Translations under genes and position numbers: made by a program
Part shown: piece after piece, positions 1-64,000 of the stretch
How the letters are laid out: the number at the start of each line of letters is the position of its first letter
Position numbering within the stretch: position 1 is the stretch's first letter
The notes under the pieces: model-generated
The model's input: the letters and a program-made list of their open reading frames with translations, nothing else
What the model was told of the DNA's origin: nothing
Database searches by the model: none
NCBI GenBank assembly: GCA_019637335.1
Contig: JAHBVV010000033.1
Location: 1-64,000 of the forward strand
Direction of reading: 5' to 3'
From: Candidatus Hydrogenedentota bacterium
Lineage (GTDB): Bacteria > Hydrogenedentota > Hydrogenedentia > Hydrogenedentales > JAEUWI01
Length of the DNA stretch: 64,000 nucleotides

Positions 1-78
1 CCCTTTGTGCCCTTCGTGGTGACAATCTTCTTGGCGGTCGTCGGCTGCCCAAAGGGTTCCATGGTCCGTCTTTTTTTG

Positions 79-187
79 ACCACGGATTACACCGATAACA
101 CGGATTTTTCTTATTCGTGTCAATTCGTGTGCATTCGTGGTTCAATAGTTTGGTTGCGGCCATCGGTCGCACTGTGTAATCCGTGGT
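79..187. repeat. Inverted-repeat element, 14-bp perfect arms
   Basis: The arms ACCACGGATTACAC (79-92) and GTGTAATCCGTGGT (174-187) are perfect reverse complements enclosing 81 bases. The interior holds related phrases such as AACACGGAT and ATTCGTGT. No reading frame in the first 315 bases looks coding, so this interval appears to be a dispersed repeat plus a terminator. The architecture resembles the inverted repeat at 9639-9739. Function is unknown. Confidence 0.6.
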
Positions 188-269
188 GATCATTTCCTCG
201 GTCGAGGCCCAAGGCTGCCCCGCGCCCTTCGTGGTTCGCCCGCGGGATACGCCGCACACCGCCCGGCAC

Positions 270-297
270 AAAAAAAGCCCCCGTCCGCGACGGGGGC
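270..297 (-). terminator. Rho-independent terminator of tRNA-Arg
   Basis: On the minus strand a 9-bp stem (GCCCCCGTC paired with GACGGGGGC, 3-base loop) is followed directly by seven T residues. It starts 18 bases past the encoded CCA end of the tRNA-Arg gene and is oriented to stop its transcript. Confidence 0.85.
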
Positions 298-315
298 ATG
301 GCGTAAATACAAAAA

Positions 316-392
<77 letters not shown>

Positions 393-419
393 GCAAAGTG
401 GTGCCGAAGCACACCCAGA

Positions 420-449
420 ATACTAACATAAGAATCCGACCGCTTGCAA
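420..449 (-). promoter_or_regulatory. Sigma70-type promoter for tRNA-Arg
   Basis: On the minus strand TTGCAA (444-449) and TAGTAT (420-425) are separated by 18 bases, with the -10 box about 28 bases before the mature tRNA 5' end. Spacing and position fit a vegetative promoter. The match is inferred from sequence only. Confidence 0.5.
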
Positions 450-520
450 CCCCGCAACGCGATCCACCAACGGCCTTCCCGCGTCCCGCCAGGCCCGCCA
501 GGCCCGCCCGGACGCCACGC

Positions 521-1630
521 TCACGCCCCGGCAATTTCCCGCGCGATCCGGGCCAGGTCGATCACCCGCTGGTCGGGGGTGTCGTGTTCGATGTCGGCCA
601 TGACCACGTCGCAGGGACCCAGCTCGCGGTAGATCCGCTCGAGATCGCCGCGAAGCTCGGTTAAACCCTTGGAAACCAGGTCCGTCGGCGTATACATGAG
701 CGCACGGCGGGCCTGCGGGCACAGGCGGCGCGCCTGTTCCAGATCGGAATCCAGCCCCATATCGACATACCCGAGTTTCTCGATGCGCGCGTAGTCCGCA
801 ATGTACGGGTCAACGTTCCACGCGCAGTTGTGGATCCCGAAATGCTCGAAGGCCTCGGCGATCCGTCGATCGTACGGAAACAAAAACTCCCGGTACTGGT
901 CGGGCGATACCATATTCACCACGCAGTTGCTGACCGTGGCGTGCCGTACGACCACCCCGGATTCCTTCTGCCGCGCATACAGAATCCGCATTCCCTCGAT
1001 CATGGTTTCGCTGATGACGTCGAAGAGGTGGTGCGCGAGCTCGGGATTGATCATCATGTCCATGAAGATCTGGTCGCCGCGCAGGCGGAACGCATTGTTC
1101 AACACGCCCTGCCAGTTGATGTAGCCTTCAATCCGACCATACTCCCGCGCCAGCGTCTCGGCCTGTTCCATAATCTGGCTGAATACGGGATTCGCCGAGA
1201 GATCGGGTACGGCCAGTTGAGCGGACTGCGCGTCGGAGAGGTACTCGTGCCGCGCCGCCGGCCAGTTGTCCGGATAGTAGTTCGCCCCCACGCCAAAAAT
1301 GCGGGACATCGTAAGCGCGCCGTGTACGCCATCCAGTGTGCCGGGCGCGCTTTCCGGGTCGTCCCCGCCGAGACGGAGTTCGGGGAAGTGGCGGTTGAGG
1401 GCCCCCCGCATCGCCACGAGGGTCTCGCGGCGGTAGACAGGATTCAGGTGCCACGTCTCGGAGAAATCGATCCCGCAGCGCTCGCGGTACCATTTCGGCG
1501 TGAATCCAAATTCGATCCGCAGATCGGATTCCGTGCCGTCGCAGGGGGCTCGGGTGGCCGGCGCGGCCGGCGCGATATAACTGCGCAACTGGCCCGCGGT
1601 GCGGCGGGGCGTCTTGGTAAGGGTAGTCAT
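521..1630 (-). CDS. Uroporphyrinogen decarboxylase-fold protein (methyltransferase-like)
   Basis: The 369-residue product belongs to the broad URO-D superfamily, which includes HemE and the corrinoid-dependent methyltransferases MtaA, MtbA and CmuA. It carries H267-N-C269, an H-x-C pair like the zinc ligands of the methyltransferase branch. No HemE N-terminal signature was recognised, so haem synthesis is unlikely. The ATG start overlaps the stop of the preceding URO-D gene by four bases (ATGA), so the two are translationally coupled. With the homocysteine methyltransferase upstream, a role in methyl transfer from an unknown methylated substrate is inferred. No corrinoid-protein gene is adjacent, so the methyl carrier is not visible. 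Confidence 0.7.
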   Translation of the reverse strand: MTTLTKTPRRTAGQLRSYIAPAAPATRAPCDGTESDLRIEFGFTPKWYRERCGIDFSETWHLNPVYRRETLVAMRGALNRHFPELRLGGDDPESAPGTLDGVHGALTMSRIFGVGANYYPDNWPAARHEYLSDAQSAQLAVPDLSANPVFSQIMEQAETLAREYGRIEGYINWQGVLNNAFRLRGDQIFMDMMINPELAHHLFDVISETMIEGMRILYARQKESGVVVRHATVSNCVVNMVSPDQYREFLFPYDRRIAEAFEHFGIHNCAWNVDPYIADYARIEKLGYVDMGLDSDLEQARRLCPQARRALMYTPTDLVSKGLTELRGDLERIYRELGPCDVVMADIEHDTPDQRVIDLARIAREIAGA

Positions 1631-2730
1631 TCTACGAACCTCTCCTCGGTAAGCGCGCGGCGCCGATCGGCCGCCCGATCGAAGATCATCTCCCGGCTGA
1701 CCCCCGCCTCCGCATACATCGCGAAGATGTTGTCGTCGGGTGTTTCCGGCGGGATGGTGTGCGACGCCGCCAGAATGTAGCCACCGCCGCCCGCCATCAT
1801 GCCGTCGATAAGGCGCGCGGTCGCGCGGCGCACTTCGTCCGCGCTGCCGTTCACCAGCAGGTGCTGCGTATCCACGCCGCCCATGAAGGTCAGGTGCGCG
1901 CCATATTCCCGTTTCAGTTCCAGCGCGTCCATCCCCGGACAGCCGCACTGGACGGGATTCAGAATCTCGATACCCATTTCGATCAGATCGCCGATGATGG
2001 GCCGCAGCGCGCCGCAGCAATGGTACGCCACGGGAAGGCCCCGGGCGCGCCCCACGTCCACCACGCGCTGGAGATGGGGCTTGATCAGGTCGCGCCACAT
2101 GGCCGGGCTCATGAGCATGCTGTGCTGCCCCGCCACGTCGTCCCCCGTCCAGAGCCAGTCGACTGGAAAGCGCTCGCAACCCTTCTCCGACAGCGACACG
2201 GCGAAATCGGCGCAGCGGCCGAGCAGTTCGAACGCCACGTCGGGTTGCGCGGCCAGGTCGAGCATGGCGGCTTCCATCCCGCGAAGGCGCCAGTACATTT
2301 CGAAGGCGCACGGGGAAACGTCGATTCCAAGAAAGCAGTCGCCGCGCGCGTCGACAACCGGCTGCATCAGGTTGAGGAGCTCCTCCTCGCGGTCCCAGGG
2401 GAAGGAATAGGCGGCGATGGCTTCCGGCGAGGCCCCGGCGAGTGGAAAGACCGTCGGCTGGTTAAAGCCGTCCCGCATGACCCAGGTCACGCCCCACCAG
2501 TCCACGTGCGACTCGCCGTCCTGCTTGTGGACAATACCCTCCATGGCGTAGTTGTTGTTCACCCAGGTCTGTTTGATGTCGTCCCCCATCACTTCGCCCA
2601 GATAACGGGGCGGTATCTCCAGCAAGGAGGCCAGATGCCGCGCGGTGGCGGGGTGGAACCACATGAAAATGGGTACCCGATCCGGCGTGGCGCGCCGGAT
2701 CGACGCGATAACCCGCTCTCGACTGTTCAT
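1627..2730 (-). CDS. Uroporphyrinogen decarboxylase-fold methyltransferase-like protein
   Basis: The 367-residue protein begins MNSRERV, a typical start for the non-HemE URO-D family. Its H237-C-C-G240 motif followed by a LIEMGIEILNP stretch matches the zinc-site region of MtaA/CmuA-type methyltransferases, where His and Cys bind the zinc that activates a thiol acceptor. The C-terminus has the GGGYILAASHTIPPETP motif that closes the barrel in this family. It overlaps its downstream paralogue by four bases and lies 24 bases after a homocysteine S-methyltransferase, all on one strand. The substrate is unknown. The family call is firm; the methyltransferase role is inferred from motif and neighbours. 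Confidence 0.78.
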   Translation of the reverse strand: MNSRERVIASIRRATPDRVPIFMWFHPATARHLASLLEIPPRYLGEVMGDDIKQTWVNNNYAMEGIVHKQDGESHVDWWGVTWVMRDGFNQPTVFPLAGASPEAIAAYSFPWDREEELLNLMQPVVDARGDCFLGIDVSPCAFEMYWRLRGMEAAMLDLAAQPDVAFELLGRCADFAVSLSEKGCERFPVDWLWTGDDVAGQHSMLMSPAMWRDLIKPHLQRVVDVGRARGLPVAYHCCGALRPIIGDLIEMGIEILNPVQCGCPGMDALELKREYGAHLTFMGGVDTQHLLVNGSADEVRRATARLIDGMMAGGGGYILAASHTIPPETPDDNIFAMYAEAGVSREMIFDRAADRRRALTEERFVE

Positions 2731-2754
2731 AGGCGGTCTCCCGGTGGCCGGGTC

Positions 2755-3639
2755 TCAGTTCCCCCGCGCGCGCGCGCGAATGGCGCGGATATGGTCCGGC
2801 GAGGTGCCGCAGCAGCCCCCGATAATACTGGCGCCGGCCTCGAGCAGGGCCGGCACGCAGCCCGCCATGAATTCAGGCGTCTCCGGGTAGGTCTCCCCGG
2901 CATCGGTCAGGATGGGCATGCCGGCGTTGGGGTGCACAAGAACCGGCGTATCCGGCGCGGCCTCGCGAATCGCGCGAACAATGCCCACCATCTGCTCCGA
3001 TCCCTGGCTGCAATTTGTGCCCAGGATATCAGCGCCCGCCTCCAGCAGTGCGGCGGCCATCTCCGCGGGCGAGGCGCCCATCATCGTGCGGTACATGCCG
3101 CCCGCGTTGCCCTGGTACGTGAACGAGCAGATGATCTCGAGGTCCGTGTTCTCCCGGACCGCGCGCGTGGCGATCACCGCCTCGTCAATCGCGGACATGG
3201 TCTCGATGCAGCAGGCGTCGGCGCCGCCTTCTTCAAGCGCTTCCGCCTGCTCGCGAAAGACGTCGTAAAGCTCGTCCTCGGTGATGTCGCCCATCATCAG
3301 GATCTTCCCGGTCGGACCGATCGATGCCGCCACGTGGACCACATCCCCCGCCGCCTCGCGCGAAAGGCGCGCCGCGGCGCGGTTAAGTTCCCCCACCTGG
3401 CCTTCAAGGCCGTAGGCGGCCAGCTTGATGCGCGATCCACCGAAACTGTTCGTCGTAATAATCTCGGACCCCGCCGCGACATAGTGCTCCGCAATGCCAC
3501 GGACAATGTCGGGATGGTCGATGTTCCAGCGTTCCGGGCATTCCCCGGGCTTCAGGCCCGCCGCCATCAGGAGCGTTCCCCAGCCCCCGTCCGAAATCAG
3601 CGTTCCCCGAACCTTCAAATCGTCAAGAATGGTGTTCAT
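2755..3639 (-). CDS. Homocysteine S-methyltransferase family protein
   Basis: This 294-residue protein is a stand-alone Hcy-binding barrel like MmuM/BHMT and the N-terminal module of MetH. It transfers a methyl group to homocysteine to give methionine. The three zinc-binding cysteines are present: C210 in GTNC and C276-C277 in GGCCG, along with the N-terminal DGGWGT motif. An ATG six codons upstream is possible, but GGAGGGAA seven bases before the chosen ATG decides the start. No folate or B12 domain is fused, so the donor must be a small molecule or a protein partner, perhaps supplied by the two URO-D-fold genes downstream. Confidence 0.85.
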   Translation of the reverse strand: MNTILDDLKVRGTLISDGGWGTLLMAAGLKPGECPERWNIDHPDIVRGIAEHYVAAGSEIITTNSFGGSRIKLAAYGLEGQVGELNRAAARLSREAAGDVVHVAASIGPTGKILMMGDITEDELYDVFREQAEALEEGGADACCIETMSAIDEAVIATRAVRENTDLEIICSFTYQGNAGGMYRTMMGASPAEMAAALLEAGADILGTNCSQGSEQMVGIVRAIREAAPDTPVLVHPNAGMPILTDAGETYPETPEFMAGCVPALLEAGASIIGGCCGTSPDHIRAIRARARGN

Positions 3640-3695
3640 GCGGTTCCCTCCACACATTCCCCTTCAGTGTACGGCAGGGGCGCCGCATCGAACAA

Positions 3696-3944
3696 GCCCA
3701 AAACGCAGGGCAATCGCATTTAGACTTCCAACTCGAGCCGAGCGCCACATGAACCACCTTCAAAGGTATAAAGGGCGCGTGTTGGAGCGCTGGCATTTCG
3801 CCTGCGGCGAATCCCTGACCTTGCCGGCACAGATGCCGGCGCTCCAAAACGCTCACTATCGTTGATTCAAGGTTCCAATTCGACTCAGGTTTACGCCCAT
3901 ATACCGAGATCGAGTTTAAATGCGATTGCCCTGGCCCAAAACGC
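3696..3944. repeat. MITE-like element with terminal inverted repeats and flanking direct repeats
   Basis: AGGGCAATCGCATTTA starts a 20-base left end (3707-3726). Its reverse complement forms the right end (3913-3932), with 19 of 20 bases matching. Immediately outside lie direct copies of GCCCAAAACGC (3696-3706 and 3934-3944), as expected of a target-site duplication. The interior is about 185 bases, encodes nothing recognisable, and holds the nested stem-loop 3782-3847. It fills the gap between the methyltransferase and isomerase-like genes. Non-autonomous transposition is an inference. Confidence 0.55.
3782..3847. repeat. Nested stem-loop, REP-like
   Basis: TTGGAGCGCTGGCAT (3782-3796) pairs with ATGCCGGCGCTCCAA (3833-3847) with one mismatch. 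The loop contains a second short palindrome, TTCGCCTGCGGCGAA. It sits inside the inverted-repeat element. Without a T-run it is not a convincing terminator. Confidence 0.5.
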
Positions 3945-3984
3945 CGGCAACGGGATGACAGGCTCCCGATGCCGGCGCGAAGTT

Positions 3985-5538
3985 TCAGGCCACCGAGGTG
4001 GCGGGCGGGCTGAGGTTGTACCAGCCAACCCCCTGTTTCCTGAGCGCGTAGCCGGTTTCTGCCAGGTGATCGCCGTAAGCCAGCATCCAGTGGAATCCGC
4101 GCATCTCCTCCGCAAGTTTCCCGCAGTCGCCGTCAATCCCAACATCAATCTGTGAACGGCAAATGGCCATCTCCGGATTGTCCTGGATATGCCCCCGGAA
4201 TCCGAGCCAGCGGTTGCTGGCGAAATCGGGATCCAGCACGGTCACCACCTGCCCGATCCGCATATCGACCTTCGGCGCCGCGCCATAGTCGGATTCGAAA
4301 TGGGTCTGGATCCGCGCCGGCTCAAGATGAACCCCGTCCATACGCCGCGGCGCCGTGCAGTGCGCCAGCGTCACCACCCCATGGTGCGGGTACGTGGGAT
4401 CCTGCAGGAACACCGGCAGCGATGCGATATGGTGCAACAGGATGCCGGACGGGATAACCACAAAATCGGACTCGCAGAACGCCAGCATCCCGTCGTCGTT
4501 GATCAGGGTCAGGGTCAGGCAGGCCGTTGTCCGCGCCATCGGGATGATGGTCGTCATGCATTCATTCACCGTGATGGCGGTGGCGCACGCTTCGTCCATC
4601 AACTGGCGGAAAAGGTCGTCGAGCAGGAAGGCCCCGGTGACAAAATCGCCCCGCGTCTCCAGCAGCGTGGCCGGCAGATTCAGATACTCTGCGGCCTCCC
4701 GCGCGTACCGCGCCATGCCGGCGGCGTCGGCCTGCATCGCGGCGATGCGCTTGCCGAGTTCGTCGTAGGAAACGTCCACAATATCCAGGTTCCACTGCTC
4801 CCGCGCAAGGGCCGGCGCCGCCTGGCCGCCCTGCCCCCAGCCGGAAGCTCCGCCAATCGCCACGATGCGCGAACCCACCGTGTTCTTCAGGGCGTAAAGC
4901 GCGCGCAGACGCGCGATCACATCCCCCATCTCATCGACAACGATGTCATCGGTGGTCAGGTTCGGCTCCCCGTATTCGTCGACCGTCTTCCGGAGCAGGC
5001 GCGGGTGCAGGATTTCGTACCACAAATAGGCCGGGCCGCTGCGGTGGCGAACAAACACCAGATTTCGCCGGCCCGAGGCGAGAATAGTCTCCAGCGCATC
5101 CCCGCCCCCCGACGCCGCGTACGTGATCACCACATCACAATCGACCGCCCGGATACGGGACGCCTCCTCCGCGTTGGTCACCCCGAGCAGCGGCAGAATC
5201 GTCAACGGAAACTCCGCCTTGCCACGCAACGCGTCCAGTTCCGCGTTGATACGGCCCCCCTCCTCCGCCACGTCCGCACGCGAACCAAGACCGCCCCACG
5301 GGCGCCAGCTTGTGGCCTCGCGCGGCTCAGACAGGTGGTACAACAACACGGGCTGAACCACCAGCGGACGCTTGGATACCGCGGGGCGCGGCCGTTTTCC
5401 AGCCGCCCCCGCGCCCGACTCGCCAGCGTGTGCGGCCAGGGCGGTTCCCAGCGCCGTGCCGCCCACCGCCGCGAAGAAACTCCGCCGCCCGATGCCCGGG
5501 GCGTGGCAGCCGCAACAACCGGTGTGTACGTGGCTCAT
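3985..5538 (-). CDS. Tat-exported sugar isomerase-like protein (fucose/arabinose isomerase superfamily)
   Basis: The 517-residue product starts with a Cys/His-containing leader and a twin-arginine signal (GRRSFF, then AAVGGTALGTALAAHA), so it should fold with its cofactor in the cytoplasm before Tat export. The body resembles COG2407 proteins of the L-fucose/L-arabinose isomerase superfamily, including a C-terminal lobe with a TLAHCTAPRRMDG stretch. The next upstream gene encodes a related protein with the equivalent IAAHCTAGTRLNG stretch. I did not locate the metal ligands, and an exported isomerase is unusual, so catalysis is unproven. The start was chosen for the intact Tat signal and an AAAGGAAA site. 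A longer in-frame extension exists but lacks support. Confidence 0.65.
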   Translation of the reverse strand: MSHVHTGCCGCHAPGIGRRSFFAAVGGTALGTALAAHAGESGAGAAGKRPRPAVSKRPLVVQPVLLYHLSEPREATSWRPWGGLGSRADVAEEGGRINAELDALRGKAEFPLTILPLLGVTNAEEASRIRAVDCDVVITYAASGGGDALETILASGRRNLVFVRHRSGPAYLWYEILHPRLLRKTVDEYGEPNLTTDDIVVDEMGDVIARLRALYALKNTVGSRIVAIGGASGWGQGGQAAPALAREQWNLDIVDVSYDELGKRIAAMQADAAGMARYAREAAEYLNLPATLLETRGDFVTGAFLLDDLFRQLMDEACATAITVNECMTTIIPMARTTACLTLTLINDDGMLAFCESDFVVIPSGILLHHIASLPVFLQDPTYPHHGVVTLAHCTAPRRMDGVHLEPARIQTHFESDYGAAPKVDMRIGQVVTVLDPDFASNRWLGFRGHIQDNPEMAICRSQIDVGIDGDCGKLAEEMRGFHWMLAYGDHLAETGYALRKQGVGWYNLSPPATSVA

Positions 5539-5627
5539 GACATTTCCTTTCTCGCGGGCGCGCCGTGCTTCGCCGCGCCTTTCAGAATGCGTTTGCGGTT
5601 TCGCGATCACGCCCCAGCCGAGACGGG

Positions 5628-7100
5628 CTAGGCCTCCGGCGCGTAACGAGGCGAGTGGATGGCGCGAATACCGTGCAGCTGGCAAAACGCCTCGACATCG
5701 CGCTTGTGATCGCCGTAGAAGACGACCTGGTGGAAACCCTTCACATCGCGGCAGTCCTCAACATCGTTCATGGCGATCTCGAAGTTGGTCCGGCATCCGC
5801 CCGCGGGCGGCGTCTGCACATTCGCGATCACCGTGCCGGTGTCCACGATGAGCTCCCGTGGCCCGGTGAAGCGCACCAGGGTCACCGGCTGCGCTTCGCG
5901 CCAGATAACCTGCATCGCCACGCCCAGGGCGGATTCCGAGTGGCTGCGCAGCACATACGGCTCCGGTTCCTCGCCAAACCCATTGAGCCGCGTCCCGGCG
6001 GTGCAGTGCGCGGCAATCAGCACGTTTTTCACCGTCTCCGGGACCGGATCGTTCATGAACCCGGGCTTGTCGAAGAGGTAGCTGGAGAGCATCAGCGAGA
6101 CCGCGCCGTACACGTCGGCCTCGCAGCCGTACGTGATCCCCGCGTCCTGGAACAGCGCGGCCGCCATGCACGGCGGTGTGGGCACGTCCCGGGCGGAAAC
6201 CATGCCCAGGCAGTCGCTGGTGATCGCGTTCGCCCCCTCCAACTCCAGGAGCTTCTTGGCAGTCTGATAGGATCGCGCCGCGTTCATCGTGTCCTGCTTT
6301 GTGGGCTCCACGATCTTCTCAGCCCCCCGCCGCATGGCCCGCGCCACCTCATACGTCTCTTCGTTTTCCGGCATCCGGGCGAACAGCTCGTGCAGGGTAT
6401 CCCGTGGTATACGCTTCACCCGAATTCCCAGGTGCTCGATGGTCTCCTCTTTGCGCTCGGCGCCGGCCAGGACCAGCAGGGTGCTCTCGGCGAGCTGCTT
6501 CCGCGCCCGGATCATCCTCATCGCCCGCGCAATCGCGTCCTCCTCGAGCGAGGAAATCACATGCACGCCCGGCTGCCGGGAGATCTGAAGCACATGCTGT
6601 GTAAACGCCGTGCCGACCGGCGCAAACACGATGGTCGGCACGCCCGCCTCCGCGATGGCCTTCACCCACGGCCAGACATCCAGGTGTTGCAGCACGAGCA
6701 GGATCCCGTCCGGACGCTCCGCCGCCAGCGCGGCGGCCAGGCCCGCCGCGGCCTCCGGGGATTCGATCGGGTCGGCGTACTGCCGGATATCCGCGCCCAC
6801 GGCGCGCGCGGCGTCACTGCACGCGTGCAGGTAGTGCTCGCGAGCCCCTTCCACGTCGTACGACGTCCCCGGCCAGCCAAGCCAGTACGGTGGAGCCTTG
6901 CGCACAACCGCCACCTTCAAATCGACACGCGGGTACGGACGAAAACCCGCCAGGTCAATGTACTCGCCACTGGAGGGCGGTGCATGCCTTGGCCGGGCGC
7001 CCGCGCCCATCGGCAGTGCAAGAGAAACCGCGGCAACGCCCAGAAAACACCGGCGGGAAAACGCGCAGCAGGAGCAGGAATGGCGAGAAGGCATAGTCAT
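5628..7100 (-). CDS. Tat-exported sugar isomerase-like protein, paralogue
   Basis: This 490-residue protein has a classic Tat signal (SRRCFLGVAAVSLALPMGAGA) preceded by a CSCC cluster. The rest is similar in layout to the adjacent downstream gene: an N-terminal Rossmann-like half, then a C-terminal half with HCTAGTRLNG. Both fit the fucose/arabinose isomerase-like superfamily. The ATG is preceded by AAAGGAG at nine bases; a more upstream ATG lacks a site. The gap to the next gene is 89 bases, so the pair is probably cotranscribed. The substrate is unknown; a periplasmic sugar or sugar-derivative role is inferred. Confidence 0.65.
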   Translation of the reverse strand: MTMPSRHSCSCCAFSRRCFLGVAAVSLALPMGAGARPRHAPPSSGEYIDLAGFRPYPRVDLKVAVVRKAPPYWLGWPGTSYDVEGAREHYLHACSDAARAVGADIRQYADPIESPEAAAGLAAALAAERPDGILLVLQHLDVWPWVKAIAEAGVPTIVFAPVGTAFTQHVLQISRQPGVHVISSLEEDAIARAMRMIRARKQLAESTLLVLAGAERKEETIEHLGIRVKRIPRDTLHELFARMPENEETYEVARAMRRGAEKIVEPTKQDTMNAARSYQTAKKLLELEGANAITSDCLGMVSARDVPTPPCMAAALFQDAGITYGCEADVYGAVSLMLSSYLFDKPGFMNDPVPETVKNVLIAAHCTAGTRLNGFGEEPEPYVLRSHSESALGVAMQVIWREAQPVTLVRFTGPRELIVDTGTVIANVQTPPAGGCRTNFEIAMNDVEDCRDVKGFHQVVFYGDHKRDVEAFCQLHGIRAIHSPRYAPEA

Positions 7101-7463
7101 GGCGGCAAGCTCCTTTCTATGGGGTGCGGAGTGTGCGAAAGCGCCCATCATGCGGGCGGGGAGATTTCCCGGAAGCCGGGAACGGGAATGGCGCGGATAC
7201 GACGTCGGGCGGGAGCAGATAGTGGGCCGGTTCGGGCCCGCAAAGTACGGGGGACACCCCTGCGGGAACCCGGAACGGGTCCCGCCCCCCCGAAGCGAAC
7301 AGAAGTGTGTCCGGGCGCGTCGCGTACGACATGCGCCCCCCTTTCAGCCTGTTGAACGCGGAGAACCCGCCAGGCTACTACGCTTCATTATAGGCCGGCC
7401 CCGGAAATGCGTCAATGGGGTTTCCGGCGTCGGGCTGCAAGCCGCAGCGATCTGTACCCGCTT
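7101..7463. other. Non-coding divergent intergenic region
   Basis: This stretch separates the minus-strand isomerase-like gene from the plus-strand phosphodiesterase gene. In-frame runs through it are extensions of neighbouring frames without start signals or protein-like composition. Apart from the promoter just to its right, I see no feature in it. Confidence 0.5.
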
Positions 7464-7492
7464 TTGATATCCGGCGCCCCGGCTGGCATACT
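7464..7492 (+). promoter_or_regulatory. Sigma70-type promoter of the glycerophosphodiesterase gene
   Basis: TTGATA (7464-7469) and CATACT (7487-7492) are separated by exactly 17 bases, and the start codon follows 31 bases later. Both boxes differ from consensus by two bases or fewer. Predicted from sequence only. Confidence 0.5.
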
Positions 7493-7523
7493 GCCCCAAT
7501 CCCCCGCAGAACCGGAGTTTGAT

Positions 7524-8450
7524 ATGCGTTTTCTATCCCTATTCGCCGCGGCCCTGATGGCCGGCTGCGCCACGACAGGAACCCCCATGATCCAGCCGAA
7601 AGATGCTGTCGCCGTGATCGCCCACCGCGGAGCCAGCGCCTATGCGCCCGAGAACACCCTGGCCGCGTTCGAGCTGGCCGTCGCCATGCACGCGGACTGG
7701 TACGAACTGGACTGCCTGCTGACGCTCGACAACCACGTTATCGTGACCCACGACGGTACGCTCGACCGCTGCACGAACGGCGAGGGCGCCGTGGCGGAGA
7801 AAACGCTGGACCAACTGAAGACCCTGGACGCCGGGAGCTGGTTTGACCCGAAATTCGCGGGCGAACCCATGCCCACGCTGGCGGAGTCGCTGGCGATGGC
7901 GAAGAACCGGATCGGCGTGTATGTGGAGATTAAAAGCGCGGCGGACGACGGCCCGTTGATGGGCCAGCTCTGGGAGGCGGCGCGCGGGCAGGAGACAATG
8001 GATGATGCGCTCGCCGGACAGCTGATCCGCCTGGTGGAAGAAAACGGCAGCCGCAACCTGATGCTGGCACGGCAGGCCATCGCGGATATCCGCGCGGCCC
8101 GGATGGAGCCCCAGGTGGTGATTCAGTCCTTCTCGCCGGTCATCTGTCTGGTGGCGCGCGCCGAGGCGCCGGATATCCGCACCGAGTACCTCGGCAGCTA
8201 CGACGCGGAGAAGCCGGAAGCCTGGGATCGCTTCATCGAATGGGGCATGCTCATCGGCGTCGAGGGCTTCAACGTCAGTCACCATTCGATCAACCCAGAG
8301 CGCCTGGCCTTCTTCCACAACGCGGGCAAGAGCGTGGCCGTCTGGACGGTTGACAAGGAGGACGACATGCGCCGCTACATCGGCTGGGGCGTGAACGCGA
8401 TCATCACGAACCGCCCGGACGTCCTGCGGTCGGTGCTGGCGGGCGGCTGA
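7524..8450 (+). CDS. Glycerophosphodiester phosphodiesterase, lipoprotein
   Basis: The 308-residue product begins with a lipoprotein signal (LMAGC, lipidated Cys15). It continues with the GDPD domain: IAHRG at 32-36 with catalytic His34 and Arg35, the metal-binding Glu43-Asn44 in PENTLAAF, and HDGTLDRCTNG. It hydrolyses glycerophosphodiesters from phospholipid turnover to glycerol 3-phosphate and an alcohol, probably at the outer membrane. GGAG lies six bases before the ATG, which also exposes the signal peptide; an upstream in-frame extension has neither. It is a single-gene unit convergent with the ABC transporter genes. Confidence 0.88.
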   Translation: MRFLSLFAAALMAGCATTGTPMIQPKDAVAVIAHRGASAYAPENTLAAFELAVAMHADWYELDCLLTLDNHVIVTHDGTLDRCTNGEGAVAEKTLDQLKTLDAGSWFDPKFAGEPMPTLAESLAMAKNRIGVYVEIKSAADDGPLMGQLWEAARGQETMDDALAGQLIRLVEENGSRNLMLARQAIADIRAARMEPQVVIQSFSPVICLVARAEAPDIRTEYLGSYDAEKPEAWDRFIEWGMLIGVEGFNVSHHSINPERLAFFHNAGKSVAVWTVDKEDDMRRYIGWGVNAIITNRPDVLRSVLAGG

Positions 8451-8460
8451 CGCGCCAGCT

Positions 8461-9588
8461 TCAGCCCTTGATCGCGCCGGTGGTAATGCCCTGGGTGAGC
8501 TGGCGCTGTAGGAGCACGTAGACCAGCAGCGTGGGCACGACGACGATCACGAGCCCCGCGAACATCAGCCCGAAGTCCGTCTTGTACTGCGCCTGAATGC
8601 TGACGCTCGCCAGGCCAAGCGGCAGCGTCTTCTTCTCGGGCGTATTCACGAAAACCAGCGCGAAGATGTACTCGTTCCAGATGCCCAGGAAGTTGAAGAT
8701 CGCCGCGGTGATCAGTCCGGGTTTCGCCAGCGGCAGCATGACGTGCCAGAACGTGCGGTATTCGCCGCAACCATCCATGATGGCCGCCTCGCGCAAGGCC
8801 CCCGGCAATGACTTGAAGAAGCCGCTGAGCACCAGGATCGTAAACGGCAGGCTCAGCGCGATGTAGAGCAGGATCAGCCCGAAATGCGAGTCGTACAGCT
8901 GAAATCGCAGCCCGAACGGCTCCAGAAACCGCGTGCCCACGTCGGAAAGCCAGCTGAACTCGAAAAACACCGGAATAAGCAGCAGCTGCGCCGGGATCAT
9001 CATCCCGCTGATGAAAAACAGGAAGAGCCAGCGGTTGCCGCGGAACTCAAACCGCGCCAGGACATAGGCCGCCATCGACGCCAGCGCCAGCGTGCCGAAC
9101 AACGACCAGCCCGTCACCCACAAGCTGTTGAAAAAGAAACGGCTGAAGTTAGACTCCACCCACGCCTTGCGGTAATTCGATATGGCCGCGGAGATGGCCA
9201 GCGAGCGGCCTGCGGCCCGTTCCACCGCGGCAACCTCCTCCCCGGAAAGCGTCTCCGCCGGATCGCCGTACACCACCCCCGCCTCCAGCGCCCCGTTATT
9301 CTCGGAGTCGAGTTTGGCGAAGTCCCGCGCCAGCTGGTCGAGACGCTCCAGCGCCAGGCCCGCGTCCTCCCCGGCGGACGCGCGCGCCCGGGCCGCCTCG
9401 ATCTCGGAAAGCTCCAGCAGCCCGTCCGCCGGCACACCCGTCACCAACCACGGCATCCCGAACGGATTCTGCACAAACTCCTTCGAGCTGCGAAGCGAGT
9501 TCACCAGCACCCAGACCATCGGCAAAACCACCGCTAGGAGCCAGCCGATGAGGACCGTATACGCGAGAATGGTCCGGACCTTATCCAT
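8461..9588 (-). CDS. Carbohydrate ABC transporter permease, MalG type, with a ~90-residue insertion
   Basis: The protein is an inner-membrane permease of the CUT1 family with the EAA loop REAAIMDGCGEYRTFWHVMLPLAKPG. It is 375 residues rather than the usual 270-300. The extra length is an insertion at about residues 47-136, between TM1 and the conserved NYRKAW segment, which should lie outside the membrane. The insertion contains two loops resembling EF-hands (D55-G56 to E62, and D94-S-E-N-N-G99). An ATG 13 codons upstream is possible. The downstream ATG was chosen because it gives a normal short N-terminus, although no strong ribosome site is visible. Its partners are the permease and binding-protein genes just upstream. 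Confidence 0.85.
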   Translation of the reverse strand: MDKVRTILAYTVLIGWLLAVVLPMVWVLVNSLRSSKEFVQNPFGMPWLVTGVPADGLLELSEIEAARARASAGEDAGLALERLDQLARDFAKLDSENNGALEAGVVYGDPAETLSGEEVAAVERAAGRSLAISAAISNYRKAWVESNFSRFFFNSLWVTGWSLFGTLALASMAAYVLARFEFRGNRWLFLFFISGMMIPAQLLLIPVFFEFSWLSDVGTRFLEPFGLRFQLYDSHFGLILLYIALSLPFTILVLSGFFKSLPGALREAAIMDGCGEYRTFWHVMLPLAKPGLITAAIFNFLGIWNEYIFALVFVNTPEKKTLPLGLASVSIQAQYKTDFGLMFAGLVIVVVPTLLVYVLLQRQLTQGITTGAIKG

Positions 9589-9638
9589 GGTGGCTCGTCC
9601 CGGCGATTGCTGAGGCCGACAGGCCATTGAAGTGATTC

Positions 9639-9739
9639 AGCCACAAGAGAACACAAAGAGCACAAAGAAATTGATTTGTGAAAACGCCTGAAATCGAAAG
9701 CGCGCTCCATCCTTTGTGTTCTTTGTGCTCTCTGTGGCT
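9639..9739. repeat. Inverted repeat of CACAAAGA-type phrases
   Basis: AGCCACAAGAGAACACAAAG (from 9639) is mirrored by CTTTGTGCTCTCTGTGGCT (to 9739), giving imperfect arms of about 30 bases around a 40-base centre. It fills the gap between two ABC permease genes and resembles the element at 79-187 in size and style. It could fold in the transporter mRNA and uncouple the two permeases. That effect is an inference. Confidence 0.55.
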
Positions 9740-9767
9740 ATTCATCTCTTGAGTTCTTTCGCAGCCA

Positions 9768-10688
9768 TCAATACTCAATACGCTCTTTCCGCGACCAGGT
9801 CAGGCTGAAGGCCGACGCCGCAAGCACAATCAGAAAAAGCAACACGGCCACGGCGGAGGCATACCCCATGTCGTATTCCGTGAACACCTTCTGGTAGAGC
9901 AGCGTCGCCAGCACGTGGGAATCGCGGTTCGGCACTTCATTCTCCATCACCCAGATCGGATCAAAGAACTTCATCAGGGTAATAATCATGAACACGGCGG
10001 CCACCACGAGAATCTCGCGCAGCAGCGGCAGCGTGATGTGGATGAACTGCTGGAAATGGCTGGCCCCTTCCAGGCGCGCCGCCTCATAGTAGCTCTGCGG
10101 GATGCCGCCAATCGCCGCCAGAAAAAGCACCATGTAAAACCCGGTCGCGCTCCACACAATCATCGGGATGATCGAGGAGATGAGGTAGCGCGACTGGAGA
10201 AACGGGAAAGGCAAGTCGATCTCGGGGAACGGCAGGCCCGCCGCCGCCGCCGCGCCCTGAACCTGCGCCAGCATCGCGTTGATTACCCCGAAGTTGGTCG
10301 TGCTGTAGAGCAGGATCCAGAGCAGCGCCACCGCCACGAGCGCGATGACGTTGGGAAAAAAGAAGGCCACGCGAAATATCGACGCCCCCCGGATTTTCTG
10401 GCTCAGTATCGACGCAAAGAACAGCGCCAGCGCGATGGTGCAGCCGCCGGCTATCGCGAACAGGATCAGGTTGTGCCCGAGCGCGACCAGGAAGATGTCG
10501 TCGTCGCGGAGCAGCCGCGCAAAGTTCCGCAGGCCCACCCACTCCGGCGTGCCCAGGCCGTCCCACTTCTGGAGGCTGTAGAGCAACGCGCGGATGGCCG
10601 GCAGGAAAACGAGGCCGGTGAAGAGCAGGAACGCCGGCGCGAGAAACACGAGAATGAACCGCCGCTCTTCCTTCTTGCGCAGGCTCAT
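9768..10688 (-). CDS. Carbohydrate ABC transporter permease, MalF type
   Basis: The 306-residue protein has about six membrane segments and the EAA loop YYEAARLEGASHFQQFIHIT, which docks to the ATPase. It forms the heterodimeric channel with the MalG-type permease downstream. Its start overlaps the stop of the binding-protein gene by four bases, so those two are translationally coupled. A 179-base gap containing an inverted repeat separates it from the second permease. No ATPase gene is in the cluster, as is common for CUT1 systems that share an MsmK/UgpC-like subunit encoded elsewhere. Confidence 0.9.
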   Translation of the reverse strand: MSLRKKEERRFILVFLAPAFLLFTGLVFLPAIRALLYSLQKWDGLGTPEWVGLRNFARLLRDDDIFLVALGHNLILFAIAGGCTIALALFFASILSQKIRGASIFRVAFFFPNVIALVAVALLWILLYSTTNFGVINAMLAQVQGAAAAAGLPFPEIDLPFPFLQSRYLISSIIPMIVWSATGFYMVLFLAAIGGIPQSYYEAARLEGASHFQQFIHITLPLLREILVVAAVFMIITLMKFFDPIWVMENEVPNRDSHVLATLLYQKVFTEYDMGYASAVAVLLFLIVLAASAFSLTWSRKERIEY

Positions 10689-12055
10689 GAGGGTTCCCCA
10701 AACGCGGCCGGGTCGTAAAGCACCGCCGGCGGTATGATCGCGTCCGGATCCGCCTTCGCCGCCGCCACGCCCTCGTCGAGCATCGCGCAGTACTCCTCGG
10801 GCGTAATCTCGCCGCTCAGCAATTTCGAAGTGCCCGGCTCCATCACCTGCACGCGCCAGGTGAGCAGCAAATCCTCCAAGCGGATGCGGAAGATACCCTC
10901 CGCGCTTTCGATCATGTCCAGCGCCGATTGCAGCGGCGGCGTAACGGCCTCGCGCGGGGTGGCGCCCTTCATGGCGGTGATAACGCCGATCGATCGGCCC
11001 ATGTCCGGCGCGCGCTCGGGCGAGACCATGTAGCGAAGGAATTCCAGCGTCGCCTCCGGATGCCGCGCGCTCTTCGCCATGTAGATGTATTCCCAGCCCG
11101 CCCCGTTAAACAGCGCCGGATTCCCTTTGCCCCCCTCGACCGGCGGAATGTTGAAACAGCGCATCTCGAAGCTCGGCGGCGTGCTTTCTTTCATCTCGTT
11201 CGAAAGCCAGAGCCCGCAGAAGATCATCGCGGCGTTGTTGTTGATAAACTGGAGCTGGCTCTCCGTGTGCGTCATCGCCTGGGAGCCCTTCTGGAAGTAC
11301 GCCGTCCCCAGCTTCTGCAAGAGCCCCGCCGCGCGTACAACATCCGGGTGTTGGAAAGCGCCGGGCTCCAGCGCGTTGATCCGGTTGATGGCCGCCAGCC
11401 CGCCGGTGCGGTGGACCAGGCTCTGGAAGGTCCACCAGGCGTAGATCGGGTATTTCCCCTGAAACGCAAACGGCGCGATGCCCTTCGCCTTGATCGCCTC
11501 GCACAGCGCCTCGAATTCCGCCCAGGTCTCCGGCGGTTCCCAGCCATGCTCGCGGAAAAGCCGTGCATCGTACCAGCACGCATAGGCCCCGAACGCCGAG
11601 GGAATGGCGTACACCTGGCCGTTGCTCGTGTAGGCGTCCAGCGTGCCGGGGATAAATTCCTCCCGCCACGGGCGATCCCGGCCCGGCAGGGGCGTGTCGA
11701 GCGCCTCGTTCAGCACGTACAGCTTGTCCGCCGCCACCAGCCGCCAGATCGGGAGGAAATTCATGAGCATCAAATCGGGCGGGTCCCCCCGCAGCAGGCG
11801 CGGCTTCACCTTCTCGATCACCCGCGGATCCCCCCAGAGATCCACCCGGATTCCCGAATCCGCCCGCTCCGCGTTGAACTGCCGCGCGATCTTCTGGTGC
11901 CAGTGAATGCCGTAGCCCCCTTCGAAAACCGCCATTTCCACCGGCGCGGTGATGCTGGGGTCGACCGCGTTCCGCTGGATGGCGTCGCAACCCGGCAGGA
12001 CCAATCCGGCGGTGAGCATGGCGGCCAGAAGGCCGTATCGGCGTGGGGATTCCAT
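10685..12055 (-). CDS. Extracellular solute-binding lipoprotein of a sugar ABC importer
   Basis: The 456-residue protein has a lipoprotein signal ending LVLPGC and then a family-1 solute-binding fold with typical phrases: GDPPDLMLM, VYAIPSAFGAYACWYDARLFREHG, PETWAEFEALCEAI and GWEYIYMAKSARHPEATLEFLRYM. It should bind a sugar or oligosaccharide in the periplasm and deliver it to the two permeases downstream. The ATG was chosen to give a normal signal peptide; a longer frame upstream is Arg/Pro-rich and not signal-like. The substrate cannot be read from sequence. Confidence 0.9.
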   Translation of the reverse strand: MESPRRYGLLAAMLTAGLVLPGCDAIQRNAVDPSITAPVEMAVFEGGYGIHWHQKIARQFNAERADSGIRVDLWGDPRVIEKVKPRLLRGDPPDLMLMNFLPIWRLVAADKLYVLNEALDTPLPGRDRPWREEFIPGTLDAYTSNGQVYAIPSAFGAYACWYDARLFREHGWEPPETWAEFEALCEAIKAKGIAPFAFQGKYPIYAWWTFQSLVHRTGGLAAINRINALEPGAFQHPDVVRAAGLLQKLGTAYFQKGSQAMTHTESQLQFINNNAAMIFCGLWLSNEMKESTPPSFEMRCFNIPPVEGGKGNPALFNGAGWEYIYMAKSARHPEATLEFLRYMVSPERAPDMGRSIGVITAMKGATPREAVTPPLQSALDMIESAEGIFRIRLEDLLLTWRVQVMEPGTSKLLSGEITPEEYCAMLDEGVAAAKADPDAIIPPAVLYDPAAFGEPS

Positions 12056-12216
12056 GGGTTGATTGTAGCGGGGCGGCTTGGGGCCTGCAAGTGGGCGGTG
12101 GCATGGGTCAATTATCGGTACTCTTGCGCTCTTTGGGCGCCGGTCTGGGGGCCGTTTTCTGCGCTGTCTGGCGTTCCTCCGGGGCGCTTGAGGAGGCACG
12201 TTTTTCCCATCTACTG

Positions 12217-12251
12217 GTGACAAATTAACCACTGAGTGGTTAATTTGTCAC
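12217..12251. promoter_or_regulatory. Perfect 16-bp-arm palindrome, putative operator
   Basis: GTGACAAATTAACCAC and its exact reverse complement are separated by three bases. A further half-site, TGACAAATCAACCAC, lies at 12283-12297, so the sites flank the promoter of the downstream ATPase gene. A near-identical palindrome follows that gene at 13576-13614. The AT-rich sequence contrasts with the surroundings. An operator, a terminator or the end of a mobile unit are all possible. Confidence 0.55.
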
Positions 12252-12254
12252 ATC

Positions 12255-12281
12255 TTGACTCGTATTATTCGCATTTATAAA
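12255..12281 (+). promoter_or_regulatory. Promoter of the DUF4143 ATPase gene
   Basis: TTGACT is followed by an AT-rich stretch containing TATAAA at 12276-12281 (15-base spacer) and overlapping alternatives at 16-17 bases. It lies between a palindrome and a matching half-site, 36 bases before the start codon. The -35 box is strong; the exact -10 is uncertain. Confidence 0.5.
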
Positions 12282-12317
12282 TTGACAAATCAACCACCAA
12301 CTGGTTAAAATTACACC

Positions 12318-13550
12318 ATGATTCAGCGGAATTTAATCCATAGCATCCGCGAGGCTATGACCGATACACCCGTCATCCTCGTCAACGGAGCGCGCCAAAC
12401 CGGCAAGAGCACCCTCGTACAGGCCTGTATCCAGGACCTGAACGGCGCCTCGTATCAAACCCTCGACGACGCCACCGTGCTCGCGGCGGCCCAAAAGGAC
12501 CCGGCGGGCTTCCTTTCGGGCTTTTCGGGTACCGTCGTGCTGGACGAGATCCAGCGCGCGCCCGATCTCTTCCCCGCCATTAAGCTCTCGGTCGACCGCG
12601 ACCGGCGGCCCGGACGCTTTGTGCTCACGGGCTCGGCGAATGTGTTGATGCTCCCCCGCGTGAGCGAGTCGCTGGCGGGACGGATGGAGGTGCTGACGCT
12701 GTGGCCCTTTTCCGCGGGCGAGCGGGCGGGCCAAACCGAGGGTTTTCTAAAGACCCTCATGGACCCCGCCCCCAAGTTCGCCGTCCAGGAGACACCCGGA
12801 CGCGCCGCGCTCCTGCAACGGGTGATCGACGGTGGCTACCCGGAGGCGGTCGCCCGTGCTTCGGCGCGCCGACGCGATGCGTGGTACGGGGCCTACATCA
12901 CGACCATTCTCCAGCGCGACGTGCGCGATCTGGCGAACATCGAGCAATTGGCGAGCCTGCCGCGCCTCCTTCAGCTACTGGCGGCGCGCGCCACAAGCCT
13001 CGCGAATTACTCGGAGATTGCGCGCGCCTTAAAAATGCCTCAGTCCACGCTGAAGCGCTACATGACGCTGCTGGAGATGACCTATCTGGTCCAGTTCGTG
13101 CCGCCGTGGTCGCAAAACCTCGGCAAGCGCCTGGTCAAATCGCCCAAGCTCGTCCTGTGCGACACCGGACTCATGGCCTACCTCCTCGGCATCGACGGCG
13201 CCGGCGCGATTCCCGATATGGCGCTCGGCGCGCTCGTGGAAAACTATGTGGCCATGGAGCTCCGGAAGCAACTGAGCTGGCATACCTCCCGCATGGAGCT
13301 CTTCCACTTCCGCGAGCGCACGGGGAAAGAGGTGGATTTCGTACTGGAGACGCCCCGGGGCCAGATCGCGGGCATTGAAGTCAAGGCGTCCAGCACCGTC
13401 GGCGCCCACGACTTCAAGCACCTGAACTTCCTTCAGGATCAGCTCGGCGATCGCTTCCAGATCGGGGTGGTCCTCTACCTCGGCGACAGCCCCGTGAAAT
13501 TCGGCGACCGGATGCACGCCCTGCCCCTGAACTGCCTCTGGAATGAGTAA
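12318..13550 (+). CDS. AAA+ ATPase with DUF4143 (COG1373 family)
   Basis: The 410-residue protein has an N-terminal P-loop (GARQTGKST, K30), a Walker B VVLDEIQ (D76-E77) and the LTGSAN sensor motif. A C-terminal DUF4143 domain follows, with RDVRDLANIEQL and a late ERTGKEVDF..IAGIEVKAS segment that looks like a decayed PD-(D/E)XK nuclease core (E-V-D...E-V-K). These proteins are widespread and patchily distributed; their function is unknown. The gene stands alone, with its own AT-rich promoter and matching palindromes before and after it, suggesting a self-contained unit acquired by transfer. Confidence 0.85.
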   Translation: MIQRNLIHSIREAMTDTPVILVNGARQTGKSTLVQACIQDLNGASYQTLDDATVLAAAQKDPAGFLSGFSGTVVLDEIQRAPDLFPAIKLSVDRDRRPGRFVLTGSANVLMLPRVSESLAGRMEVLTLWPFSAGERAGQTEGFLKTLMDPAPKFAVQETPGRAALLQRVIDGGYPEAVARASARRRDAWYGAYITTILQRDVRDLANIEQLASLPRLLQLLAARATSLANYSEIARALKMPQSTLKRYMTLLEMTYLVQFVPPWSQNLGKRLVKSPKLVLCDTGLMAYLLGIDGAGAIPDMALGALVENYVAMELRKQLSWHTSRMELFHFRERTGKEVDFVLETPRGQIAGIEVKASSTVGAHDFKHLNFLQDQLGDRFQIGVVLYLGDSPVKFGDRMHALPLNCLWNE

Positions 13551-13575
13551 AGTTGGCGCCAAATCGGCCACCCAG

Positions 13576-13614
13576 TGGTGACAAATCAACCACTGGGTGG
13601 TTAATTTGTCACCA
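13576..13614. promoter_or_regulatory. Palindrome 3' of the DUF4143 ATPase gene
   Basis: The 18-bp arms TGGTGACAAATCAACCAC and GTGGTTAATTTGTCACCA have a 3-base loop. It is almost the same sequence as the palindrome before the gene (12217-12251). It lies between convergent genes and could act as a two-way terminator. Its similarity to the upstream copy instead suggests a binding site or element end. Confidence 0.55.
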
Positions 13615-13625
13615 CCAACGCCACA

Positions 13626-15482
13626 CTATCCAAGCCCCCGGAGCGCCTCACACTTCGCCAGCAGCCGACGGCCATACCGCTGCGTGCCGTCGTACGGGTT
13701 CTCAACCGCCCGCCGGGCCGCCGCCTCGACCGTGTCGTTCAGGATCCCGGTCTGCTCGATCGCGTTCATCGCGTACATGCCGGTAATTCGGTTGGGATTG
13801 TCCACCAGCGCCGCAAGGCGCGGTAGGTGCTCGGCAGCCTCCCCCGCCTGGCACAGCGCGAGATGCCCCGCCACCTGAACCGCCGGCACGGCGTCTTCCG
13901 CCAGCGCATGCAGGGCGTCGGCGTGCTCAACGGCGCGCAGGCTACCCATCCAGGTGGCGGCGTAATAGCGAACCGCCGGATCCGCATCGGACAACGCAGC
14001 GCGCAGGGCCGGCCGGTCATTCCGCTCACCCGCCTCTATCGCCGCAATGATGCCCGGAATACGTTCCGCCATCCCCGGCTGCCGCATCGCAGCGTACTTG
14101 CTCCCATACTCCCGCCCCAGGTCCTCCAGTATCGGCTCGGGTAGCAGCCCGCCGTCACGGGTCTCCACCATCCACCGGTAAAGCCGCTCGCGTTGCTCGG
14201 CGAGAACCGGCGCATGGCCGGGATCGCCGGCCAGGTTGCTTGTCTCGTGGGGGTCCGCCTCGAGATCGTAGAGCTCCTCGGGCGCGCGGCGCGGCGCGAA
14301 GATGGCGTCCTGCAGGGGCGTGAGCGCCTCCAGCGCGTGCAGTTCACGCAAGCGCTGAAGAATGGCCTTCCCGTCCTTGTACTGGCTGCGCTGCAAATGC
14401 GGCCGGTGCGCGTGAAAGTTGCGAATATACTTGTAGCGAGCGGTGCGCACAGACCGGATACAGTCGATGGTCTCGTCGCAGCGGTCGCGCGCGCTCACCA
14501 GATACGGTCGCTCCGCATAGTCCGGCGCAAAAAGATCTGCGCCCTGCAGATGCCCCGGCGCGGGGATGCCCGCAACCGCAAGCGACAGCGGTACCAGGTC
14601 GATGTGCAGCGCGAGGTCCCGCCGTACGGTCCCCGCCAGACGCCCATCCGGAAACCGGACGATCATCGGAATACGCAGGCCGTCTTCGTACAGAAATTGC
14701 TTGCCACGCGCATGCGATATGCCATGGTCCGTGATGAAAACGATAAGCGTATTCTCGTAAACGCCCGCATCCTTCAACGACTGCACAACCGCCCCCACTT
14801 CCCGGTCAACGCGTTCCCAGCTCGCCAGGTACGCCGCCCAGTCCTCCCGCATCAGCGGATCGTCGGGATAATACGGCGGCAACGTGAAATCATTATGTTC
14901 AATCTTGCCGCCCCGCCACTTGCCGCCGCTGAGCTGGATCTGCGCAAAGAAAGGCGCGCCCGCCGGCGCATCGCGCCAGTCCGCCCCATCGTAGGGCGCA
15001 CCGGACGTAATGAAATTGTAGTCGGTCTTCCCCGGTTTATCCGCTTCCGGACCCGCGCCGTTGCACGTGTAGTAACCCGCCGCGCGAAACAGATCACTCA
15101 CCAGCGGCGTCGCCTCGGGCAACGCATAGCTCGGGTAGTAATCCGGATTGCCCCCAGCCTTATCGCCCTCGTTCTGGCTCCGGTGATTATGGCTGCCGAT
15201 CGTGGTCTGATACATCCCGGTGGCCAGCGCGGATCGCGCCGGAGAACACACGGGACACGATATGATCGCGCTGTCAAAACGCACGCCCTCCCCCGCAAGC
15301 GCATCGAGATGCGGCGTCTTTACCGCGGCCTCCCCATAGCACCCAAGGTGCGGCGACGCATCCTCCGCGATAATCCACAGCACATTGGGTCGTCCGGCCA
15401 CCCGCTGCGCCGCCCCGCTCCCCGCCGCCGCCATCGCGCTCGCGCCAAACGCCGCGCGCTGAAGAAAATCTCGCCGGTTCAT
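13626..15482 (-). CDS. Tat-exported sulfatase with C-terminal helical-repeat extension
   Basis: The 618-residue protein starts with a Tat signal (NRRDFLQRAAFGASAMAAAG). The sulfatase domain begins RPNVLWIIAEDASPHLGCYG. The modification motif is C79-S-P-A-R83, where Cys79 would become formylglycine, so it is a Cys-type sulfatase needing an FGE-like activator. FITDHGISHARGK holds further metal and active-site residues. The last ~110 residues look like HEAT-type helices (ALSDADPAVRYYAATWMG). It should cleave sulfate esters in the periplasm; the substrate is not readable. The divergent gene upstream starts 180 bases away. Confidence 0.9.
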   Translation of the reverse strand: MNRRDFLQRAAFGASAMAAAGSGAAQRVAGRPNVLWIIAEDASPHLGCYGEAAVKTPHLDALAGEGVRFDSAIISCPVCSPARSALATGMYQTTIGSHNHRSQNEGDKAGGNPDYYPSYALPEATPLVSDLFRAAGYYTCNGAGPEADKPGKTDYNFITSGAPYDGADWRDAPAGAPFFAQIQLSGGKWRGGKIEHNDFTLPPYYPDDPLMREDWAAYLASWERVDREVGAVVQSLKDAGVYENTLIVFITDHGISHARGKQFLYEDGLRIPMIVRFPDGRLAGTVRRDLALHIDLVPLSLAVAGIPAPGHLQGADLFAPDYAERPYLVSARDRCDETIDCIRSVRTARYKYIRNFHAHRPHLQRSQYKDGKAILQRLRELHALEALTPLQDAIFAPRRAPEELYDLEADPHETSNLAGDPGHAPVLAEQRERLYRWMVETRDGGLLPEPILEDLGREYGSKYAAMRQPGMAERIPGIIAAIEAGERNDRPALRAALSDADPAVRYYAATWMGSLRAVEHADALHALAEDAVPAVQVAGHLALCQAGEAAEHLPRLAALVDNPNRITGMYAMNAIEQTGILNDTVEAAARRAVENPYDGTQRYGRRLLAKCEALRGLG

Positions 15483-15661
15483 CTTCCGCTCTCCTTGCTC
15501 ATTCCGCGCATAAACGGATCACCCTGGATCCCGAAGCCCAGTATGAACAATCCGTCCAAACCGCGCAACACCTCGCCCGGATCGGCGCCGTTTGTTACAC
15601 TCTACCCGTAACGTACACGCGTATCGAGTAAGGAGGGGCCCGCAGGCCCGCGAACCAACCT

Positions 15662-16807
15662 ATGGACCACCCCCAAGTCCAACTCCAGGACATCCCGCCA
15701 GGCCAGGTCCGCGCGTGGTTCGCCAGCGATGTGGTCGACGCCCTCGCGCGCCTCGAATGCCCGACCGCGCCCGGAGCCGATCCGCCCCTGCTGGCGGTCT
15801 CCTGGCCGCATGCCTCCGACACCGACCGCGCCATCGCCCACATCACCCGCGCACTCGCGGGACTCGCCCTCGCGCGCTGGCCATCCTGGTATCGCGAAGA
15901 CGCCCCTTTCCCAAGTGCAACGACCCCCGATGAGGACGCGCGCGCAATCGAACGGCTCGGCGCGATCATCCCCGATCTCAACCCCGTCTGGGTCCGGCGC
16001 GCCATCCGACATTGCCGGAGCGGAGAACGGCCGGTCGTCGTCGGCCTGCCGCACGCCGTACAGGTACGGCAGCTTATGCGGGCGCTCGGCGAACCCGATC
16101 TCGTGCTCATGCTCGCGCTCGACGATCCAGACACCCCGCCGGCCAGCCTGTTGTGCTTCGCACGCGTGGCCGCATGGTTCGCCGGCGAATCGGGCGCGCG
16201 CGTCGCCGCCTTTGTGCCCGCGGCCTGCCGAGAAGACGCCGCACTCGACGCCATCACCTACGGCGCGGTGTACCTGGACGGCGCCGCGGATCCGCATTCA
16301 CGCAACCAATCGCCGCGCACAAGTACAATCGCGCCAGGAACCCCTCCCCCCGAAAAAGGAGCGGCCCGGGAACCTGCGAGCCTGGCCCCACGCGCCGCGC
16401 GATCCCGGAGGCGGCGCCACGACGAGCCCCTGCGCCTCGTGCGCCCGCCGATCATCGGTCGCCCCCATCCCGCCAGCCCGGGCGAGCAGTTGCTGGCGCA
16501 ATTCATCGCGCGGGACGACGAATTGAGGCCGCTCTTCACCTTCAACCAGCCGGTCGAAGCCGCCCATGGCGAGACCTTCGTGGTGGACCTCCTCTGGGCA
16601 GCCGGACGCCTCACGGTTGAGGTGGACGGCTATACGTGGCATAGTGGTCCCCATGCGTTCTCCGCCGACCGCTACCGGGACTACCGGCTGCTGTGTGGCG
16701 GCTACCGCACGCTGCGCCTGCCCCACGACGAGGTGCTGGACGATCCGGCGCTGCAACTGGAGAAAATACGCGACGCCGTTCGCGCGATAGTGAAGGAGAG
16801 AGTGTAA
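15662..16807 (+). CDS. DUF559/Vsr-like endonuclease-fold protein, first gene of a DNA-processing cassette
   Basis: The last ~115 residues of this 381-residue protein resemble DUF559 and very-short-patch-repair-like nucleases. D309 lies in FVVDLLW, E320-V-D322-G in the next strand, and H327 follows, with a closing GYRTLRLPHDEVLDDP segment. This matches the metal-binding core of the restriction-endonuclease-like fold. Residues 1-230 contain an alpha/beta-looking domain I do not recognise, followed by a basic, proline-rich linker. It runs into two further genes with gaps of two and four bases, so the three form one operon. A good ribosome site (AAGGAGGGG) lies 28 bases before the ATG, separated by a GGGCC/GGCCC hairpin. 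No alternative in-frame start lies closer. Confidence 0.65.
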   Translation: MDHPQVQLQDIPPGQVRAWFASDVVDALARLECPTAPGADPPLLAVSWPHASDTDRAIAHITRALAGLALARWPSWYREDAPFPSATTPDEDARAIERLGAIIPDLNPVWVRRAIRHCRSGERPVVVGLPHAVQVRQLMRALGEPDLVLMLALDDPDTPPASLLCFARVAAWFAGESGARVAAFVPAACREDAALDAITYGAVYLDGAADPHSRNQSPRTSTIAPGTPPPEKGAAREPASLAPRAARSRRRRHDEPLRLVRPPIIGRPHPASPGEQLLAQFIARDDELRPLFTFNQPVEAAHGETFVVDLLWAAGRLTVEVDGYTWHSGPHAFSADRYRDYRLLCGGYRTLRLPHDEVLDDPALQLEKIRDAVRAIVKERV

Positions 16808-16809
16808 CC

Positions 16810-17469
16810 ATGGGCGATGGGATTTCCCAGGTATTGGTTTCCTTGATTTGGAACTTGCTCTTCACCGGCGACGAGCCGATGGTATCGAAGGCAAAGCCAA
16901 AAATGGATAAGAAGAAGCTGATACCGCTACTCGACGCAGGGCTGGTTGTCCTGGAGAGACGGGGCCGAGCGAGTCACATCGTCCTGACCGAACGCGCCTG
17001 GCAATGGGCCGAAGACAATCTTGACGCGGAGTTCAGCCCACGCGCCAACGCGACTCCCGCGCTGAAAGGTTTGCTCCAACGCCTGAAACACTACCTGAAG
17101 ACCACCGGCACGCCCCTCGCCGAAGTACTGGTCGCCGTCGAACCCGAAGCCCCCGCATCCCCCGCCGATATACCCGCATCAGCCCCAGCGGAACCGCAAC
17201 CCCGCCCCACCATCGACGACGCCATCCGAGAGGCCTACCTCGCCCTCTCCGGCGGGCGGTGGGACACCCGCGTCCGCCTGGCGGACCTGCGCGATCGCCT
17301 GGCCGCGTACCCGCGCGCCGATCTGGATAACGCCCTGTTGCGGATGCAAACGGCGGGCCGCCTCGTGCTCTACCGGCTGGATGACCCGCAGGATACCTTC
17401 GACGCGGACCGCGCCGCGGCCCTCTATCTCGGCAGCGACCCGCGGCACCTCGTCTACATGAAAGGCTGA
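16810..17469 (+). CDS. Winged-helix-like protein, second gene of the cassette
   Basis: The 219-residue protein has no family I can name. Residues 30-66 (DKKKLIPLLDAGLVVLERRGRASHIVLTERAWQWA) read like a winged-helix unit with a beta-wing. A Pro/Ala linker (about 115-135) precedes a second such unit (TIDDAIREAYLAL..., NALLRMQTAGRLVLYRLDD). Two winged helices joined by a linker suggest DNA binding or an adaptor for the ATPase encoded four bases downstream. GGAGAG lies about nine bases before the ATG. An in-frame ATG at codon 24 is an alternative. Function beyond DNA binding is not inferable. Confidence 0.55.
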   Translation: MGDGISQVLVSLIWNLLFTGDEPMVSKAKPKMDKKKLIPLLDAGLVVLERRGRASHIVLTERAWQWAEDNLDAEFSPRANATPALKGLLQRLKHYLKTTGTPLAEVLVAVEPEAPASPADIPASAPAEPQPRPTIDDAIREAYLALSGGRWDTRVRLADLRDRLAAYPRADLDNALLRMQTAGRLVLYRLDDPQDTFDADRAAALYLGSDPRHLVYMKG

Positions 17470-17473
17470 TACC

Positions 17474-20400
17474 ATGGGGGAACTCGACGCGCTCCGTATG
17501 GCAGACTTCAACTGGGTTGTGCACCGGGAAGTCGTCTGGGTCGACAATGTACCCGACGTGCCCGGACTGCACGGGGACGTCTCCGACGCCATCATTGCAG
17601 CCGCGCGATCCATGGACGGCCCGAGGCCCGCGCTCGGACGCATGCTGCTCGGTCCGGCGGGCATCGGCAAGACACACCTCCTCGCCATCCTCCGGCAGCG
17701 CGCAACCGCGGAATCGATGAATTTCGTGATGGCGGACTTGACCGACGTTCGCGATTTCTTCGAAACAATCCTCCTCAGCTTCGTGCTTTCCTTCCAGCAG
17801 CCCATCGCCGGTGGCCATACGCAACTGAACGCCATCCTGCGGAGCGTGATCGCGCGACTCAGCACCACGGTGGACGCGGATGACTATGTCCGGCTGCTCG
17901 GCAAGCAGCCGGTCGACGCCTTCAAAACGCCGATCAAGGACATTCTCAAGAACCTCCAGCGAAAAGACCCCACCGGAACCGCGCGCCACAGCGATGTGGT
18001 GCGTGCGGCGGTGCTCCTCCACGCCCGGGACTACGAGGTAAACAGCATCGGCTCCACGTGGCTTCAGGGCCTCGAAATCGACGACGAAGCCCGGCGCCAG
18101 TTCGGCTTTGCCGCCCCCCGCCAGAAACCCTCCGACATCGTGCTGGGGCTCGCCTGGCTGGCCTCGTTTCGCGGCCCGACCATCATCGCAATCGACCAGC
18201 TCGACCCCATCGTCGCCTACAACCGGCAGGCCGCCCGCGCCGAACGCACGCGCGAAGACGATGAATCCGCCGAACTCGCCAAGAAAATCCTCAATGACCT
18301 CTGCAACGGGCTCGGAAGCCTCTACGCCACAACCGTACGAGCACTCCCCGTGGTCACCTGCCTCGAAGGCAGCCTGGAAACACTCAAAGAATACGGCCTC
18401 CAGAGCAACATGGACCGCTTCGAACCCGAGGAGTCGCTGGCCCCCCTCACGGATCGCGAAACCGCCGAAGCCCTCGTGCGCGGACGCCTCGATCCCGCAT
18501 TCGCCGCCGCCGGCTTCGCGCCCCCCTACCCCACCTGGCCCTTCGCCCCCGGATTCTTCGAAGGCGCGGTAGGCCGCGCCCCGCGCGAACTCCTCAAACG
18601 CTGCGACGCGCATTGCCGCCAGTGCCTCCAACGCGGCGCCGTCACCGAACTCGATTCCTACAACGGGGAGGCCGCCGCCGCCGCGCCCGCCGTCACAACC
18701 GCCGCCGCCAGTTCCCTCGACGCCCGTTTCGAGGACTTGCGCAGCCAGGCCAAAACGCGCAAACTCATGGATGAGCGCTGGGAGGACGATCAGCTCGCCG
18801 GACTCATGATGACCGCCGCAATATGCCTCGTGAAGGAGTCCCCCGCCGACGACGCCTTCGATGTCGTGGTCGACAGCGATTTCCCGGGAAGGCACAGCTT
18901 CATGCCGCTGCACGCCCGCATCCGCAAGATCGAACTGGCCACCGGCGCGGAGCGCCACTATTGCATCCGCGCGCTGGAAAAAATGCACCCGAACGCCTAC
19001 ATCGCCCGGCTCCGCGCCGCCATGACCAGCGCGGGCATCGACCGTAAACTGGACTTCCGACACCTCGTCATTTTTCGCGCAAATCCCGCGCCGCACGGCG
19101 AAAAGACCGACCAGCTCACCCGGGACTTCCTCGCCCGCGGCGGCGTGATGGTCGCGCCGAAACCCGCCGAGATCGCAACCCTCTGGGCGCTGCAACAGCT
19201 GGCTGCGGAAGGCCCCGACGGCTTCGACGCCTGGCTCGCCGCCCGGCAGCCCGTCCACCAGCTCCCCATGATGCAGCACGCGCGCCTCGTGAAGTCGGCG
19301 GCGCCCGAGGCCTCCGAGACGCCCCGACCCGCACCACCGGCGGCACAGTCCCCGGAACAGCAGGCCCTGCCGCTCACCGAGGAGCCAGCGCCGCCCGCCG
19401 ATCCCGAAATACCGGCGGATACAACGGCCCCCATTGCCGCCCCCCATCCGGAGCCCGTGCTCGACACGCCGCCCCCGGCCCCGCAGCAAGCCGCGACGGC
19501 GCCCGTTCCCGCAGGCGCATCCGCCGACGCCGATCTCCCGGTCGGGAGCCGCGTAATCGGTGGCGAGCCCCGGGGCGATGCCGTTACGCTCCCGCTGCGC
19601 GAACTGCGCAAGCACATCGCGATCTTCGCCGGGGCCGGATCGGGAAAGACCGTCCTCGTCAAGCGAATTGTCGAAGAGGCCGCGCTCCTGGGCGTCCCGG
19701 CCATCGTCATCGACACCGCGAACGACCTGGCCCAATTCGGCGATCCGTGGCCAGCACCGCCCGACGCCTGGGGAAGCGAGGACGTCGAGAAGGCCCAACG
19801 CTTTTTCGATGTCACGGAAACCGTGCTATGGACCCCCGGCCTCGAACGCGGCAACCCGCTCCGCCTGGAACCCCTCCCCGATCTCGCCGCTATGGCGAAC
19901 GATCCGGATGAGCTGGAGGACGCCATCGCCATGGCGCGAGAAGCCCTCCAGGGGATCGTCGCGCCCACCAGCAGCGAAACCGCCCGAAACCGCCTCGGCA
20001 TCCTCACCGCCGCCCTCCGCTTCTTCGCCGAGCACGGCGGCGGCGGCTCGCTGGAGGATTTCGTCGCCCTACTGGACGATCTGCCCGACGGTGCCGATGG
20101 AGGCATCGGCGACGCGCGAAAGCACGCCGGAAAAATGGCCGACGCCCTCCGCAGCGCCATGCAGCTCGACCCCCTCCTGAGCAGCAGCGGCGAATCGCTC
20201 GATCCCGTCGCCCTGCTGGGCCTGAACGGCGGCCGAGCCCGAACGCGCATCTCCGTGATCAATTTCACCGGCCTCCCCGCCCTCGATCAGCAACAACAGT
20301 TCCTCAACCGCCTCTTCATGGCGCTCTTCTCCTGGATCAAGAAGCATCCCGCCACCGGGGAGGCGCCCCTGCGCGGACTGCTCGTGCTCGACGAGGCCCG

Positions 20401-20785
20401 GGATTTCATTCCCGCCGTCTCCAGATCGGCCTGCCGCGACAGCTTCATGCGGCTGGCCGCACAGGCCCGAAAATACGGCCTCGGCCTCGTGATCGCTACA
20501 CAGGCCCCCAAGGAAATCCACAATGGGGTCGTCTCGAACTGCTCGACCAGCTTCTACGGCAAAGGCAGCTCCCCGGCGGTCATCAACGCCATCCGCGAAC
20601 TCCTCCAGAGCAAAGGCGGACACGGCAACGATGTCGCGCGCCTCGCCCAGGGCCGCTTCTACCTCCACAACGCCGACGTAACCCGAACGCCCATAAAAAT
20701 CGGCGCCAGCCTCTGCCTCTCCTGGCACCGCGAACCGCTCGATCCCGAGGCCATCGCCGAACGCGCGCAGGCCAGCCGCGCCTGA
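17474..20785 (+). CDS. Double-ATPase fusion: N-terminal AAA/STAND-like module joined to a HerA/FtsK-like module
   Basis: This 1103-residue protein has two complete P-loop modules. The first has GPAGIGKT at 60-67 and TIIAIDQLD with D241, and resembles AAA/STAND ATPases. After an uncharacterised middle region and a Pro/Ala-rich linker (about 605-690) comes a HerA/FtsK-like module. It has GAGSGKT at 720-726, LLVLDEARDF with D973-E974, and LGLVIATQAPKEI, the HerA sensor region. HerA proteins are DNA-translocating hexamers that usually pair with a nuclease such as NurA. Here the partner would be the DUF559-like nuclease two genes upstream. ATPase activity and DNA pumping are inferred from motifs; a role in phage defence or repair is inferred from the gene set. 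Confidence 0.75.
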   Translation: MGELDALRMADFNWVVHREVVWVDNVPDVPGLHGDVSDAIIAAARSMDGPRPALGRMLLGPAGIGKTHLLAILRQRATAESMNFVMADLTDVRDFFETILLSFVLSFQQPIAGGHTQLNAILRSVIARLSTTVDADDYVRLLGKQPVDAFKTPIKDILKNLQRKDPTGTARHSDVVRAAVLLHARDYEVNSIGSTWLQGLEIDDEARRQFGFAAPRQKPSDIVLGLAWLASFRGPTIIAIDQLDPIVAYNRQAARAERTREDDESAELAKKILNDLCNGLGSLYATTVRALPVVTCLEGSLETLKEYGLQSNMDRFEPEESLAPLTDRETAEALVRGRLDPAFAAAGFAPPYPTWPFAPGFFEGAVGRAPRELLKRCDAHCRQCLQRGAVTELDSYNGEAAAAAPAVTTAAASSLDARFEDLRSQAKTRKLMDERWEDDQLAGLMMTAAICLVKESPADDAFDVVVDSDFPGRHSFMPLHARIRKIELATGAERHYCIRALEKMHPNAYIARLRAAMTSAGIDRKLDFRHLVIFRANPAPHGEKTDQLTRDFLARGGVMVAPKPAEIATLWALQQLAAEGPDGFDAWLAARQPVHQLPMMQHARLVKSAAPEASETPRPAPPAAQSPEQQALPLTEEPAPPADPEIPADTTAPIAAPHPEPVLDTPPPAPQQAATAPVPAGASADADLPVGSRVIGGEPRGDAVTLPLRELRKHIAIFAGAGSGKTVLVKRIVEEAALLGVPAIVIDTANDLAQFGDPWPAPPDAWGSEDVEKAQRFFDVTETVLWTPGLERGNPLRLEPLPDLAAMANDPDELEDAIAMAREALQGIVAPTSSETARNRLGILTAALRFFAEHGGGGSLEDFVALLDDLPDGADGGIGDARKHAGKMADALRSAMQLDPLLSSSGESLDPVALLGLNGGRARTRISVINFTGLPALDQQQQFLNRLFMALFSWIKKHPATGEAPLRGLLVLDEARDFIPAVSRSACRDSFMRLAAQARKYGLGLVIATQAPKEIHNGVVSNCSTSFYGKGSSPAVINAIRELLQSKGGHGNDVARLAQGRFYLHNADVTRTPIKIGASLCLSWHREPLDPEAIAERAQASRA

Positions 20786-20865
20786 CCGCCAGTGCGCATG
20801 GACCCGCGCAATAACGGCGCGGATCCCCCGGATCGCCCCGCGCCCGGTCGCCGCGTCACCCTTCG

Positions 20866-20894
20866 TTGACTTGCCACCTGCCGCTATTTATACT
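20866..20894 (+). promoter_or_regulatory. Strong sigma70-type promoter of the HNH gene
   Basis: TTGACT and TATACT are separated by exactly 17 bases; each differs from consensus by one base. The start codon lies 45 bases after the -10 box. It separates the HNH gene from the preceding ATPase operon, which argues that the HNH gene is independently expressed. Confidence 0.7.
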
Positions 20895-20938
20895 GGTGCG
20901 GACTCAGCCGACCGTTCAGCCCATTCCGGAGACCGGTT

Positions 20939-21544
20939 ATGTTGGATGCACATGTACTTGTCCTGAACAAGTCGTGGATCGCCATCAACGTGGCGACCGC
21001 GCGACGTGCCCTGGCGCTGTTGTACCAGGGCCACGCCCGCGTTGTGCATCCGCGGGACTATTCCCTCTACTCCTTCGAGGCCTGGTGCACGCATTCGCGC
21101 AGGGAATACATGAAATACCCCGACGCGAACGTCGTGCATACCCCGAAGCAGCCAGTCGTCCTCCCGGAAGTCATCCTACTGACCGTCTTTAACGGCTTCA
21201 TCCGCCACGAAATCCGCTTCTCCCGCACCAACATCTTCACGCGCGATCAGCACCAGTGCCAGTACTGCGGCGCCCAGCCGGAAAAAAGCGATCTGACCCT
21301 CGATCACGTCATCCCCCGCTCCCGCGGCGGTATCGACTCGTGGGAAAACCTCGTCCTCGCCTGCGCGCGCTGCAACGTGAAAAAGAGCAACCGCACGCCA
21401 GAGGAGGCCAACATGCGCCTGCTCAAACAGCCCGCCGCGCCGCGCTGGCTACCGCGCTTCGGCATCTCCGTGCGCAAGCAAGAGCTGCACAGCTGGCAGC
21501 GTTTCGTCGACACCTCCTGCTGGGTGACCGACGTCGCGCGCTGA
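20939..21544 (+). CDS. HNH endonuclease family protein
   Basis: The 201-residue protein has an N-terminal domain (VLVLNKSWIAINVATARRAL) typical of a small HNH family common in planctomycete-like and cyanobacterial genomes. An HNH core follows: CQYCGA, LTLDHVIPRSRGG, WENLVLACARCNVKKSNR. The two CxxC pairs should bind a structural zinc, and the DH of LDHV should bind the catalytic metal. GGAGA precedes the ATG. Its own strong promoter and wide distribution suggest a housekeeping role rather than membership of the neighbouring cassette, but the function of this family is not established. Confidence 0.85.
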   Translation: MLDAHVLVLNKSWIAINVATARRALALLYQGHARVVHPRDYSLYSFEAWCTHSRREYMKYPDANVVHTPKQPVVLPEVILLTVFNGFIRHEIRFSRTNIFTRDQHQCQYCGAQPEKSDLTLDHVIPRSRGGIDSWENLVLACARCNVKKSNRTPEEANMRLLKQPAAPRWLPRFGISVRKQELHSWQRFVDTSCWVTDVAR

Positions 21545-21604
21545 TCGCCGCCTTGGCGCGCCCGCGCGCGCCACGCTATACTTGGGGCGCGAGAACGCCT
21601 CCCC

Positions 21605-24088
21605 ATGCCCCCTGCGATACCCACACAGCCGTCCCAGACTGATCTCTTTGCCGAGGTCGTCCTCCCGATCCCGCTGGACCGCACCTTCTGCTACGCGGTG
21701 CCCCCGTCCCTGCGTGATCGGGTCGCCCCCGGCATGCGCGCCGTCGTGCCCGTGCTGAACCGCATCGACACCGGCTTCATCGTGGCGATCAGCCCCACGC
21801 CCGCCGTGGAAAAGGTCAAGAGTATCATCGACCTCCCGGACGAGACCCCCGTCTTCTCCCGGGAAATGCTCGCCCTGTGCCGATGGATCGCCGATTACTA
21901 TTGCTGTTCCTGGGGCGAAGCCCTCCAATGCGCTGTCCCGCGCGGACTCAAAATCGGCACGCGCATGCGCTACCGGCTCGTCCCCGAAATGCTCGACGCC
22001 GGACGCTTCACCGATCGCCAGCGCGCCGTGATCGCCGCACTCTACAAGCGCGGCCCCCTCACCGAGGGACAGCTCGCGGGCGACGCCGGACGCCAGGCGC
22101 TCAGCAACACCCTCAACGCCCTCATCCGCCGCGGCGTCGTGGTCGCCGAGCCGGTCCTGCAGGACGCCGGCGTCTCCATCCGCACCGAGTGGTACGCGGA
22201 ACTGAATACCGCCGCCCTGCTCGACAACGACGCCCTGGCCCAGCTCCAGCGGCGCGCGCCGAAACAGGCCGCGATCTACCTCGACCTCCTCCACACGGGC
22301 GGCGCCCTGGCCGTTTCCGCGCTGAGCGAAAAACACCAGACCACGCTGGCGACCGCCCGTTCCCTGGCGCAAAAGGGCCTCGTGCGGCTCGCCGAACGCG
22401 AGCTCTTCCGCCGCCCCGACACCGGCGCGCCCGGGCACGCGGCGGAAAAGTTCCCGCTGAACGAGGAACAGCAGGCCGCCTACGAAGCGATCGCCGCCTC
22501 GCTCGAAGCCCGCACCTTCCAAACCTACCTCCTCCGCGGCATCACCGGCTCCGGAAAAACCGAAGTCTATCTCCAGGCCATCGAGCGCACGCTGGAGCTC
22601 GGGCGGGACGCCATCGTGCTCGTGCCCGAAATCTCCCTCACCCCACAGACCGTCGGGCGATTCGTCGCCCGCTTCAAGCAGGACATCGCCGTGCTCCACA
22701 GCGGCCTGAGCCTCGGCGAACGCTACGACGAGTGGCGGCGCGCGCAGCGCGGCGAAGTCCGCATCGTGGTCGGCGCGCGCTCCGCCGTGTTCGCGCCCCT
22801 GCCCAACCTGGGCATGATCATCGTGGACGAGGAGCACGACAGCTCCTACAAGCAGGGCGAGTCGCCCCGCTACCACGCGCGCGACGTCGCCATCATGCGC
22901 GCCCACAACAACCACGCCGTGTGCGTCCTCGGTTCCGCCACCCCCGCGATCGAGTCCTATCACAACGCGGAGATCGGCAAATCCATCCGCCTCGACCTCA
23001 CAAAACGCGCCACGAACGCGGCCCTGCCGTCGGTCAAGGTGCTCGACATGCGGATCGAAGCCAAAGAAAACGCCGGCCAGGTCATGCTCTCGCGCACGCT
23101 GGAGGACGCCGTAAACGCGCGCGTCGATGCGCGGGAACAGGTCATCCTCCTGCTGAACCGGCGGGGCTTCGCCCCCTTCGTCCTCTGCCCCCAGTGCGGA
23201 TGGGTGGCCGAGTGCGCGGACTGCAACGTCAGCATGACCTACCACAGCGCCGGGGCCCTGCTCCGCTGCCACTACTGCAACGCGACCCGGCCCAAGCCCG
23301 AAATCTGCGACAAGTGTTACTTCAACCCGCTGATCTACCTTGGCGCGGGCACGCAGAAAGTCGAGGATTACCTCATGCACGCCTTTCCAAAGGCCCGGGT
23401 CGCGCGCATGGACGCCGATACGACCTCCGGTAAGGGCGGGCACGCCAAAATTCTGGGGCGCTTTGCGAGTGGCGAGATCGATATCCTCATCGGAACCCAG
23501 ATGCTCGCGAAAGGCCACGATTTCCCCGGCGTCACCCTCGTCGGCGTCATCAACGCGGACACCGGACTCTGCATGCCCGACTTCCGCGCCGCCGAGCAGG
23601 CCTTCCAGCTGCTCACCCAGGTCGCGGGGCGCGCCGGGCGCGGCGATCAGCCGGGCGAGGTGATCATACAAAGTTTCCGCCCCAACCACTACGCCGTTCG
23701 CGCCGCGGCGGATCACGACTACCACGCCTTCTTCGCGCAGGAAATCGCCCACCGGGAGGGCGCGCAATACCCGCCATTCCGCCGCCTCGTGAACTTCGCC
23801 GTCGAAAGCGAAGACCAGGAGCTGGCCGAGCGCGGCATGTTCGCCCTGGGGCGCATCGTCCGCGAACTCATCCGCTCCGGCGGCTTCCAGGGCATGGAAG
23901 TCATGGGCCCCGCCCCGGCCGCCGTGAAAAAAGTTAAGAAACACTACCGCTGGCATCTGGGCGTGCTGTCCCGCAGCGCGAAAAAACTCAACGCGCTCAC
24001 CCGCCACAGCCGCGATCAGTTCCTCGAACAGCACAAGGGCCGCAAGGTGCTGCTCAAGGTCGACCTCGATCCCTACGGCATCTTCTGA
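21605..24088 (+). CDS. priA: Primosomal protein N' (PriA helicase)
   Basis: The 827-residue protein is a full-length PriA, the 3'-to-5' helicase that reloads the replisome at stalled forks. It has the N-terminal 3'-DNA-binding domain (FAEVVLPIPLDRTFCYAVP), Walker A GITGSGKT at 312-319 and Walker B DEEH at 408-411. The paired zinc-binding cysteines CPQC, CADC, CHYC and CDKC are embedded in the helicase lobe. The GTQMLAKGHDFPGVTLVG motif and late QVAGRAGRG motif VI are intact. It follows the HNH gene by 60 bases and ends at a strong hairpin. Confidence 0.97.
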   Translation: MPPAIPTQPSQTDLFAEVVLPIPLDRTFCYAVPPSLRDRVAPGMRAVVPVLNRIDTGFIVAISPTPAVEKVKSIIDLPDETPVFSREMLALCRWIADYYCCSWGEALQCAVPRGLKIGTRMRYRLVPEMLDAGRFTDRQRAVIAALYKRGPLTEGQLAGDAGRQALSNTLNALIRRGVVVAEPVLQDAGVSIRTEWYAELNTAALLDNDALAQLQRRAPKQAAIYLDLLHTGGALAVSALSEKHQTTLATARSLAQKGLVRLAERELFRRPDTGAPGHAAEKFPLNEEQQAAYEAIAASLEARTFQTYLLRGITGSGKTEVYLQAIERTLELGRDAIVLVPEISLTPQTVGRFVARFKQDIAVLHSGLSLGERYDEWRRAQRGEVRIVVGARSAVFAPLPNLGMIIVDEEHDSSYKQGESPRYHARDVAIMRAHNNHAVCVLGSATPAIESYHNAEIGKSIRLDLTKRATNAALPSVKVLDMRIEAKENAGQVMLSRTLEDAVNARVDAREQVILLLNRRGFAPFVLCPQCGWVAECADCNVSMTYHSAGALLRCHYCNATRPKPEICDKCYFNPLIYLGAGTQKVEDYLMHAFPKARVARMDADTTSGKGGHAKILGRFASGEIDILIGTQMLAKGHDFPGVTLVGVINADTGLCMPDFRAAEQAFQLLTQVAGRAGRGDQPGEVIIQSFRPNHYAVRAAADHDYHAFFAQEIAHREGAQYPPFRRLVNFAVESEDQELAERGMFALGRIVRELIRSGGFQGMEVMGPAPAAVKKVKKHYRWHLGVLSRSAKKLNALTRHSRDQFLEQHKGRKVLLKVDLDPYGIF

Positions 24089-24097
24089 AGCCGGCGG

Positions 24098-24126
24098 GGC
24101 GCGGCCCCGGCATGCGGGGCCGCGCC
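24098..24126. terminator. Strong GC hairpin between convergent genes
   Basis: A perfect 12-bp stem, GGCGCGGCCCCG paired with CGGGGCCGCGCC, has a 5-base loop. It lies between the ends of priA and the alcohol dehydrogenase gene. There is no T-run on either side, so intrinsic termination is not certain; a two-way stop or mRNA 3' end stabiliser is likely. Confidence 0.55.
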
Positions 24127-24147
24127 AGTCGCATGTTCCGCCAAAGC

Positions 24148-25275
24148 CTACAGCATGCTCTTGAAGAGCATCTCAAAATCGTCGCGGCTGACTTCCCGCA
24201 CGTTGCAGCCGTGGCACACATCGTTGATCGCGATGGCGACAAGCTGCGGCACGTGCTCGGGCTTCACCCCGGCCTCGCTCAACCGAAGCGGCAGACCAAT
24301 GCGCTGGTTCAGCTCCTCAAGCCAGCGGTCAAAACTCAGGTCCGTGCCCGCCGCCGCCTGGAGGCGCGCCATCCGGTCCGGCAGCGCTTCCGCGTTAAAG
24401 CGCATGCACGCGGGCAGCATGATCGCGATCGCCAGGCCGTGGTGCAGGTCGCACACCGCCGAGAGCGCGTGCGCGCACGAATGCGTCACCCCGAGACCCT
24501 TCTGGAACGCCGTCGCGCCCATCGACGACGCCATTAGCATATTCCCGCGCGCCACGATGTTCTCCGGCGCCCGGACCGCCGTCTCCAGATTCTCCATGAC
24601 CAGCCGCACGCCCTCCAGCGCAATACCGTCCGCCATCGGGTGGTATCCCTTCGCAAGGAAGGCCTCCACGTTGTGCGAAAGCGCGTCCACCCCCGTCGCC
24701 GCCGTAACCCCCGCCGGCAGGCCCACCGTCAGCTCCGGATCCGCCACGACCAGCGGCGGGAGCATCCGCGGATCGAAGATGATCCGCTTGATGTGCTGCT
24801 CGTCCGAAATCACGCTGCTCCGGCCCACTTCGCTACCCGTTCCCGCGGTCGTCGGAACGGCGATGTTGAACGGAATGTCCTGGTCCACCGGCGGCATGTT
24901 CGGGTTTCCGTCCTCGTAATCGAACACATCGCCCGGGTGGTTAATCATCAGTGCGATGACCTTGCCCACGTCCAGCGCCGCCCCGCCGCCCAGCAGAATG
25001 AAAGAATCCGCGTCGTGCGCCCGGTACGCGTCCACGCCGCCGGTAACCTGCGGCTTGTCCGGATTCCCGTGGATATCGCTGTACACCGCGGGCGTCAGGC
25101 CGGCGTCCTTCAAAATGCCAGCGATCTCCGCCAGGAAAGGCAGGTTCGCAATGCCGCGATCCGTCACAATGAGTGGGCGCCGCTTGCCCCGGGCCTTAAG
25201 CAACTCGCCCAACTGGGCGCGCGTGCCCGGACCAAAGATCATGCGCGTGGGGTAATTGTAGGAAGCGTTCTGCAT
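24148..25275 (-). CDS. Iron-containing alcohol dehydrogenase
   Basis: The 375-residue protein is a group III (Fe-dependent) NAD(P)-linked dehydrogenase. The nucleotide loop GGGAALD is at 96-102, and PTTAGTGSEV at 141-150 is the family signature. The metal ligands can be placed at D197, H201, H269 and H279. It would interconvert an alcohol and an aldehyde or ketone; the substrate is not predictable. It ends convergently with priA and is followed upstream by an unrelated amidotransferase gene. Confidence 0.9.
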   Translation of the reverse strand: MQNASYNYPTRMIFGPGTRAQLGELLKARGKRRPLIVTDRGIANLPFLAEIAGILKDAGLTPAVYSDIHGNPDKPQVTGGVDAYRAHDADSFILLGGGAALDVGKVIALMINHPGDVFDYEDGNPNMPPVDQDIPFNIAVPTTAGTGSEVGRSSVISDEQHIKRIIFDPRMLPPLVVADPELTVGLPAGVTAATGVDALSHNVEAFLAKGYHPMADGIALEGVRLVMENLETAVRAPENIVARGNMLMASSMGATAFQKGLGVTHSCAHALSAVCDLHHGLAIAIMLPACMRFNAEALPDRMARLQAAAGTDLSFDRWLEELNQRIGLPLRLSEAGVKPEHVPQLVAIAINDVCHGCNVREVSRDDFEMLFKSML

Positions 25276-25312
25276 GGGGTGTTCCTTGGTGCTTTATGCC
25301 GTTGTGTCTGTT

Positions 25313-25357
25313 GTCCCTGCCGTCCCTGCTGTCCCTGCCGTCCCTGTCGTCCCTCCT
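25313..25357. repeat. Short 9-base tandem array (GTCCCTGCC type)
   Basis: Five consecutive 9-base units run GTCCCTGCC, GTCCCTGCT, GTCCCTGCC, GTCCCTGTC, GTCCCTCCT. The array ends three bases from the stop codon of the glutamine amidotransferase gene, on its 3' side. The unit length and GTCC core match the larger GTCCAC arrays at 27.3, 37.7 and 46.3 kb. Confidence 0.75.
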
Positions 25358-25359
25358 CC

Positions 25360-26211
25360 TCACCCGTAGAAATGCTCTATCCAGTTCTTGAACTCCAGCT
25401 CCCGAACGCCATCATCCAGGATATCGTCGTCGATGCCCAGCTGCCAGCGCAGATCCTTCCGGTGCGGCGCCGCAACCAGCTGATCAAGCCGGGTGACATA
25501 ATCCTTCATCGTCGTCCCGTGGTTGTCCCCGAAAAAGCCCAGCCGCGTCAGCTTCTCCTCCCGCGCCTCAATCAGACGCGCCACCTCGTTCAAGTCGTAT
25601 TCCGGGTGGTACTGAATGGCCCACATCTCACCATTCTTATACGTGAACGCCGCCGCCTGCACATCGCTCCAGCCATTGCCCGCCAGGTGCACCCCCGCCG
25701 CCGGCAGCGCCTTCACCTCGTCGTCGTGGCTCATGAAGTGCGAATACACGCGCGGCTTCCCCGCAAACATCGGGTGCTTCACGCCTTCCTCCGTCAGCAG
25801 GATCTTCTGGCCCACACCCATCTCGCGCCCCTTGTCGCACGGCCCCACCGAACCGCCGCAAACCACCGTCGCCACCTGGATCGCCCAGCAGCTCCCGAAC
25901 TGCGGCAGGCCCGCCTCGAAAGCACGCTCGCAAAGCTCCAGGTGCCGCTTCACCTCCGGCACATCGTGGTACACCGTCAGGTTGCAGCCCGGCCACAAAA
26001 TGCCGTCAAACGCCTTCAGTTCGTCGACCGTGTAGCCATCGCGCGATTCCTCGTCGCTGCTCAGCCACACCTCGTATTCCGCGCCCGGCATGTACTTCAC
26101 CAGCAGGTCGCGGTAAAGCTCCCACGCCAGCCGCATCCGCACTTCGGCGAACTTCGCCCGGCTTTCCTGGTTGTATCCATCGGGGATGAGAAATCGCTTT
26201 GGACTGGACAT
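25360..26211 (-). CDS. Class I glutamine amidotransferase-like protein
   Basis: The 283-residue protein has a type 1 glutamine amidotransferase fold: nucleophile C108 in FGSCWAIQV and the catalytic pair H202 and E204 in YHPEYD. GNGWSDVQAAAF and YSHFMSHDDEV fit the GMP-synthase-like/GuaA1 group that stands alone without a synthetase domain. It would release ammonia from glutamine, or hydrolyse a gamma-glutamyl compound. AGGAA six bases before the ATG decides the start over an upstream in-frame ATG. The partner, if any, is not adjacent. Confidence 0.85.
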   Translation of the reverse strand: MSSPKRFLIPDGYNQESRAKFAEVRMRLAWELYRDLLVKYMPGAEYEVWLSSDEESRDGYTVDELKAFDGILWPGCNLTVYHDVPEVKRHLELCERAFEAGLPQFGSCWAIQVATVVCGGSVGPCDKGREMGVGQKILLTEEGVKHPMFAGKPRVYSHFMSHDDEVKALPAAGVHLAGNGWSDVQAAAFTYKNGEMWAIQYHPEYDLNEVARLIEAREEKLTRLGFFGDNHGTTMKDYVTRLDQLVAAPHRKDLRWQLGIDDDILDDGVRELEFKNWIEHFYG

Positions 26212-26288
26212 TCGCTGTTCCTGTAATCGCTTTCGTGGTAGGTGATTGGGTGCGGCCAACGCCGCGTCAACGGTCCCCGACCCTTAAA

Positions 26289-27050
26289 CTATCCGTCCAA
26301 CCCCTTCAGGATGGCCGGCAATTCGTCGTAATTCCCGCAAACCGCATCCGGCGCGTGCCCATCGAGCGGGCGATCCTTAACGGCCGTCAACAGCACGCCA
26401 CGCGCGCCGACAGCATGTGGGCCGCCGATATCGTTGTGCGGGCGATCGCCAATGTGCACGATTTCCCGCACATCGATCGAAAACGCCTCCGCAACCGACT
26501 CAAACACGCGCGGGTGCGGCTTGGAATTCCCCAGCTCGTCCGAAAACACAAAGTGATCGAAGCACCCCAGCATCCCCGCGCCCTCCAGCAGCTTCCGGAG
26601 ATTCTTGCCCGGACTGAAAATCGTATCGGAGATGATCGCCAGCGGATACTTTCCGTGCAGCGCCCGCAAAGCCTCCAGCGCACCCGGCGCCGGATCCGGA
26701 CGGAACTCCAGCTCCATGTCCTCGTGCAGCCGGACCAGCGCCGCGAATTCCTCCGCCGGCAAGCTGCGCTTCAGCCCGTCCAGAAGAATCTCCAGCCGCT
26801 CCGCAACCGACATCGTCACGTGAAGATCGTGCCAGACCTTTCGGTACGCCGCGTCGGCCACGTCATACGCGAGATCCACCGCCGACCGCTCAATGGCGCC
26901 GTGGCGGCTCAGGTACGCGTGCATCAGCGCGCGCCGCTCCACCGGCTTCGGCGGGCGGCCCGCCGCGGCGCGCTTCGGTTCGTCCGAATCATCCGCAAAA
27001 AGGCAGTCCCACAGATCGAAGGTAACCGCGCCGATTGGTCTCTTGCTCAT
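26289..27050 (-). CDS. HAD-superfamily hydrolase
   Basis: The 253-residue protein has the four HAD motifs. Nucleophile D12 is in VTFDLWDCL, motif II Ser is in AIISDTIFS, motif III Lys is in GNSKPHPRVF, and motif IV is HIGDRPHNDIGG. The cap inserts after motif I. The acid normally two residues after the nucleophile is Trp, as in the common FDLWDTL/FDVWGTL HAD group. It probably dephosphorylates a small metabolite. It follows the array-bearing intergenic region and precedes the amidotransferase gene on the same strand. Confidence 0.88.
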   Translation of the reverse strand: MSKRPIGAVTFDLWDCLFADDSDEPKRAAAGRPPKPVERRALMHAYLSRHGAIERSAVDLAYDVADAAYRKVWHDLHVTMSVAERLEILLDGLKRSLPAEEFAALVRLHEDMELEFRPDPAPGALEALRALHGKYPLAIISDTIFSPGKNLRKLLEGAGMLGCFDHFVFSDELGNSKPHPRVFESVAEAFSIDVREIVHIGDRPHNDIGGPHAVGARGVLLTAVKDRPLDGHAPDAVCGNYDELPAILKGLDG

Positions 27051-27299
27051 ACTACAGGGGTCTCATGGGGGTTACGAATCCGGGCCACCCGGTGCGCGCA
27101 TGCGGCGGTGGCGCCGTCATCAAGGGGTACCCGGGAACGGGGGCGCCGCCGGGCGCGCGAAGCGGGCGGCGGCGCGCCGGGGAAGTGCGCTTCCCACCGC
27201 AAAATCCTAGCACAGCCCCCACAAACATGGCAACGGAACACACACAAATGCGCCCAGGCGCGCCGGCCCATAGTCCAGCCCATCCATTCGCCCCACCCA

Positions 27300-27640
27300 A
27301 TTCACTCTGTCCACGCGCCTGCCCGCCGAAGGACGGCCGACCCCATCCACCCCATCCACCCCATCCACTCTGTCCACCCCGTCCACTCTGTCCACCCCGT
27401 CCACCCCGTCCACTCTGTCCACCCCGTCCACTCTGTCCACCCCGTCCATCCCGTCCATCCCGTCCATCCCGTCCATCCCGTCCACCCCGTCCACGGGCCT
27501 GCCCGCCGAAGGCGGGTCCACCCCGTCCACTCTGTCCACCCCGTCCACCCCGTCCACCCCGTCCACCCCGTCCACTCCGTCCACTCCGTCCACTCCGTCC
27601 ACTCCGTCCACGCGCCTGCCCGCCGAAGGCGGGTCCACCC
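27300..27640. repeat. 9-base minisatellite array with three embedded hairpin units
   Basis: About thirty 9-base units of the form GTCCACCCC, GTCCACTCT, GTCCACTCC and GTCCATCCC are interrupted three times by CCTGCCCGCCGAAGGCGGG or a close variant, which forms a 6-bp stem. It occupies most of the 619-base gap between the HAD gene and the histidinol phosphatase gene, starting about 30 bases 3' of the latter's stop codon. All three frames are open in both directions only because the unit is a multiple of three; no gene is implied. The rest of the gap (27051-27299) shows nothing recognisable. Confidence 0.9.
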
Positions 27641-27669
27641 CGCCGCCAGGCGCACAAGCGCGCCCCAAA

Positions 27670-28569
27670 CTACCCCGCAAGCGAAACCTCCCGGCGGCCC
27701 AGACCACCCGCCTCCCGGACCAGCACGGTCACCTCGCGGAGCCCATGGGCAAGCAGGTAGTCGCGCGATTCGGGGATACCCGCCCCCACTTCGCTCACCC
27801 GGTGGGCGTCGTCGCCGAAACAGCACGCCACACCGAGGTCCCGCGCGATTTCCACGATCCAGGGCGCGGGGTACGGCCCCCCAATCCCCTTGCGAAGCGC
27901 CGCGGTGTTGATGTCGAGAATCGCCTCCTGCTCCTTCATCAGCGCGAGCACCCCCCGGACCCGCTCCCGGACGCGGGGCGTGGCGAATGCGGGATCGTCG
28001 CCGCCGTGCCGGCGCACGAGATCCAGATGGCCCACGACCTCGGGGCGCAGCCCGGCAATCATCTCGGCGACGATGTCGTAGTAGCGGAGGGCGAAGCGCT
28101 CGCGTCCGCCGCAGGCTTCCACAGCGTGATCAAACCGTGCGCGGGTGTAGTCGATGATGACGCCGTCCACCCAGTGCACCGAGCCGACCAGGTAGTCGAG
28201 CTGGTGGGTTTCGCGAAGGTCCCGCATGACCTGGACGTAGCGCCCTTCTGGAACCACTTCCGCCTCGAATCCCGCCAGCAGCGTGATGCGGCCGGCCCAG
28301 GCGTCGCGCAGGCGCCGCGCCTCGCGGGCGTAGTCCGCGAAGAGGCGCGCCAGGTGGGCCGTGTCCCAGCCCAGGGATTTTTCCTCGTCATACACGTGCT
28401 CCGGCTCGACCCGCGGCGCGTGCTCGGTCAGGCCATAAACCGGCATCCCGAGGGCGTGAGCGCGTTCGACAAGCGCCTCCAGGGTGTCCTCGGCATGGTC
28501 GCAGTAGGTGCCGGAATGGCCGCCGTGCAGGGATACAAACCAGGGCGCATTCGTGGGTCGGGATGGCAT
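27670..28569 (-). CDS. hisK: Histidinol-phosphatase, PHP family
   Basis: The 299-residue protein opens with the canonical PHP motif of HisJ/HisK (SLHGGHSGTYCDHA) and GLTEHAPR, and also has GFEAEVVP, VGSVHW, EVVGHLDLVRR and GDDAHRVSEVG. These hold the His and Asp residues of the metal centre. It removes phosphate from histidinol phosphate in histidine synthesis. No other his gene is nearby. The stop codon is followed about 30 bases later by the 9-base repeat array. Another PHP phosphoesterase role is possible, but the start motif favours histidinol-phosphatase. Confidence 0.85.
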   Translation of the reverse strand: MPSRPTNAPWFVSLHGGHSGTYCDHAEDTLEALVERAHALGMPVYGLTEHAPRVEPEHVYDEEKSLGWDTAHLARLFADYAREARRLRDAWAGRITLLAGFEAEVVPEGRYVQVMRDLRETHQLDYLVGSVHWVDGVIIDYTRARFDHAVEACGGRERFALRYYDIVAEMIAGLRPEVVGHLDLVRRHGGDDPAFATPRVRERVRGVLALMKEQEAILDINTAALRKGIGGPYPAPWIVEIARDLGVACCFGDDAHRVSEVGAGIPESRDYLLAHGLREVTVLVREAGGLGRREVSLAG

Positions 28570-28761
28570 GGGATGGGGTACCGGACTGTTTCAGGCGATG
28601 GAATCCGTTCGCCGCCGCGCGGCGAATACTACGCGCCATTTAAGCGAATCTCCCGCCGGAAACGCAACGGCGATGTAATCCGGCGCCTTGCATCCCGGTA
28701 ATCGCTCTGATTAAATGCCCCATCCCATCGTTTTCCAAGGCCCATCCGGAAAGGAATCGCC

Positions 28762-29565
28762 ATGTCCGCCCACCCCAATGCCACCGCCCGTTTCGATCTC
28801 ACCGGCAAGACGGCCTGGGTTCCCGGCGGCGCGGGGCTGCTTGGCGCTCGGGTGAGCCGTGCGCTGGCGGAGCACGGCGCCCACGTGATCATCGCCGATA
28901 TCCGTGCCGAGGCGGCGGAAGCGGCCGCGTCAGCCCTCGCGCGCGATGGCCTCTCGGCGGAGGGGTGCGCGCTGGACATCGGCGACGAGGCGGGGGTGAC
29001 GGCGGCGGTCGACGCGATCATGGCGGCCCGCGGGCGGCTGGATATCCTCGTGAACCTGACCTATTTCTACACCAAGGCGCGCCTCGAGACCATGACGGCG
29101 GCCCAGTGGGAGGCGGGGATGCGCGTGTCGCTGACGGGGGCCTTCCTGGCCACGCGCGAGGCGGGCCGCGCCATGCAGGCCGGGGGCGGCGGCAGCATCG
29201 TGCACTTCAGCAGCATGTATGGGCTCGTGAGCCCCGATCCGCGCATGTATCCGCCAAGCCAGACGCCCAACCCGGTGGACTATGGCGTGGCCAAGGCGGG
29301 CCTGCTCCAGCTGGTGCGCTACCAGGCGGTATTCCTGGCCCCGCACGGCGTCCGGGTCAACGCGGTGGTCCCGGGCCCCTTCCCCAACCCGGATACGCAG
29401 GGCGCGGATCCCGATTTCATGGCCCTCCTCAAGGCCAAATGCCCCACCGGTCGCGTGGGCCATCCGGAGGAGATCGCCGGGGCGGTGGTTTTTCTGTGTT
29501 CGGACGCGGCCAGCTATGTAACAGGCACGAAAATCGTGGTGGATGGCGGCTGGACCGCCTGGTAG
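28762..29565 (+). CDS. Short-chain dehydrogenase/reductase
   Basis: The 267-residue protein is a classical SDR. Its nucleotide motif is PGGAGLLG, with Pro where Thr is usual. The catalytic Tyr and Lys are in YGVAK, a Ser pair is in VHFSSMYG, and the C-terminal VPGPF and VDGGWTAW motifs are standard. The central NNAG motif is replaced by NLTY, so one structural element is altered. Asp in IIADI after beta-2 suggests NAD rather than NADP. The substrate is not predictable. AGGAA lies close before the ATG. It is followed by the arginine operon, from which a good promoter separates it. Confidence 0.85.
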
Positions 29566-29604
29566 CCGCCCGGGTATGCATGCGCGCGGCACGGGTAACG
29601 GTTT

Positions 29605-29634
29605 TTGCGCCAAATCCCGCCCAAACCGTATAAT
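29605..29634 (+). promoter_or_regulatory. Promoter of the arg operon, overlapping an inverted repeat
   Basis: TATAAT (29629-29634) is a perfect -10 box, with TTGCGC 18 bases upstream as a plausible -35. ACGGTTT (29599-29605) and AAACCGT (29623-29629) form an inverted repeat spanning the -35 and touching the -10, where a repressor would block polymerase. It does not resemble the E. coli ARG box. Confidence 0.6.
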
Positions 29635-29660
29635 GAGCGGCTTTAACCAAGGTGAGTTGA

Positions 29661-30674
29661 ATGATTCGTGCTGGCATAGTTGGCGTAACGGGATACGGCG
29701 GGCGGGAGCTCTTCCGGCTGCTCCATCCCCATCCGGAAGTGGATGTGGTCGCGGCGGTTTCCTCGAGTGCGGCTGGGCAGCGGCTGGACGCGGTGCTCCC
29801 GCAGTTCCGCGCCCTGACCAACCTGGAATTGACCGCGTTTGACCCCGATGCCCTGGCCGCCGCCTGCGACGTGGTCTTCGTCGGCGTGCCCGGCGCGGAA
29901 TCCATGGCCATGGTGCGCGCGTTGCGCGGCGCGGGCGTCCGCGTGATCGACATCGGCCCCGACTTCCGGCTGAAGGACACCGCGAAGTTCAAGCAATACT
30001 ACAAGCACGATCACGGCGCCCCGGAATTGCTCCCGGAAGCCGTCTACGGCTATGTGCCCATGAGCCGCGACGCGCTGCCCGGGGCCTCCCTGGTGGCCGT
30101 CCCCGGTTGCTACCCGATCAGCATCCTCACCCCGCTCCGGCCGCTCCTCGGCGCGCCCATTGACCCGAGGTCCATCGTGATCAACGCGGTTTCCGGCGTG
30201 AGCGGCGCGGGACGATCACCGTCGGAAGCCTTCCATTTCCCGGAGATGAATGAGAACCTGAAGGCCTACAAGGTCGGCGTGCACCAGCACATCCCGGAGA
30301 TCGAGCAGGCGCTGGATCACACGTGGACCGTGCAATATACGCCCCACGTGGTCTCCATCACGCGCGGGATTCACACGACCATCGTCCTCCGCCCCGAAAG
30401 GGATTTCGACCCGGCGCCATATTACGCCTGCTACGACCGCGAGCCCTTTGTCCGCGTTCTTGGCGAGGGCGTGCTTCCCGAAGTGAAATACGTCAAGGGC
30501 TCCAATTTCATCGATTTCGGCTGGGTGCGCGACGCGCGCACCGGCAACCTCCTGCTCCTTTCCGCCATCGACAACCTCGTCGGCGGCACGGCCGGCATGG
30601 CGGTGCAGTGCATGAACCTGATGTTTGGCGTGGAAGAAACGACCGGCCTCCGGGCGGGAGGGCTCGCCCCATGA
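29661..30674 (+). CDS. argC: N-acetyl-gamma-glutamyl-phosphate reductase
   Basis: The 337-residue protein has the NADP motif GVTGYGG at 8-14, catalytic Cys150 in VPGCYP, and GVHQHIPEIEQ with the catalytic His. It reduces N-acetylglutamyl phosphate to the semialdehyde, the third step of arginine synthesis. Its stop overlaps the argJ start by four bases (ATGA), and argB follows. The unusual order argC-argJ-argB ends before any argD, which must lie elsewhere. Confidence 0.96.
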   Translation: MIRAGIVGVTGYGGRELFRLLHPHPEVDVVAAVSSSAAGQRLDAVLPQFRALTNLELTAFDPDALAAACDVVFVGVPGAESMAMVRALRGAGVRVIDIGPDFRLKDTAKFKQYYKHDHGAPELLPEAVYGYVPMSRDALPGASLVAVPGCYPISILTPLRPLLGAPIDPRSIVINAVSGVSGAGRSPSEAFHFPEMNENLKAYKVGVHQHIPEIEQALDHTWTVQYTPHVVSITRGIHTTIVLRPERDFDPAPYYACYDREPFVRVLGEGVLPEVKYVKGSNFIDFGWVRDARTGNLLLLSAIDNLVGGTAGMAVQCMNLMFGVEETTGLRAGGLAP

Positions 30675-31879
30675 AGATTATCGGAGGCGGGGTGTGCGCC
30701 CCGCAGGGCTTCCAGGCCTCGGGATTCAACGCCGATATCAAGGGCAAGGGCTCGGACAAGCTCGACTGCGCCTTGGTGGCCAGCCAGGCCCCCGCGGTTA
30801 TGGCCGGCGCCTTTACCACCAACCTGCTGAAGGCGCCGCCGCTCCAGTGGACTGAGGGCGTCTGCATTCGCGGGGCCGGGCGGGCGGTGCTCATCAACAG
30901 CGGCAACGCGAACGCGTGCACCGGCGCGCAGGGCGTCGCCGATGCGCAGCGCACCGCCGAGCAGGTCTGCCTCGGCCTCGAAATTCCGATCACCGAGGTG
31001 GCCGTGCTGAGCACGGGCGTCATCGGCGTGCCGCTGCCCATGGATCGCATCGTCCGCGGCGTGAACGGCTGCGTCCAGGCCCTCTCGGAGGCCGGCCACG
31101 AAAACGCCGCGCGCGCCATCATGACCACGGACACCGTGCCCAAGGAAATGGCGGTGGAGATCCCGCTCTCGGGCGGCCCGGTGCGGCTTGGAGCCATGGC
31201 GAAGGGTTCCGGCATGATCGCGCCCAACATGGCCACCATGATCGCCGTCATCACCACCGACGCCCGAATCGAACCCGACGACCTGCGGGCGCTCCTCCGC
31301 GCCTGCGTCGATCGTTCCTTCAACTGCATGTGCGTGGACAACGACATGAGCACGTCGGACGCCGCCCTCTGCATCGCCAACGGGGCCGCCATGGCGGAGC
31401 CACTCCGGCCGGGCACGCCCGACTTTGAGGCCTTCGGCGAGGCCTTGGAGCAGCTCTGCGTGGCGCTCGCCAAGGCGCTCGTCCGGGACGGTGAAGGGGC
31501 CACCAAATTCATCGAGATCCAGGTGGCCGGCGCGGAAGACGACAACGACGCAAAGACCGTGGCGCGCAGCATCGCGCATTCCCAGCTCTGCAAGACCGCC
31601 TTCTTTGGCGAGGACGCGAACTGGGGGCGGATCGCGTGCGCCGCGGGCTATTCCGGCGCGGATTTCTCGCCCGAACACCTCCGGATCTCTATCGGCGACG
31701 TCGCCGTCGTGCACGATGGCCTGCCCACGCTGTTTGACGAAGCGGCGGCCAAGGCGGTCATGAGCAAGCCCGAGATCACCGTCTCCGTATCGCTCGGGGA
31801 CGGCCCCGGCGCGGCGACCTTCTGGACCTCCGACCTGAGCCACGACTACGTGTCCATTAACGCGGACTACCGCACCTGA
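30671..31879 (+). CDS. argJ: Bifunctional ornithine acetyltransferase / N-acetylglutamate synthase
   Basis: The 402-residue protein is a self-cleaving ArgJ. The autoprocessing site lies in KGSGMIAPNMATMIAVI, with nucleophile Thr189 at the new N-terminus of the beta chain. GAFTTN, NSGNANACTG and the GEDANWGRI motif are also present. It recycles acetyl groups from N-acetylornithine to glutamate, so the pathway is the cyclic one and may not need a separate argA. It is translationally coupled to argC and followed 47 bases later by argB. Confidence 0.96.
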   Translation: MKIIGGGVCAPQGFQASGFNADIKGKGSDKLDCALVASQAPAVMAGAFTTNLLKAPPLQWTEGVCIRGAGRAVLINSGNANACTGAQGVADAQRTAEQVCLGLEIPITEVAVLSTGVIGVPLPMDRIVRGVNGCVQALSEAGHENAARAIMTTDTVPKEMAVEIPLSGGPVRLGAMAKGSGMIAPNMATMIAVITTDARIEPDDLRALLRACVDRSFNCMCVDNDMSTSDAALCIANGAAMAEPLRPGTPDFEAFGEALEQLCVALAKALVRDGEGATKFIEIQVAGAEDDNDAKTVARSIAHSQLCKTAFFGEDANWGRIACAAGYSGADFSPEHLRISIGDVAVVHDGLPTLFDEAAAKAVMSKPEITVSVSLGDGPGAATFWTSDLSHDYVSINADYRT

Positions 31880-31926
31880 GCGGCGGCGCGCCGGCGAAAA
31901 CCGGGTAATACCCTGAAGACGAGACC

Positions 31927-32793
31927 ATGCAGGAACTGATAGAAAAAGCGGCGGTGCTGATCGAGGCGCTGCCCTACATCCGCGATTTCAACGGCAAGAC
32001 CGTCGTGATCAAGTACGGCGGCGCCGCCATGCTCGACCCGGAATTGCGCCGGAGCACCGCCGAAGACATCGTGCTGATGAAGTACGTCGGGATGAATCCC
32101 GTCATCGTCCACGGCGGCGGCCCCGCAATCAATCAGATGCTCAAACGCGTGGGCATCGAGTCGCGCTTCAATACCCACGGCCTCCGCATCACGGACGACG
32201 AAACCATTTCCGTCGTGGAAATGGTCCTGTGCGGCTCCGTGAACAAGGACATCGTCAGCCTCCTGAACACCGCCGGCGGCGGGGCCGTCGGCCTTTCCGG
32301 CAAGGACGGCAACCTGCTCTACGCCCAGAAGAAAATGATGCCCGACGGCGGCGACATCGGCCACGTCGGCGAGATCATCCAGGTGAACACCAAGGTCATC
32401 GACACGCTCGTGGCCGCCGGCATGGTCCCGGTTATCGCCCCGCTGGCGACCGACGCGCGCGGCGGCGTGTGGAACGTAAACGCCGATACCGCGGCTGGCG
32501 AGGTGGCCGGCGCCCTCCGCGCCGAGAAACTCGTCTTCATGACCGACACCCCCGGCCTGCTCCGGGATGTCAAGAACCCCGATTCCCTTATTCACCAGCT
32601 GCGGCGGGACGAGATCCCCGAGCTGCGCGCCTCCGGCATCATCGCCGGCGGCATGATTCCGAAAGTCGAGGCCTGCGTCGGCGCGTTGACCGCGGGCGTC
32701 CGCAAGACGCATATTATAGACGGGCGCGTTTCCCACAGCCTGCTCCTGGAAATCTTCACCCGCCAGGGGCTCGGCACGCTCGTAAGCCATTAA
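31927..32793 (+). CDS. argB: Acetylglutamate kinase
   Basis: The 288-residue protein has the amino-acid-kinase fold: VIKYGGAAM with the phosphate-binding Lys, VIVHGGGPAINQ with the Gly-rich loop, and GLSGKDGNLL. NVNADTAAGEVAGAL and the GGMIPKVEA motif complete the site. It phosphorylates N-acetylglutamate, the second pathway step. The N-terminal helix (QELIEKAAVLIEALPYI) is the type seen in hexameric, arginine-inhibited enzymes, so feedback control is likely. It is the last arg gene before the ExbB/ExbD genes. Confidence 0.96.
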   Translation: MQELIEKAAVLIEALPYIRDFNGKTVVIKYGGAAMLDPELRRSTAEDIVLMKYVGMNPVIVHGGGPAINQMLKRVGIESRFNTHGLRITDDETISVVEMVLCGSVNKDIVSLLNTAGGGAVGLSGKDGNLLYAQKKMMPDGGDIGHVGEIIQVNTKVIDTLVAAGMVPVIAPLATDARGGVWNVNADTAAGEVAGALRAEKLVFMTDTPGLLRDVKNPDSLIHQLRRDEIPELRASGIIAGGMIPKVEACVGALTAGVRKTHIIDGRVSHSLLLEIFTRQGLGTLVSH

Positions 32794-32882
32794 CGATTCT
32801 TCCGGCGGCCGCCAATTCGCGCGGCGCCCGAATTGCTCTTTACACCGGGCCGGCAAGCCCCCACAACACAGGAGATGCGGAG

Positions 32883-33527
32883 TTGTCCGAATCAGCGACC
32901 GTACCATTTGAATTGATCTCGCAGGGCGGCATTCTGATGTGGCCCATTATGTTCTGCTCCTGCGTGGCCCTGGCGATCATTATCGACCGCTTCCGATTCC
33001 TGCGGCGCGCCACCATCGATACCCGCGAGTTCATGGACACCATGCGCCAGGTCCTCCGCCAGAACCGCATCCAGGAAGCCATCCAGATCTGCGACGACAC
33101 GGACGCGCCGGTCGCGCGCATCATGAAGGCCGGCATTCTCAAGAAGAGCCGCCCCAAGGAGGAGATCCGCGAAGCCATCGAAGACGCCGGTAACCTGGAG
33201 CTTCCCCACCTGGAGCGCCACCTCTCCGCCCTGGCCACATGCGCGAACATCGCGCCGCTCCTCGGCCTGCTCGGCACCGTCTCCGGCATGATCAAGGCCT
33301 TCGCCCAAATTCAGAACAAGCGCGGCCAGGTGAATCCCGCCGACCTCGCCGAGGGCATCGGCAACGCGCTCGTCACCACGGCGGCCGGCCTCGCCGTCGC
33401 CATCCCCATCCTCGTGGTCTACAATTGGCTCGTCACCCGCGTCGACAATATGGTCGTAGAAATGGAAATCAGCTCCGCGGAGCTCGTGGAACTGCTGACC
33501 CGCCACCAGGGCGAACGCGAGATTTAA
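32883..33527 (+). CDS. ExbB/TolQ/MotA-family proton channel protein
   Basis: The 214-residue inner-membrane protein has a first membrane segment near 17-37 (ILMWPIMFCSCVALAIII), a cytoplasmic loop, then two segments joined by the signature LGLLGTVSGMIKAF and ALVTTAAGLAVAIPILVVYNW. With the ExbD-like gene three bases downstream it should convert the proton gradient into motion of the TonB-like protein. No nearby ATG fits the full first segment; TTG with GGAG eight bases upstream is chosen as start. ATG at codon 19 is the alternative and would cut into the first segment. Confidence 0.88.
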   Translation: MSESATVPFELISQGGILMWPIMFCSCVALAIIIDRFRFLRRATIDTREFMDTMRQVLRQNRIQEAIQICDDTDAPVARIMKAGILKKSRPKEEIREAIEDAGNLELPHLERHLSALATCANIAPLLGLLGTVSGMIKAFAQIQNKRGQVNPADLAEGIGNALVTTAAGLAVAIPILVVYNWLVTRVDNMVVEMEISSAELVELLTRHQGEREI

Positions 33528-33530
33528 CGT

Positions 33531-33986
<456 letters not shown>

Positions 33987-33991
33987 GGCGC

Positions 33992-34840
33992 ATGGCGGAG
34001 CCGAAACCCAGGTGGTACGCACACTTTCGCCGGCGGGCGGACCGCCGCAGTTTCTACCTCGCCCTCGGAGCCTCCACCGCGCTGCACCTCTCCATGGTGA
34101 CCGTCTTCAGCATCGTCATTCACTTCCCCCGCAACGATATCCAATTCCGAGATTTCGCCATTATTCCGGTGACGGTGTATGACGCGCCGGAATCGCCGGG
34201 GAAACCCACCGAAGGCGCGCCCGGCTCGGCGCCTGAGCAACTCGCGCTTCGGGGCGACGGCGGGGCGCCCGCCATCGACCTGCCAACCCTGGAGTTCGCC
34301 GAACTCGAGCGGCTACGCGTCCGCCAGGAAAGCCTTCAGGCATGGTCCCGCTTCGACGATCTCTTCGAGCCGCGCGATGTCGACAGCTGGGCGCGATTCA
34401 GCCGGAGTCTCTCCGGCCTCTCACGCACCCTCTCGGATTTGCGGCGGCCCGGTGAAACCGGCAACATCGGGCGGGACACGCTCGCCATCGGCGCGCGCCA
34501 GGAGCGGATCCCGACCCACCGGCCCGCCGAGGGCTTCGAGGCCCACATCCTATGGGCCGGTGAACCCGCCGATCGGGACCTCCTCTTTGCCCCGCCCGTC
34601 GAGGCCCTGTGGTCCGTCGACCCGGCCACCCTGGTGCGACCGATTGAGGTGGTCCTGCAGGTAAACGCCCTGGGCAAAGTCGTCAACGTATTCAGCCCCA
34701 ACGTGGACAACCGGGATCTCATCGACGAAGTCCAGCTCACCGTGTTGCAGTACCGCTTCGAACCGCTCGCCCTCGAGGAAGGCGCAATGCAGACCGCAAC
34801 GCTCCGGATCCAGCGCGCGCGGGAGGAGGCGCGGGAATGA
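33992..34840 (+). CDS. TonB-like energy transducer
   Basis: The 282-residue protein has a short basic N-terminus, one membrane segment (YLALGASTALHLSMVTVFSIVIHF, with a His as in the TonB SHLS motif), a long spacer and a C-terminal ~80-residue domain. VVLQVNALGKVVNVFSPNVDNRDLIDEVQLTVLQYRFEPL matches the fold of the TonB C-terminal domain. The usual proline-rich spacer is replaced by an Arg/Leu-rich, probably helical one. It should link ExbB/ExbD to outer-membrane receptors, none of which is in the window. Stop and next start overlap by four bases. Confidence 0.75.
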   Translation: MAEPKPRWYAHFRRRADRRSFYLALGASTALHLSMVTVFSIVIHFPRNDIQFRDFAIIPVTVYDAPESPGKPTEGAPGSAPEQLALRGDGGAPAIDLPTLEFAELERLRVRQESLQAWSRFDDLFEPRDVDSWARFSRSLSGLSRTLSDLRRPGETGNIGRDTLAIGARQERIPTHRPAEGFEAHILWAGEPADRDLLFAPPVEALWSVDPATLVRPIEVVLQVNALGKVVNVFSPNVDNRDLIDEVQLTVLQYRFEPLALEEGAMQTATLRIQRAREEARE

Positions 34841-35205
34841 TTGAAATCTCCCTGCCCGCCGCCCTGATCATCTACAGCGCGGCCATCGTCGCGGGAGCCC
34901 TGGCGATCTGGGTGTACACCGAAATCACCACCCGCCGCGCCTACCTCGTGCTCGAAAAGCAGTACCTGTGGCGATGCTCCTACTGCTCCTACGTCTATCT
35001 CGACCAGGACGCCATCCGCCACTCCACGTGCCCGCAGTGCGGGGCCATCAACGCGCTGGAGGACAAGGGCGCGCGCTACATTCCCGCGCCCAGAGCGCTC
35101 GCGGCCCAGGAGGAGCATCGGGAAGGGCGGGAAAGCCGGCGCAATCCATCGCGCGGAAAGCGGCCCGGAGCCCGGCGCAGGGGCCCGCGCAAGCGAAGCC
35201 GGTAG
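34837..35205 (+). CDS. Small membrane protein with a zinc ribbon
   Basis: The 122-residue protein has one N-terminal membrane segment (ALIIYSAAIVAGALAIWVY), then a four-cysteine zinc ribbon (C47, C50, C65, C68) and a strongly basic Arg-rich tail. I do not recognise a named family. It is translationally coupled to the TonB-like gene by a four-base overlap, so it may be an accessory of that complex. The basic tail would face the cytoplasm and could touch lipid heads or nucleic acid. Confidence 0.6.
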   Translation: MIEISLPAALIIYSAAIVAGALAIWVYTEITTRRAYLVLEKQYLWRCSYCSYVYLDQDAIRHSTCPQCGAINALEDKGARYIPAPRALAAQEEHREGRESRRNPSRGKRPGARRRGPRKRSR

Positions 35206-35231
35206 CGGGTCACTTGTGAAACGCGCGACGC

Positions 35232-36140
35232 CTACCGGAACCAGGCGAGCAACCGCTGGAGAAAACTCCCGCCCGCCACGGTAATCTCGCGCGCGCCGGG
35301 TTGCAGCGGGCTGTGCGGCGGATTGCCCGTCACACGGATCGTCACCGCGGTCACGTTGTCGGTCCCCCCGTTTTCCAGGGCCAATTCGACCACGTTACGC
35401 GTGCCCTGCTTGAGGTCGCTATCGGAAAGGCACGACGCGATTTCACGGTTGGGAACCATGTTTGAAAGGCCATCGGAACAGATCAGCAGGGTATCCCCCA
35501 GGCGGAGCCGAACCGCAAAAAGATCAACCTCCACGTCGGGCTTGATCCCCACCGCGCGGGTGATCAGGTTCTTGAAGGAACTGTTCTCCGCTTCCTCCTC
35601 GCTGATGACCCCGTTGCGAACCTGCTCCGCAACCAGCGAGTGGTCGTCCGTGATCTGGTGGATGCCCGCCCCGTCCCGGAGCAGATAGACCCGGCTGTCC
35701 CCCACCTGGGCAATGTACGCCCAGCACCCGAACACCAATACCGCCGAAACCGTCGTCCCCATGCCGGCGTAGTCCGGGTTTACCTCCGCCTCCTCAAAAA
35801 CGTGCTGGTTCGCTTCCTCAAGCGCGTCCCGCAGCGCTTCGGGGATGGCCGCCTCGGGTCCAGTGTAGTACGCGTGGTGCATCGCGCGAAGCGACATCCG
35901 GCTTGCGTACTCCCCCGCGCTCGCCCCCCCCATCCCGTCCGCCACTGAGAAAAAAAGGCCCCGCGCGTCTGACAGGGCTGTGTCCTTCGGCGCGCAGATA
36001 AGGCACGAGTCCTCGTTCTTCTGGCGCTTCAGGCCCACATCCGTCAGCATCTGGGCCTGAAGATAGCCGCCGAACCACGACGCCTCGAAATTCTTTCCGT
36101 CCGCCGGGCCGGCCACCGCGCCTGGGATTAAGTCGTTCAA
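35232..36140 (-). CDS. PP2C-family serine/threonine protein phosphatase
   Basis: The protein has the bacterial PP2C core: TDVGLKRQKNEDS with the metal-binding Asp, FFSVADGMGGASAGEYAS, GMGTTVSAVLVFGCWAYIAQVGDSRVYLLRDG, ITDDHSLV, DTLLICSDGLSNMV and GGTDNVTAVTIRV. All metal-ligand aspartates are present. It would dephosphorylate Ser/Thr proteins opposing a Hanks-type kinase, which is not in the window. The start is uncertain: TTG with GGAGGTAG ten bases upstream gives 302 residues. An ATG at 36050 gives a minimal domain and an ATG at 36284 a longer form. A strong terminator just upstream isolates it from ilvC. Confidence 0.85.
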   Translation of the reverse strand: MNDLIPGAVAGPADGKNFEASWFGGYLQAQMLTDVGLKRQKNEDSCLICAPKDTALSDARGLFFSVADGMGGASAGEYASRMSLRAMHHAYYTGPEAAIPEALRDALEEANQHVFEEAEVNPDYAGMGTTVSAVLVFGCWAYIAQVGDSRVYLLRDGAGIHQITDDHSLVAEQVRNGVISEEEAENSSFKNLITRAVGIKPDVEVDLFAVRLRLGDTLLICSDGLSNMVPNREIASCLSDSDLKQGTRNVVELALENGGTDNVTAVTIRVTGNPPHSPLQPGAREITVAGGSFLQRLLAWFR

Positions 36141-36307
36141 CGGGCGGCTACCTCCGGGATTGCCGGGTGGTGGCGAAATGCGCGGCGGGTGCGAACACTG
36201 CGCCGGCCCGCTCTCGTACAACCGGTCTAACTTCGGTGCCCATGGCAGCCTCCGTGGTCTGCGTTGCGCGTCGTCCCGCAGCATCGCATAACTGCCGATA
36301 TTAAAGC

Positions 36308-36347
36308 AAAAAAGGTGGGGCCGGGCAACCGCCAGGTTGCCCGGCCC
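36308..36347 (-). terminator. Rho-independent terminator of ilvC
   Basis: On the minus strand a 13-bp stem (GGGCCGGGCAACC paired with GGTTGCCCGGCCC, 4-base loop) is followed after three bases by six T residues. It lies just past the ilvC stop codon and ahead of the PP2C gene. Confidence 0.85.
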
Positions 36348-36364
36348 GCGTGGTGTGATCCGTA

Positions 36365-37462
36365 TCAGTTCTTGCCGCGGCCGGCCACGCCCGCCGTCGA
36401 CTTGATGCGCTGTGCTTCGGGCACGTTCGGGCGAAGCGAACGCGACGCCGCGCCGGCGCGCCACATCTCGCTGTTGCGCAGTTCGGTCAGTTCCTGGTCC
36501 AGCTTTTCCTTGTAGTCCTTGCCGCCCGTCGCGCGAAGAACCCGCTTGCACTCCTCGCCGTTCTTCACGCGCTTGTAGAGTTCCTTGAACACCGGCAGCG
36601 TCGCCTTCTTGAACTTCGGGGCCCAGTCCAGCGCGCCGCGCTGCGCCGTCGCCGAGCAGTTCGCGAACATCCAGTCCATGCCGTTCTCGTCCACCAGGCG
36701 GATCAGGCTCTGGGTGAGCTCTTCGACCGTCTCGTTGAAGGCTTCCGCCGGGCTGTGGCCGTTCTTTCGGAGCACTTCATACTGCGCCTCCATCACGCCC
36801 GCCAGCGCGCCCATCAGGATGCCGCGCTCGCCCGTGAGGTCGCTGTAGACTTCGCTCTCGAAGGTCGTCGGGAACAGGTAGCCCGAGCCCAGCGCGATCC
36901 CGAGCGCCAGGCAGCGCTCCGTCGCGCGCCCGGTCGCGTCCTGGAAGACCGCGTAGCTGGAATTAATCCCCACGCCCGCCAGGTAGTTGCGGCGCACCGA
37001 GGTGCCCGAACCCTTCGGGGCCACCATGATCACGTCCACGTCCGCCGGCGGGATGACCTTGGTATGCTCTTTGTACGTGATCGAGAAGCCGTGGGAGAAG
37101 TACAGGGCGTCGCCCGTCTTCAGGTGCTTCTTCAGCGTGGGCCAGTAGGCTTTCTGCGCCGCGTCCGACACCAGGTACTGGATAACCGTTGCGCGCTCCA
37201 GCGCCTCTTCGGTCGTGAAAAGATTCTCGCCCTTCTTCCAGCCGTCTTTCTGCGCGCGCTTCCAGCTCTCCTTCGATCCCTCGCGCAGGCCCACAATCAC
37301 ATTGAAGCCGTTGTCGCGCATGTTGAGGGCCTGGGCCGGTCCCTGGACGCCGTAGCCGATTACCGCGATGGTCTCGCCCTTCAGGACCTTCTTGGCCTTG
37401 GCCATCGTAAACTCTTTGCGCGTTACGACGTCTTCCTTCACCCCGCCAAAATCGATTAACAT
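36365..37462 (-). CDS. ilvC: Ketol-acid reductoisomerase
   Basis: The 365-residue enzyme converts acetolactate or acetohydroxybutyrate to the dihydroxy acids in branched-chain amino-acid synthesis. It has the nucleotide motif GYGVQGPAQALNMRD and YFSHGFSITY. It also has MVAPKGSGTSVRR and the metal-binding DLTGERGILMGALAGVMEAQYEVLRKNGHSPAEAFNETVEE. A GGAGGT site six bases before the ATG fixes the start. It stands alone, without ilvB, ilvN or ilvD. It belongs to the class I knotted-domain type by length. Confidence 0.96.
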   Translation of the reverse strand: MLIDFGGVKEDVVTRKEFTMAKAKKVLKGETIAVIGYGVQGPAQALNMRDNGFNVIVGLREGSKESWKRAQKDGWKKGENLFTTEEALERATVIQYLVSDAAQKAYWPTLKKHLKTGDALYFSHGFSITYKEHTKVIPPADVDVIMVAPKGSGTSVRRNYLAGVGINSSYAVFQDATGRATERCLALGIALGSGYLFPTTFESEVYSDLTGERGILMGALAGVMEAQYEVLRKNGHSPAEAFNETVEELTQSLIRLVDENGMDWMFANCSATAQRGALDWAPKFKKATLPVFKELYKRVKNGEECKRVLRATGGKDYKEKLDQELTELRNSEMWRAGAASRSLRPNVPEAQRIKSTAGVAGRGKN

Positions 37463-37710
37463 GTCATACCTCCAGATTGTGAGAGAACCGGGCCCGCCCC
37501 GGAACGTTGGGGATTGCAGCGAGCGGCTGGCGCCGGGCCGTGTGATGGCGCGGGCCGGGTCCACGCTGCACGCGCCCGCAACAGTATCCACTTCAATGCG
37601 CACAACCCGCATATTGTAGTGCGTAACCGTCTTGGAATCAAGACGTTGGCCCGTGCGCCCACCGAAAAGACGATTTCCCCCGGAAAAGCGGCGCCCACAA
37701 CACGCCCCCT
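37463..37710. other. ilvC 5' region, no gene seen
   Basis: The open frames across this interval lack start signals and protein-like composition. It should hold the ilvC promoter and leader, but I could not settle on boxes, and I see no convincing leader peptide with a run of branched-chain codons or T-box structure. Confidence 0.4.
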
Positions 37711-37917
37711 CTACCCCCTCTGTCCACGGGCCTGCCCGCCGAAGGCGGGTCCGCTCTGTCCACTCTGTCCACGGGCCTGCCCGCCGAAGGCGGGTCCGCT
37801 CTGTCCACTCTGTCCACGGGCCTGCCCGCCGAAGGCGGGTCCACTCCGTCCACTCCGTCCACTCCGTCCACTCTGTCCACGGGCCTGCCCGCCGAAGGCG
37901 GGTCCACTCCGTCCACG
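37711..37917. repeat. 9-base repeat array with four hairpin units
   Basis: Units GTCCACTCT, GTCCACTCC and GTCCGCTCT alternate with four copies of GGGCCTGCCCGCCGAAGGC plus GGGTCC. Each of these folds into a 6-bp stem with a GAA loop. The array lies on the 3' side of the dsbD stop codon, ending about 15 bases from it. Spacing between hairpins is short and regular in the first three copies. Confidence 0.9.
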
Positions 37918-37932
37918 CCGCCCCAACCCAAT

Positions 37933-39672
37933 TCAGCCCCCCGCGTTTCGCGCCTTCGGCTGAAGCACCAGGTACGCCGGCATCCCGATCACATCGTAGT
38001 ACTCCATGATCTCTTTGGTCGGCGAAGTCTTCGGCTGTTCCGCCTGGTACTTGATCTTCACGAACGACTCCAACTTCTCCACCACCGCCGGATCCTTCAG
38101 CGTCGTGTCGTCCATCACCAGGCAGTTCTTGCACCACGTCGCCCAGAAATCGAGAAACACCGGCTTGCCGCTTTCCAGCGCTTCGGCCAGCCCGCCTTCG
38201 AGGCTCGTATGCCACCCTTCCTTCACTTCACCCGCAACCGGCGCCTGCACGCGCATGAGCGTCCACGCCTGGTAGCCGTAATAGATGGCGAACGCGATGA
38301 TAAAGACCCCGAACGCCTGCTTGACCCGCACCATCCACATGCCCGGTTTCGGCAGTACGGAAAGCCCCGCGCCCACAAAGGGCCACGGAAGCGCCATGCC
38401 CACCCCCAGCAGAAACGGGAGCGCGAGCGCCAGTGTATTCCCCTGGCTGTAGCTGTCCTGCGCGAAGAGGATCGTGGAGATAACCACCGGCGCCACACAC
38501 GCCCCCGCAAGCAGCGCGGAGACGCATCCCATGAAAATGGCTATCGCGAAGCTGCCGTTCTCGTTCTTACGCACGCCGAGTTTCGCCTGGAACTTGGTGA
38601 AGTCGATCTGGATCACATCGAACATCGCCAGGCCGAGAACCACAAACAGCGCGGCGATCAGCCCGTTGAACCAGGGGTTGGCGTTAATCGTCCCGAAGGC
38701 GGTCGCGAAGCTCAGCATGACCGCCAGCCCGAGCAGGCCGTACACCAGCGCGATGCCCGCCCCATAGGCCCCGCCAAGCGCGAAACCGCGGCTGCGCGAT
38801 CCCGCACGCGCGCCCGCGCCGATGATCGCCACGTTCACCGGTATCAACGGCAACACGCACGGCGTCAGGTTCAGCGCCAGCCCGCCCGCCACAATCAGAA
38901 AAAGGATCAGGCCCCAGCTCTTGCCCGCGAAGCCGCCCTGCGCCCCGGGCGCGGCCTCACCCGCCAGGCCCGCGTCGAGAAACGCCAGGAAAGGCCCGAC
39001 GCCCTCGTAGCCGGCCACCGCAACCACCTCAAATTGATCCGAAAGCGCCTTCCAGTCGCCCGACGCCGCAACCGGCCCGGGAGCCGCCGCATCCGAACCG
39101 CCCTCGGTGTCCAAAGCCGGGGCCGCCGATTCGCTCCCCGCCTCGGACCACGTGATCGACGCGATGACGTCCGCATGCTGCGGCGCGCCGCCCGGACCCA
39201 CCGTAACCGGCAGCGCCAGTTCCAGCGTGTCGGGCGGGAAGCACATCTTGTCGTCGCAGGCCTGGTAGCGGAACGTGCCCTTCAACGTGTACTCGCCCGG
39301 CGCCACATCCGCGCCGACCTCAATCACAAGCCCGATATTGAAGGCATGCTCATATACCGCCAGCTCTTCGCCCTCCAGGTTAAACAGCACGTGCTCCGGG
39401 TAGACGACCTGCTGCGCGGAGAACCCGTTCTCGGCGGCGATCTCCACCACGGTCGGAATGTAGAACGACTCCAGCGGCGTGTGGGAATTGACGTGGAAGC
39501 CCTCGTTCAGGGTGAACTGGATCGCGGCCCGGAACGTGGACCCCGGCGCGGCCTCGGTCGTTTCGGGCGCGAAGCTGTACTTGACCTCGGGCCCCTGGGC
39601 CGCGACCGGCGAAACCGCCAGCAGGGCGGCAATAGCGATAAGAACATGAAAGAGGCGGAACGCGTGTACCAT
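37933..39672 (-). CDS. dsbD: Thiol:disulfide interchange protein DsbD
   Basis: The 579-residue protein has the three DsbD modules in order. After a signal peptide comes a periplasmic immunoglobulin-like domain with the redox pair C139/C144 (YQACDDKMC). Then comes an eight-segment membrane domain with Cys in LNLTPCVLPL and GACVAPVV, and last a thioredoxin domain with C514-K-N-C517. It carries electrons from cytoplasmic thioredoxin across the membrane to periplasmic proteins, and would keep haem-binding cysteines reduced for the c-type cytochromes encoded further on. The thioredoxin domain ends a little early, by the repeat array. Confidence 0.93.
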   Translation of the reverse strand: MVHAFRLFHVLIAIAALLAVSPVAAQGPEVKYSFAPETTEAAPGSTFRAAIQFTLNEGFHVNSHTPLESFYIPTVVEIAAENGFSAQQVVYPEHVLFNLEGEELAVYEHAFNIGLVIEVGADVAPGEYTLKGTFRYQACDDKMCFPPDTLELALPVTVGPGGAPQHADVIASITWSEAGSESAAPALDTEGGSDAAAPGPVAASGDWKALSDQFEVVAVAGYEGVGPFLAFLDAGLAGEAAPGAQGGFAGKSWGLILFLIVAGGLALNLTPCVLPLIPVNVAIIGAGARAGSRSRGFALGGAYGAGIALVYGLLGLAVMLSFATAFGTINANPWFNGLIAALFVVLGLAMFDVIQIDFTKFQAKLGVRKNENGSFAIAIFMGCVSALLAGACVAPVVISTILFAQDSYSQGNTLALALPFLLGVGMALPWPFVGAGLSVLPKPGMWMVRVKQAFGVFIIAFAIYYGYQAWTLMRVQAPVAGEVKEGWHTSLEGGLAEALESGKPVFLDFWATWCKNCLVMDDTTLKDPAVVEKLESFVKIKYQAEQPKTSPTKEIMEYYDVIGMPAYLVLQPKARNAGG

Positions 39673-39875
39673 GGGGGGTTACACTCCTATCGGGAAAGGC
39701 GCGGCAAGGCGCCTGTGCGGGTGACAAAGCGAAGATCGGGAAGGGCCGCTTCCAACCGGCGGCCCCCCTGTCGAAGCTTGCGATATATTCGCCCCCCGCC
39801 GGGGAACATGTCAAACGGCCCCCGCCCCGTCTGCTATGATGCCCCTTCGCCGCGGATGGCGCGAGGAGATCCCCC

Positions 39876-41093
39876 ATGTCCCAACTTACCCGCAGACACG
39901 CCCTGAAATCACTATCGCTCGCCGCAATCGCCGCAGCCCTGCCCGCCCGGGGCGCCGAGTCGGCCTTTCCGCGCGTCGATCCGGCGGACGAGGGAGTCGA
40001 TCCCGAGAAGATCGCGGCCCTCCTGGCCTTTATCGACGCCGAAATCGCGGCGGGATCCATGCCGGGCGCCATACTGGTCGCGGCGCGCCACGGCGGGATC
40101 TTCGCCGAACATTATGCCGGTACGTACCGGGACGCCAATGGCGCGGACAACCCGGTCTCGGCCGCGGCGGCGCACCCGCTGTTCTCCTTTTCCAAGGGCA
40201 TCGCCGGCACGGTCGCGGCCCTGGTGAAGCAGGACGGCCTGATCGATTTCGACGCGCCCGTGTCCCGGTACATTCCCGAGTACACCGGCGGCGGGAAGGA
40301 CGGGACGACGGTGCGGCATCTGCTGACCCACGCGGCGGGCATCCCCGGCGAGAGCCACGGCCCGGTGGAGACGGAGGAACAGTGGAACGCCTACCTGGCC
40401 CAACTCTGCGTGGCGGAGGCCATCTGGAAGCCCGGCGAACGCACCGGCTACCACGGCCTTTCCGGCATGTTCCTTGTCGCCGAGATCATCCGGCGCGTTT
40501 CGGATCGCCGACCCTGGGAGACGATCTGCCGGGAGCGCCTCTTCGATCCCATCGGCGCGCGCTTCACCTTCGCGCCCGACCCGGACCGCGGCCCGGTGGC
40601 CGTGGCGCCCGGCTACTTTGAGTCCATCGCGCCCGGCAAAAACGGGATCGGCGCGCATCCCGCCGGCGGCGTGTTCGGGACGCCCGAGGACATGCTGCGC
40701 CTCCTGCAAATGATCGTGCAGGGCGGGACCTGGAACGGCCGCGTGCTGCTCCAGCCGGAAACGTGCGGGGAACTGCTTACTGTGCAGTACGCCGATCAGA
40801 TTGCAGAGGCCGTCGCCGCCGGCCAGGCGCCCGCCCACGAACCGTGGGGCATCGGATGGCTCGTTCGCGGAACAGCCCCCCGCTGCGACGGCGGACCCTG
40901 GTTCGGCTTCGGCGACGGAACGTCCCCGACCCTCTTCGGGCACGCGGGCGTCGACACGGTGTTCGGCGTCGGCGATCCGGCCCGGGATCTCGCGTTCGTG
41001 TTCCTTATGACCGCCAAGCTGAAGGACGCGGCGGAATCGACACGTATCCGGCGCGAGGTGAGCAACCGGCTGCAGGCGGCGCTCATCGCGTAG
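39876..41093 (+). CDS. Exported serine hydrolase (beta-lactamase/class C family)
   Basis: The 405-residue protein has a Tat-like signal (TRRHALKSLSLAAIAAALPARGAES) and a class C penicillin-binding fold. The catalytic tetrad S104-F-S-K107 is in FSFSKG, the Tyr motif in TGYHGLSG, and the late motif in GHAGVD. LLTHAAGIPGE and GGVFGTPEDMLRLLQMI are family-typical. These proteins include esterases, D-amino-acid peptidases and beta-lactamases; the substrate is not decidable here. It converges with hemB, only four bases separating the stops. Confidence 0.88.
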   Translation: MSQLTRRHALKSLSLAAIAAALPARGAESAFPRVDPADEGVDPEKIAALLAFIDAEIAAGSMPGAILVAARHGGIFAEHYAGTYRDANGADNPVSAAAAHPLFSFSKGIAGTVAALVKQDGLIDFDAPVSRYIPEYTGGGKDGTTVRHLLTHAAGIPGESHGPVETEEQWNAYLAQLCVAEAIWKPGERTGYHGLSGMFLVAEIIRRVSDRRPWETICRERLFDPIGARFTFAPDPDRGPVAVAPGYFESIAPGKNGIGAHPAGGVFGTPEDMLRLLQMIVQGGTWNGRVLLQPETCGELLTVQYADQIAEAVAAGQAPAHEPWGIGWLVRGTAPRCDGGPWFGFGDGTSPTLFGHAGVDTVFGVGDPARDLAFVFLMTAKLKDAAESTRIRREVSNRLQAALIA

Positions 41094-41097
41094 CCGC

Positions 41098-42087
41098 TCA
41101 GCCTTCCGCGAGCCAGCGCGCGGCGTCCCGCGCCCAATACGTGAGGATGAGCTTGGCGCCCGCGCGCTTGATCGCCAGCAACGACTCCATCGCGGCCTTC
41201 TTCTCGTCGATCCAGCCGTTCGCTCCGGCCGCCTTGATCATCGCGTATTCGCCGGAGACGTTGTACGCCGCAATCGGGAGGTCGAAATTGTCGGCGGCCC
41301 AGCGGATCACGTCCAGGTAGGGCAGCGCGGGCTTTACCATCACGATGTCCGCGCCCTCGTCGATGTCCAGTTCGATCTCGCGCATCGCCTCGTTCAGGTT
41401 CGCCGGGTCCATCTGGTACGACCGCCGATCGCCGAAGCTGGGCGGCGATTCCGCGGCGTCCCGGAACGGCCCGTAGAAGGCCGAGGCGAATTTGGCGCTG
41501 TAGGCCATCACGGGGATGTCGTTAAAGCCTTCGTCGTCCAACGCCATCCGAATTTCGCCGACGCGCCCGTCCATCATGTCGGACGGCGCGACCATGTCCG
41601 CGCCGGCCTCGGCGTGGGCCAGGGCCTCGCGCACGAGCAGCTCCAGGGTCTGGTCGTTGTCCACGTCGGGCTTGCCGTCGCGATTCTCCTGGATAGCCCC
41701 GCAGTGGCCGTGATCGGTGTACTCGCACATGCAGACATCCGTAATGACGCACAGCTCGGGACACGCCTTCTTCACCGCCTCTACCGCGCGGCACACGATG
41801 GCGTCGCTCGCGTAGGCCTGGGATCCCAGCGCATCCTTCAGCTTGGGAATGCCAAAGAGAATAATCGCGGGAATTCCCAGATCACGGATTGCCTTCGCCT
41901 CCTCCACGAGGGTATCGACCGAAAGCTGGTGCTGACCGGGCATGGAGGCGATCGGGTTGCGCACGCCGCTTCCGGGGCGGACGAAGAGCGGCAGAATCAA
42001 GTCGGAAACGCTAAGCTCGGTCTCGCGAACCATCCGGCGGAAGGTCTCGTTGCGGCGGAGCCGGCGCATGCGGGTCATCGGGAACAT
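41098..42087 (-). CDS. hemB: Delta-aminolevulinic acid dehydratase (porphobilinogen synthase)
   Basis: The 329-residue enzyme condenses two aminolevulinate molecules to porphobilinogen. The active-site lysines are K199 ([14 protein letters not shown]) and K252 (VKPALPYLD). The catalytic zinc cysteines C119, C121 and C129 ([12 protein letters not shown]) are present, so it is a zinc-dependent type. AGGAG six bases before the ATG decides the start over an upstream frame overlapping hemCD. It is the last gene of ccsA-hemA-hemCD-hemB. Confidence 0.96.
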
Positions 42088-42109
42088 GGTTGTCTCCTGG
42101 CGGGGCTTC

Positions 42110-43819
42110 TCAGTGGGCGCTCGCCGCCGTTGCATCGATCAGGGCATGGATAAGCCCGGGGATTTCATGGCGCTCCGGCTCCACCGAAACGGGCATGCCG
42201 CATTCTTCGGCGGCGGCGGTGGTCATCGGCCCTATGGAGGCAAAGCGGGCATGCGCGGACAGCGCCGCGACCCGATCCGGCCCCAGGGCCTTCGAGAAAT
42301 TGCGCGCGGTCGACGAGCTGGTGAACACGACCCAGTCCGGGCGCGCTTCCAACAGCGTGTCGGCGGCCCCGGCGGGTATTTCGGGCATCAGCGTTTCGTA
42401 GACCACCACTTCGGCCACTTCCGCGCCGGCCTCGCGCAGGGCGTCCGGCAGCATGGGCCGCGCCAGGTTGCCGCGCGGCATCAGGAAACGCTTGCCCGCC
42501 AGGCCGTTCTCCAGGCGCTTGAGGCCCTCCAGAATGGACTCGGCGATGTACTGCTCGGGTGTGAGCGTGATGGGAACCTGGTGCGCCCGAAGTGCGGCGG
42601 CGGTCGCCGGGCCAATCGCGCAGAAGGCGGCGGCGCGGAATTCGGCCAGGCGCCGGCCTTCGCGTTCGAGCGCGGCCACGAAATGCTCCACGGCGTTCGC
42701 GCTCGTGAAAATGATCCAGTCCCAGGCGCCCTCGCCCTCAATCGGCGCTTCCGGAACACACCCGCGGATTTCGATCGTCGGAAAGTCAATCACCCGCGCG
42801 CCGAGCGCCGTCAGTTCGTCCGAAAGCACACTCGCCTGGTTCGACGCGCGCGTTACCGCGATGGACATCCCCGCCAGGGGCTGGCGCGGTTTCCACGCGT
42901 CGAGCGCGACCTGCTTGACGAAGGCCGAGGCTCCCGCTTCAATCAGAGCCCCCGCGACCGCGCGGCCCAGGCCCTCGGGATCGCCCACCGGCCCGGATTG
43001 CGCCGCGCGCACCACCTGGCTGCCGTCGGGGCTGCACGCGCAAGCCTGAAGGTGAAGCATCTTGTCCCGCACCGTGGCCAGGGCCCCCAGGGGAACCTGG
43101 CAACCGCCGCCGATGGCCGCGAGCAATGCCCGCTCCGCCGTGGCCGCCGCCGCCGTCTCCGGATGGTGGATGCGCTCGAGCAAGGCCCGCAACGGTGCAT
43201 CGTCCTCACGAATTTCGATGCCCAGCGCGCCCTGGCCCACGGCCGAAAGCATGTGTTCGGGCGGGATCGTCGCTGTGATGTGCTCGGACAGCCCGAGGCG
43301 ATTGAGCCCCGCCGCGGCCAGAATGATCGCGTCCAGCCCCTCGTCATGGAGCTTCTTCAGGCGCGTGGGCACGTTCCCGCGCAAATCCACGAGATCCAGG
43401 TCGGGGCGCAGCGCCTTGAGCTGGACCTGGCGGCGCGTGCTCGATGTGCCTACTTTCGCGCCCCGGGGCAAGTCCAGCAGGGCGCACCCGCTCGCGCTGA
43501 TGAAGGCGTCGGCGGGGTCCTCGCGTTCGGTGATTGCCGCGAGCATGAGGCCGCCGGGCAATTCGGTCGGCAGGTCCTTCAGGCTGTGCACGGCCAGATC
43601 GATCGACTTGTCGAGCAGCGCGACTTCGAGTTCCTTGGTGAAAATGCCCTTGCCGCCCACCTGGGACAGGGGAACATCGGTGATGCGGTCCCCCTTCGTC
43701 GAGATGATTTCGACGGCCACCTCCACCTCCGGCTCGGCCGCGCGCAACAGCGCGGCGACGTGGTGGGCCTGATTCAGAGCAAGATCGCTGCCGCGCGATC
43801 CAATTACGACGCGGGTCAT
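42110..43819 (-). CDS. hemCD: HemC-HemD fusion: porphobilinogen deaminase / uroporphyrinogen-III synthase
   Basis: The 569-residue protein joins two successive enzymes. Residues 1-305 are HemC, with [25 protein letters not shown] and the dipyrromethane-binding C240 in [10 protein letters not shown]. Residues about 315-569 are HemD, with [30 protein letters not shown] and the late [13 protein letters not shown]. The fusion would channel the unstable hydroxymethylbilane straight into ring closure. The start overlaps the hemA stop by four bases; hemB follows after 22 bases. The hemE step is not encoded nearby. Confidence 0.95.
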
Positions 43820-45093
43820 CCCGTGCGTTCCTCCAATCCGAACAAGCGCTTGACCAGGTGCAGGACGCGGTGCGGGTCTTCGTGCACCACCTCCTGCTTT
43901 ATCTGCGTCATCGGGCGCTGCAATATGTTGTTTACAATCCGTTTTGTCAGGTACTCGATCTCATCCCGCTCCTGATCGGTCAGGTCCGGCAGGCTCCCCA
44001 GCGTCTTGGCCAGTTCCCGCTCGCGGATCGCGTGCAGCTCCTGCGTCATTGATTTAATCGTCGGCTCGGCGTACAGGCTCTGGCGCCAGTCGATGAAGCG
44101 GTCCACCTGCCGCTCGACCATCTCCAGGCACTTGGAAAGCTCCGCGCGCCGGGATTCGAGGTTCTGCGCCGCCACCGACTCCAGATCATCCATATCGTAG
44201 CAGTAGACGTTGTCCAACGTGGTGACCGCGCGGTCCACGTCCCGCGGCACGGCAATATCGATCACGAACATCGGCGCGTTGTTGCGCAGCTTCAGCGCGT
44301 GCTCGAAATCCTTCACGCCGAGGACCGGCGTCTCGGCGGACGTGGAGGTAATCACGATATCGGCCCGGTGCAGGTGCGCGTCCAGGTGGGAGAGCGCGAT
44401 GGGCTCCCCGCGGTAGTTCTCCGCCAAGCTCTCCGCCGTGGCCAGCGTCCGGTTGGCGACCAGTACCCTGCCGACGCCCTTTTCCACCAGGCACTTCAAC
44501 GCAAGCTGGCCCATCTCCCCTGAACCGATCACCATGACGCTCTTGCTCGTGAGATCCCCGAAGATCGACGCCGCCAGCTCCACCGCAACCGACGACACCG
44601 AGACCTTTCCCACATTGATATTGGTCTTGGTGCGAATTTCCTTCGCGACCTTGAACGCCCGCTGAAAAAGCGCGTGCAGGATCTTGTCGGTCGCCCCTTC
44701 GGACTGCGACGCCAGATACGCGTCGTGCACCTGCGCCAGGATCTGGTCCTCGCCCACCACGAGGCTGTCGAGGCTCGACGTGACCTTGAAAAGGTGCGCG
44801 ACGGCAGCCCGGTTGTGGTGCTCGTAGAGGTGCGGGGCGAATTCCGAAACCGGAACGCCGCGCGACTCGGCGATGAATTCGCGTATTCTCGCGTGGATCC
44901 TTTCCGGCGGCGCATCTCCCCGGGCGTAGACTTCGACGCGGTTACAGGTGTTGAGAATTACCGCCCCGCCCTCGGCCAGATCCTGTTTCAACCGCCGGAG
45001 CGCCTCCGGAACCTGCTCCTCGGGAAAGGCCAGACGCTCGCGCAATTCCACCGGGCAGGTATGGTGGCTGAGTCCGGTGAGTGCGATCGTCAT
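43816..45093 (-). CDS. hemA: Glutamyl-tRNA reductase
   Basis: The 425-residue enzyme reduces glutamyl-tRNA to glutamate-1-semialdehyde, the first step of the C5 haem pathway. It has TGLSHHTCPVELRERLAF, nucleophile C50 in LNTCNRVE, GEDQILAQV, the NADPH site VIGSGEMGQLA and the C-terminal dimerisation helices. GGAG seven bases before the ATG fixes the start, which overlaps the ccsA-like stop by four bases. The usual HemX/CcsA-HemA order is preserved. Confidence 0.96.
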   Translation of the reverse strand: MTIALTGLSHHTCPVELRERLAFPEEQVPEALRRLKQDLAEGGAVILNTCNRVEVYARGDAPPERIHARIREFIAESRGVPVSEFAPHLYEHHNRAAVAHLFKVTSSLDSLVVGEDQILAQVHDAYLASQSEGATDKILHALFQRAFKVAKEIRTKTNINVGKVSVSSVAVELAASIFGDLTSKSVMVIGSGEMGQLALKCLVEKGVGRVLVANRTLATAESLAENYRGEPIALSHLDAHLHRADIVITSTSAETPVLGVKDFEHALKLRNNAPMFVIDIAVPRDVDRAVTTLDNVYCYDMDDLESVAAQNLESRRAELSKCLEMVERQVDRFIDWRQSLYAEPTIKSMTQELHAIRERELAKTLGSLPDLTDQERDEIEYLTKRIVNNILQRPMTQIKQEVVHEDPHRVLHLVKRLFGLEERTG

Positions 45094-45944
45094 CCCGCCG
45101 CTCCATAGAAATTGTAGTTCAGGACGCCGGCCAGGGCGAGAACAAGATACAGCGCAATCAGGGTCGCGGTACCATAACACACAATATGCGCCAGCTTCGG
45201 CCCGCGCAAACGGCCCGCCGAACGCGCGTGGTACGCAAACGCGTAAAACAACAGCATCGCCAGCGCCATGCCCACCTTCGGCGAAAACCACCACGTCGGG
45301 CTCAGCGTGTCGCCCTCGTACCAGACCCAGAAGCCCCCCGCTATCAGCGTAAACACATACGTCGGATAGCCAATGCGAATAAGCTGGAAAAGGTTCTTGT
45401 CAAGCAGCTCCAGGGAAGGCAACTTCTGAAACAGTCCCGTCGTCTTGCGGTGCTTCAACAGCTGGGCCTGCCGCGCATACGCCACGCTGTTCACCCCCGC
45501 AAGCGCCAGCAGCGCATACGCCAGGAACACCAGGCCCACATGCACAATCAGGAGCATCGAACTCAGCGGGCGCGGAGCCTCGCCCAGCGCCGGTAAGCCC
45601 GTCGCCAGATTCAGCCCGCTGATCACCCCCAGCAGCGGAAGATGAAAACACAGCAGCCCCCGCTGCATCGGGTCTACCCCCATCTGGATCACGAGAATCC
45701 CCAGCGCCAGCACCGTCATCAGCGATATCGAATCCGTGGCCGTCGTCAGCGGCACCAGCCCCCACTGGACCGACCGCAAGGCAAGCATCAGCGCCAGCGA
45801 CACAAACGCGCCGCACGCCAGCCAGTACGCCGCCGTCAGCAGGCGCTGGTTCGCGTTCTCCCGCAGGTAAACAAGCGCCACGCCCGCGCTGCCGAGGGCC
45901 AGCAGGTTCCCGATCGTAAAGCAGATGTAGACGACGCTGCTCAT
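45090..45944 (-). CDS. CcsA/HemX-family cytochrome c assembly membrane protein
   Basis: The 284-residue protein has about eight membrane segments and the layout of the CcsA/HemX family. LLIVHVGLVFLAYALLALAGVNSVAY and a Trp-rich loop (GGFWVWYEGDTLSPTWW) lie in the periplasmic haem-handling region, and FYAFAYHARSAGRLRG near the end. It either exports haem to cytochrome c assembly or controls HemA levels, both known for this family next to hemA. The ATG is preferred; a TTG seven codons upstream is possible. It is the first gene of the haem operon. Confidence 0.85.
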   Translation of the reverse strand: MSSVVYICFTIGNLLALGSAGVALVYLRENANQRLLTAAYWLACGAFVSLALMLALRSVQWGLVPLTTATDSISLMTVLALGILVIQMGVDPMQRGLLCFHLPLLGVISGLNLATGLPALGEAPRPLSSMLLIVHVGLVFLAYALLALAGVNSVAYARQAQLLKHRKTTGLFQKLPSLELLDKNLFQLIRIGYPTYVFTLIAGGFWVWYEGDTLSPTWWFSPKVGMALAMLLFYAFAYHARSAGRLRGPKLAHIVCYGTATLIALYLVLALAGVLNYNFYGAAG

Positions 45945-46096
45945 GGTTTTCCCAAGTGTAAGCAAGGTTCCCCGACGCGGAAATACACGCCGGATCGGCG
46001 CAAGTGCGGAACAGGATCCAAGCGCGGGCCACGCCCCGGATCATCCCCGTAGTTTACGCTATTTCCACCGCCATTTGCCATGGCCCCAACGCCCCA

Positions 46097-46272
46097 GGGG
46101 GACTGGCAACCGCGACAAATACAACCCCAGCCGCGAAAGCGCCCAATACAACCCAAAATTCGCGGGTGCCTGTACCCGCCACCAAGGGGACTGGCTCCCG
46201 CGACACACGCCACCCCAGCCGCGAAAGCGCCCAATACAACCCAAAATTCGCGGGTGCCTGTACCCGCCACCA
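46097..46272. repeat. Tandem duplication with 88-base period
   Basis: Two copies of an 88-base unit lie head to tail. The last ~60 bases are identical (from CCCCAGCCGCGAAAGC to GTACCCGCCACC); the first ~28 have drifted. The unit holds the inverted pair GGGTGCC..., GGGTAC-type hairpins on the minus strand. It abuts the 9-base array that follows. Confidence 0.85.
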
Positions 46273-46376
46273 CCCCACCCCGTCCACTCTGTCCACTCTG
46301 TCCACTCCGTCCACTCCGTCCACTCTGTCCACTCCGTCCACTCTGTCCACCCAGTCCACTCCGTCCACCCCGTCCC
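46273..46376. repeat. 9-base repeat array running into a stop codon
   Basis: About eleven units GTCCACTCT, GTCCACTCC, GTCCACCCA and GTCCACCCC run without hairpin units. The last one, GTCCC, directly touches the stop codon of the glycosidase-like gene (46377). With the 88-base duplication it fills most of the 432-base gap before the haem operon; 45945-46096 shows no other feature. Confidence 0.88.
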
Positions 46377-48224
46377 TCAAAAAGGCGCCTGCCTCCACCC
46401 CGGCTTGAGCAGGCCGCGGTAGCGATCAAACAGCGAAGTCCCTTGAGCCGCCAGCGGAGCCAGCGCCGAGGATTCTCCCAGCGCGCTCACAAACGCCGCA
46501 CCCAGTTCCGCCAGGCGCGCCGGGTCCTCAGTCGCCAATGATTCGCCAATAATCCGCAACCCCTCCAGCATCGCGGGAAAATATTCGAGGTCCGCCCGGG
46601 CCGCCGGCGGCAGCCCCGGCCAGATCCGCTCAATGGCCGCACCCATCGCGTTGCCGAGCTCCACGGTGGGGCCACCGTCCGTGTAGCGTTCGAGATCTTC
46701 AATGATCCCCGCCATCCCTTCGATCGCCTCCGGACGGCCGCACTGCCAGCCGGCCCAGCGGCGGACCGCGTCGCCCGGCGGCATCTCGGGGTCCCAGAGA
46801 AAGGCCCCCAGGAACCACGTGGCCGGCAGGCGGGTCCACGCCTCCAGGCGGTGGCCGAAGGCGCCGTCAAGCCCGGCGGCGTGGGCCGCGCGGACAAGTT
46901 CCGGCGTCCAGCGCAGGCTGGGAATGAGAAAGGCGTAACCGCTTTCCGGGTTCGTGCCAAACAGAAAACTGGATGCGCGAAACCCGAGCGCCTTCTCGCG
47001 AATGGGGAAGGAAAACTGCGGGTGATCGCCGCCCACCGCGGCAATCGAACTGAAATGGCCCGGGAAATCCGCCTTGATTCGCGCGCCGATTTCGTCGCGG
47101 TATTCCAGCTTTTTTATGTCCTCCCACACCCACACCGGCCACAGGTTAAACTCCAGTTTCGCCTCGGGGTTGTACTCCCGGAAGAGCGCGCCGAAGGCCT
47201 GGAGCTGGCGGGCGATGGATCCCGGCTGATCGGCGGCGCAGCCGTTCTTCTCGCACCAGCAGCCGCCCGGGTCGTAAAACCAGATCTGGATCGCGTCCGC
47301 CTCGCGGAACCATTCCATCTCGCTCCGCGCGTTGGCCAGCATGAGATCCCAGGCGCCCGGCGCATTGGCGCAGACGGCCGGAAAACCGTGGTCTACGTAA
47401 GTGATTTCCGCGTGGATGTCCGGGTTCGCGTCCCACAGGTCGCGTGGGAAGAACGTCGGGCAGAACATGTACGCCACCTCCAGCCCCCGGCTTCGGGCAT
47501 AGGGGATCATCGCCCGAACGTTTTCGTGCAGCGTCTTGTTCAGCGGCTTCTCCGACAGCTTCGAGGCCGGATTCATGCTGTAGGCGTCAACCCAGATATA
47601 AAAATAGAGCCGGTTCAGCCGCGCCAGGGCGAGCTGGTCAATATAATCGCGCCACCGCGCCACGTTCCATTCATGGGGCGTGATCCCCGGTATGTTGTAC
47701 CCGATATTGATGTACTCGCCGCGTTCTTCAATCGCCGGGTATTCAAAAAGCTCTGTCGGCCCGTCGCCATCCCATTCCGGAAAGTCGAGATAGACCGCGC
47801 CATTCGCGCGAACGCGGAGGCGCGTCTCCAGTTCGGACACGGCGTACGCCACACCCCGCTCCGTCAGCCCACCCGCCAGAATCACGTCGCGCTCGCCCTC
47901 GCGCACCCGCGCGATGGCGTAGGCCTGTTCGCGCTGGAAGGGCTTGAGGTCCCGCGTTAGCGCCGCGCGCTTCTCCGGCGTGAAATGCCGCGCCAGGCGC
48001 TCGTCCGCGTCCAGACGCCCCACCAGAATCCGCAACGGGGCATCCGTGCCGGCCTCTTCCGACCAGTGCCGCAGCCGCCCAACAAAGTGATCCACGGCGT
48101 GCGCCGCCGGGCCCTCCTCGAACGCCGCCGGTTCCATGCGGTGCGCCGCCAGGCCGCCTTGCTCCGGAAGCTCCAACGCGGCAACGGACGCGGAAACGGA
48201 AAGAAGTAGCAACATTCTGAACAT
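46377..48224 (-). CDS. Secreted glycoside hydrolase-like protein (GH20/GH67-like architecture)
   Basis: The 615-residue protein has a signal peptide (MFRMLLLLSVSASVAAL). An N-terminal domain follows, whose ERGVAYAVSELETRLRV resembles the small alpha/beta domain found before GH20 and GH67 barrels. A long barrel-like region follows with PAIEERGEYINIGYN, ARLNRLYFYIWVDAY, RSRGLEVAYMFCPTFFPRD and IQIWFYDPGGCWCEKNGC. The fold call is moderate and I could not identify the catalytic acid with confidence. It probably acts on a polysaccharide or glycan outside the cell. The ATG gives a normal signal peptide; a longer frame upstream does not. Confidence 0.6.
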   Translation of the reverse strand: MFRMLLLLSVSASVAALELPEQGGLAAHRMEPAAFEEGPAAHAVDHFVGRLRHWSEEAGTDAPLRILVGRLDADERLARHFTPEKRAALTRDLKPFQREQAYAIARVREGERDVILAGGLTERGVAYAVSELETRLRVRANGAVYLDFPEWDGDGPTELFEYPAIEERGEYINIGYNIPGITPHEWNVARWRDYIDQLALARLNRLYFYIWVDAYSMNPASKLSEKPLNKTLHENVRAMIPYARSRGLEVAYMFCPTFFPRDLWDANPDIHAEITYVDHGFPAVCANAPGAWDLMLANARSEMEWFREADAIQIWFYDPGGCWCEKNGCAADQPGSIARQLQAFGALFREYNPEAKLEFNLWPVWVWEDIKKLEYRDEIGARIKADFPGHFSSIAAVGGDHPQFSFPIREKALGFRASSFLFGTNPESGYAFLIPSLRWTPELVRAAHAAGLDGAFGHRLEAWTRLPATWFLGAFLWDPEMPPGDAVRRWAGWQCGRPEAIEGMAGIIEDLERYTDGGPTVELGNAMGAAIERIWPGLPPAARADLEYFPAMLEGLRIIGESLATEDPARLAELGAAFVSALGESSALAPLAAQGTSLFDRYRGLLKPGWRQAPF

Positions 48225-48384
48225 GGCCGTCTGCCTTATCGTGCGCCGATCGCGCGTTCGCCCGGAACCGGGCCAAAACCTGACGCCATGGTAGCTGCCC
48301 ATCGCCCCCGTCCGCCACCAGCGCCACGAGACGCGCTCATGTGCCTTGAGCGACAACTAACCCAACCGGTAACCATCCCCGGAT

Positions 48385-48413
48385 TTGCAGCCTTCGCGAA
48401 GCTTCGTTACACT
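48385..48413 (+). promoter_or_regulatory. Repeated promoter-like module (copy 1)
   Basis: TTGCAG and TACACT are separated by 17 bases, and the spacer contains the 10-bp palindrome CGAAGCTTCG. The same arrangement occurs at 56172-56200. It lies about 166 bases before the nucleoside hydrolase start. The 355-base intergenic region around it holds no other feature I can name. Confidence 0.5.
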
Positions 48414-48579
48414 GGTGAACCGGCCCCACGACAAATCGGCGCGGCGGGCGGACCTGCGTCGACATGGCCCATCCGCTTCGGCTGCGCGGGAGCGCGCTTC
48501 AATGGGCCTTCCGCCGCGCGCGGGCGACGTTGCATGGGACCGAATTGGGCCGCGCACCTTTCAGCTGACTAGGAAACTG

Positions 48580-49602
48580 ATGATGAGAAACGTATCCCTG
48601 ATAGTGGCAATGATCGCTGGCGCCCTTCTCTTTTCGGCCGCGTGTCTCAGCGTACCCGCGTCGGCCGCCGAGGGCAAGATCCGTGTACTTCTGGACACGG
48701 ACGCCAACAACGAGTTGGACGACCAGCATGCGATCGCCTACCTGCTGTTCAACGGCGATGTGTTCGAGGTCGAGGGCATCACGGTGAACCGGACGTCCGG
48801 CGGGGGCGACGTGCATCAGCATTTCGCCGAGGCCGAGCGGGTCGTGAAGCTCTGCGGGCTGGATGGCAAGGTGAGCGTCTATCTCGGAGCGGAGAAGTCG
48901 TTTGAAGAAATCCGGGGTGCGTTGAATCAGCCCGATTTCGACGGCCATGAGGCGGTGGACCGGATTATCGAGCGCGCCCTGGCCGCCGACGACCGGCCGC
49001 TGGTGCTGTTGCCCATCGGCAAGCTCACGAACATCGCGCTCGCCCTCGAAAAGGAGCCCGCCATCGCCGCGAAGGTGCGCATCGTATGGCTCGGCTCCAA
49101 CTACCCGAAGCCCGGCGAATACAACCAGAACAACGACGAGGGCGCCATGAACTACCTGCTCGACGCCGACGTCCCCTTCGAGATCGTCACGGTCCGTTAC
49201 GGCGAGCCGTCGGGTACGGACGCCGTGCGGGCTACACTCCAGGAGGTCCGGGAGATCATGCCCGGCAAGGGGCCCCGGATCGACACGCCCATCACGGGGC
49301 GTCACGGCGGCGAGTTCGCGACCTTCGGCGACTACGCGCTCAACCTCTTCGAGAACATCCGGCTCCATGGGGATCCGCCCTCGCGGGCGCTCTTCGATAT
49401 GGCGGCCGTCGCCATCGTCAAGAACCCCGGCTGGGCGGAGTCGCGGCGCATTCCCGCCCCCACACTCGCCGATCGCAAGTGGGTGGAGCGCCCCGGCAAC
49501 GCGCGCGAGGTGGTCCTGTGGGAGAACTTCGACCGGAAGGCCATCATGGCCGACTTCTACGACCGGATGGAGAACTATGTCCTCGCGGTGAGCGCGGAGT
49601 AG
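48580..49602 (+). CDS. Exported nucleoside hydrolase-like protein (IUNH family)
   Basis: The 340-residue protein has a signal peptide (to about ASAAEG) and the family's N-terminal calcium-binding motif in the form DTDANNELDDQHA (39-51), with two more residues between the aspartates than the classical DTDPGIDDA. VEGITVNRTSGGG, LLPIGKLTNIALALEK and a late HGGEFATFGDYALNLF region fit the IUNH fold. It would hydrolyse nucleosides or related N-glycosides in the periplasm. AGGAAA precedes the double ATG. The stop faces the beta-helix gene. Confidence 0.85.
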   Translation: MMRNVSLIVAMIAGALLFSAACLSVPASAAEGKIRVLLDTDANNELDDQHAIAYLLFNGDVFEVEGITVNRTSGGGDVHQHFAEAERVVKLCGLDGKVSVYLGAEKSFEEIRGALNQPDFDGHEAVDRIIERALAADDRPLVLLPIGKLTNIALALEKEPAIAAKVRIVWLGSNYPKPGEYNQNNDEGAMNYLLDADVPFEIVTVRYGEPSGTDAVRATLQEVREIMPGKGPRIDTPITGRHGGEFATFGDYALNLFENIRLHGDPPSRALFDMAAVAIVKNPGWAESRRIPAPTLADRKWVERPGNAREVVLWENFDRKAIMADFYDRMENYVLAVSAE

Positions 49603-49754
49603 GTATTCCCCGACAACTCGAAGCCCTGCCTCAACCCCTGACAGCGCGGCGCCGAGGCTTGCCCACGGGCGCAGCATGTGATTCTGGCCTTTACCAGAAA
49701 CTCACAGGGAAATCCGCGTCAAGATCGGGACAACCACGCATTCTGAGCGCCCCA

Positions 49755-51305
49755 TCACCGGGGAAGTCCCTGCGCTGGCCGAGCGCCGCCGCCGCGGCAT
49801 CTGGAAAAGCCAAAGGCGAACACCAAGAATGCGTATGCCGCAACATTGCCGCGTTTCGCCGCTGGTTCCATGCCGGTTTCCATGGAACAACCATCTCCCC
49901 CGTTCGTACTGCTACTCTTCAAAGCCATGGGAATCGTAATCGATTTAATCTCGCCAGGCGCGATGCCCAAATCCAGCGATTCCACCTCATAGCCATCAAC
50001 TACACACACGAGTTTGTACTCGCCCGCGGGAACCGACGGAAAAGTATACACGCCGTCAACGCCTCCCTTGAGGGGAGCAAATCCGCTGCCCAAGAGGGAC
50101 ATGGTGGCGTTCGACAAGGATTCCTGATCGGCGGCGGCCCAAACGGTACAAACAAGGGTGGCGGCCAGGATTGCGGACCCCTTGGCGAGAATTGGCTGCC
50201 AGTCGCAGTTTCCCTGAAACAGGGTACGAATTTCATCGAAGTCGTCGGTGCTCCAATCAATATTTTCGCACAGCAGGAGCTCTGGGGTGTCACTGACTAT
50301 TCCCAGTGGCAGATCGACCGGATCGGGAATATCGCTGCGGTACAGAATGGTATTGAAGCCGCGTGCGGAATCGATGGACGTGCTCAGGCCCACACCAGGC
50401 TCCAGCACCGCGGTATTGAGCACATGAATACCCGCGTAACGCTGGTCGACGAACATTGAGCGGCGAATTATGGGTACGCCACCAACAATTTCCACGCCCG
50501 TCATTAGTCCGGTGAAATCGCAGTCTTCGATGATGGCATCCGCCGCATTGGGGCCGGAAGCGCGAATGCCCGTTGTCCCGCCCGCGCTGGAGGTGTCCGT
50601 AAAGTACACGTCGCGGACCGTGGTGGCCGTATTCGGTAGCGAGAGCAACACGACGCCGCCCGTCTCGGTCAGGAGTTCGAGACGGGCGAGGGTTGCATCG
50701 TTGGCGCCGGTCTGCCGCCCGACAATGGTGGGGCGCTGGCCCGGCCTGCCCGTGATGGTTACCCCGCGGCGGAGGATGAGGCTTTCGGTATAGCGCCCCT
50801 CCGCCAAGACGATGCGCGCCGCCGTTGCGCCAGAGCCGGTGATGAGCGACTGGGCAAAATCAATCGTCCGGAGCGGACGGCTCTCGTCCCCACCCGCCAC
50901 ACTATCAGATCCCGAAGGTGACACAAAATAGGTAGGCGCCGGGCTGTTGGGGTCGCGCGGATCGCTGTTAAGCAGAAACTCCTCCAGGTTGGTCAATGCG
51001 TCCCCATCGGCGTCCAGTCCGGATTCCGATCGGCCAGTGGGGTCAAACCCGTGAATGACTTCGAAACCATCCGGCATCCCGTCGTTGTCGGTATCCACCA
51101 CGTTCGGATCCGTGCCCAATTCGATTTCCATGCAGTCGGTGAGGCCGTCGCCATCCGAATCCAGTGTCGCGTCTTCGCACTGCGCCCTGGCGTCGCCGTG
51201 CGAAAAAAGCAGCAACAGCAGTAGTAGTAGTAGGGAGAGGCAACCGGCGAGCCTGCGCCGGACACGCCTGATTCGCATCGAATTTCGCATCCGCTGCAGC
51301 GCCAT
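49755..51305 (-). CDS. Surface beta-helix protein with thrombospondin type 3 repeats and C-terminal sorting-like tail
   Basis: The ~516-residue protein has a basic start and a long Leu-rich signal segment. Type 3 repeats follow (DSDGDGLTDCMEIELGTDP, DTDNDGMPDGFEV, DADGDALTNLEEF), which bind calcium. A right-handed beta-helix follows (GRPTIVG, VEIVGGVPIIRRS, YAGIHVLN). After a carboxypeptidase-regulatory-like segment (YTFPSVPAGEYKLVCVVDGYEV), the C-terminus has a Cys, a hydrophobic stretch (AAYAFLVFAFGFSR) and Arg residues. This pattern resembles protein-sorting tails such as MYXO-CTERM. It starts ten bases after the cytochrome gene's stop. The start codon is uncertain, since several ATGs lie in frame. 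Confidence 0.7.
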   Translation of the reverse strand: MALQRMRNSMRIRRVRRRLAGCLSLLLLLLLLLFSHGDARAQCEDATLDSDGDGLTDCMEIELGTDPNVVDTDNDGMPDGFEVIHGFDPTGRSESGLDADGDALTNLEEFLLNSDPRDPNSPAPTYFVSPSGSDSVAGGDESRPLRTIDFAQSLITGSGATAARIVLAEGRYTESLILRRGVTITGRPGQRPTIVGRQTGANDATLARLELLTETGGVVLLSLPNTATTVRDVYFTDTSSAGGTTGIRASGPNAADAIIEDCDFTGLMTGVEIVGGVPIIRRSMFVDQRYAGIHVLNTAVLEPGVGLSTSIDSARGFNTILYRSDIPDPVDLPLGIVSDTPELLLCENIDWSTDDFDEIRTLFQGNCDWQPILAKGSAILAATLVCTVWAAADQESLSNATMSLLGSGFAPLKGGVDGVYTFPSVPAGEYKLVCVVDGYEVESLDLGIAPGEIKSITIPMALKSSSTNGGDGCSMETGMEPAAKRGNVAAYAFLVFAFGFSRCRGGGARPAQGLPR

Positions 51306-51315
51306 CCGTATAGGA

Positions 51316-54300
51316 TCAGTTGTTCGCTGCGCCGGAAGCATCGATCCACTCCAGAATAACATCGTAGTTGCTTCTATCCCCACCGAGATTGAATCCGGGC
51401 TGCATTCCGCCACCGTGGTTGCCGTCGGAATTGGACGCTTTTCTCAATATCAGGCTCATTGCGGGCGAGGCCGTGTTTACACGGGTGTTCGATGGTTCGG
51501 CGGTGCTGAATTCCGTAACGACCTCGTTGTACAAGACATTAGAATCGGCGCTGTCGAGGAAGAAGCCGCTGGGGGCCGCTACGCCGCCACTCTGGTGGCA
51601 CGACACGCAGCGCGCGGGGTCCGTCAGAATGGGAAGCACGTCCATACTGAAGCTGGGCCCGCTGGATACCGTCACTGCGGTGACCGTTACCTCGTCGGAA
51701 GCACTCGAAATACTCCCTGAGGTCACAATCAGTTGGATGGTGTACGCGCCTGCCAGATCCGGCTGAAACGACGGCATGGCCGTGTCGGCGCCAGTCAATG
51801 CCGACGCGCTTCCGCTGGGAACGGAGACAAAGCTCCACGTATAGGAGTCAGCGAAGTTGCTCATAATTCCATTGAGCACCACGGTTTCACCGATTGCGGC
51901 CGTCCGATTGGTCCCAGCATTCGCCACTGGCCTGCCGGGCCCAGATGTGCCATGCCCCACGAAATTTGCGAGGAGGCCCGCGGCATACGGGAAGGAACTC
52001 AACCAAAATTGGTCATAGGTAGGTAGTGCGGCCGGCATGGTTCCGTCTTGGAAGACCAGTTGGCGGATCCGGTCCTTCGCGAGTTCGAACTCCGCGAACG
52101 TGTCAAAATCGAGCGAGGGCAACCGTTCGCTCTGCTGCACGTGGCAGAGCCGGCAAGAGCGCGCCACAACGGCCGAGTATAGCTCCGCGGCCTCCGGCGG
52201 CGCCGCAGGCGGCGACCACCCTTCCGGAACAAAACCGCCATCGAACGGAAAGGGGAGAGCCGGCCCGCCGTACCACCCTTCAATCAGCTCCTCGGCCGCC
52301 CGCTTATCGGGCGCATCCGTGGTGATTTGCAGCGACCAGTGGTTCAAGTTGCCGGTGTCGGCGCCCGCTTCGTCTTCCACGAATAGACGCCAAGCGCCAT
52401 TCGGTTCGCTGCCGACGAACTTGCTGAGCGCCTCCTCGGGCATCCAAATGCCGGTAAATGGCGCGTCCGAGAAACTGAGCGTGGCGACGGACGCGGCCGC
52501 GGCGTCATCAAACACCGCCCCGCAGATGTTGTTGCCGCTGGAGCCGCGCCGCGCCATGATGTTGCAGACAATTCCGGACGGTGAAACGAGGTTTATCAGG
52601 AGATCGCCAACCCAGGTATGGTCAATGCCGTTGTTACCGTCGCCGACATCCGTCGAACAGAGCCCCGTACCCCCTATCACCAATTTCACATCGACTATCC
52701 CCCCGCTGAGGCCAGACACCACAAGATCCGCGGATACCGGTCCTCCCGGCGAATCGGGAATCGGAATGCTCGGCCCATTGTATGTAAAAATGTGTTTCTG
52801 CGGAATGGCGGCGTAGGAATCCAGGACGGCCTTGTTCATCGCATAGAACGCCCCCTCCTGCGATGCCCGGTTGAATTCCGGGTTGGTTTCCGAGTAGAGG
52901 AATGACTCCAGGTCAAACGGTATGAATCGCGTATTGATATTTCCGAAATCCGGATAGACGCCATTTACGAGTGCCCTGGGTTGCCCGCCGTGGCAAACCG
53001 TGCACATCCCGGGAACGTATTTGTCCCCCCGGCCATCCAAATCGATCTTGTTGAGCCGGTTTCCGTCCGAACCGTAGACATAGAAGCGGATATAGGGCTC
53101 GCCGCCTTCCGGCGCCGGCAGCATGTCCATGCAGACAGTGGCAATGGGCTCATCAGGATTCTGCCAGGTATCGTCCACCGTAGGATGGTTCAGGGTAGCA
53201 AAAGCGATCCGGTCCGCCGGCGTCCCGAAGACCGTCGGGCTGCCATTGGAACGCATATGCACCTGCCGGCCGAACCCGAGATCCGCCTCGTTAAAGTAAT
53301 AGGCCGATGCCTCCATTCCGCCCGGCTCCCCAAAACCGTTGGCGGCGTACCAGTCCGAGAGCGTCGTCTTCTCGCCAAAGGGATCAATCGCCGCGTAATA
53401 GGCCTCTGCCGTGATATCATCTTCATGCACTGGCGTGTTCACCAGCGTAAGGAATGCGCCGGGATCCGGCGGGACAGAAATCGTCAGCGAAACATCGGAA
53501 CCTTCGGCAATCATCATGCCCGCGCCTGGATCCTGATCGATAACCATGACCGCGGGAACGGTCACCTGGGGCTGCGCCAATACCTCACCCAATCGCAGCC
53601 CCGCGAGCGCCAGGCGAAACTGGGCAATCTCCAAAGTGATGGAGGACAAATCGGGTACGCTCACAATCGCCTCGAACGAACTTACCTCAAGCGCCACGGG
53701 TGTGTCTGGCGCAACGCTGCTACCCGCCGCCGGGTCCTGCGCGACCACTTGCCCGCCTGGTTCCGGGCTGAGCACTTCGGTCACTGTGCCGAGGCTCAGG
53801 CGCGCTGTCGCGATCAGCGCACCCGCCTGGGCCTGCGGAAGGCCCAGGAGATCGGGCACCGTGATAAGTTCGGCGCCCGCGCTCACCAAGATCATGACCG
53901 CGGTTCCACGCAGCGCCACGGATCCCGGCGATGGCGATTGGCCGATCACCCGTCCCACGGGTTGGGCGCTGAATACGTCTTCCGCCGCACCCAAAACCAA
54001 CCCGGCCGTTTCGAGAGCAAGGCTCGCCTCCGCTTCCGAGCCGCCCGTGATATCCGGAACCTCGACCGTAGCCGCGCCTTCGCTAACCGTTAAATCTACC
54101 GCGGAATTGGCGGATACGATAGCACCGGCCGCGGGGCTCTGCGAAAGCACCTCACCCGCCGGATTGTTGCTCTCCACCCGGGCGACTGTTCCAACACGCA
54201 GCCCCGCACCAGCGATGGCCGCGCCCGCAGTCGCGGAATGCATCCCCGTCACAGCGGGCACAGCCACGAAAGCGAGCCCGCCGCTAATCTCGATATCCAC

Positions 54301-55572
54301 CGCCGAACCGAGTAGTATCAGTGTGCCAGCGAGCGGGTGTTGCCCGATTACTTCCCCCACGGGACGGTCGCTGAAGACATTCGTTACCGCCCCCAATGCC
54401 AATCCCACGCCCTGAAGTACATCTACAGCGGAAGTCTCGGTGCTACCGGCAAGTTCAGGGACTACAGCGGCGCCGGCAGATTCGCTCACCGTAATGTCGA
54501 CAGCCGAACCCCGCGGGACTATTTCGCCAGACGGCGGGATCTGAGAAAGCACTTCGCCCGGCGGCGCGGTGCTCTCGATTTCCGTAATCGCGCCCAAGCT
54601 GAGCCCCGCGCCGGCAATGCTGGCGCCGGCGTCGGGCGACCGAAGCCCCACAACATCGGGAACGGAGATCGGCTCCACCCCGGCGCTCACCTGGATCGAG
54701 ACCGGAGATTCCAATGGAACAATGGCGCCCGCGGGTGGGCTCTGGGCGACCACCTCGCCGGGCGGCGCGTCGCTAAACACATCGGTAACGCCGCCCAGAA
54801 CCAGGCCCGCTTCCGTTACCGCCGATTCCGAGGCAGCCCGCGTGCCACCCGTCACGTTGGGCACCACGGCGGACTGGCGCCCCTCACCGGCACTAATGCT
54901 GATATCGACCATTGCCCCAGGCATAACCGCCGCACCGGCGGAAGGGCTCTGGGAGAGCACTTGGCCCGCCGGCGCGCTATCCTCCTCCATGGTGATCGCG
55001 CCCAAAGTAAGCCCCGTACTGGCAATCATGGCGCCAGCTTCCGCCGCCTGCCGTCCGACGACATTGGGCACATTGACCTGCTGAATGCCCGAACTGACCA
55101 CCAGGTTCACGGGGGTGCGCGGAGCCGCAGCCGCGCCGGGCGCCGGCGTCTGGTCAATGACTTCCCCGGCGGTCGCGGTGGATGACCGCTCGGTTACCCG
55201 CCCAAGCGTGAATTGGGCCTCGGCAATGGCGGTTTCCGCGGCGGCGCGTTGCAGGCCGATGAGATGCGGCACCGGCGCCGGAAGTCCCATGCTAATTACG
55301 AGATCGACAGGCGTACCTTCCGGCTCAACGGCGCCGGGCGCCGGAGACTGCCCAACCACTTCGCCCAGGGGCGCATCGCTGGACACCTCCGTGATGGAAC
55401 CTATCGTAAAGCCGCTAGACTCCAGTTGCTCCTCCGCGTCCGCCCGCGTCAATCCCGAGAGATCGGGCACTCCCCCGCCGTCCACGAAACCATCCGGCGG
55501 GCAACCTGGCAATAGCGCCACTGCCCAGAAAAACAACGGCCAGTAGGCCAAGATTCCACAATACAGCCTCAC
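51316..55572 (-). CDS. Lipoprotein with ten PASTA repeats and three c-type haem motifs
   Basis: This 1418-residue protein has a lipoprotein signal (ALLPGC, C24). Ten PASTA-type repeats (about 35-705, each beginning VP-x-x-x-G) follow. A region with C857-T-V-C-H comes next, then a proprotein-convertase P-domain (about 944-1085; TWVGDLLINLVSP, SLQIT) and C1140-R-L-C-H. A PKD-like domain (about 1211-1300; RPVANAGTNRTAAIGETVVLNG) and C1322-V-S-C-H near the end complete it. The three CxxCH motifs predict covalent haem, so it is probably a surface redox or structural protein anchored by lipid. GTG is the only plausible in-frame start; no good ribosome site lies at normal spacing. It is probably cotranscribed with the beta-helix gene. 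Confidence 0.8.
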   Translation of the reverse strand: MRLYCGILAYWPLFFWAVALLPGCPPDGFVDGGGVPDLSGLTRADAEEQLESSGFTIGSITEVSSDAPLGEVVGQSPAPGAVEPEGTPVDLVISMGLPAPVPHLIGLQRAAAETAIAEAQFTLGRVTERSSTATAGEVIDQTPAPGAAAAPRTPVNLVVSSGIQQVNVPNVVGRQAAEAGAMIASTGLTLGAITMEEDSAPAGQVLSQSPSAGAAVMPGAMVDISISAGEGRQSAVVPNVTGGTRAASESAVTEAGLVLGGVTDVFSDAPPGEVVAQSPPAGAIVPLESPVSIQVSAGVEPISVPDVVGLRSPDAGASIAGAGLSLGAITEIESTAPPGEVLSQIPPSGEIVPRGSAVDITVSESAGAAVVPELAGSTETSAVDVLQGVGLALGAVTNVFSDRPVGEVIGQHPLAGTLILLGSAVDIEISGGLAFVAVPAVTGMHSATAGAAIAGAGLRVGTVARVESNNPAGEVLSQSPAAGAIVSANSAVDLTVSEGAATVEVPDITGGSEAEASLALETAGLVLGAAEDVFSAQPVGRVIGQSPSPGSVALRGTAVMILVSAGAELITVPDLLGLPQAQAGALIATARLSLGTVTEVLSPEPGGQVVAQDPAAGSSVAPDTPVALEVSSFEAIVSVPDLSSITLEIAQFRLALAGLRLGEVLAQPQVTVPAVMVIDQDPGAGMMIAEGSDVSLTISVPPDPGAFLTLVNTPVHEDDITAEAYYAAIDPFGEKTTLSDWYAANGFGEPGGMEASAYYFNEADLGFGRQVHMRSNGSPTVFGTPADRIAFATLNHPTVDDTWQNPDEPIATVCMDMLPAPEGGEPYIRFYVYGSDGNRLNKIDLDGRGDKYVPGMCTVCHGGQPRALVNGVYPDFGNINTRFIPFDLESFLYSETNPEFNRASQEGAFYAMNKAVLDSYAAIPQKHIFTYNGPSIPIPDSPGGPVSADLVVSGLSGGIVDVKLVIGGTGLCSTDVGDGNNGIDHTWVGDLLINLVSPSGIVCNIMARRGSSGNNICGAVFDDAAAASVATLSFSDAPFTGIWMPEEALSKFVGSEPNGAWRLFVEDEAGADTGNLNHWSLQITTDAPDKRAAEELIEGWYGGPALPFPFDGGFVPEGWSPPAAPPEAAELYSAVVARSCRLCHVQQSERLPSLDFDTFAEFELAKDRIRQLVFQDGTMPAALPTYDQFWLSSFPYAAGLLANFVGHGTSGPGRPVANAGTNRTAAIGETVVLNGIMSNFADSYTWSFVSVPSGSASALTGADTAMPSFQPDLAGAYTIQLIVTSGSISSASDEVTVTAVTVSSGPSFSMDVLPILTDPARCVSCHQSGGVAAPSGFFLDSADSNVLYNEVVTEFSTAEPSNTRVNTASPAMSLILRKASNSDGNHGGGMQPGFNLGGDRSNYDVILEWIDASGAANN

Positions 55573-56171
55573 GCTATCATTTCGCTCTCACCCCTCCCGA
55601 TTTGAAGTTAACTCTCGAGCCTCCGAAATTCCGGTCGCCTGTCAGCCATCAGGAACAGGCCCTCGAGCACATCAAACAATCGTCACTCCCATTGGCGATA
55701 CTATCATGAACGAATGGATCTGTCAATAACTTCCTCGCTCTTTATATCAACAGGCGCCAGCGCCGATTCAAGGATGATGCGGACAGCCCGCTAACTGGAC
55801 TATGCCGCGCCCGAGATAGTAATCGAGCCCTATTTACCGTCCGTTTGTGTGCAAATACAGCGGCGAAATTGGGCCCGGCGCTTTCCGAGCAGTGTGTGAT
55901 GCGGTGCGCGAAACCCGAAGAATAACGCATAGTCATGTATGTGGAATAACAGAGCAATATGATTAGTTCAGGCCAATACCGGAACAAGTATCTGGCCAAG
56001 GCTTCGTATGTGAACTGCAAGCCGGGAATTCGCTCCCGACGTTCGCGGGCGGCGAAACGATCTATGGCGATACGAACTATACTGTCATGAGATCGTGGCA
56101 CATTCAGTGTGTCTATGGATATCGGCGCAGCACTCGGGCGCTGGGAGCTGTGCCACGGGGGGGAGCCATGT
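55573..56171. other. Long divergent intergenic region, relatively AT-rich
   Basis: This 600-base stretch between the PASTA-cytochrome gene and the PSCyt1-type gene is less GC-rich than the coding regions. A minus-strand open frame from 56338 to 55742 is 198 codons long, but its composition is unlike the neighbours and it overlaps the promoter module and the next gene's start, so I do not call it. I see no RNA gene or clear repeat here. It should hold the promoters of both flanking genes. Confidence 0.5.
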
Positions 56172-56200
56172 TTGCAGCGTTCCCGAAGCTTCGTTACACT
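56172..56200 (+). promoter_or_regulatory. Repeated promoter-like module (copy 2)
   Basis: TTGCAG, a 17-base spacer containing CGAAGCTTCG, and TACACT match the copy at 48385-48413 in both boxes, spacing and palindrome. The similarity continues a short way past the -10 (TGAA, CGGC). The start codon follows 40 bases later. Confidence 0.55.
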
Positions 56201-56240
56201 TATGAATCGGCGCAGCGGTAAATTGCGCGGAGAGGTGTTT

Positions 56241-59200
56241 ATGCCCGTGAAGAGCCCTTTGATCCCGTGGGTGTTGGCTGTGGTGGCGCCGGTTTCCGGC
56301 GCGCTGGCGGCGGACGCGATTTCGTATGACCGGGACATTCGCCCGCTGCTGAGCGGGTCTTGTTTTCAGTGCCACGGCAACGACGAATCAACGCGGAAGG
56401 CAGGGCTGCGCCTGGACGTGGCGGATCCGGGTCCCGATCACGCGGGGGCGATTGTGCCGGGCGATCCGGACGCCAGCGCGGTGCTTCAGCGCGTAACCAG
56501 CGCGGACCCGGCCGACCGGATGCCGCCGCCGGACGCGGGCGAAGCGCTGACGGCGGAGGAGGTCGCGCTGATCCGGGCGTGGATTGCGCAGGGGGCCCCG
56601 CGCACGGAGCACTGGGCCTTCGCGCGCCCGTCGCGCCCGCCCGTCCCCGAAACGAGCGACCCGGCGTGGCCGCTCAACCCGATTGACCATTTCGTGCTGG
56701 CCGGCGTCGACGCATCGGGACTTTCGGCTTCGCCGGAGGCGGACCGGGTGACGCTGCTGCGGCGGCTCAGCCTGGATGTGACGGGGCTGCCGCCGTCGCT
56801 GGACGAGGTCGCGCGGGTTCAGGCGGATACCTCGCCGGACTGGTATGAGAAGGCGGTTGACCGCCTGCTGGATTCACCGCATTTCGGCGAACACTGGGCG
56901 CGGCACTGGCTGGACGCCGCGCAGTATGCCGATTCCGACGGCTTCGAAAAGGACAAGCCGCGGCAGGTGTGGACTTGGCGCGACTACGTCATCCGCGCGT
57001 TTAACGAGGACAAGCCCTACGACGCGTTTCTGAAGGAACAGATCGCGGGCGACCTGCTTCCCGGGGCCACGCAGCAGCAGCGCGTGGCGACGGGGTTCTT
57101 GCGCAACAGCATGATCAACGAGGAGGGCGGCATCGACCCGGAGCAGTTCCGGATGGAGGCGATGTTCAACCGCATGGACCTGGTGGGGCGCGCGATGCTC
57201 GGGCTGACGGTCGCGTGCGCGCAGTGCCACAGCCACAAGTACGACCCGCTGACCCACACGGAATACTTCCAGATGATGGCCTTCCTGAACAACAGCGAAG
57301 AAGCCTGCATGACGGTGTATTCCGGCGAGGAAGAAACGCAGCGCGAGCGGATCCTGGGCCTTATCGGCGAGATTGAGTCGGGAATTCAGCGCGATCGGCC
57401 GGGCTGGCGCGCGGAGCTGGAGGCCTGGGCCGAGGGGGCGCGGGCGACGCCGGAACCGGCGTGGGAAGTGCTCGCGCTGGAGTTCGACGACTCCTCCGCC
57501 GGCGGCCAGAAGTGTATGCCGCGCGACGACGGCTCCTACCTGGCGCAAGGCTACGCCCCCACCCGATTCGCCCCGAAGATGACGACAACCACCTCGCTCG
57601 GCGCGATCACCGCCATCCGGCTGGAGTTTCTCACCGATCCCAACCTGCCCCGGGGCGGCCCGGGGCGCTCGATACATGGTGGCCTCGCGCTCTCGGAGAT
57701 GGACATGCGCGTCACCACGGAAGACACGCCCATCGCCCAGTATGACAAGTGGACCCCAGTGAAGATTGCCTCCGCAATTGCGACGACCGACCCGCCGGTC
57801 CGCACGCTGGGTCCCGAGTTTCCGGATCGCGACGGGAAGGTCCGCACGACGGGCCCGGTGGCGATGACCATCGACGGCAACAACGACACGGCCTGGACCT
57901 CGGATATCGATCCCGGGCGGCGCAACCAGAACCAGTACATCATATTCCGCCTGGAGGAGCCGCTGGCGGTTCAGCCCGGCATGACCCTGGCCTTCCGGCT
58001 GGGGCAGTTCCACGGCGGCTGGAACAGCGACGACAACCAGACCAACAACATCGGGCGCTTCCGCCTTTCGGTGACCGATTCGGCGGAACTGCCTCCGATC
58101 GCGCTGCCGGAGCCGGTGCGCCTGGCGCTGCGGTCGGAAGATCCTTCCCCCGCGGAGCTCGACGCGCTCTTCGACTACTGGCGGACGACCGTGCCCGAAC
58201 TGGCCCGCGACAACCAGCGGATCGATGGGCTCTGGCAGGCGCACCCCGCCGGCGCGACCCAGCTCGTGCTGCGCGAGCGCGAGGTGCGCCGCCCGACCCA
58301 CCGGCTGGACCGGGGGGACTTCCTGAGCCCGCGCGAGGCCGTGGAACCGGGCGTTCCGGCGTTTCTGCACCCGCTTCCGGCCGATGGCGCGCCCAACCGC
58401 CTGGACTTCGCGCGGTGGCTGGCGTCGCCGGATTCGCCCACGACGGCCCGCGCCTACGTGAACCGCGTATGGCAGCGCTATTTTGGCGAGGGCATCGTGT
58501 CCACCACGGCGGACCTCGGCCTGCAGGGCGCGCCCCCGACCCACCCGGACTTGCTGGACTGGCTCGCGGTCGAGTTTATGGACAGCGGCTGGCGCGTCAA
58601 GGACCTGCACCGGCTGATTGTCACATCCGCGACGTACCGGCAGGATTCCGCGGCCACGCCGGAACAATTGGAGCGCGATCCGTACAACCGCCTGCTCGCG
58701 CGGGGCGCGCGCTTCCGGGTTGAAGGCGAAACCGTGCGCGACATCGCCCTGGCGGCCAGCGGCCTGCTCAACGACACCGTGGGCGGTCCCAGCGTGAACC
58801 CGCCCGCGCCGGAATTCCTGTTTGTGCCGCCCGCAAGCTATGGCCCGAAGACGTGGAACACCGACACTGGCCCGAACGCCTACCGGCGCGCGCTGTACAC
58901 GTTCCGCTTCCGCAGCGTGCCGTATCCCGCGTTGCAGGTGTTCGACACGCCCGCGGGCGATGCGCCGTGCACCGCGCGGGAGCGCAGCAACAGCCCGCTG
59001 CAGGCCCTCACAACGCTTAACGAGCCGCTCTTCTACGAGTCCGCGCTGCATCTGGCGGAGCGCGCGCTTGCGGAGGGCGGGGCCGATGACCGGTCGCGTC
59101 TGGACTACGCCTTCCGCCGCTGCGTGTCCCGCGCGCCGGAACCGGCGGAACTCGACATGCTTCAGTCCTTCCTGGAGGCGCAGCGCGCGCGCATCGCGTC

Positions 59201-59330
59201 GGGCGGGCTCGACGCCGGCGCGGTGATCGCGCCGGCAAACGATGCTGCAGCCGATCCCGAGACCCTGGCGGCGTGGACGCTGACCGCGCGGGTGCTGCTC
59301 AATCTCGACGAGACCATTGTGCGGCAGTAG
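56241..59330 (+). CDS. Planctomycete-type cytochrome protein (PSCyt1-DUF1549-DUF1553)
   Basis: The 1029-residue exported protein has a signal peptide, then a PSCyt1 haem domain with C41-F-Q-C-H45 (ISYDRDIRPLLSGSCFQCHG). A DUF1549 domain follows (PLNPIDHFVLAGVDASGL, RLSLDVTGLPPSLDEV) with a second C326-A-Q-C-H330. A middle insertion of unknown fold precedes DUF1553 (NRLDFARWLASPDSPTTARAYVNRVWQRYFGEG, SNSPLQALTTLNEP). Such proteins normally sit beside a DUF1501 gene and act together on unknown substrates, perhaps in polysaccharide or methyl-sugar breakdown. No DUF1501 gene is next to this one. GGAGAGGTG precedes the ATG. Confidence 0.92.
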   Translation: MPVKSPLIPWVLAVVAPVSGALAADAISYDRDIRPLLSGSCFQCHGNDESTRKAGLRLDVADPGPDHAGAIVPGDPDASAVLQRVTSADPADRMPPPDAGEALTAEEVALIRAWIAQGAPRTEHWAFARPSRPPVPETSDPAWPLNPIDHFVLAGVDASGLSASPEADRVTLLRRLSLDVTGLPPSLDEVARVQADTSPDWYEKAVDRLLDSPHFGEHWARHWLDAAQYADSDGFEKDKPRQVWTWRDYVIRAFNEDKPYDAFLKEQIAGDLLPGATQQQRVATGFLRNSMINEEGGIDPEQFRMEAMFNRMDLVGRAMLGLTVACAQCHSHKYDPLTHTEYFQMMAFLNNSEEACMTVYSGEEETQRERILGLIGEIESGIQRDRPGWRAELEAWAEGARATPEPAWEVLALEFDDSSAGGQKCMPRDDGSYLAQGYAPTRFAPKMTTTTSLGAITAIRLEFLTDPNLPRGGPGRSIHGGLALSEMDMRVTTEDTPIAQYDKWTPVKIASAIATTDPPVRTLGPEFPDRDGKVRTTGPVAMTIDGNNDTAWTSDIDPGRRNQNQYIIFRLEEPLAVQPGMTLAFRLGQFHGGWNSDDNQTNNIGRFRLSVTDSAELPPIALPEPVRLALRSEDPSPAELDALFDYWRTTVPELARDNQRIDGLWQAHPAGATQLVLREREVRRPTHRLDRGDFLSPREAVEPGVPAFLHPLPADGAPNRLDFARWLASPDSPTTARAYVNRVWQRYFGEGIVSTTADLGLQGAPPTHPDLLDWLAVEFMDSGWRVKDLHRLIVTSATYRQDSAATPEQLERDPYNRLLARGARFRVEGETVRDIALAASGLLNDTVGGPSVNPPAPEFLFVPPASYGPKTWNTDTGPNAYRRALYTFRFRSVPYPALQVFDTPAGDAPCTARERSNSPLQALTTLNEPLFYESALHLAERALAEGGADDRSRLDYAFRRCVSRAPEPAELDMLQSFLEAQRARIASGGLDAGAVIAPANDAAADPETLAAWTLTARVLLNLDETIVRQ

Positions 59331-59575
59331 TACGTACCCCAATCAAGGAGGTTGGTGCGTACGCCTCGTATGCTTCCCAATTGCAGCGCAATCCGAATAC
59401 CACGTGCCACGCGATCGGGCAACGCCCGTTCGTGTGCCTGGAGCAATCTCAACCCCACACCACCATCACCACCCGGCACGAGCGGCGCCCCCCACGGGGA
59501 CTCGGCCACCGGCGGGCACGCACATCCGGGATCCGGAACTACGCCCCGCCCACAACCGGGCGTTCCGCACCCGTA

Positions 59576-60718
59576 TTACCAGGTGGGCGTGTGCGGCGCG
59601 GCTTCGACATATACGCGCTCGACGCGCTGGCCGATGCCGGTGAGGATTTCGTAGGGGATGGTGTCCGCGTGGGCGGCGAGTTCTTCCAGCGTGATGCGAT
59701 CTTCGCCCTGCCCGCCCGCGAGGACGGCCTCGTCCCCGGGAACCACGCCGGGGACGCCCGTGACGTCGACGACGGTCTGATCCATGCAGACGCGCCCGCG
59801 GACCGGGCAACGGTGGCCCCGGATCAGCACTTCGGCGCGATTGGAAAAAGCGCGGCGGTAACCATCGGCATAGCCCACCGGCAGGATGGCCGCGATCATG
59901 CCGTCGCGGGCGGTGTAGGTGCGTCCGTAGCTCACGGTGTGTCCGGGGGGCAGGGCGCGGACCTGGGAAACCCGGGTTACCCATTGGAGCACGGGCCGGA
60001 TGGGGTTGGGCTCGGGAACCGTATCGGTGGGCCAGACACCGGTCGTCAGGATGCCGGCGCGCGCCATGGTGAACAGGGGGTCGCGCGCGTTCACGACGCC
60101 CGCGCTGTTGGCCCCATGGACCATCCCGCAGTCGATGTGGGCCGCGCGGAGTTCCCCCACCACCCCGCGCAGGCGCTCGACCTGCTCGCGGGTGAACGGA
60201 TCGTCCGTGATATCCGCCACGGGGTAGTGGGTGGCGATGCCGGCCAGCCGGATGTTGGGCAGGCCGGCGATGGCGGACAGATCGGCCACGGCGGTTTCGA
60301 GCGCGAAGCCCTGCCGCCCCATTCCGGTGTCGATCATGGCGTGGACTGGAAACACCTGGCCGCGGTCGCGCGCCAGGGCGTCGAGCGATCGCGCGGCGGC
60401 GACGTCGCAGAGCGCGGGCGTCAGGGCGAAATCCAGCAGCTCCGGGAAGGCATCCGGATCGGGCTGCATCAGGACGAGCACCGGCCCCTGGATGCCGGCT
60501 TCGCGCAGGGCAATGCCTTCACCGGGCGTGGCGACGCCGATCACAGGAGAACCGGCCTCCAGCGCGCGGCGCGCCAGGGGAACGGCGCCGAGGCCGTATC
60601 CATTACCCTTGACGACGGCCATAATCGGGATGCCCGACGATTCGCGCGCCCAGGCGATATTCGCGGCGTAGGCGTCCAGGTCGACGAGGGCCCGGGAGGG
60701 GTAGCGCGCGCCGCTCAT
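59576..60718 (-). CDS. alr: Alanine racemase
   Basis: The 380-residue PLP enzyme makes D-alanine for peptidoglycan. Schiff-base Lys37 is in VVKGNGYGLGA and catalytic Tyr264 in SYGRTYTA. HAMIDTGMGRQGF, HGANSAGV and GRVCMDQTVVDVT complete the site. The usual KADAYGHG motif is altered to KGNGYGLG, keeping the lysine. Its start overlaps the pgsA stop by four bases. It is the last gene of the ftsK-rodZ-like-pgsA-alr run. Confidence 0.95.
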   Translation of the reverse strand: MSGARYPSRALVDLDAYAANIAWARESSGIPIMAVVKGNGYGLGAVPLARRALEAGSPVIGVATPGEGIALREAGIQGPVLVLMQPDPDAFPELLDFALTPALCDVAAARSLDALARDRGQVFPVHAMIDTGMGRQGFALETAVADLSAIAGLPNIRLAGIATHYPVADITDDPFTREQVERLRGVVGELRAAHIDCGMVHGANSAGVVNARDPLFTMARAGILTTGVWPTDTVPEPNPIRPVLQWVTRVSQVRALPPGHTVSYGRTYTARDGMIAAILPVGYADGYRRAFSNRAEVLIRGHRCPVRGRVCMDQTVVDVTGVPGVVPGDEAVLAGGQGEDRITLEELAAHADTIPYEILTGIGQRVERVYVEAAPHTPTW

Positions 60719-61329
60719 GCGGTCTGGTCGAGCCCGAGCAACTTCCAGTTGACGCGGGCGAACTGGATGCCCGAGTAGACGGTATAGAGGGCGACCAGAA
60801 TGATGGACCATTTCGAGGCCTGCCCGATGATGGCGGTGTAATGCCCAAGGTCGCCGGGGACCGCCTGGACGAGCGCCGGGTAATCGGCCAGGCCCTGGAG
60901 CACCGTGGCGAGGAAGAGGAAGGTGCAGACATACACCATTTGGAGAATGGTCTTCATTTTTCCCCATTTGTTCGCGGCGATTACGGAACCCTGCGCGGCG
61001 CCGAGGGAGCGGGCGCCGGTTACCAGAAACTCGCGCGCGAGTATCAGCACAATGCTCCACGGCGGCACCTGCATCGCCGGTATGCCCAGCAGCATCACGA
61101 ACGCGGCAACCACCAGGACCTTATCCGCGACGGGGTCGAGAAGTTTCCCGAAATTGGTGACGAGGTTGCGTTCCCGCGCGATTTTGCCGTCGTAATAGTC
61201 GGTAATCGCGGCCGCGACAAACACAACGTAGCCAATGAGGTAGGTGATGACGTGGTCGAAGGACAGGAAGGCCACGAAGATGGCCGTCATGACGCACCGG
61301 GCCACGGTAAGCTGGTTGGGAAGGTTCAT
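60715..61329 (-). CDS. pgsA: CDP-diacylglycerol--glycerol-3-phosphate 3-phosphatidyltransferase
   Basis: The 204-residue membrane enzyme has the CDP-alcohol phosphotransferase motif DYYDGKIARERNLVTNFGKLLDPVADK, with all catalytic aspartates, and about five membrane segments. It makes phosphatidylglycerol phosphate. It lies 61 bases after the RodZ-like gene and is coupled to alr, placing it in an envelope-synthesis operon. Confidence 0.94.
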   Translation of the reverse strand: MNLPNQLTVARCVMTAIFVAFLSFDHVITYLIGYVVFVAAAITDYYDGKIARERNLVTNFGKLLDPVADKVLVVAAFVMLLGIPAMQVPPWSIVLILAREFLVTGARSLGAAQGSVIAANKWGKMKTILQMVYVCTFLFLATVLQGLADYPALVQAVPGDLGHYTAIIGQASKWSIILVALYTVYSGIQFARVNWKLLGLDQTA

Positions 61330-61390
61330 AGCGCCCCGATTGTAGCATCCGGCGGCGCCGGACGCACCTTGCTGGCAAGCGGCGGCGGGC

Positions 61391-61855
61391 CTACTCCACC
61401 TCGAAGCGCGCCGGAGGCGCTATTTCGATGGTTCCGGCGTCCACACGCTCGCGGGTCGTTTCCGCGAAGGGGGACACCACCACGGAGTACGCGATCCAGG
61501 CCAGCAACAAGACGCCGCAGACCGCCCCCCAGGTGATGGCGTCGCTCAGCCAGGCCGGGCGCGCGTCCGGATTGTTCGCCGTACGCGTGAGAAATCCGCG
61601 CTCGGGCGCGGCGGTCGCGCGGCAGGCGCGCAACGCGGTGACGTACGGCTCGGACGGCAGGCCAAGCACCTGGCAATACGTGTTGAGGAAACCCGCCGTA
61701 TACGTGGTGGCCGGCAGATCATCCAGGCGCCCCTCCTCGAGGCTGGCCAGATAATCGCGCGGCACGTGGGTCTCATGATGGGCGTCGAGCAGCGTCAGCC
61801 CGAGGGACTCGCGCTGCGCTCTCAACTCATGTCCTGGAAAATCGTATGGGCTCAT
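61391..61855 (-). CDS. RodZ-like helix-turn-helix membrane protein
   Basis: The 154-residue protein has an N-terminal helix-turn-helix of the RodZ kind (GHELRAQRESLGLTLLDAHHETHVPRDYLASLEEGRLDDLPATTYTAGFLNTYCQVLGL), a linker, one membrane segment near 108-128 and a short outer tail. RodZ links MreB to the wall-building machinery; this form lacks the large outer domain. The start overlaps the ftsK stop by one base (TGATG), so the two are coupled. Confidence 0.8.
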   Translation of the reverse strand: MSPYDFPGHELRAQRESLGLTLLDAHHETHVPRDYLASLEEGRLDDLPATTYTAGFLNTYCQVLGLPSEPYVTALRACRATAAPERGFLTRTANNPDARPAWLSDAITWGAVCGVLLLAWIAYSVVVSPFAETTRERVDAGTIEIAPPARFEVE

Positions 61856-64000
61856 CAGCGGTCTTCTACCTGAATTGCATCAACCAGAATTTCGCGGGCC
61901 TTGCTACCGGTGTGGGGTCCCACAATCCCCTTGCGTTCCATCATATCAATCAACCGCGCGGCCCTAGTGTATCCTACTCGCAGGCGCCGTTGCACCATTG
62001 AGATCGAGGCCTGACCGGTTTCCATCACGACTTGGACGGCTTCGTCAAAAAGCTCGTCGGATTCGTCCGCAATTTCGTCTAACTTGTCCTTGGATTTTCC
62101 AAAATTCTCAATTTCGTCCTTGTACTGCGGCGGCGCCTGACGCTTAAGGTGCATGATAAGCGCGTTCATTTCCTCGTCGCTCACGAAGGCGCCCTGGATG
62201 CGCGTCGGCTTGGACTGGCCCGCCGGCAGGTAGAGCATGTCGCCCATGCCGATGAGGCGCTCGGCGCCGATTTCGTCCAGGATGCAGCGCGAGTCGACGC
62301 GCGAGGAAACCTGGAAGGAGACGCGCGAGGGGAAGTTGGCCTTGATCACCCCGGTGAGGACGTCCACCGAGGGGCGCTGCGTGGCGATGATCAGGTGGAT
62401 GCCCACGGCGCGCGCAAGCTGGGCCAGGCGCCCGATGGAGTCTTCCACCTCGGACCGCGCCAACATCATCAGGTCCGCAAGCTCGTCGATCACGCAGACG
62501 ATGTAGGGCAGGCGGCGGATGATGTGAAGCGAGTGGCTGTCGTGGTCGTCGTCTTCGCCCTCCAGCTCGATCTCGCCGTTTTCGACGCTCTGGTTGTAGA
62601 CCTCGATATTGCGCACGCGGAGGTCGGCAAAGAGCCGGTAGCGCTCCTCCATCTCGTTGATCAGCCAGGTGAGCGCGATCGAGGCCTTTTTCGGGTCGAT
62701 CACGACCGGCGTGATGAGATGGGGGATGTCGTTGAAAATAGAGAGTTCGACCATCTTCGGGTCGATGAGAATCAGCTGGAGGTCGTCGGGCGTGTGCTTG
62801 TAAAGCAGGCTCGCCAGCAGCGCCTTGACGCACACGGTCTTGCCGGCGCCGGTCGCGCCCGCCACAAGGAGGTGCGGCATGGTGGCCAGATCGGCGATCT
62901 TGACGTCGCCCGCAATATCCTTTCCGAGCACCAGATTCAGCTTGCCCTTGCCGCGCTGAAATTGCGGGGCTTCCAGAAGCTCGCGGACCAGGACCTGGTC
63001 GCGCTCCACGTTCGGCGCTTCGATGCCCACCCGGCCCTTGCCGGGGATGGGAGCCTCGACGCGGATGCGGTGGGCCTTCAGCGCCAGGGCGATATCATCG
63101 GCGAGCGCCAGGAAGCGGGCCACCTTGATGCCGGGCGCCGGCTCGAGCTCGTAGCGCGTAATCGTCGGCCCGCGCGTGACGTCCGTGACGCGCGCCTCAA
63201 TGCCAAAGGTCAGGAGCGTGTCTTCCAGAAGGATGCTGGTCTCGCGCAATTGCTCCGTCAGATTCGTGAGTACGGGCTCTTCCGGTTCGTCGAAGAGATC
63301 CAGGGGCGGGCGGGTGTAGTGGCGCGGATACTCGTAATCGGGCGGCAGCTCCTCGTGCTCGATTATCTTCCGGCGCGGGCGGCGGACTTTGGGCGTGGAG
63401 TCCTTGCGCGGAACCGCGCTCGCGCTGCCGCTGGAAAGCCCGGCCGCCGCCGCCACATCCGCGGGCAGATGCAGGTTCGGGGCCGGACGGCTCGCGCGTT
63501 CCTCCGGCTCTTCCGCGTCCTCCTGATCCATGGGCTCGGGAGCTTCGCCATAGGCCTCATTTTCACTCTCGGCGCCGGCGTATTCGTCCGCCTCCCATTC
63601 CGGGCCATCGCTCTCGATTGTGTCAGCCTCGGGCGTAGCCGTCTCGGCGTGATCCCAGGGCGCGTCGGCCTCGGGCGGATCGAGATCGATGGCGAGCGAA
63701 GTCTCCTCGCCGGCCGGTTCGTCCTCCTCTGTTTCCGGGAGCGCGTCGAAGGGAAATGGCTCGTCCGCGGGCGGGACATCATCCCCCGGCCGGGCGTCGT
63801 TCGCGTGTGAGCCCCGAATGTGGATGCGCGCGCCCCGATCCGCCGAGCCGTCCCGCCGGGTTTCGGCCTCATAGCCCGCCGGCATAAAGGGCGCCTCCAG
63901 GGCATCGTCCGCATGCGCGCTTTCCGCCTCGGGAAATGGAGTGGCTTCTGCGCCACGCCGGGTGGCGCGTTCTCCTTTGCGCGGCCGGGGCGCTGCGGAT
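61855..64000 (-). CDS. ftsK: DNA translocase FtsK/SpoIIIE, 5' end beyond window
   Basis: The visible 714 residues include an acidic, Pro/Glu-rich linker, the alpha and beta motor domains and the C-terminal gamma winged helix. Walker A is GATGAGKT, Walker B VCVIDELADL, and IATQRPSVDVLTGVIKANFPSRVSF is typical. ISMVQRRLRVGYTRAARLIDMMERKGIVG is the KOPS-reading gamma domain. The frame stays open and coding-like to the window end. The membrane anchor must therefore lie outside, and an ATG at 63885 is internal. It pumps DNA at the septum to resolve chromosome dimers. Confidence 0.95.
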   Translation of the reverse strand, partial: SAAPRPRKGERATRRGAEATPFPEAESAHADDALEAPFMPAGYEAETRRDGSADRGARIHIRGSHANDARPGDDVPPADEPFPFDALPETEEDEPAGEETSLAIDLDPPEADAPWDHAETATPEADTIESDGPEWEADEYAGAESENEAYGEAPEPMDQEDAEEPEERASRPAPNLHLPADVAAAAGLSSGSASAVPRKDSTPKVRRPRRKIIEHEELPPDYEYPRHYTRPPLDLFDEPEEPVLTNLTEQLRETSILLEDTLLTFGIEARVTDVTRGPTITRYELEPAPGIKVARFLALADDIALALKAHRIRVEAPIPGKGRVGIEAPNVERDQVLVRELLEAPQFQRGKGKLNLVLGKDIAGDVKIADLATMPHLLVAGATGAGKTVCVKALLASLLYKHTPDDLQLILIDPKMVELSIFNDIPHLITPVVIDPKKASIALTWLINEMEERYRLFADLRVRNIEVYNQSVENGEIELEGEDDDHDSHSLHIIRRLPYIVCVIDELADLMMLARSEVEDSIGRLAQLARAVGIHLIIATQRPSVDVLTGVIKANFPSRVSFQVSSRVDSRCILDEIGAERLIGMGDMLYLPAGQSKPTRIQGAFVSDEEMNALIMHLKRQAPPQYKDEIENFGKSKDKLDEIADESDELFDEAVQVVMETGQASISMVQRRLRVGYTRAARLIDMMERKGIVGPHTGSKAREILVDAIQVEDR

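Follow-up and report, generated by a model that had tools for sequence, protein, structure and literature searches.

The three genes at positions 15662-20785 of the Candidatus Hydrogenedentota window (the whole 64,000-nucleotide stretch of DNA that was analysed) are interpreted here, with somewhat better than even confidence, as a HerA/FtsK-capture type of operon for defence against invaders, in which the products of the second and third genes, P2 and P3, are predicted to form a recognition-and-motor core, and the product of the first gene, P1, to serve as a nuclease effector. The strongest sign of defence is the exchange of effectors around this fixed core.

Organisation of the cassette

The genes and domains of the cassette are as follows.

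15662-16807, plus strand: P1, putative effector nuclease of 381 aa, with a conserved N-terminal domain and a C-terminal DUF559/Vsr-like endonuclease
16454-16780, plus strand: DUF559/Vsr-like nuclease domain of P1 (Pfam match; D309, E320-x-D322, H327, D336, R337, R339, D340)
16793-16800, plus strand: Shine-Dalgarno-like AAGGAGAG, 5' of the P2 start, read from the sequence
16810-17469, plus strand: P2, 219 aa, two winged-helix-like units; obligate partner of P3
17474-20785, plus strand: P3, AAA-middle-HerA fusion of 1103 aa; predicted motor of the core
17474-18685, plus strand: STAND/ORC-type AAA ATPase domain of P3 (Walker A GPAGIGKTH, Walker B AIDQLD)
18686-19291, plus strand: middle alpha/beta domain of P3 (residues 405-606; predicted secondary structure)
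19292-19525, plus strand: disordered Pro/Ala-rich linker of P3 (low pLDDT, residues 609-680)
19526-20782, plus strand: HerA/FtsK-type DNA-translocase domain of P3 (Walker A GAGSGKT, Walker B DE 973-974, R999)

All three genes lie on the plus strand, with gaps of 2 bases between P1 and P2 and 4 bases between P2 and P3, and these coordinates and strands agree with the three-gene operon proposed in the sequence-only reading of this DNA. Long antisense open reading frames over the cassette (e.g. 17033-19798 on the minus strand) were dismissed as high-GC artefacts.

The P3 double ATPase

The N-terminus of P3 gave profile matches of the AAA_16/AAA_22/NACHT/nSTAND type, with AAA_16 recognised in 28 of 28 homologues, as well as one weak ORC-CDC6-like match; these families share one broad clade, to which the domain is assigned. 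The C-terminus was assigned to HerA/DUF87 by profile and matched solved HerA by Foldseek with an E-value of 1e-12, which bears out the AAA plus HerA/FtsK-like fusion of the sequence-only reading. The closest solved structures of this domain were HerA proteins, the archaeal repair HerA included, and TrwB was also matched. In 89 of 89 copies both domains retain, unchanged, the principal residues of their ATPase motifs.

Two features of P3 were absent from that reading: a Gln in the Walker B motif of the AAA domain, and the middle domain at residues 405-606. The motif, D241-Q242-x-D244 (window positions 18194-18205), carries Gln at the position of the catalytic Glu in each of the 89 copies. The same replacement is found in laboratory ATP-trap mutants, and its presence in the P3 motif suggests that the AAA domain hydrolyses ATP slowly or not at all. 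The middle domain, of about 200 residues, has the predicted element order alpha-beta-beta-beta-alpha-beta and is devoid of a PD-(D/E)xK motif; this order resembles that of an endonuclease fold, and the domain is possibly an inactive restriction endonuclease (REase). Profile searches with the middle domain gave no convincing family match, a match to 6rfm (E 0.0015) being taken as chance, and its alignment with the P1 nuclease by hhalign gave no match.

The P2 winged-helix protein

The AF2 model of P2 (mean pLDDT 86) contains two winged-helix (wHTH)-like units, at approximately residues 7-69 and 135-217, and the Foldseek matches of P2 are nearly all winged helices, with probabilities up to 0.99 and E-values of 0.06 or worse. 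Since these individual E-values are weak, the fold was called from the consistency of the matches together with the predicted topology, and on this basis the two winged-helix-like units read earlier from the sequence are retained. The best PDB match of the P2 profile was AspA, a plasmid centromere-binding wHTH protein (E 0.001), although the wHTH matches of P2 are generic; matches to calmodulin were regarded as spurious. No PADLOC, NCBIfam or Pfam model was found to name P2 or full-length P3.

The P1 nuclease

Residues 305-373 of P1 match DUF559 (PF04480) with 24.4 bits, above the cut-off of 20.6, while the match to MTES_1575 REase, at 27 bits, falls under the cut-off of that family. The residues D309, E320, D322, H327, D336, R337, R339 and D340 are unchanged in 38 of 38 P1 copies, and the DUF559/Vsr-like core noted earlier around D309, E320 and D322 stands. 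The P1 profile also matched PDB entry 3hrl, an endonuclease-like protein (E 7.5e-12), in agreement with the endonuclease-like character that had been proposed for P1. A profile search for NurA gave no match in P1 or P2.

Full-length P1 was present in 10 of the 27 genomes examined, in each case adjoining P2-P3 and never elsewhere (the surveyed locus in eight genomes and a second copy in two). The spacing between P1 and P2 was -4 in 19 of 35 cases.

Constancy and distribution of the P2-P3 pair

Automatic gene calling placed P2 immediately 5' of P3 in 87 of 93 loci, and 67 of these 87 pairs overlap by 4 bases. Among the remaining six loci, an HMM search recovered P2 in L019 and L027, contig ends truncate L032 and L036, and P3 is broken in L091 and L092. 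P2 and P3 are thus an obligate pair, P2 standing immediately 5' of P3 wherever both genes are readable (about 90 loci from Hydrogenedentota, Methylobacterium relatives and Actinomycetota). Among the matches listed, full-length homologues occur in Methylobacterium and its relatives and broadly in Actinomycetota, and a 68%-identical homologue occurs in a genome of the same genus (record JAJRPE010000337.1).

Within the phylum, P3 was detected in 3 of 68 Hydrogenedentota genomes, all of one genus, and in three other genera the presence of the cassette was likewise patchy (27 of 59, 16 of 60 and 13 of 16 genomes). Some genomes carry two or three copies of P2-P3, and three full-length loci are on records classed as plasmids, while a search of phage records and viral contigs gave no match. 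Such patchy, sometimes multi-copy presence is what accessory systems spread by horizontal transfer typically show.

The variable partner slot

The neighbourhoods were sampled unevenly over genera, with gene models from a simple in-house caller, and the defence genes beside P2-P3 are given as raw counts at the surveyed loci. P1 is the commonest partner, being the gene that precedes P2 in 37 of 89 loci, the window included. The conserved co-occurrence of all three genes, as expected from the sequence-only reading, was indeed seen across three phyla. However, over half of the loci lack P1, and other immune modules often stand in its place, so the three genes do not form the fixed set that had been assumed. 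As for whether the ATPase would routinely occur without the other two genes, it does not with respect to P2, which is always present, and it does with respect to P1. The exchange of partners had not been anticipated.

The second partner type is a TIR protein (PF13676) with a ParA-like protein (PDC-M28B), found in the slot at 21 loci, a count that overstates its breadth since 16 of them come from one genus. A DUF4365 protein with a second protein, together the PADLOC candidate system PDC-M02A/B, occupies the slot at four loci; PDC-M02B also occurs apart from P2-P3 in three genomes. An AIPR protein (AbiU of PADLOC) lies 3' of P3 at three loci and at one more that also carries pPIWI_RE. A complete pPIWI_RE X/Y/Z island is the partner at one locus, in Saccharothrix (L038, 2237-14940), where the island, P2, P3 (as two overlapping open reading frames) and AIPR form one same-direction array. 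The alternative partners share the direction of the pair and are closely spaced. Other genes were seen at single loci, namely those of nSTAND-like/TPR, CBS and TerD-AIM24 proteins and a pair of MutS-domain proteins, and these may be neighbours rather than parts. The MutS pair, from the Actinokineospora group, consists of two adjoining MutS domain V proteins 5' of P2-P3 (L063, 4773-7675, minus strand). Two genomes combine several partners: one has P2-P3 copies with nSTAND-like, DUF559 and AIPR partners (G077; L026, L050, L051), and the other has copies with TerD-like and DUF559 partners (G094; L046, L052).

Seventeen loci, many of them mycobacterial, have no recognisable partner. Comparison of one mycobacterial locus (L096) with a close relative (L027) showed a loss of 944 bases that takes away most of P1 and spares P2-P3, the deletion site being at 7684-7752 of reverse-complemented L096 against 8293-9237 of L027. 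This loss and the partnerless mycobacterial pairs suggest that P2-P3 may function by itself or with no cutting step.

On the P3 tree (FastTree, to be read with caution for long branches) the partner types cluster by clade, DUF559 is found on either side of the midpoint root, and the partner changes state at least 18 times if 'none' is included among the states. DUF559 is taken here as the widespread and possibly ancestral partner, after which several replacements and losses may have followed.

Flanking genes and insertion sites

Two flanking genes of the window were considered as further components and rejected. The HNH endonuclease gene at 20939-21544 is followed by PriA (20939-24088 for both), and it was excluded because this HNH-PriA pair is conserved in same-family genomes apart from the cassette or without it, and is thus independent of it. 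A DUF4143/AAA_14 ATPase gene 5' of the cassette (12318-13550) was excluded from the core; a sulfatase gene (13626-15482) intervenes, and the ATPase gene was not seen at distant loci. At the same-genus locus L015 a DUF4143/AAA_14 ATPase gene lies 45 bases from P1, and the right flank differs from that of the window.

In Tsukamurella and Rhodococcus the cassette is located between the ribosomal genes rplN and rpsQ, and in Kitasatospora it abuts rpsQ. The loci at this site (L013, 7288-16697; L046, 6495-12894; L022, up to 13475) carry DUF559, TerD-like and DUF559 partners, respectively, and the location, with its differing partners, looks like a recurrent insertion site.

Comparison with known systems

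Among described systems, the cassette comes closest to the ORC/CDC6 type of HerA/FtsK capture systems, a computationally predicted group proposed to intercept invading DNA (Rakesh, Aravind & Krishnan 2024, PMC10853773). As described there, they consist of an ORC/CDC6 ATPase followed by an inactive REase, an active REase, a HerA/FtsK motor and wHTH, and a subset has a separate wHTH protein with two to four units. The cassette shares with them the HerA/FtsK translocase with intact motifs in P3 and, probably, the clade of the P3 AAA domain, and the two wHTH-like units of P2 fit the separate multi-wHTH protein. In contrast, the paper places a wHTH after the inactive REase, where none was seen in P3, and of its two REase families one is common to AbiJ, while DUF559/Vsr is absent from its main text. 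No description of exchanges of pPIWI_RE, PDC-M02, AIPR and TIR-ParA around one fixed P2-P3 pair was found in it. Because the inactive REase is called from element order only, the wHTH was not seen and DUF559 is unmatched, the cassette is regarded as a variant that may work alike and not as a confirmed member. No description of the P2-P3 core or of its effector swapping was found in the literature, and the supplementary lists of PMC10853773 may already include a version of it.

Other HerA-bearing systems are more distant. HerA-SIR2 and HerA-DUF4297 also pair a HerA ATPase with an effector enzyme, and their structures (8wod, 8wiv, 8zit) are among the matches of the P3 HerA domain. However, their HerA is a separate protein of about 550-670 aa, whereas that of P3 is fused to an AAA domain and the wHTH protein P2 is obligatory; P3 scored 40 and 33 bits with the NCBIfam anti-phage HerA models, whose cut-offs are 850 and 800, and no SIR2 or DUF4297 domain was found among the partner genes scanned. 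DndFGH (DptFGH), as described in PMC10853773, shares an ATPase, a multi-wHTH protein, a HerA-bearing protein and nuclease activity with the cassette, but its domain arrangement differs, and PADLOC gave no Dnd/Dpt match for P1, P2 or P3. The best PADLOC match of P3 was mad8 of MADS, with 81 bits across the HerA region, and the likeness is confined to the HerA-like domain; PADLOC gave neither a mad match nor any other named system for P1 or P2. HerA-NurA likewise couples a HerA motor to a nuclease partner, and differs in nuclease family, the AAA fusion, the wHTH partner and the patchy distribution of the cassette. By the features tested, the cassette is not HerA-SIR2, HerA-DUF4297, MADS or HerA-NurA.

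Proposed function

The immune modules in the partner slot, which are immunity genes in their own right placed in one operon with the core, support, by association, the defence role suggested in the sequence-only reading. The winged helices of P2 and the ORC/STAND-type AAA domain of P3 would bind or load on invading DNA, and the AAA domain may act as an ATP-binding switch, in which binding, not rapid hydrolysis, gates the complex. The HerA domain, with its intact motifs, would form a ring and pump DNA. This ring might bring the DNA to the DUF559 nuclease or activate the nuclease, so that P1 would cut; the earlier suggestion that the HerA module drives the P1 nuclease is kept as plausible. Elsewhere the same core would be coupled to TIR and ParA-like proteins, DUF4365/PDC-M02, AIPR/AbiU or pPIWI_RE. 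The exchange of effectors suggests that recognition and activation are conserved while the output varies. A wider claim, that P2-P3 is a general immune sensor-motor to which unrelated effectors are coupled by exchange of the adjacent cassette, giving a single trigger and different weapons per species, is quite possible, at slightly less than even confidence.

It is rather unlikely that P2-P3 alone is the full defence unit, for example a motor trapping plasmid or phage DNA, and that its neighbours are separate systems of the same island. The solo copies in mycobacteria are in line with such a unit, as are the presence of PDC-M02B apart from the pair and the diversity of the partners, several of which are modelled as stand-alone modules. 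Yet the overlap or direct contact of P1 and many partner genes with P2 suggests translational coupling, full-length P1 was seen only beside P2-P3, and the partner type follows the P3 tree. A mobile-element module, engaged in plasmid maintenance or conjugation-related segregation and not in immunity, is improbable. It could draw on AspA as the best PDB match of P2, on the FtsK/TrwB-like motor with its Foldseek match to TrwB, and on the three plasmid-classed loci, but the wHTH matches are generic, no recurrent transfer or partition gene lies beside the core, and the partner slot is occupied by immune effectors.

A DNA-repair or chromosome-processing system, in which P1 would take the place of NurA, has the precedent of HerA-NurA and the archaeal repair HerA among the closest solved structures of P3. 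It is nevertheless very improbable, given that 65 of the 68 genomes of the phylum lack the cassette and its presence inside genera is patchy, that the partner is exchanged for TIR, AIPR or pPIWI_RE, and that P1 is a DUF559 protein and not NurA.

Implications

With the reading of the cassette as a defence operon, an unnamed gene set becomes a defined and widely spread module, made of a constant DNA-binding and motor pair and an interchangeable effector slot. If this is true, several candidate defence modules (PDC-M02, PDC-M28, AbiU and pPIWI_RE variants) would have a common activation mechanism, and the two-copy genomes with different effectors allow their direct comparison.
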